A stretch of DNA of 20,480 nucleotides from positions 1 to 20,480 of the IMG/VR virus record IMGVR_UViG_3300035698_010627; one strand, given 5' to 3'. The notes under the pieces were generated by a model that saw nothing but the letters and a program-made list of their open reading frames with translations, ran no database searches and was not told the origin of the DNA. The position numbers were made by a program, and so were the translations under genes. Each line of letters starts with the position of its first letter. Position 1 is the stretch's first letter. Positions 1-20,480 of the stretch are shown piece by piece. The stretch is from a virus.

Positions 1-66
1 GGGACTGGTGGAGCATCCCACGGTACCTATATATTCGCTCCTAACGTAGCCCTAGTAGAGGGCTAA
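1..66 (+). CDS. C-terminal end of a plus-strand protein (partial)
   Basis: Frame 1 on the plus strand is open from the window edge to a TAA at 64-66. It reads as 21 residues ending FAPNVALVEG, rich in Gly, Ala and Val. The other five frames over this stretch are interrupted by stops, which mildly supports coding. The gene would converge on the minus-strand gene that ends at 73, only 6 nt away. A 7-bp hairpin (47-53 with 59-65) covers the last codons but has no T-run after it, so it is not a convincing terminator. The fragment is too short to assign a family. Confidence 0.45.
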   Translation, partial: GTGGASHGTYIFAPNVALVEG

Positions 67-72
67 GGCTGG

Positions 73-372
73 TCAACTCCAAGACTTGCTTTCACAAGCC
101 TCTCCCTTTAGGGAGGGGTGGTTGACTTCTTCAGTCTCTACTATTTCTGACTCTAGAGCTGATTCCTTTTCAAGTTCAGGAGGCTTAGCAGATTCTTCGT
201 CTTTAATACGCTGGGCTTCTTCATTCTCTGCTTCTTTCAGTCTTTCTACGCAAAAATGCATAATCTTGTTCAAAACAGCTTGAACATTTTGAACAGGCAT
301 CGAGTTGTCGATTATAAATTGTGCCTTATGGCCATCAACATCGAAGTCTGCTACTGAAGCATTTTTAAACAT
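73..372 (-). CDS. Hypothetical acidic 99-aa protein
   Basis: I do not recognise a family. The N-terminal half (about residues 1-50) looks like a small folded domain, with alternating hydrophobic residues (DGHKAQFIIDNSM) and a helix (VQNVQAVLNKIMHF). The C-terminal half is highly charged, Glu- and Lys-rich, and probably a helix or disordered. There is no signal peptide or membrane segment. The ATG at 372 follows a good Shine-Dalgarno (GGAG, 7 nt before the start), and a sigma70-like promoter lies 40-70 bp upstream. It is the last of three small minus-strand genes past the fibre and terminates tail to tail with a plus-strand gene. Separate promoter control suggests a role outside virion assembly, but this is inference. 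Confidence 0.72.
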   Translation of the reverse strand: MFKNASVADFDVDGHKAQFIIDNSMPVQNVQAVLNKIMHFCVERLKEAENEEAQRIKDEESAKPPELEKESALESEIVETEEVNHPSLKGEACESKSWS

Positions 373-411
373 AGTAAATCTCCATTAAATTAGTCCTGTT
401 ATTGAAGATTA

Positions 412-440
412 ACTCTACCATAGGACCTTGAGTCAGTCAA
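412..440 (-). promoter_or_regulatory. Sigma70-like promoter for the 99-aa gene
   Basis: On the minus strand, TTGACT (440-435) and TAGAGT (417-412) are separated by exactly 17 bp. They match the -35 and -10 consensus at 5 of 6 and 4 of 6 positions. The predicted start of transcription is near 405, about 33 nt upstream of the ATG at 372. The site lies in the 192-bp gap after the 186-aa gene, where a separate promoter would be needed if the hairpin at 517-544 stops read-through. Confidence 0.5.
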
Positions 441-516
441 AGGATTTGCCGCGTCTGGTATTGTTTCTACTATATCAAAGTTTTAATTTTTTAACACAGA
501 ATTCTCCTTCGTTATG

Positions 517-544
517 AAAGTGTCCACCATAGTGCCGACACTTT
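517..544 (-). terminator. Hairpin after the 186-aa gene, possible terminator
   Basis: AAAGTGTC (517-524) pairs perfectly with GACACTTT (537-544). Inside it CAC (525-527) also pairs with GTG (532-534), leaving a CATA loop and a CC bulge, about 11 bp in all. On the minus strand the stem is followed by TTTCATAACG, a weak T-run. On the plus strand it is followed by TTTTAATCG. It may work in either direction. It sits about 20 nt after the stop codon of the minus-strand gene at 565, where a terminator is expected. Confidence 0.45.
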
Positions 545-558
545 TAATCGAGGTATGA
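542..558. repeat. 17-bp direct repeat, copy 1
   Basis: TTTTAATCGAGGTATGA recurs at 1156-1172 with one mismatch (A to G). Both copies lie 5-6 nt downstream of the stop codon of a minus-strand gene (stops at 565 and 1178). This copy overlaps the right arm of the hairpin at 517-544. Function is unknown. It could be a recombination seam at gene borders or a phage control site. Confidence 0.5.
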
Positions 559-564
559 GTGAGG

Positions 565-1125
565 TTAATCTTCTGTAATACGATCGAGTATACTTGATAT
601 CTGCCACTGAATATCTTTAGCCAGTTCGGTACCATGTGCTTGTGTTAATACACTATATGCACCATCTATTAATCCATGTAGGATATCGACCGTATCTTGT
701 GCCCCAAGATCCTGTCCAAGCACCCTGCTCATCGCAACTAGAATATTATCTAGCTTGTCAAGTGTTAGCCTGCATAATAATTGGTCTTTCAATGAGTCTA
801 GAAGACACTCTGTACCTATGGTGACTACTGGTGTTTTATTAACGATTACTTCTTTTTTCACTTTGACAAATTTACTATACGTATTAAGTGCTTCATTTAT
901 TTCTGTTCGATCCGGACCTTTCAATTTTTTATGAATTTCTTGTACCGTTAACAAGTCGTTATTTATGTACTCTATACACTTATCGATTCCAAATCGGAAA
1001 GACATATCCTTAACTAGTTCTAAATGTCCCGATAGGATGGCCAAATCACTGTCATGCTCGACATCTCCCCACTCTACAAATAGATCGCTCATTTGAGCGG
1101 CTGCCATTTTTTCTACATCATCCAT
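565..1125 (-). CDS. Hypothetical 186-aa protein
   Basis: No family recognised. The protein is predicted mainly alpha-helical, with an acidic N-terminus and regular amphipathic helices (for example EIHKKLKGPDRTEINEALN, around residues 63-81). A small beta-like segment lies near the middle (VIVNKTPVVTIGTECL), and leucine-rich helices (CRLTLDKLDNILVAMSRV) follow. It has no signal peptide or membrane segment, so it is probably cytoplasmic. The ATG at 1125 has an upstream GAGG at about 10 nt. It lies 52 bp downstream of the small helix-turn-helix gene and may share its transcript. Codon use resembles its neighbours. Confidence 0.72.
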   Translation of the reverse strand: MDDVEKMAAAQMSDLFVEWGDVEHDSDLAILSGHLELVKDMSFRFGIDKCIEYINNDLLTVQEIHKKLKGPDRTEINEALNTYSKFVKVKKEVIVNKTPVVTIGTECLLDSLKDQLLCRLTLDKLDNILVAMSRVLGQDLGAQDTVDILHGLIDGAYSVLTQAHGTELAKDIQWQISSILDRITED

Positions 1126-1155
1126 TAGTTTGTTTCCTCAAAATATTTATCTCAT

Positions 1156-1172
1156 TTTTAATCGGGGTATGA
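1156..1172. repeat. 17-bp direct repeat, copy 2
   Basis: TTTTAATCGGGGTATGA matches 542-558 at 16 of 17 positions and lies 5 nt past the stop codon of the minus-strand gene that starts at 1381. A shorter similar word (TTTAGGGTATG) is found near 1592-1602, just past the end of the fibre gene, so a loose version follows three consecutive minus-strand genes. Confidence 0.5.
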
Positions 1173-1177
1173 ATTAG

Positions 1178-1381
1178 TTATTCGGATGTCCAGGAAACGT
1201 GCTTCCAGGTTTTTCCGTCTCGGATGCTTGCTATTGTGGAAAAGCTTACATTGTACTGTTTAGCTATATGGTTACAGAGGGCTCCATCAGATAACAATTT
1301 TTTTATTTCTTCGACCTGATTTTCGTTTAATTTTGCATTACTCGCTCTAGATCCTTTGGCTGATCTACCCTTTGAAACCAT
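1178..1381 (-). CDS. Small stand-alone helix-turn-helix DNA-binding protein
   Basis: A 67-residue protein. The first 16 residues are basic and Ser/Gly-rich. The pattern that follows, KLNENQVEEIKKLL, then HIAKQYNVSFSTIASIRDGKTWKHV, is the helix-turn-helix (about residues 37-54) found in small phage regulators and at the ends of phage homing (HNH) endonucleases, where the GKTWKHV ending is typical. No nuclease domain is present, so this is either a free-standing DNA-binding protein or the remnant of a larger homing enzyme. The ATG at 1381 follows GGAAG closely. It is the first gene of the accessory patch beyond the fibre terminator. Regulatory targets cannot be seen. Confidence 0.8.
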   Translation of the reverse strand: MVSKGRSAKGSRASNAKLNENQVEEIKKLLSDGALCNHIAKQYNVSFSTIASIRDGKTWKHVSWTSE

Positions 1382-1613
1382 ATCTTCCGAATTTTGTTTT
1401 GGAGTACCAAGGAATAGGTGAAGCGGATTAGAGCAGTGTCTTACATCGCATTTATGAAATAACCTCTGTAGTTACTCTGGAATAAAGAAAGTCGAGCAGG
1501 CTGTCCAGAAAACAGCTTTTCGCACCGTCGCGCTAGCTCGTCTTAAACTATAAACCCGTCTTGCCATTGCTGACAAGACGGGTTCTTTTCTTTAGGGTAT
1601 GTAGACCTTTGGA
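1382..1613. other. 232-bp intergenic region with structured RNA potential
   Basis: This is the largest non-coding gap. No credible protein gene is seen on either strand. On the plus strand, 1493-1540 can fold as a three-way junction: P1 CGAGC (1493-1497) with GCTCG (1536-1540); P2 AGGCTGT (1498-1504) with ACAGCTT (1512-1518), including one G-U pair; and a short P3 CGC (1521-1523) with GCG (1530-1532). A strong hairpin with a T-rich tail (1553-1593) follows. The arrangement could be a small plus-strand RNA ending at that terminator. I found no good promoter for it. Confidence 0.3.
1553..1593. terminator. Strong intrinsic terminator at the end of the fibre gene
   Basis: AACCCGTCTTG (1553-1563) and CAAGACGGGTT (1574-1584) form a perfect 11-bp stem with a 10-nt loop. 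On the plus strand it is followed by CTTTTCTTT, a good T-tract. On the minus strand it is followed by TATAGTTTAA, a poorer tail. It lies 30 nt beyond the stop codon of the fibre gene, the last gene of the minus-strand late operon, so it most likely ends late transcription. The better plus-strand tail suggests it also works in the opposite direction. Confidence 0.7.
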
Positions 1614-3944
1614 TTAAGCTATTACGCCCCCATTATTAGCAAAGCATGTCCAGTTGCTACCATCCCACACGAACGAGCAACCTAAACCACTTGGGTCGGC
1701 GCTGAACGTAATTTGTGTGCCGCCAAACATAGATGTTGGGACTATCTTACACGAATCTGCTGCGTTGCCTACGGCAACAATAGCAAAATGCTTGATCTGT
1801 CCAGAGATTAAGCCATTTCCAAGTGTGACAGAATCGAGGTTCGAATCTCCGTCCGTTGTGATCAAAGTTACAACCGTGTTTATACTGGCAGCCGTACCGC
1901 TATTGTCACTCGTGATGCTGTCAGGTGTGTAAGCACATGCACCTGTGTGTGTGATATTGGCCGCAGCATTGGAAACAGCTAAAGTAAGTGCACCGGTAGC
2001 AGCCTGACTAGAAGCTATATTCACCTCTAAAGCTGCATCGATATCTACACCACCTGCAACCGAGTTGATGTCAATCGCTGCCGCGTTAGCTAATCCAGTG
2101 GATGTTAAAGTAATGCCTCCTGCATCGGATTCAAGCGCAATACTATCCGTTCCGGTTCCCTGGTCACTATGTACCCTGATTTTTTCGCTCGTTCCAGCGT
2201 CCGCATGTAGATAGATTGTATCTGCTGCGTCTTCGCCAGCATCAACAATAACTCGACCAGATGCCGAAGCTAGTGTTAGATCAATTCCGGCTCCGCTAGT
2301 GCTAAAATTAGATGCTCCTGCAGCGTCTAGACTAATCCCTAGAGCCGCGTCGACTGTTACCCCACCTGCAACCGAGTTGATGTCAATCGCTGCCGCGTTA
2401 GCTAATCCAGTGGATGTTAAAGTAATGCCTCCTGCATCGGATTCAAGATGAACACTTGCTGTGCCAGTACCTTGATCTGAATGCAAACGAATGGTTTCGC
2501 TAGTTCCAGCATTCGCATGTAGATAGATTGCATCTGCTGCGTCTTCGCCAGCTGTTACAATTACTCGACCGGCTGAAGAGGCTAGATCTAGATCAATTCC
2601 AGCTCCTGATACGCTGAAGTTTGAAGCTGCTGCGCCATCTAAAGAAATTGCTCCAGTAGAATCAACAATTACACCTGCAGTTCCAGCGTCAATATCAATT
2701 CCTCCAGCTGCATTGGATGCTGTTAGATTAATTGCATCGGCTGAGGCTAATCCTGAACTTAATGTAATTCCACCTACGTCAGACAATAGATTTAGACTTG
2801 ATACACCGGTTCCTTGATCAGAGTGAATTTTTATTGTCTCTGAGGTTCCACCGTTTGCACGAAGGTAAACTGAATCTGCAACATCCTCAGTGGACGTGAT
2901 ATTCACAGAAGATCCTGTTGCAGTAATATCGATATCTTCACCAGCTGCCGCTCCAGTAGCAAGAATCTGGACTCCTCCGGCTGTTGACTCTAAATAAATA
3001 GAATCTGCTGCGCTCTCTGTAGAAACTAATCGAATTGACGAACCTGTAGCCGTTAACGCTATATCTTCGCCAGCTACAGCCGCTGCTGCATTAATTTGAA
3101 TACCGCCGATAGAAGACGATACTACAATTGAATCAGCTCCACTCTCTCCGGCTGTAATATTTACAGAGCCACTTGTGTTTGTAATATCGATATCTTCTCC
3201 AGCACCACCGGCTGCTGTGATATCAATACCACCCGCACTAGCACTAACAACGATCGCATTAGCAGCATTTTGACTAGAGGCAATATTTATTTGTAGAGCT
3301 GCATCAACGTCTAGCCCTCCTGCAGCTGACACTAACGTGATAGCATTAGATCCGGCTTCCTCAGCGTTTATTACTACTCTTCCGGCGGCACTGTCTAATG
3401 TAAGATCAATTCCAGCTCCTGTAACTCCCATTGAAGATGCTGTATCTGAAACAAGAATGTTTCCAGTTCCAACACCTGTGGCTGCAAGGTCAGTAAACGC
3501 GCCAGAATCTGGGGCTGTTCCACCTATAGCTGGAGGAGATGCTAGGTTTGTCTTTAGTTTCAGTGGAGTAACTGCGGAGTCGTCATCTGTACCTGTATTT
3601 GTCATAGCTTGTGTAGCAAGAGGACCAATTCCGCGAATTCCTTCACCCCAATTCACTGAGCCAGCTAGTGTTAGTGCTGCCAGCGCTGCCGGATTTACAG
3701 CAATAGTTGTTGATGCTCCTGCTGCCGCCTCAGCTACAGTAGCAATCCTAATCTTACCTTTAACTGTTGTTGTGGCATCTGGTATTAGATCGTCCACCGC
3801 TCCGGCTAGACTAAGTGGTGAAATCATAACATCTGGGGCTGTTCCTGCTACGGCTTCTGAATTTGTAGCAAATTTCGCTTGTCCTGAATGATCTTTACTA
3901 GCTTTGCGTCCTGCATAGCCTACTGGATTCTGAAACTTTGACAT
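1614..3944 (-). CDS. Repetitive tail fibre protein, 776 aa
   Basis: Likely the host-recognition fibre. Residues 25-130 carry three degenerate copies of the phage fibre motif ATxxEAxxGT…xVxPxxL (near 26, 68 and 110). Residues about 170-660 are a Gly/Ala/Ser/Asp-rich beta-solenoid with alternating short strands (GGIDI, GSVNI, DSIYL types). In it, a 43-residue unit beginning GEDI starts at 249, 292 and 335, and a 104-residue unit is tandemly duplicated (441-544 and 545-648). The last 100 residues form a different domain ending DGSNWTCFANNGGVIA, probably a C-terminal cap or trimerisation domain. No signal peptide is present. The ATG at 3944 follows AGGA at a good distance. It is the last gene of the late operon and divergent from a small regulator-like gene. 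Confidence 0.85.
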   Translation of the reverse strand: MSKFQNPVGYAGRKASKDHSGQAKFATNSEAVAGTAPDVMISPLSLAGAVDDLIPDATTTVKGKIRIATVAEAAAGASTTIAVNPAALAALTLAGSVNWGEGIRGIGPLATQAMTNTGTDDDSAVTPLKLKTNLASPPAIGGTAPDSGAFTDLAATGVGTGNILVSDTASSMGVTGAGIDLTLDSAAGRVVINAEEAGSNAITLVSAAGGLDVDAALQINIASSQNAANAIVVSASAGGIDITAAGGAGEDIDITNTSGSVNITAGESGADSIVVSSSIGGIQINAAAAVAGEDIALTATGSSIRLVSTESAADSIYLESTAGGVQILATGAAAGEDIDITATGSSVNITSTEDVADSVYLRANGGTSETIKIHSDQGTGVSSLNLLSDVGGITLSSGLASADAINLTASNAAGGIDIDAGTAGVIVDSTGAISLDGAAASNFSVSGAGIDLDLASSAGRVIVTAGEDAADAIYLHANAGTSETIRLHSDQGTGTASVHLESDAGGITLTSTGLANAAAIDINSVAGGVTVDAALGISLDAAGASNFSTSGAGIDLTLASASGRVIVDAGEDAADTIYLHADAGTSEKIRVHSDQGTGTDSIALESDAGGITLTSTGLANAAAIDINSVAGGVDIDAALEVNIASSQAATGALTLAVSNAAANITHTGACAYTPDSITSDNSGTAASINTVVTLITTDGDSNLDSVTLGNGLISGQIKHFAIVAVGNAADSCKIVPTSMFGGTQITFSADPSGLGCSFVWDGSNWTCFANNGGVIA
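2050..2135. repeat. 86-bp exact direct repeat in the fibre gene, copy 1
   Basis: This stretch is identical to 2362-2447, 312 bp away (exactly 104 codons). It encodes ESDAGGITLTSTGL and the following residues through NSVAGG. It marks the best-conserved part of a tandem 312-bp coding duplication (2001-2312 and 2313-2624). Identity at synonymous sites means the duplication is recent or homogenised by recombination. Confidence 0.9.
2362..2447. repeat. 86-bp exact direct repeat in the fibre gene, copy 2
   Basis: Identical to 2050-2135. The flanking parts of the 104-residue module differ moderately between copies, for example VSGAGIDLDLAS against TSGAGIDLTLAS, so the exact block stands out from older divergence around it. 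Confidence 0.9.
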
Positions 3945-3981
3945 TTTATATCCTGGTTCTGGGTTGTCATTTATGAATATA

Positions 3982-3992
3982 CGTTCGAAACG
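3982..3992. promoter_or_regulatory. Palindrome in the divergent fibre/regulator promoter region
   Basis: CGTT-CGA-AACG is an 11-bp inverted repeat, 38 bp upstream of the fibre ATG and 54 bp upstream of the regulator ATG. A TATATT word on the minus strand (3982-3977), next to it, could be the fibre -10 box. Its position is suitable for an operator acting on the fibre promoter. The evidence is positional only. Confidence 0.3.
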
Positions 3993-4021
3993 AAAAAATA
4001 TATGTTTAGGTGACGAATATC

Positions 4022-4027
4022 TATAAT
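4022..4027 (+). promoter_or_regulatory. Candidate -10 box for the ribbon-helix-helix gene
   Basis: A perfect TATAAT lies 18 bp before the ATG at 4046, which would give a very short 5' leader. No good -35 is found 16-18 bp upstream (TATATG at 3999-4004), so activation or another sigma factor may be needed, or the match is chance in AT-rich sequence. Confidence 0.35.
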
Positions 4028-4030
4028 TTC

Positions 4031-4048
4031 CATATATTCATATATATG
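4031..4048. promoter_or_regulatory. Inverted repeat covering the start codon of the regulator gene
   Basis: CATATAT (4031-4037), a TCAT spacer and ATATATG (4042-4048) form a perfect 7-bp inverted repeat whose right arm ends in the ATG start codon. A further ATATATG half-site lies at 3998-4004. It could be an autoregulatory operator for the encoded ribbon-helix-helix protein, or an RNA hairpin that hides the start codon. AT-rich sequence makes chance palindromes common. Confidence 0.35.
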
Positions 4049-4213
4049 AAAAAACAAACCACAAGAGCCATTTATATTGAAGTACCCGAGAGTGATTACA
4101 GAGCATTCAAGATATTTTCTTTCTCAAATCACTTAACTCTTCAGATGTTCCTACGCAGTGCTGCCCACTTCTACATGCGAGAAGTAAGGAAGAATAGAGA
4201 GTCTAAAGACTAG
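4046..4213 (+). CDS. Small ribbon-helix-helix-like DNA-binding protein
   Basis: The 55-residue protein has the shape of an Arc/MetJ-type ribbon-helix-helix repressor: a short beta strand (TTRAIYIEVP, about 5-14), helix A (ESDYRAFKIFS), a turn at SNHLT, helix B (LQMFLRSAAHFYMREV) and a basic tail. Such proteins bind operators as dimers through the paired strands. I chose the ATG at 4046 because the fold begins there. A GTG at 4010 in the same frame would add a 12-residue extension of no clear value. No Shine-Dalgarno is visible, so translation may be leaderless or weak. It is the only complete plus-strand gene in the window. It converges without any gap on the 869-aa gene and diverges from the fibre gene. 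It probably controls itself or the fibre, by inference. Confidence 0.68.
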   Translation: MKKQTTRAIYIEVPESDYRAFKIFSFSNHLTLQMFLRSAAHFYMREVRKNRESKD

Positions 4214-6823
4214 TTATTCCTCTTCTTCAGCTGATTTTATGATAACATTGATAGCATTAATCATCTTCCTGTTGCTGATTCCTTTCGTAGATGCTTCCTT
4301 AAAAGCCTTTAGAACGGATGGTTTTTTCATCAGTTTTGTAAACACAGAGGCAGTGAAAGCAACAGAAGCTATTTTTGGAGCAGCAGCAAATCCTAGGCCA
4401 GTAAGAAGATACTTCAGCTTGAATGGTGTGCTAATCCCCATTTCTTTTAAGAGTTTATCAGGAATATCTGTGAACGAGGATTTTGATTTGGTTCTTTGTT
4501 TATCTATAAGACTCTGTCCACGCTTTCCAACTCCCTTCTTTCCAGCCGAACTTGTTTCTTGAATCACTGTTCCTAGACGGATATTCTTTTCTAACTGATT
4601 TGACAGCTGTTCTAGCTGACTGAAAAACTTAACAGCGTCTTTACCACCAACTCGTTCGAGCATTTGTTTACTGCCTTTATCCCTTAATAGACGGTTAACC
4701 TTAGTGAAATCTACTACGCCGTCTTTATTCATGATTGTCTTCACGACGTCATTTAAAGATTGCCTGTTTAGATAATCGATTATCTCTGGCTTGCTCGGAC
4801 TACCGTCTAGAGATTTTCTCACGATCTTCTGACCTTTATCAGTCTTCCATAGATCTAAGATTTCTTTAGGTCTTGTTCCTTTTTCAAATGATACAGATAG
4901 GTCTTCCAAAATTGAGTTTTCAATCTTCTTTATTCTATTTGCAGAAGTGAGGGGATTTTTAGCCTCTATGATATCAGCTGCAACTTTGTTTGCATCCTTA
5001 GATAGAGTCGTAGACATTTCACGAACACGTTTTCTAGCAGGATTCGTATCAGAAGCACGAATTTGCTCTAGAATCTCACGTTCTGTCTGGTTATATACAT
5101 CTTGAGGAAGAGCATTTTTCAATTCACGTACTACGGTAGGAGAGTTGATTTCTTTAGCTATATTTTCAGGACGTGTTTGAGTCCTAATCTTTCTGATATT
5201 AGGATTTCTGAATCTTGTTGCTGATTTACCAAATTCAGCCTCTGCATTATTCCATATTGAGGCTGCTTCTGGACTATGGGTTTTAAGATCGGTCTTAATA
5301 CCTTCTCTTAACGTGTCGATTAAAGGTTTTAGCTCTTGTTTAATTTCCCAATCCAAAACGTCATAATTAACAATCTGTCCTAGTCTTCGCTTCAATTCCA
5401 TCTTCTTGGTAACTGGAATCTTCTCTGTAACCTGAAATGGTTTACTGCCCTTGCTCGTCGGTATGGATGATACCCCGAGGTCACTTAGTGCTGTTTCCAC
5501 AGTATCCAAAACAGTTTGGTATCCAGAAGGTTTTGTTTTCAGAGATTTTACTTTCTCTAGTATAGCCTGTGCTGTAGCTATTTCTTCTGATGCTACTACT
5601 TCTACACCTTCTGCTACCTCTCTGGCATAGTCATACAGTGGCTTATATATTTTCTTATCTTTTGCGATCTCTGCGTCAATACCATTCTTTACTGAGTTAC
5701 CAAGATCTACTTCAGTTGCCGCTCGAGGACTGATAGAATCCAATGCTGATTGAGAAACGTCTTTTTCTTTTGATTCTAGTATTGCGTTTACGTCGATGCT
5801 CTCGGGAATTGATTCGCTTAGTTTAGATGAATCCTCTAATAGAGCTCTTGTCTGTTTCTGCTCAATCTTTCGTGTTTTTAAGTCTCCGATTGTAGCTTTT
5901 GCAGTTTTCTGTTCAGTTCCTTCAAGGATATCTAGTGCGACGGCAGTTGCTTTCTCAGCGTTGCTGAAATCTACACCTTTTTCAATCATCTCATTAATAG
6001 TATCTCTAAGAACTTTTCCACTTGGCTTCTTTATACTCTTGGATTTATCAATTAGAGATTTGGCAAATCTTCCTGTAGCTCCAAGAGCTGATAGGGATGC
6101 GTCTAATGCTCCCCATATAACGCCCTGTTCCGCCATGTCTTCTATGGATGGTAACTCACCCCTGAATGCTTGTTCAGCACCTTCTAGGGCTGCTCCAGTG
6201 GCTGCAATCCCTGTTAGTTTGCCTAGAGCTGTAAGGGCTTTCTTACCTACAGGTGATTTAGCTGCCCACTGAGCTGTTTTTTTAGAGATTGGGTTAGCTA
6301 TAACTTGAATACCTGCTTCTAAAGGAAGGACTCCCATCAAAAACGAGTGTAGTTTATCAGATGTAGTAAGACTTTCTCGGTCTTCTTCACTAAGTGACAA
6401 GCCAGGAATATTTTCGGATAAGCCTAAAGTCGCTGCGCTTAGTGAGCTTTTTGACCCAGCAAATGCGCTTGCACCTTCTAATCCTGGTTCTTGTTCTGAT
6501 TTTAGAAATGGACGTGCCAGCATTCCTACGGGACCTAACAATCCTGTTCCTACCGCTCGTTGAGCTAGGGATGGTTGTTCTTCAGGCTCTCCTTGTACTT
6601 CTTCTTCTACAACAGTTTGTTCTTCAGGCTCTCCTTGGCTTTCAGGCTGCTGAGTCTGTTCCGTCTTACGTCTCTGTCTTTCTACTAGGATCTCAGAGTC
6701 TGTGTATCCGGCCTCTCTAGCTGACTGATATTTTTGTGCCCAATCTGGCTCTCTACGCGAAATTTCTTGCACTAGTTCTTCATCTGAATATCCGGCTTCT
6801 CTAGCTTGTTCTAAAGGACTCAT
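4214..6823 (-). CDS. Large internal virion (DNA ejection) protein, 869 aa
   Basis: Position after the tail hub and two smaller probable ejection proteins matches P22 gp16 (609 aa) and the large inner proteins of other podoviruses. These leave the head first and help carry DNA across the cell envelope. The N-terminus carries two copies of an AREAGYSDEEL-type helical motif (about 7-17 and 35-45), seen at the start of many phage internal proteins. A Glu/Gln-rich linker with a duplicated QGEPEEQ follows (about 63-84). Hydrophobic segments lie near 91-105, 198-215 and 805-832. The rest is charged and helical. No lytic transglycosylase motif was recognised. The ATG at 6823 overlaps the upstream gene by 4 nt, with AGGGG ahead. 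The gene ends directly against the plus-strand regulator gene. Confidence 0.72.
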   Translation of the reverse strand: MSPLEQAREAGYSDEELVQEISRREPDWAQKYQSAREAGYTDSEILVERQRRKTEQTQQPESQGEPEEQTVVEEEVQGEPEEQPSLAQRAVGTGLLGPVGMLARPFLKSEQEPGLEGASAFAGSKSSLSAATLGLSENIPGLSLSEEDRESLTTSDKLHSFLMGVLPLEAGIQVIANPISKKTAQWAAKSPVGKKALTALGKLTGIAATGAALEGAEQAFRGELPSIEDMAEQGVIWGALDASLSALGATGRFAKSLIDKSKSIKKPSGKVLRDTINEMIEKGVDFSNAEKATAVALDILEGTEQKTAKATIGDLKTRKIEQKQTRALLEDSSKLSESIPESIDVNAILESKEKDVSQSALDSISPRAATEVDLGNSVKNGIDAEIAKDKKIYKPLYDYAREVAEGVEVVASEEIATAQAILEKVKSLKTKPSGYQTVLDTVETALSDLGVSSIPTSKGSKPFQVTEKIPVTKKMELKRRLGQIVNYDVLDWEIKQELKPLIDTLREGIKTDLKTHSPEAASIWNNAEAEFGKSATRFRNPNIRKIRTQTRPENIAKEINSPTVVRELKNALPQDVYNQTEREILEQIRASDTNPARKRVREMSTTLSKDANKVAADIIEAKNPLTSANRIKKIENSILEDLSVSFEKGTRPKEILDLWKTDKGQKIVRKSLDGSPSKPEIIDYLNRQSLNDVVKTIMNKDGVVDFTKVNRLLRDKGSKQMLERVGGKDAVKFFSQLEQLSNQLEKNIRLGTVIQETSSAGKKGVGKRGQSLIDKQRTKSKSSFTDIPDKLLKEMGISTPFKLKYLLTGLGFAAAPKIASVAFTASVFTKLMKKPSVLKAFKEASTKGISNRKMINAINVIIKSAEEEE
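6575..6637. repeat. Short tandem duplication in the ejection-protein linker
   Basis: A 21-bp word (TTGTTCTTCAGGCTCTCCTTG) occurs at 6575-6595 and 6617-6637, 42 bp apart, exactly 14 codons. It encodes the duplicated QGEPEEQ motif of the acidic linker. It looks like a simple in-frame slippage or recombination duplication. Confidence 0.8.
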
Positions 6824-7707
6824 AATTCAAATACCCCTACATCTATTCGCTCGTCTTTTTGGTCCTTAGTTAATTTACCTTTCGGTAATTTACCAGCGAC
6901 GAGACTACCAGGATCAAGACCTAACTGATTTGCTATTGCTTTCATCTTACCCCGAATTCTAGCCTGTGTATCGCTAGATTTTGGAAGAAGCTGTTCAGTG
7001 ATGTACTTAAATCGAACGTTTGAGAGCACACCCTTATTCACAAGTTCTATCAATTGCGACTCAAGAGCACCACTTAGTGAATCAAATTCGCCAATAGCTT
7101 CTCTTGTTTTTCCGCCAAATGGATTAACTTTTGATGTTCCTGATGATACTAGTCCGACATTTGGTATTAGTTCTACCAATCGATCAAAAGCCCCTTGAGT
7201 TAGTTTTTGTTTCTCAGTATCTGCCTGTTCTTGGGTTGCTTGTTTAGCTTGATCTCCAATAAGTTTATTAGCTAAGGCTGTCGGTAGATCTGCTAGGTTT
7301 TCATCAAGACCCTGACTTTTTAGAGCTTGTCTTGAAATATTTCTCTGTTGTTCGCTTTTCTGTTGCTCAAACGCTCTTTGCTCATCTAATTTGGTTTGAT
7401 TGAACTGCCTTTGCTCTTCTAGTTTACCTTGATTTACCTGTTTCTCCGGCCTTGTAATCTGACTATTCTTTTGAAGAATCTCATTCTTCTTAGACTCCAG
7501 TATTCTGATTGCTGCCGATTGTCTTTCAGGTGATACGCGAGAAAGAATCTGTCCCATAGCCGCGTCCATATCTTCTGTGTTTCCTGACTGAGAAGCATTT
7601 GATAAGATCTCATCAATGGCTGATCTGTCTCCAGGCCCTCTGATAGTCTTACCAAATCTATTTCCTACAGATCTTCCTATCTCAAATGGTGATGGTGGTG
7701 CGCTCAT
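6820..7707 (-). CDS. Probable ejection protein with coiled coil, 295 aa
   Basis: Location between the gp7-like and 869-aa genes, with 4-nt overlaps on both sides, corresponds to P22 gp20, an internal protein ejected with the DNA. Residues about 95-127 hold an 11-residue periodicity (KLEEQRQFNQT, KLDEQRAFEQQ, KSEQQRN), typical of a hendecad coiled coil, with many Gln and Glu. The N-terminus is small-residue-rich and Gly-containing. The C-terminal part is globular and basic (GKLPKGKLTKDQK). No signal peptide or membrane helix was found. The overlapping ATGA junctions imply translational coupling and fixed ratios with its neighbours. Assignment rests on gene order and composition, not on a signature motif. 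Confidence 0.6.
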   Translation of the reverse strand: MSAPPSPFEIGRSVGNRFGKTIRGPGDRSAIDEILSNASQSGNTEDMDAAMGQILSRVSPERQSAAIRILESKKNEILQKNSQITRPEKQVNQGKLEEQRQFNQTKLDEQRAFEQQKSEQQRNISRQALKSQGLDENLADLPTALANKLIGDQAKQATQEQADTEKQKLTQGAFDRLVELIPNVGLVSSGTSKVNPFGGKTREAIGEFDSLSGALESQLIELVNKGVLSNVRFKYITEQLLPKSSDTQARIRGKMKAIANQLGLDPGSLVAGKLPKGKLTKDQKDERIDVGVFEL

Positions 7708-8309
7708 TCGAATCCCTCTCTCGGTGCTGCTGGTTGTTGTGCGATCTGTGTTGGTTTTTTATTTGCTCCAGCACCTTTAATTATTTGGTCAATTATAGAG
7801 TCGAAACTATCGCTCGCTAGAAATCCACCAAAACCTTCTTGTGCCGCTTGTCCTGTACTAATTCCTGGCTGAACTCCTTCACCACCACCTAGAACCTGAC
7901 CAAAAACGGCAGATTTTCTGTTTTGAGCATTCTGCTGAAAGTTCATAAATTGCTCATTAAGAAGTTGGTCCATATCGACTCCAGCTCTTGTCAGAGTATC
8001 TTCTACACCTGTTCCTCTTTGCTGTCCGCCAGCTATAAAACTTTGTTGAATTTGAGGAGCGATCTGATTACTAAATCGAGCCTTAGCAGGATCTACAAAT
8101 GACTTCTGAAAAGCTGACTCATCTGCCTCAAAAAGATCATTGAAACTTCCTTTACCTCTGACCGAAGCCATCAAGTCATCCAGAAGTTCCCGTTTTTGCC
8201 TTTGAGTTGCTGACTCTTTGGGTTGCCTATTTCCTAGTGCGGCGGCTCCTACTGAACCCGCTGCACTTATTCCTGCTGCTAGTAAACTCAATAGTGCTGG
8301 AGCTACCAT
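7704..8309 (-). CDS. Probable ejection protein, gp7-like, 201 aa
   Basis: The first 28 residues are a hydrophobic, Ala/Gly/Leu-rich segment (APALLSLLAAGISAAGSV). Next comes the charged pattern DPAKARFSNQIAPQIQQSF, then an Arg/Gly turn and helices ending at about 125. The remainder is Gly/Gln-rich. Small internal proteins with this N-terminal hydrophobic stretch lie right after the tail hub in P22-type phages (gp7, 229 aa) and T7-type phages (gp14), where they are ejected into the cell envelope. The hydrophobic stretch probably inserts in membrane and is not a cleaved signal peptide. The ATG at 8309 follows GAGGA. The 3' end overlaps the next gene by 4 nt. Confidence 0.65.
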   Translation of the reverse strand: MVAPALLSLLAAGISAAGSVGAAALGNRQPKESATQRQKRELLDDLMASVRGKGSFNDLFEADESAFQKSFVDPAKARFSNQIAPQIQQSFIAGGQQRGTGVEDTLTRAGVDMDQLLNEQFMNFQQNAQNRKSAVFGQVLGGGEGVQPGISTGQAAQEGFGGFLASDSFDSIIDQIIKGAGANKKPTQIAQQPAAPREGFE

Positions 8310-8319
8310 AATATCCTCT

Positions 8320-8583
8320 TTAAATTATTTGCCAAGTCACTGTGGTTGGATCTACGTGTGAAGTCAAGATCTGTACCCTTCGCGTGCCTGTATTAATATT
8401 AATATCTCCATTAGATAGGAATGTATCGGTCACTACTCCATCTACTGCTCTCTCTATGATATCCGGCTTCTTATTGATAGCAACCGCAAGATCTGTATAC
8501 GAAATTTCTAATAAATCTAACAGCTTTTCCAGTGTTAAATTCTCTCTGTCACTTATGTTGAACGTCTCGGAGATTTTGGCCAT
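8320..8583 (-). CDS. Hypothetical 87-aa protein between tail hub and ejection genes
   Basis: No family recognised. The N-terminal 45 residues appear helical and acidic (LTLEKLLDLLEISYTDLAVAINKKPDIIERAVDG is interspersed with Leu). The C-terminal 35 residues look like beta strands (INTGTRRVQILTSHVDPTTVTW). It has no membrane segment. The gene starts one base after the hub gene stops and ends 10 nt before the next start, so it is clearly part of the late operon. It may be a minor virion protein or a chaperone for hub or ejection-protein assembly. Neither can be decided here. Confidence 0.7.
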   Translation of the reverse strand: MAKISETFNISDRENLTLEKLLDLLEISYTDLAVAINKKPDIIERAVDGVVTDTFLSNGDININTGTRRVQILTSHVDPTTVTWQII

Positions 8584-8584
8584 A

Positions 8585-10471
8585 TTAGTCCGTTGTGTTT
8601 CCTGCCATAGCAGCGTGAATTCTTATACTTGTCACTCTCACCTGGTCTGTTATCGACTCTTGTCTCATTGCTAACACCATGAAATCTGCTGTGTTATTTA
8701 CCGATACGGATACCCATTCTCTGCTTTTTATTGTACTTGTCGGTTGTAGCAGTACATTTTCCTTAAACGGGTTTGGCTCTCCATCCATTAAAATATCTAA
8801 ACGAAGGTTTCCTGAGTTTGTGTCAATCAAGAATTCTATATGTGATATCCATACTTGGTTGCCTTGAGAGCGATATGGATTGAATGGGACTGTCTCTGCA
8901 TAAAAGTCGATTAACTTGCTAATTGTACCGCCGCTAGTCCAGGTAGTAAATGAAGTGGTGTTTACATCGACTGTAACCGTGTCGATTGTTCTAGCTGTGA
9001 CTGTTGCGGTCAAACCATTGATCTCTGTCATTCCCAATACATTATTGATTACTACTCTATCATCAACCTGTAAGGCGTGATCACTAGTTGTTATCACTGC
9101 GGCCGCTGCTTTTGTGATTGCTGGTAAGCCGCCGCCTGGATCTCTTAGTGCTATAAAATAGTCATCAAAATCTCTATTTAGCTCATAGATAAATCCTAGA
9201 TCATCACCCGCTAGAGTTTTTTGGGTGGCTTTTCCAAGTCCAATTTTATTCCAGATCTCTTCTGTAGTATCCCATGTTAACCATGCTGGATTCTCGTCCT
9301 CGTCAATATCATCCCAGGAGAGATTTTGTCCATTTACCGACTCACCAAAGCAACTAAATCTCTGATCGTTCGTTGACCATGAATTTTCTTCGTAGTTGTA
9401 GACCAACACCTTATCTTGTGTTGCTAATTCCACATCACTTTCTAAGTACGACCATAAAAATTGAGAGGTAATCCTATCGAATCCGCCATAAGTGAGCTCA
9501 AAGTCAATAGCGTCTATCTCGTTATCTGTGAAATAGGGTATTTTATTATCGATCCGATTGGACTGACGGCCGTCCGTTGAAATTATTCCTGTCTTACCTA
9601 TAGACTTCACTGTCTCATTCCATACGACTGATGAAAATGAAGCATCGGTTCCTAATACAGATGGTACTTTTCGTGAGAAATATGGATTGAAAGCATCTCT
9701 TGTCTTTTCAATGATCCAATTAGACTGACTAACGTTAAAGACTAACCTATCACCAAGTATTATAGCCCCTCGTATATGTTCGTATGTATCTATTTCGAGT
9801 AGACCTGCACCTGCAGTATTAAACTTGTCTCCGTTTCCAGCAGTGGTTCTAATCGCTGAATAAAGCATGCCTTGTGGGAAGAAAACGGAATTGATTGTTG
9901 GGGCTACGAAATTAATTCTCTCTCCAAACCAAAAAACGTGGAAAGCTTTATTGATATCCCCTGTTACATAGGCCTCATAATCCGGGTTATCTGCAGCATC
10001 TGTAAAATCTCTTACATCTGTCCCATCATAAAAGTATACACCTGGCATTCCTTTGCCTGTAAAAACAAACCGCTGTGTTCCATCTGATTTCGGGTATGTA
10101 GTTCCTGAAATATAGAACTCATTACTTGGTAATGAAAATCCTGCAAAGGCAGCCAAGCTACCAGCAAATGGGATGCGATCGAAAGCGTTTGTAATATCGC
10201 TATATCTATATAAATAGTTGAGATCGAAAGCTAAGGTTTCAACTGTGCTCGTTGCCGTCAAAATATGCTGGAATATCCCCATACAGCGAGTAGGAAGATG
10301 ACCAGTAGTTAAATACCCTGTCGAAAACTGTGAAAATCCTCTACGTGACTGTAAAACCTGTCTATAGATATATCCGTTTTTTACATTTTGAAATGAGTCA
10401 GCTGGTTGAAGAAAATTTACCCCTTCCCTGGATACTCCTGTTTGAAACCCTGTAATTTCGAAAACTTCCAT
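8585..10471 (-). CDS. Tail hub / nozzle protein, P22 gp10-like, 628 aa
   Basis: The protein resembles packaged-DNA stabilisation proteins (P22 gp10, 472 aa), which form the six-subunit hub below the adaptor and hold the packaged DNA in. The N-terminus (residues 1-50, GVSREGVNFLQPADSFQNVKNG…RRGF) is the usual start of this beta-propeller-type family. The region to about 440 is rich in aromatic-flanked strands typical of propeller blades (FHVFWFGERINFVAP, DRLVFNVSQSNWIIE). The extra length comes partly from an inserted domain at about 449-520 that matches a domain in two head-region proteins of this window. The C-terminal 100 residues form another beta domain. The ATG directly abuts the upstream stop codon. 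The final GGG GGA codons of the upstream gene act as its Shine-Dalgarno, so the two are translationally coupled. Confidence 0.78.
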   Translation of the reverse strand: MEVFEITGFQTGVSREGVNFLQPADSFQNVKNGYIYRQVLQSRRGFSQFSTGYLTTGHLPTRCMGIFQHILTATSTVETLAFDLNYLYRYSDITNAFDRIPFAGSLAAFAGFSLPSNEFYISGTTYPKSDGTQRFVFTGKGMPGVYFYDGTDVRDFTDAADNPDYEAYVTGDINKAFHVFWFGERINFVAPTINSVFFPQGMLYSAIRTTAGNGDKFNTAGAGLLEIDTYEHIRGAIILGDRLVFNVSQSNWIIEKTRDAFNPYFSRKVPSVLGTDASFSSVVWNETVKSIGKTGIISTDGRQSNRIDNKIPYFTDNEIDAIDFELTYGGFDRITSQFLWSYLESDVELATQDKVLVYNYEENSWSTNDQRFSCFGESVNGQNLSWDDIDEDENPAWLTWDTTEEIWNKIGLGKATQKTLAGDDLGFIYELNRDFDDYFIALRDPGGGLPAITKAAAAVITTSDHALQVDDRVVINNVLGMTEINGLTATVTARTIDTVTVDVNTTSFTTWTSGGTISKLIDFYAETVPFNPYRSQGNQVWISHIEFLIDTNSGNLRLDILMDGEPNPFKENVLLQPTSTIKSREWVSVSVNNTADFMVLAMRQESITDQVRVTSIRIHAAMAGNTTD

Positions 10472-11125
10472 TTATCCCCCGAAACAGAAAAACCAGCCTT
10501 CCGCTGGATTGAAGGTTGTATTCACCCTTATTGCCTGCATTCTCCAAGCTGTGGTTGTTTTAACAGGAACTCCGGTTATTGCTAGATCTGCTGTGGACAA
10601 GGTCACTACTCCTGTTCCCCTAGCTCCTCCAAAGACTAAATAGTTAGCTGATGGCAAAGGAGTTGTCGCGCCAAACGTGGCAATGTAGTATCCAGTAGCT
10701 CCCCCGTATACTACACTATCTACGTTGTGCGAATAGGTAATAGTCGGGGTTGTTCCTGCTATAGTGAAGCAAGCACACGCTCTGACACCCAACATTTCCA
10801 TTACTGCTGGTGTAACTGAACCGTCCTTAAAATATGGAAGCACATTTTGAATTGAAGGAGATTCTGTGGTTGTCTTCTCTTTTAAATAGATGGCACCGTC
10901 CATCCCAGTCGCCAAAGTAGGATCATCTGGGAGCCCACCTGTTTCTGTTTTCGGACTTTGCACCCACTTATGATGTCCGTCTGTATCACCTGAATCATTC
11001 CAATAGTGGTCTAAATTCATAGCTTCTTTGATGTACGTTGTATTGTTTGACCCTGTTGGACGATTTGTACTTACTGAACTTGTTCCAATTGGCCACCCAG
11101 ATGTCCACGGTACAGTAATTGCCAT
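10472..11125 (-). CDS. Probable short fibre-like or head-tail decoration protein, 217 aa
   Basis: Residues about 28-55 contain the motif TTYIKEAMNLDHYWN followed by DTDGHHKWVQ, a pattern I associate with N-terminal parts of podovirus fibre or appendage proteins that attach to the particle. The middle (ATGMDGAIYLKE…) links to a beta-rich C-terminal half with repeated Thr/Gly strands and ends IRVNTTFNPAEGWFFCFGG, like the end of a small trimeric fibre. Length and placement between the adaptor and hub genes would suit a small appendage or needle-like component, but it has no resemblance to the helical P22 gp26 needle. The start lies 3 nt after the stop of the 52-aa gene. Function is inferred. 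Confidence 0.6.
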   Translation of the reverse strand: MAITVPWTSGWPIGTSSVSTNRPTGSNNTTYIKEAMNLDHYWNDSGDTDGHHKWVQSPKTETGGLPDDPTLATGMDGAIYLKEKTTTESPSIQNVLPYFKDGSVTPAVMEMLGVRACACFTIAGTTPTITYSHNVDSVVYGGATGYYIATFGATTPLPSANYLVFGGARGTGVVTLSTADLAITGVPVKTTTAWRMQAIRVNTTFNPAEGWFFCFGG

Positions 11126-11128
11126 AAG

Positions 11129-11287
11129 TTAAGACCTCTCTCTTGGTTTTTTTTTATTAGATTTACCGGCAGCCTTCATTGCGATCGCTATCGCTTGAGC
11201 TCTTGGCCTTCCGCTTTTAATTTCTTTGGATATGTTCTTTGCTAGACCTTTCTTTGTCTTCGCTTTAGCTCCTTTAATCAACGGCAT
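11129..11287 (-). CDS. Very small basic phage protein with QAIAIA motif, 52 aa
   Basis: The minus-strand frame from ATG (11287) to TAA (11129-11131) encodes MPLIKGAKAKTKKGLAKNI, continuing with KEIKSGRPRAQAIAIAMKAAGK and a Lys/Arg tail. The family pattern, Lys-rich start, then (K)N(I)xxE(I)xxGxPxxQAxAIA, is common in short proteins of phages and resembles the DUF6496 type, function unknown. It is strongly basic, so nucleic-acid or head-interior binding is possible. A good Shine-Dalgarno (AAGGAG) lies 6 nt before the start. It is followed 3 nt later by the 217-aa gene and preceded by the adaptor gene, so it belongs to the late operon. Confidence 0.8.
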   Translation of the reverse strand: MPLIKGAKAKTKKGLAKNISKEIKSGRPRAQAIAIAMKAAGKSNKKKPRERS

Positions 11288-11405
11288 CCTATCTCCTTAG
11301 TCCTTGATATACACACCTTGTTTAACTCGTAGGAGCATGCCTTTAAATTCATATACGTCCCCTGGTTAGTAGGGGTATCTTATCACACTCACACCTACAA
11401 CATAA
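11288..11405 (-). other. 118-bp gap with possible micro-ORFs
   Basis: Between the adaptor and the 52-aa gene no normal gene is seen. A 24-codon frame starts at ATG 11352 after AGGGG (6 nt spacing) and ends inside the next start region. Another frame reads GDVYEFKGMLLRVKQGVYIKD before a stop and looks protein-like, but it lacks a normal start before Met10 of that string. A CCCCT (11359-11363) and AGGGG (11371-11375) pair forms a weak 5-bp hairpin. None is convincing. Confidence 0.2.
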
Positions 11406-12098
11406 TCAAAAACTCGGAATCCCTCTTTGTGTTTTGATCTGATTATGCGTGTGTGTCAGCATCAATCTTCTCTCTCTTGCATAATCTCTTTTCAACGCCT
11501 GTAGTTTTTCATCTGAAAATCTATAGTCCATCGCATAGTTAACGGCAGCTCCATATGCTAAGAATCGTAGCCAATAGTCAAAGTCTAGATTAGGGTTACC
11601 CACACTAGAGAAATCTAAATGTTTTTTGTATCCGTAGAGAGTTACAGTGTAACCAGTATTTGGAATCGTTCTAAACGTGAACTCATTTCCGTAATATAGC
11701 ATATGTGTCGGCTGTCCAATGGTCAGAACATCTGTATTCTCCACTCCCCAATAACCGAAAAACTGTCCTGGATCTTGATATATTACTAATGGTGTCCAGG
11801 ATAGAGACCCTGTTGGCGGATTAGTTAGACTAATGAAGCCATTTCCGGAGATATTTACAAACTCGTCAGTAGCTCCCACGTCATTAAAAGTGTAGACACC
11901 CGTAGCATTTGTTTCATCAATCTGAAATGTCAGCGTTCCAAACTGTTCAAACAATTTGACTTCGTCACCCATGGTTAGACTAACGAAGTCATTTAGATAC
12001 CCCAACAACGTCTCATCGCTAGAATCAGGATCGTTAGCATTACGACGCGATATTGCTAGGCGCATAATCTTAAGACAGTCATTGACGGTTCTGGCCAT
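11406..12098 (-). CDS. Head-tail adaptor, P22 gp4-like, 230 aa
   Basis: The N-terminus (ARTVNDCLKIMRLAISRRNAND, then DETLLGYLNDFVSLTMGDEV) is the helical start typical of the tail accessory factor gp4, which binds the portal in twelve copies and forms the platform for the tail hub. A beta-rich insert follows (about 52-155, including TIGQPTHMLYYGNEF). The closing helices (DFDYWLRFLAYGAAVNYAMDY and LKRDYARERRLMLTHTHNQI) are also typical. It is longer than P22 gp4 (166 aa), and I did not identify the cell-wall hydrolase activity reported for that protein. The ATG at 12098 has GAGG upstream. The gene is located before the hub gene, as expected. Confidence 0.8.
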   Translation of the reverse strand: MARTVNDCLKIMRLAISRRNANDPDSSDETLLGYLNDFVSLTMGDEVKLFEQFGTLTFQIDETNATGVYTFNDVGATDEFVNISGNGFISLTNPPTGSLSWTPLVIYQDPGQFFGYWGVENTDVLTIGQPTHMLYYGNEFTFRTIPNTGYTVTLYGYKKHLDFSSVGNPNLDFDYWLRFLAYGAAVNYAMDYRFSDEKLQALKRDYARERRLMLTHTHNQIKTQRGIPSF

Positions 12099-12101
12099 TT
12101 C

Positions 12102-12575
12102 TTATTCCTCGTACGTAGTTCTAAGTGAAAATCTTGGCTCTCTATGAGAAATACGTGTCTCCGATGAACCATCCGGATTGTCGTACCACTTCCAATGAGG
12201 AACGCCTTTTTCTGCTAAGTGATTTATGATTACTCTAGGTAGATCATAAGTCTTTCCTGGATAAAGTGTCTGCTCAAAATGAATAAGATGGTTACTCAGG
12301 AAGACCGGAAGCGCGTTAAGTGGCTGATCTACTCTTCCAAATACAATCCTTTCCTTAGGATGTAATTCTAGTGGTGCGGGAATACATGGGTATCTGCACA
12401 CCTTCAACCTCCTATTTTCCTTGCGAGCTGCTGCATTATACTGCTTGTGTTCTTCGTAGTTTGTTAACGGCATCTCATCGATTGCCCCAGGTTTTGGGGC
12501 CTGTGCAATCATTGTATTCATTGCTGGCTCTATAATCTCATCTTTCTTTTCGTCTGTTTTACAAGGTCTTCCCAT
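12102..12575 (-). CDS. Hypothetical virion-region protein, 157 aa
   Basis: I do not recognise a named family. The first 40 residues are polar and probably flexible (GRPCKTDEKKDEI). The C-terminal 110 residues are globular: LHPKERIVFGRVDQPLNALPVFLSN, then HFEQTLYPGKTYDLPRVIINHLAEKGVPHWKWY. These residues predict a compact mixed fold with strong Pro/Tyr/Trp content. The lysine-rich region RRLKVCRYPCIP contains two nearby cysteines. No membrane segment. It lies between the 106-aa head-region protein and the adaptor, separated by 36 nt and 3 nt. The position suits a head-completion or connector protein, which is inference. Confidence 0.72.
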   Translation of the reverse strand: MGRPCKTDEKKDEIIEPAMNTMIAQAPKPGAIDEMPLTNYEEHKQYNAAARKENRRLKVCRYPCIPAPLELHPKERIVFGRVDQPLNALPVFLSNHLIHFEQTLYPGKTYDLPRVIINHLAEKGVPHWKWYDNPDGSSETRISHREPRFSLRTTYEE

Positions 12576-12611
12576 CTCTGAGGCTCCAGGTTATATTGTT
12601 TGATTTATTCA

Positions 12612-12932
12612 CTATGGATATACCCATAGGAATGTAGTATTTTCTAAATTTGTTCGACCACCGGTGACATATGTCTCATAGTTTGTTGAATCAATATAGT
12701 TCCTTGTGACTGGATCTTTCAACAAGAATGTTGTAGTTGAATCTACTTCGATTATATATTCATTTCCATTGATTTGCACCATTCCGCGTTTCGTTGGCAT
12801 CATGTTTCCAACGTCAGAAATGCGGATGCTTTGGCCATTCGTATACCCATGGACATCTGTTGTAGTAACCTGACATCTAGCAGCCTTAGTCACTGCTGAA
12901 ATCAATGCTCTGTATGCTACTTGTCCTGTCAT
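12612..12932 (-). CDS. Single-domain head-region protein, shares domain with capsid-neighbour and tail hub
   Basis: The 106 residues are almost one domain (about 6-98): RALISAVTKAARCQVTTTDVH, then SIRISDVG, MMPTKRGMVQINGNEYII, FLLKDPV and YVTGGRTNLE. This matches residues 101-192 of the upstream 255-aa protein nearly position by position and, more weakly, residues 449-520 of the tail hub. Phage proteins with this beta-rich module are often annotated as similar to the FCCH domain of ubiquitin-activating enzyme E1, a resemblance of fold and not of function. It may be a decoration or head-completion protein. The ATG at 12932 has AGGAAG upstream, just after a terminator hairpin. Confidence 0.75.
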   Translation of the reverse strand: MTGQVAYRALISAVTKAARCQVTTTDVHGYTNGQSIRISDVGNMMPTKRGMVQINGNEYIIEVDSTTTFLLKDPVTRNYIDSTNYETYVTGGRTNLENTTFLWVYP

Positions 12933-12967
12933 CTTTACTTCCTGTTTAGGCTAGTTTGTTTCATAAA

Positions 12968-12995
12968 GCTAGACTCCTTTTTAGGGGAGTCTAGC
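12968..12995 (-). terminator. Intrinsic terminator after the capsid genes
   Basis: GCTAGACTCC (12968-12977) and GGAGTCTAGC (12986-12995) form a perfect 10-bp stem with an 8-nt loop. On the transcribed minus strand it is followed by TTTATGAAAC, a short T-run. It is located in the 90-bp gap between the 255-aa and 106-aa genes. A leaky terminator here would make more mRNA for scaffold and capsid than for tail genes, a common phage arrangement. The stem could instead protect the 3' end of the capsid mRNA. Confidence 0.65.
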
Positions 12996-13022
12996 CGGAA
13001 CGGTAAGTACTAACCAATATCC

Positions 13023-13787
13023 TCAGCCTATGTCGCCCAGGTCGACGAATGAACCGTAACCATATGATTGAACGAGAATAACGTCTGAGTCAGCCCCGAT
13101 CACACTGGTTCCTAGAATCAACTTATAATCAATAGGATCATATTTAAATCCTGTTGAAACATAAGGTGTGACATCATACGGACTTACTTGAGGGTTATTC
13201 AAAGTTAATGAATGACTCTCAAGATCAACACGACCACCGGCCACCCAAGCAGTGAAAGCAGTAGAATTGATAGCGTCGTCACTAACTGGATCTTTCAAAG
13301 AGAAGTTAGTCGTATCGATAACAACAACTCTATATCTATTGTTATTCAATTCATTCATTCCTCTAGCAGTAGGCATGTCTGGACCTAAGTCTGTAATGCG
13401 TACTAACTGATCAGTCTGAAGTCCGTGTACTGCTGTTGTAGTTACCACACAAGTAGCAGCTTGAGAAACAGCAGAAATAAGCGAACGAACTGCCGTCACT
13501 CCTCCAGCTGAATTATCAAGAGTGAAACCATTCGTAGCTGTATCCAGAAAGTTAAAGCTAGCACCGGCGGAGCTATCAATAACTTGCTGTTGGAAAGCAC
13601 GAACATCAGTAGTCTGATCACGAAACCAAAATGATCGTGGTAGACCAGCTGCTGTTGCCGTCCATTGTGTTAGGTTGTTAACAACAACCATGTCAGGCTG
13701 CCAGCTAAACTGTAGTGTGTAAGCCGCACCGCCAGAAACAAGCTTAAAAGCTTCTGATCGTGACTGACCAAGATTTAAATTAGGCAT
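13023..13787 (-). CDS. Capsid-associated protein with the shared FCCH-like domain, about 254 aa
   Basis: Located 7-10 nt after the major capsid gene, so likely a decoration, head-fibre or head-completion protein. Residues 1-100 form an N-terminal beta-rich region (SGGAAYTLQFSWQPDMVVVNNLTQW), a pattern seen in phage head-associated proteins. Residues about 101-192 are the module shared with the 106-aa protein. A short C-terminal part ends with strands VILVQSYGYGSFVDL. A near-perfect Shine-Dalgarno (TAAGGAGGT) precedes two consecutive ATGs. The second (13787) has the better 5-nt spacing and is used here; 13790 would add one Met. A terminator hairpin follows the gene, so it shares the strongly expressed capsid segment. 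Confidence 0.72.
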   Translation of the reverse strand: MPNLNLGQSRSEAFKLVSGGAAYTLQFSWQPDMVVVNNLTQWTATAAGLPRSFWFRDQTTDVRAFQQQVIDSSAGASFNFLDTATNGFTLDNSAGGVTAVRSLISAVSQAATCVVTTTAVHGLQTDQLVRITDLGPDMPTARGMNELNNNRYRVVVIDTTNFSLKDPVSDDAINSTAFTAWVAGGRVDLESHSLTLNNPQVSPYDVTPYVSTGFKYDPIDYKLILGTSVIGADSDVILVQSYGYGSFVDLGDIG

Positions 13788-13797
13788 CATGACCTCC

Positions 13798-14742
13798 TTA
13801 TGCTAGTGCTTTAGTTGAAAGCAAGTTTACGATATGCGAATCATCTAGGATAGCAGCATTAAAAAATGCTGTGAAACCCATAGATTGAAAGCGGTTTAGA
13901 TAATCGTTCCAGCCTAGAGGCTTGAGGATCATTTCTGTCGCCATTTGGTCGATGGATACATATCCATAAGCATTAGCACCAACAAAAGTGTTGCTGTATT
14001 GAGGTGGTGAGTCGCTAGACACGTTTACAAGAGTAGACGTTACCCATCGAGCTTCATCAGTAGCGCCAAACTCAGTTTTTAGAACTGACTCTTGTGCGCC
14101 GTACTGTGAAGTCGGTACAAAAGCATCTAGAGCTCGAATATCCGGCTTCAATTTCACATGTGCTGCAACCCAGAAAGCGGCTTCCACTGGTCCTGTTCCA
14201 AAGCGACTAGAGCCATCGACCGTAGGTGTCATTTTCTCTGTGTCGTTCTCGTCTAGGTATGCAATCGCGCGGTTCACATCGATCTGTGTGAGCTCTGTAA
14301 TTGCATTTCCGTTGACTCCATTAAGACAAGAGATCTGAGCTACTGAAGAAGCCCAAACATCGCGAGTAACCTTATCAAGCATAGTGTGCATGCACTGAGA
14401 AAGATTATCGACAGTGCCATTAGCGGTGTCATCTTCCACAACAAGTAGAACCTTGCGAGAAAGAAGAACAACTTTACCGAACTCTTGTGGAGTAACTGAA
14501 ATATCGAACTTAAGAACCTGCTCAGGTGCTGGATCTGCATCTTCAGGCAGAACTACCGGGTCAGAGTTTAGGTTTTCTTGACGACGAAATACCATCGTGT
14601 CAGTACTTTTCTGCGGAAGAGCAAATGAGCTTCCGAACAGATTATGTACATTATTAGGCTTAGATCGCTGAAGCAAAGCACGGTGTGCCCAACTATCAGC
14701 CATTGATCCGTAGCCCGAAGTCGTTGTAACTGCGTTAGCCAT
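13798..14742 (-). CDS. Major capsid protein, N4-gp56-type, 314 aa
   Basis: This is the HK97-fold shell protein. The segment at residues about 35-135 (NLFGSSFALPQKSTDTMVFRR, then PVVLPEDADPAPEQVLKFDISVTPQEFGKVVLLSRKVLL, then helix to DKVTRDVWASS) follows the characteristic order of the N4-gp56 capsid family: a metal-free extended arm, an FRR strand, a 'TP..FG..v.lS' strand and the start of the long spine helix. The C-terminal half has the usual A-domain strands (NTFVGANAYGYVSID). P22 coat is a different, longer (430-aa) branch with an inserted domain, absent here. Start ATG has AAGGA upstream at 9 nt. It follows the scaffold gene by 23 nt. Confidence 0.82.
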   Translation of the reverse strand: MANAVTTTSGYGSMADSWAHRALLQRSKPNNVHNLFGSSFALPQKSTDTMVFRRQENLNSDPVVLPEDADPAPEQVLKFDISVTPQEFGKVVLLSRKVLLVVEDDTANGTVDNLSQCMHTMLDKVTRDVWASSVAQISCLNGVNGNAITELTQIDVNRAIAYLDENDTEKMTPTVDGSSRFGTGPVEAAFWVAAHVKLKPDIRALDAFVPTSQYGAQESVLKTEFGATDEARWVTSTLVNVSSDSPPQYSNTFVGANAYGYVSIDQMATEMILKPLGWNDYLNRFQSMGFTAFFNAAILDDSHIVNLLSTKALA

Positions 14743-14765
14743 AGTATTTATCCTTTAATATAAAC

Positions 14766-15368
14766 CTATCTTTGCCCCCGCCGTTGTTGCCTCCACGAAT
14801 TGAAATCAGAGTCTGACATCTGCATCAGATCAACGTTTTCGCTCATTGCTGCCGCTTTCGGTACTCCATTTGGCGAACCAGGAGCCTGCTGTTTTGGCTT
14901 TTGAGCTACTTGCTGTTGTTGCTTAGGAGATAATTTTGTCATTAACTCCCATGCCTCTGTATATCTATTCGTAGACGACTCAATAGCTGACGCCAAGTTA
15001 GGTCTAAGTTTTAAAAATTCTGGTAACTCTTCGTTAATCCTTCTAAACATATCCGGATTGTCTCGAGCCCAGTTTTCTTCCTGTATCTCTCTCTTTAATG
15101 CTGACTTTGCTTTACCTAGATCTTCCTTAGTCGCAGATTCGTAACGGGTATCATCTTCAGGTTGGGCGGCTGCCTGTTCCTGTTGCTGATAAAACTGAAC
15201 TCTTTCTTCTAGTTCTTGCCGTTTCTTCCTCTCTTTCTGTAGTGCGTGGAGAGGTACTTGTGTATTCTCCTCCTGCACAGCTTCTTGAGCTTCTTGCGGT
15301 TGTTCTACGTGGAACTCTTGTGGTACTTCAACTTCTGCTTCAGGAGCTACGGTTTCCTGATCATTCAT
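14766..15368 (-). CDS. Capsid scaffolding protein, 200 aa
   Basis: Composition and place, directly before the capsid gene, identify it. The N-terminus is highly acidic and Gln/Pro-rich (PEAEVEVPQEF). A helix at about 36-75 with the pattern PLHALQKERKKRQELEERVQFYQQQ is typical of podovirus scaffolds, where it is part of a coiled coil. A second helical region (ATKEDLGKAKSALKREI…DNPDMFRRINEELPEF) follows. The C-terminus is Gln-rich and basic, ending SWRQQRRGQR, resembling the positively charged helix that binds the coat protein in P22 gp8 (303 aa). Scaffold is needed for procapsid assembly and leaves before or during packaging. The ATG has GGAG 6 nt upstream. Confidence 0.85.
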   Translation of the reverse strand: MNDQETVAPEAEVEVPQEFHVEQPQEAQEAVQEENTQVPLHALQKERKKRQELEERVQFYQQQEQAAAQPEDDTRYESATKEDLGKAKSALKREIQEENWARDNPDMFRRINEELPEFLKLRPNLASAIESSTNRYTEAWELMTKLSPKQQQQVAQKPKQQAPGSPNGVPKAAAMSENVDLMQMSDSDFNSWRQQRRGQR

Positions 15369-15388
15369 AATACTCTCCGTATTTAAAA

Positions 15389-15407
15389 CTTAAGATAGCC
15401 TCTTAAG
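15389..15407 (-). terminator. Weak hairpin between the 126-aa gene and scaffold
   Basis: On the minus strand CTTAAGA (15407-15401), loop GGCTA and TCTTAAG (15395-15389) are followed by TTTTAAAT. The 7-bp stem overlaps the stop codon of the 126-aa gene. It has the form of an intrinsic terminator but is AT-rich and low in stability. It may only attenuate, or may serve as an mRNA-processing site upstream of the scaffold and capsid genes. Confidence 0.35.
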
Positions 15408-15783
15408 ATGGCATAGCGCCCGTTGCTTGTAGGTAGGCGACACCTTTTTCATTAAATTGAGGAGCAAGCTTCTCCCCTTGTAACTTAGCCGGAACCATCC
15501 ATAACAATTCAACGACACCTTTGGTTGGCGACACCCAAAACACCATCTGGTTTGCTGTGAACGGCGGTAGTTTTAAACTAGCTATCATCTGGCTTACAAC
15601 AAATACAGAGGGATCCACTTCATCGAACTTTGCGTGTAAGACAAGGAAGTAATCCTCTCTTAACTTCACACTGTTCACAGCCTGTTCCACGATTTCATTG
15701 ATTGATTTTTTTAACGACTGTTTCTCGTCGATCAAATCATCGGGGATAATTAGGCCTGAGACTGGACACTCTGATAATTTCAT
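15403..15783 (-). CDS. Hypothetical 126-aa protein between portal and scaffold
   Basis: No named family recognised. The sequence looks well folded: helix (DEKQSLKKSINEIVEQAVNSV), strands with aromatic and hydrophobic residues (YFLVLHAKFDEVDPSVFVVSQ), TANQMVFWVSPTKGVVELLWMVP, then helix (GVAYLQATGAM). The N-terminal CPVSG resembles a small metal-ligand start but only one Cys is present. No signal peptide or membrane helix. It begins immediately after the stop codon of the 67-aa gene and so is translated within the packaging/head operon. It could be a structural or assembly protein; function cannot be stated. Confidence 0.7.
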   Translation of the reverse strand: MKLSECPVSGLIIPDDLIDEKQSLKKSINEIVEQAVNSVKLREDYFLVLHAKFDEVDPSVFVVSQMIASLKLPPFTANQMVFWVSPTKGVVELLWMVPAKLQGEKLAPQFNEKGVAYLQATGAMPS

Positions 15784-15987
15784 TTAGATGCCATTAGCTC
15801 CACGAAGCGAATCACGCTCAGTATATGCTTTTGCTCTAAGCTTTCTTACTTTTGCCTGATCAGAATTGGCTGGTGATGCCAGCGGTGATCCTGATGTCGG
15901 CTGTGTCATTTTAGCATTTGGAAGAGGATTACTTCGTGAACTATAAAGTCCAGTCGGTGAGCTCATTCCTTTTCCTTTCATTTTCAT
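15784..15987 (-). CDS. Small disordered protein overlapping the portal end, 67 aa
   Basis: A basic, Ser/Pro/Gly/Asn-rich chain (SSPTGLYSSRSNPLPNAKM) with only one helix-prone part near the end (DQAKVRKLRAKAYTERDSL). It has no recognisable domain and is probably disordered until bound. Its ATG lies in the portal's last codons with a 4-nt overlap (ATGA), and its TAA abuts the next ATG. This packing indicates a true gene. Small flexible proteins at this point in podovirus operons may interact with the portal or scaffold; no direct evidence here. Confidence 0.68.
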   Translation of the reverse strand: MKMKGKGMSSPTGLYSSRSNPLPNAKMTQPTSGSPLASPANSDQAKVRKLRAKAYTERDSLRGANGI

Positions 15988-18134
15988 GTTAGGTCTCCTG
16001 GTTGTTCTAGCACTTCACTAGCTTGTTGCACGCGGTTACTTTCAGCACTTCCGTGTGTTTCTTGATTGATTGCATTAGCCTGACCGCGAATATCCTGATT
16101 GATTTTCTCTCTATCCTGCGCCTCTTGCTGTTCTATCATATCAACAAAATTTAATACCTTTAGAATTCGATCTTCGTTCATCGAAGCGACTTCAGTGATT
16201 GTTTTTGCTCTAGCAAGAGCAGCCTGCGCGCGATTTTCTTCAGCTTCGGATGCGCGTTCCTCTCCCAATGCAATATCAGATACAACCCTAGCCCTTCTCT
16301 CTTGAGCTAATCCAGTATTCATTTCAATTTTAGATGCTTCAAGCTTAAGGACCATTTCTTCTTGTTCATTGATCTTATCTTGTTGCTCAGCTGATTTACG
16401 ATCTTGTTCTTCGATTGCTTTTTCAAGGTCGGACAGGCCTGACATCTGTAGGGCTCGGACGATTTCTGCTTGCGGTACGTCAACAATTCCATCTCGCTTG
16501 AGATTAATAAGCTCATAATAATACGCATCTTTTTGTGATTTGGACCGAACGCCTTCTTTGATGACAGCATCATATTGCTCGAAATCACTCTCATAGAACT
16601 GTTCGGTGGGTTTTTCGTTAATGATTCTTTCAATTTTTCCAGGTGTATAATTTTTCTGTATCGCTGTCAATACTAGTCCGCCAATAACTTGCTGAGAGAG
16701 CTCGATGTTATCAAAAACTTTACGGTTACTTCGTAATCCTTGAGCAATTCGCACCTGGGCCAGTCGACCGCTAACTTGTGTATTTCCTTTCTCATCGATA
16801 CCTAGAACTGACTCAGTAATGTTTGCCAACGTGAGAGAGAGATCATCAAGAACTTTCTGATATTCCATCAAAGCCGGATTAACACCGCCGCCTTGAAGCT
16901 GCTCCACTGCGGCGAGTCCCATTGGATTGTCGTCTGGAGAGACACCAATGAGCTTGTTTTGTCCTGTCTGTTGCATTTCTTGAGGATCCGGTACAGTTCC
17001 AAGAATGTACTTGAATCCTGTAGAGATAGTAGAATCCATCATGTCTATAATCTTCATATGCCGCTTGTTGAACTGCCGCTGCATACTCCACTGCGTTGAT
17101 GCTATTCCTTGCAGTCTCTGACTTGGCATCCAGATGGACGGTTCCATATAGCAGACGATCGGAGCAAAAGGGTATGTCTCAGTGATTCCTGTCTTGTCTT
17201 CTCCCACATATACTTGCTGACCATTTAGCATTATGCTTAGCTCAATGAAAGGCCGTTCGATACTTTTAATCTCTACTTCGGGTATGTCGTCTGTTGTAGC
17301 ATCAACCTGAACAGCTTCTTGCTTTAGCTGTTCAAACCTTCTGATTCCACGCTGTAACTTATCGATCTCTTCTTCTGTCGCATCGGAAATATCTCTGAAG
17401 AATCCAGTCTTTTTATCAATCAGCATTTCCCGTTGTCGTGTTGTTCGCTTGTAATACTGATCATAAGCTAGGAGATTACGATTTTGACTGAATGTAGTGA
17501 ACTGCGGATGATAAGACATGAATTTTTCATCACGAAAGCCACTCTGTATTCCAGAAATTACTTCATCATCTACAAAAGGCAAGAGAGCCTTCACTGTTGA
17601 CTTACTTAACAAGTCGCGCATGATAGCGAAACCACAATCGCTTAAATTTACGTTCTCAAAAGTCGGATCTAAGTAGAACGAATTGAATGTACGCTTGTAG
17701 AAAGCAATGTCACCGTTAATGAAGTCCTTTGAGTAGTCCATTCTTAGACCGCAGAGACTGATTGCAGATTTAAAGCACTCATCGCACGCGTCTAGAAACA
17801 CTGGAAAGCCTTCAGCTTTGTCCCAAACATACGAACTTATCTTAGTGAGCTGATCAGCCGTCTTCTGATCGCTTCCTTCCATTGGTGCGATCACAATTGA
17901 ATTGATGTTGTCCCTAAGATAACCGGAATAGAACTGAAGGGGACGACGCATGATGTTAAATTCTAAAGGTTCACGACCGTCCTTTACAAGCATTTTACGC
18001 TCTACTTCACTCCACGTATAACCCGACTGTGCGAGAGTGTATATTTTATTGTCTTCGACGAAAGGGGCCCAGAAATCATGTGCATAGCGATAATTCTCTA
18101 AGAACTCTTGTTTTATCTCATAATCGTCTGACAT
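15984..18134 (-). CDS. Portal protein, P22 gp1-like, 716 aa
   Basis: The dodecameric portal sits at one capsid vertex, nucleates assembly and serves as the DNA channel and packaging motor docking site. Length is close to P22 gp1 (725 aa). The order fits: N-terminal helical region (residues 1-40, ENYRYAHDFWAPFVEDN), the EFNIMRRPLQFYSGYLRDN segment, wing region, then the stem and crown (…SGRLAQVRIAQGLRSNRKVFDNIELSQQVIGG near 470). Residues about 580-690 are a nearly continuous Glu/Gln/Ala-rich helix (EQDRKSAEQQDKINEQEEM), consistent with the long alpha-helical barrel of P22-type portals. It lies 77 bp after the terminase, where a candidate promoter lies, and overlaps the next gene by 4 nt. Confidence 0.88.
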   Translation of the reverse strand: MSDDYEIKQEFLENYRYAHDFWAPFVEDNKIYTLAQSGYTWSEVERKMLVKDGREPLEFNIMRRPLQFYSGYLRDNINSIVIAPMEGSDQKTADQLTKISSYVWDKAEGFPVFLDACDECFKSAISLCGLRMDYSKDFINGDIAFYKRTFNSFYLDPTFENVNLSDCGFAIMRDLLSKSTVKALLPFVDDEVISGIQSGFRDEKFMSYHPQFTTFSQNRNLLAYDQYYKRTTRQREMLIDKKTGFFRDISDATEEEIDKLQRGIRRFEQLKQEAVQVDATTDDIPEVEIKSIERPFIELSIMLNGQQVYVGEDKTGITETYPFAPIVCYMEPSIWMPSQRLQGIASTQWSMQRQFNKRHMKIIDMMDSTISTGFKYILGTVPDPQEMQQTGQNKLIGVSPDDNPMGLAAVEQLQGGGVNPALMEYQKVLDDLSLTLANITESVLGIDEKGNTQVSGRLAQVRIAQGLRSNRKVFDNIELSQQVIGGLVLTAIQKNYTPGKIERIINEKPTEQFYESDFEQYDAVIKEGVRSKSQKDAYYYELINLKRDGIVDVPQAEIVRALQMSGLSDLEKAIEEQDRKSAEQQDKINEQEEMVLKLEASKIEMNTGLAQERRARVVSDIALGEERASEAEENRAQAALARAKTITEVASMNEDRILKVLNFVDMIEQQEAQDREKINQDIRGQANAINQETHGSAESNRVQQASEVLEQPGDLT

Positions 18135-18159
18135 TAGTACATCCGTTAAAGTGTTTTTG

Positions 18160-18188
18160 TTTATACCATCTCAAGACATTTCTGTAAG
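18160..18188 (-). promoter_or_regulatory. Candidate promoter before the portal gene
   Basis: On the minus strand, CTTACA (18188-18183) and TATAAA (18165-18160) are separated by exactly 17 bp. They match the sigma70 -35 and -10 hexamers at 4 of 6 and 5 of 6 positions. This would start transcription near 18153, about 18 nt upstream of the portal ATG at 18134. It would allow head genes to be transcribed apart from the terminase. Strength is uncertain. Confidence 0.4.
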
Positions 18189-18206
18189 CATTTTCCAAGG
18201 TCTTGA
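18171..18206. promoter_or_regulatory. 7-bp inverted repeat around the portal promoter
   Basis: TCAAGAC (18171-18177) and GTCTTGA (18200-18206) are perfect inverted copies 22 bp apart. One arm lies between the candidate -10 and -35 hexamers and the other just upstream of the -35. The arm centres are 29 bp apart, about three helical turns, which would suit a dimeric or looped regulator. A stem-loop in RNA reading through from the terminase is the alternative. Confidence 0.35.
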
Positions 18207-18211
18207 TTTCC

Positions 18212-19711
18212 TTAAATTATTGTTCGCCGCATATCTACCGCTTTCCTATGTTTCTCCATTGCACCCCCCATATTCGACACAGTTTCAATCTTAGTCACTG
18301 CTTGCATTGCGTATCTAAAACAATCGGCATGATTCGAGTGTACATCGTGCAGCGGCTTATCTAAATATCGACCGGTTCCCTCGTGCCACGTCTTTCGATA
18401 CTTTCCTAGATGTTCTAACAAAGGTTTGACTCTATTGATAGCAAAAACGCAACGTGCAAACTTTATCTTAGCGTGTGAGATACCTAAGTTGAGATCTGAT
18501 CTCTCTAGAACATGGAACTTTGTGTCTACTCCTGCGAACAGTCGGCGAAAGTCTCTTTCGTATGTGTTTCCACAGTCTATTTTACTCCTTTGCTTTGAGT
18601 CGTGCGGCAAATAGATTGTATTATAGAAATATTTCTTGTCTTGAAGAAGAAACTTCGCATAGAAATCGACACCCTTGTTGTTGTCTTCATAGTAGTCAAT
18701 AACTCGGATCTCTCCGTGCGTGATCTGAAAGAAGATCATAACAGTAAGATCGTTAACTCCGATGTCCATTGCTACATACACAGGCAATAGTGCGTCATAT
18801 AAGCTGGTGTGTAGACATCGATTACTCTGATATGCATCTTCTATGTACTGAGCGTAGTAGTAAGCATCTGACGAAGACAGAAAAGCTTCCGCGACCGTAG
18901 ACGGAAACTCTTGCCGCACTTTATCACCCAAGGTCTTCATCTGTTGAGCGTACCAGTATCTCTGTTGCTGATCGATCGTTGACTTAGTTTCCTTTTCAAT
19001 TCTATCGAAGTAGTCAGATATTTCGATGTCGTAAGATACCTTATGATTCATTCTATACGAAACATCTGTCATCCAGGGAAAGAAGAAAAGTTTATAATCT
19101 AGGTCACTATCTGGGTCGCCCTGAAGAACTGCAGTTTGAACCATCTCCGCATAGTATCCTTCATTCCCTTCACCCGTGGACTCGATTACGATTCGTCCTT
19201 GCTGTCCCACAGTCTGAAGAGTTCCAGTAATAACTTCCTCTGCTTTCTGCGGAGATCGAGCGCATGTCTTTCCGAACTCTGACACTAAGATAGACTGATA
19301 CGAACCTCCACGCAAAGAAGTGTCGACTCTCAGAAAAGATCCGTTTGCAAACGTAATCTCTCTAGCTGACTGACTTAGTATTTGTATGTGTGGCTTGTAT
19401 TCATCCAGCATTGTGTCGAGTGCGTGCCCGATGATACGTTTGTAGATGTGTTGCGCGTGCTCTAGACTATAAGACACAATACCAGCTGCTAGATTAGCGT
19501 TGAATAATACATCATCGAGCAAATCAATGACTGCGAACGTAGACATTCCGAGTTGTCGTGCTTTTAGAATTATCTTACGTTTATGTGTGTCGAGTGCGAC
19601 GACTTCTTGTACAGCGTTCAGGCGAAAAGGTATCGATGAACCCGTCTTGTCAACGATGCGATATAGATTATTGAGACGCCATATCTTATCCCATAATTTA
19701 GCTTCCGTCAT
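18212..19711 (-). CDS. Terminase large subunit, 499 aa
   Basis: ATP-driven packaging motor and nuclease that cuts concatemeric DNA. The length equals that of P22 gp2. ATPase: a deviant Walker A ARQLGMST at 51-58, Walker B ILVSEFGK at 141-148 with catalytic Glu145, and a coupling motif IESTGEGNEG near 176-185. Nuclease (RNase H-like): Asp316 in VAMDIGVND, Asp371 in LPHDSK, and Asp463 in HSNHADCFRY, the three acidic metal ligands expected. So both domains look complete. The ATG overlaps the small-subunit stop by 4 nt (ATGA). Relation to the P22 gp2 family suggests headful packaging, an inference from sequence type. Confidence 0.93.
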   Translation of the reverse strand: MTEAKLWDKIWRLNNLYRIVDKTGSSIPFRLNAVQEVVALDTHKRKIILKARQLGMSTFAVIDLLDDVLFNANLAAGIVSYSLEHAQHIYKRIIGHALDTMLDEYKPHIQILSQSAREITFANGSFLRVDTSLRGGSYQSILVSEFGKTCARSPQKAEEVITGTLQTVGQQGRIVIESTGEGNEGYYAEMVQTAVLQGDPDSDLDYKLFFFPWMTDVSYRMNHKVSYDIEISDYFDRIEKETKSTIDQQQRYWYAQQMKTLGDKVRQEFPSTVAEAFLSSSDAYYYAQYIEDAYQSNRCLHTSLYDALLPVYVAMDIGVNDLTVMIFFQITHGEIRVIDYYEDNNKGVDFYAKFLLQDKKYFYNTIYLPHDSKQRSKIDCGNTYERDFRRLFAGVDTKFHVLERSDLNLGISHAKIKFARCVFAINRVKPLLEHLGKYRKTWHEGTGRYLDKPLHDVHSNHADCFRYAMQAVTKIETVSNMGGAMEKHRKAVDMRRTII

Positions 19712-20157
19712 TTTTGCGATAGATTGTTAGCCTGAAGCTGTGTCGCTATCTCATCGAGTGTGAGAGCTGCCTTTTCAATTTCTTTCTGCTTGAGAGAAGA
19801 GGCATAAGCTAGATCATCTCGCTCATCTATTTTGAGAAGACTGTCGTGTGCTGTAATATCTCTTGCACCCATACGCTCATTATATGTCTTAGCGTTAACG
19901 CCTTCCCTGATTCTGATAGCTAATAAATCCTTGGCCATTGTCAGTGCTTCGCGAAAATCTTCATTCTCTTTGCGCCACAAATACAGTTTTGGAGCAGAGT
20001 AGCCCCTCGAAATTGCAAACGCTGCTAAATGCATAGAATCTGGATTATGAGACCATTTAAGCAGAGCTTCAGCCTCTTTGTTGATGTCGTATTCTTTTGG
20101 TCGTCCCGTCACGTTAGGATGACCTTTAGCGTATTGATTTCCCTTGGGCGCTGGCAT
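19708..20157 (-). CDS. Terminase small subunit, 149 aa
   Basis: DNA-recognition partner of the packaging motor. The start, PAPKGNQYAKGHPNVTGRPKE, is the common opening of phage small terminase and related packaging proteins; the GRP part can contact DNA. Residues about 42-65 (LAAFAISRGYSAPKLYLWRKEN) form a helix-turn-helix suited to recognition of the pac site. Residues 68-90 and 125-145 are helices probably used in ring formation and contact with the large subunit. It is the first gene of the late operon. A good ribosome site (AAGGG, 5 nt before ATG) is present. The stop overlaps the large-subunit ATG. Confidence 0.85.
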   Translation of the reverse strand: MPAPKGNQYAKGHPNVTGRPKEYDINKEAEALLKWSHNPDSMHLAAFAISRGYSAPKLYLWRKENEDFREALTMAKDLLAIRIREGVNAKTYNERMGARDITAHDSLLKIDERDDLAYASSLKQKEIEKAALTLDEIATQLQANNLSQK

Positions 20158-20295
20158 ACGTACCCTTTTGTGCTGTGTGAATATCCTTTAAATATTGCAT
20201 TTTGTGGTGAATTTTTTCAAGTTCATCGTTTTCCTTGTGTTAATTACTGTCTTAATGTACTATGAACCCATCAAAACATTCAAACAGGAGATATC
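20158..20295. promoter_or_regulatory. Divergent promoter region between terminase and plus-strand gene
   Basis: The 138-bp AT-rich gap separates divergently read genes, so it should hold promoters for both. For the minus strand, TTGAAA (20220-20215) is a 5-of-6 -35 match, with CAATAT (20197-20192) 17 bp away as a poor -10. For the plus strand, TTGTGT (20235-20240) and TACTAT (20258-20263) have a 17-bp spacing with weak matches. Neither is strong, so late transcription may depend on an activator or antitermination from outside the window. Confidence 0.35.
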
Positions 20296-20480
20296 GTGAA
20301 AACAAAATCATTTGAAATAGTAAAGCATAACCGAATCTGGACAGCTGCAAAATCTAATGGATATTCTGTAAAATTAAGATCCTCAGAACACAATAAAGAT
20401 TTAGTTGTTGGTGAAACTTACGAACTACTGGTAGAAGACATTTCTATACGATCAAAATATGGTACGGATGTTAGATATAC
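20296..20480 (+). CDS. N-terminal part of a plus-strand gene (partial, unknown)
   Basis: A GTG codon at 20296 opens a frame with no stop for 61 codons to the window edge. It has a clear Shine-Dalgarno (CAGGAG, 5 nt upstream). The protein begins MKTKSFEIVKHNRIWTAAKS and continues with KDLVVGETYELLVEDISIRSKYGTDVRY, a beta-strand-like pattern resembling small OB- or SH3-type modules, though I cannot assign a family. It is divergent from the terminase operon and so likely belongs to another, perhaps early, transcription unit. The product may continue well past the window. Confidence 0.75.
   Translation, partial: MKTKSFEIVKHNRIWTAAKSNGYSVKLRSSEHNKDLVVGETYELLVEDISIRSKYGTDVRY

Follow-up and report, generated by a model that had tools for sequence, protein, structure and literature searches.

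A barrel of the E1_FCCH type in coat-adjacent proteins and the tail nozzle of an uncultured short-tailed phage

The locus examined here raises the question of whether a small β-rich segment found in three virion proteins of an uncultured, short-tailed phage is one and the same domain, what that domain is, and what it contributes to the virion. The window is the whole stretch of DNA that was analysed, 20,480 nucleotides of IMG/VR record IMGVR_UViG_3300035698_010627. The three proteins are a tail hub and two further proteins, designated A and B. In the protein B gene, AGGAAG sits before the ATG start.

Table 1. Positions of the genes and module copies within the window.
Feature	Position	Strand	Remark
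Hub, tail nozzle protein, 628 aa (P22 gp10 / SU10 gp17 type)	8585..10471	-	
FCCH-type module in hub/nozzle, residues 449-520	8912..9127	-	From β-propeller end to C-terminal part
Protein A, 255 aa	13023..13790	-	First gene after major capsid gene
FCCH-type module of protein A, residues 101-192	13215..13490	-	
Protein B, 106 aa, free-standing module, optional gene	12612..12932	-	
FCCH-type module of protein B, residues 6-98	12639..12917	-	
Major capsid protein, encoded directly upstream of A	13798..14742	-	phrog_1357, E 6e-27
Head-tail adaptor (SU10_adaptor family)	11406..12098	-	PF24175, E 1.9e-7, above cut-off
Tail fibre candidate	1614..3944	-	phrog_910 tail collar fiber, E 1.8e-17, residues 14-135

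Pairwise BLASTP gave 52% identity over 96 amino acids for A and B (E 4.6e-31), 32% over 84 for A and the hub (E 2e-7), and 30% over 82 for B and the hub (E 3e-6). None of 2000 shuffles reached the score of any of the three pairs. Among the 19 proteins of the window, the hub segment scored highest with A, at 91, followed by B at 74, and no other protein exceeded 42. A profile of hub modules alone recovered A of the window at 9e-6 and B at 5e-5. The reverse direction was weaker, as the profile made from A and B only reached the window hub at just 0.08; it gave 11 matches below 1e-3 to hubs of relatives. Alignment of the segments by profile, a check that the preliminary description had proposed, yielded a probability of 98.7 and an E value of 1.5e-16 for hub-only against A/B-only profiles, a comparison that is decisive for the question of homology at the level of sequence. 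Reversed-protein decoys produced 0 matches at E ≤ 10 among 3942. The BLASTP, shuffle and profile-profile results show that the preliminary description had located the same module correctly in all three genes, and that the three segments, as judged from their alignments, are homologous by common descent. In a module tree (106 rows, 81 columns, 6 starred branches), 16/16 A rows and 31/32 B-labelled rows formed one set with an SH-aLRT of 96; the B-labelled row outside the set is a partial ORF. This grouping supports the earlier proposal that A and B are close paralogues whose modules would have arisen by duplication.

The Pfam family E1_FCCH (PF16190) provided an identity for the module that the preliminary description had missed, as it had the occurrence of the domain in nozzle proteins of cultured phages. 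E1_FCCH is the first catalytic cysteine half-domain of UBA1, UBA6 and UBA7. The hub module matched the family at E 7.3e-8 with 32.8 bits, above the curated cut-off of 29.5. Proteins B (E 4.6e-6, 27.1 bits) and A (E 6.8e-5, 23.3 bits) fell under that cut-off, and are therefore classified as homologues by profile and fold rather than as formal members. Matches to PF16190 at E ≤ 0.1 were obtained for 84/86 relatives of A (best 2.2e-9). A profile of B relatives reached the FCCH domain of UBA1 (2lzj) at E 4.7e-6, and a profile of A, B and hub modules reached UBA1 FCCH at E 4.3e-10. The predicted module of A superimposed on human UBA6 (7pvn) with a VIA Z of 14.4 and an rmsd of 1.2 Å over 79 aligned residues (27% identity), which shows that the module of A, as modelled, has the FCCH fold. 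The hub module stretch was predicted with a pLDDT of about 91-94, and its strand order agrees with that of the module of A in the predicted structures. The structural matches listed for the whole hub were mostly nozzle and propeller chains, and an FCCH fold is proposed for the hub module from its sequence together with its strand order. No match to the ThiF/E1 adenylation domains of ubiquitin-activating enzyme E1 was obtained for A, B or the hub at E ≤ 1. Going by the prediction for A, the phage module has the same fold as E1_FCCH of E1 enzymes, and the landmarks agree, but it occurs outside any E1 context or adenylation domain, as an insert in virion proteins or free-standing. In the predicted structure of A (pLDDT 85.9) the module splits a host β-domain in two, and the packing of the parts of the protein is uncertain because the pTM is 0.65. 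FCCH in E1 is likewise inserted into another domain, according to PMC12355090.

The module of A also fits tail tube proteins of long-tailed phages, namely residues 14-97 of a T1-type tail tube protein (9l0f, phrog_584; Z 9.2) and residues 16-96 of FCWL1 (9jlf; Z 9.1). The match in sequence is weak (E 0.27 for 9l0f). phrog_584 itself matches 77/86 A proteins. The N-terminal domain of A alone gave no PDB sequence match below 0.069, and residues 1-100 gave no PHROG match at E ≤ 5.

The model of the hub shows a tail nozzle of the P22 gp10/SU10 type. Foldseek matched the model to 9nwi at E 4e-27, and VIA gave Z values of 29.3 for Pa223, 27.2 for SU10 and 25.1 for P22 gp10, with about 420-517 residues aligned. 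The hub also matched phrog_3287 at E 3e-10. The predicted fold is the same as that of P22 gp10, SU10 gp17, VP1 gp16 and the Pa223 nozzle (Z 25-29), and the hub gene lies downstream of the adaptor gene, as do the genes of these nozzle proteins. The whole hub had no match in the phage collection at E ≤ 0.01, and profile-profile alignment of the hub family with P22 gp10 gave no match (probability 0.2). Because this alignment failed, the reading of the module as an insertion relative to gp10 is based on the fold and on the absent module match: P22 gp10 gave no module-profile row at E ≤ 10 (11-protein set), and no solved nozzle chain was among the module-profile matches at E ≤ 5. The insertion had been held to make the hub much longer than P22 gp10. 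A domain does appear to have been added to a gp10-type hub, but the module accounts for about half of the excess (628 versus 472 aa). The SU10 nozzle carries, in place of the module, Ig-like domains between blades 2 and 3, and its domains stabilise the tail and interact with short fibres, as described in PMC9509320.

Reuse of the module in head and tail had been taken to suggest common glycan or capsid-surface binding, which was not supported. When the conserved module columns were aligned to UBA1 FCCH, 26/33 agreed in residue group. The landmark motifs are indeed common to all three proteins; since most of these columns are found in UBA1 too, the landmarks look like fold determinants rather than a common binding site. 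Module identity was 0.617 in A versus 0.644 and 0.62 for the rest of A, and 0.467 in the hub versus 0.567 and 0.491 for the rest of the hub. On these values the module is not hypervariable, unlike a host-range domain. A common ligand surface was set aside as unsupported on both grounds. Conservation of the hub module is slightly lower than that of the propeller, a pattern that would also suit an exposed ligand-binding domain.

We lean towards the view that the module is a mobile accessory barrel of the E1_FCCH type, a structural brick that would make protein-protein contacts inside the virion. Every copy would then have a partner of its own, and what the copies share would be the fold and not a ligand site. 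The hub is presumed to be a hexamer at the tail tip, and its module would be located where the chain passes from the propeller to the C-terminal platform part. Judging by chain order, short fibres dock on the equivalent side of the propeller in SU10, and on this ground the hub module may hold neighbouring subunits together or serve as the docking site of an appendage, for example the collar-fibre gene product. The tail fibre candidate, whose N-terminus is common to relatives (matches in L003, L004 and L014), is a possible partner. For proteins A and B, a role as decoration or vertex proteins of the head is proposed, with protein-protein contacts again made through the barrel. Phage Ig-like accessory domains, which differ in fold from the FCCH module, are likewise small β domains passed among virion proteins, according to PMC13320782.

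Rather unlikely is a glycan-binding barrel for the host surface, copies of which the three proteins would display on the virion surface to keep the phage attached to cell or capsule, in the manner of K1F endosialidase. That phage protein has a similar barrel (PF12195) together with a propeller, and the module of A aligned with its region 425-510 at Z 6.4 and with the phi92 endosialidase at Z 7.5. Residues 433-495 of K1F gp17 matched the module profile at E 0.12 (11-protein set), and an End_beta_barrel match was found in 1/59 hub relatives (0.079). In PMC12632334 the K1F barrel is described as a site for polysialic acid and as a hotspot of host discrimination. Z values under 8 may reflect a common arrangement only, however, and the FCCH match is far stronger. 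None of the window proteins gave a PF12195 row at E ≤ 1. K1F endosialidase is a sugar-binding enzyme and no nozzle, and its sequence match to the module is weak. The conserved residues are fold residues common to UBA1, the module of A is as well conserved as the rest of that protein, and FCCH of E1 itself contacts a protein, ubiquitin, according to PMC12355090.

The placement of the A and B genes straight after the coat gene is that expected of a decoration or cement protein. It is nevertheless improbable that A and B are cement proteins whose module is a capsid binder like the I-domain, with the hub copy a later loan without a common task. The CUS-3 coat I-domain (6mnt) was matched at E 0.021 by the hub profile and at 0.4 by the module profile, the P22 gp5 stretch 257-280 at 0.047, and epsilon15 gp10, a capsid-stabilising protein according to PMC7602432, at 1.5e-4 over 40 residues by the A/B profile (the latter two in the 11-protein set). 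Every such match is weak or partial, and P22 gp5 and epsilon15 gp10 were non-significant in profile-profile comparison. Epsilon15 gp10 was likewise rejected as a relative of B.

The distribution of the module is consistent with a mobile accessory barrel. In 27 whole records it was confined to A-, B- and hub-like frames. Exactly one module was present in 92/92 A-like relatives with a length of at least 200 aa, protein B was present in 68/88 relatives, and the hub module is fixed, occurring in 70/70 long hubs (of 83 hub-like ORFs, 13 shorter than 500 aa were left out). One barrel is used two or more times in a virion, and in most cases three times. Hubs with and without the insert had been suggested as a search; the former were plentiful, whereas no close relative among the 70 long hubs lacked the insert, and in P22 gp10 no module was found at E ≤ 10. 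Gain at the main site is undatable within the family because every long hub has the module. Relatives were also held by two bacterial MAG contigs; no host is claimed because both are probably phage contigs in a bin.

Nozzle proteins have also acquired the module at further sites. A second copy was found at residue about 577 in 2/70 hubs, and resembles a Vibrio phage nozzle module (47%) more closely than it does the hub's own module. In nozzles of cultured phages the module lies at residues about 100-240, once in five copies, whereas it follows the propeller in the uncultured phage hub. These carriers, found by both the A/B and the hub profiles, are proteins of Vibrio phages 1.185.O and MZH0603 that occupy the nozzle position and are annotated as FCCH, together with the tail tubular protein B of pelagiphages HTVC010P and Lederberg. 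In the six stretches of cultured phages analysed, profile searches turned up no separate A-type protein. That short β-strand motifs are alike through chance or convergence, as the hub's 30-32% identity to A or B over ~83 residues and the value of 0.08 from the A/B-only profile might suggest, is scarcely credible, since shuffles, profile searches, profile-profile comparison and reversed decoys are all contrary, A, B and the hub each match PF16190 independently, and these cultured-nozzle intermediates were found by both profile halves at about 1e-7 to 1e-18.

FCCH domains are described as unique to eukaryotes in PMC11354881. The phage module conflicts with this view and makes the origin of E1 FCCH testable. 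Homology of the phage module and E1 FCCH is well supported, while the direction of transfer is a hypothesis. Tentatively, eukaryotic E1 FCCH could have been recruited from a mobile barrel of tailed-phage virion proteins (nozzles, tail tubes and coat-adjacent proteins), in which case FCCH would be no eukaryotic invention; we consider this possible, though doubtful. Among titles and abstract openings found with FCCH or PF16190 and phage, none treated FCCH in virions. A small unknown domain of an uncultured phage lineage now has a named fold, and the module offers a cheap route for annotating nozzle proteins and proteins coded beside the coat gene in many phages, pelagiphage HTVC010P among them.

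The preliminary description had picked out three similar segments, in protein A (255 aa, encoded after the coat gene; residues 101-192), in protein B (106 aa; residues 6-98) and in the 628-aa tail hub (residues 449-520). These positions were right, and BLASTP, shuffles and profile comparisons agree that one domain is common to all three. Pairwise BLASTP gave E values of 4.6e-31 for A/B, 2e-7 for A/hub and 3e-6 for B/hub, and 0/2000 shuffles equalled any of the three scores. A profile of hub modules alone found the window's A at 9e-6 and B at 5e-5. The A/B-only profile reached the window's hub at only 0.08, yet gave 11 matches below 1e-3 to hubs of relatives. Comparison of the hub-only alignment (15 rows) with the A/B-only alignment (22 rows) produced a probability of 98.7 and an E value of 1.5e-16. 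The 3942 reversed-protein decoys gave no match at E ≤ 10.

The domain itself is a known Pfam family, E1_FCCH, which was matched by the hub at 7.3e-8 (above the cut-off), and by B at 4.6e-6 and A at 6.8e-5, both scoring slightly below it. Searched against the PDB, a 47-module profile matched the UBA1 FCCH domain at 4.3e-10. The AlphaFold model of A had a pLDDT of 85.9, and its predicted module superimposed on human UBA6 with Z 14.4 and rmsd 1.2 Å over 79 residues (27% identity), followed by the T1 and FCWL1 tail-tube proteins (Z 9) and endosialidases (Z 6.2-7.5). The phage modules have 33 conserved columns that align with UBA1, and UBA1 keeps the residue group at 26/33; the landmarks noticed earlier (ITKA, VTT..HG, D.V.I, GM..LN and Y/W...GG) are therefore best taken as signatures of the fold. 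Some phage genomes already label the nozzle-position gene 'FCCH domain ubiquitin-activating enzyme E1', and among the titles and abstract openings searched no paper treated FCCH as a virion module. A passage of PMC11354881 calls the FCCH domains of E1 enzymes unique to eukaryotes, which the phage proteins contradict for the domain itself only.

The window spans the complete IMG/VR record (20480 bases). Its minus strand encodes the head and tail parts of a short-tailed phage: terminase, portal, scaffold candidate, coat, A, B, a 157-aa protein and adaptor, then a 217-aa fibre-like protein, the hub, additional genes and a 776-aa tail-collar fibre. The part of this fibre common to relatives is mainly N-terminal. 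The A-B intergenic stretch forms a strong hairpin (main stem of 11 paired bases; -27.8 kcal/mol, z -3.66 against shuffles) that is absent from the terminator-scan list.

Features of the window, module positions in cultured or named phages, and ORFs of related loci (L numbers)
Feature	Location	Remark
67-aa ORF	window 1178-1381	partial matches to HNH endonuclease and HTH DNA-binding families
776-aa repetitive fibre	window 1614-3944	N-terminus of tail-collar-fibre type
52-aa basic protein gene	window 11131-11287	between adaptor and 217-aa gene; phrog_2423, E 1.1e-11
A-B hairpin	window 12933-13022	
HTVC010P gp13	module 103-181	
Lederberg gp12	module 102-180	
MZH0603	module 99-170	Vibrio phage
1.185.O	module 171-242	
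CP2 ORF19	module 102-172	
MW202478	L154 6150-9584	nozzle-position protein, 1144 aa, five module copies
A, split	L083 5342-6061	two adjacent ORFs
HNH-like ORFs inserted right after A	L003 5089-5772; L004 5473-6138	by reading of the translation
Large terminase	L005 728-2881; L006 572-2824	split into two ORFs in one contig; ~230-aa internal extra in another
Hub with different insert	L052 and L053 (hub 7989-10178)	109 aa at hub residue ~55 (window numbering)

IMG/VR scans yielded 150 loci, several on the same contigs. Among 83 hub-like ORFs, 70 were of at least 500 aa; the module lay at the same place in 69/70, and a larger profile showed it there in the 70th as well. A-like proteins 200 aa or longer each had exactly one module (92/92). 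Among 88 loci where the stretch from A to the next conserved gene was visible, 68 had B there and 20 lacked it. In 27 whole records every match fell within an A-, B- or hub-like frame, with three matches in 22, two in four and five in one, where two of the five are fragments at contig ends.

The hub is a tail nozzle, judging from its predicted structure (pLDDT 88.9, pTM 0.88), which fits the nozzles of Pa223 (Z 29.3), SU10 (Z 27.2) and P22 gp10 (Z 25.1). Propeller-only proteins cover the hub from residues 30-43 to 432-437, so the module is placed between the propeller and the C-terminal part. We infer that it lies near the position equivalent to the short-fibre dock of SU10, a placement taken from chain order rather than coordinate mapping. 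The L052 copy of the 109-aa insert had no Pfam match at E ≤ 1.

We lean towards the module being a structural brick, which in the nozzle may serve as a subunit clamp or appendage dock and in A and B would make protein-protein contacts on the head. Conservation of the module in A (0.617) is on a par with that of the rest of A (0.644 and 0.62), and in the hub (0.467) it is slightly below that of the propeller (0.567; C-terminal part 0.491), which fits a structural part over a fast-changing receptor domain. The main rival, that the module binds sugar, is rather unlikely; these values are compatible with ligand binding, and the K1F endosialidase barrel is a sugar-binding precedent (PMC12632334), but this barrel fits the module poorly in structure (Z 6.4) and shows no significant sequence match.

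In the cultured or named phages (6/22 matched records examined) the module sits in the gene after the adaptor. Both profile halves find these modules at ~1e-7 to 1e-18 (best match per protein), and such intermediates tie A/B to the hub. A second module occurs at residue ~577 in the hubs of L011 and L066 and is absent from the other 68. These two extra copies group in a single clade (100) and lie closer to the MZH0603 module (47% for L066) than to their hubs' own, which makes import more likely than internal duplication. The A and B modules form one set (SH-aLRT 96) comprising 16/16 A rows and 31/32 B-labelled rows, the odd row being a partial ORF. This is in line with a putative duplication.

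The ~230-aa terminase extra is intein- or intron-like. L162 and L163 are contigs of this phage lineage within a Parcubacteria and a Bacteroidales MAG, and in L162 two ORFs share the interrupted coat gene.
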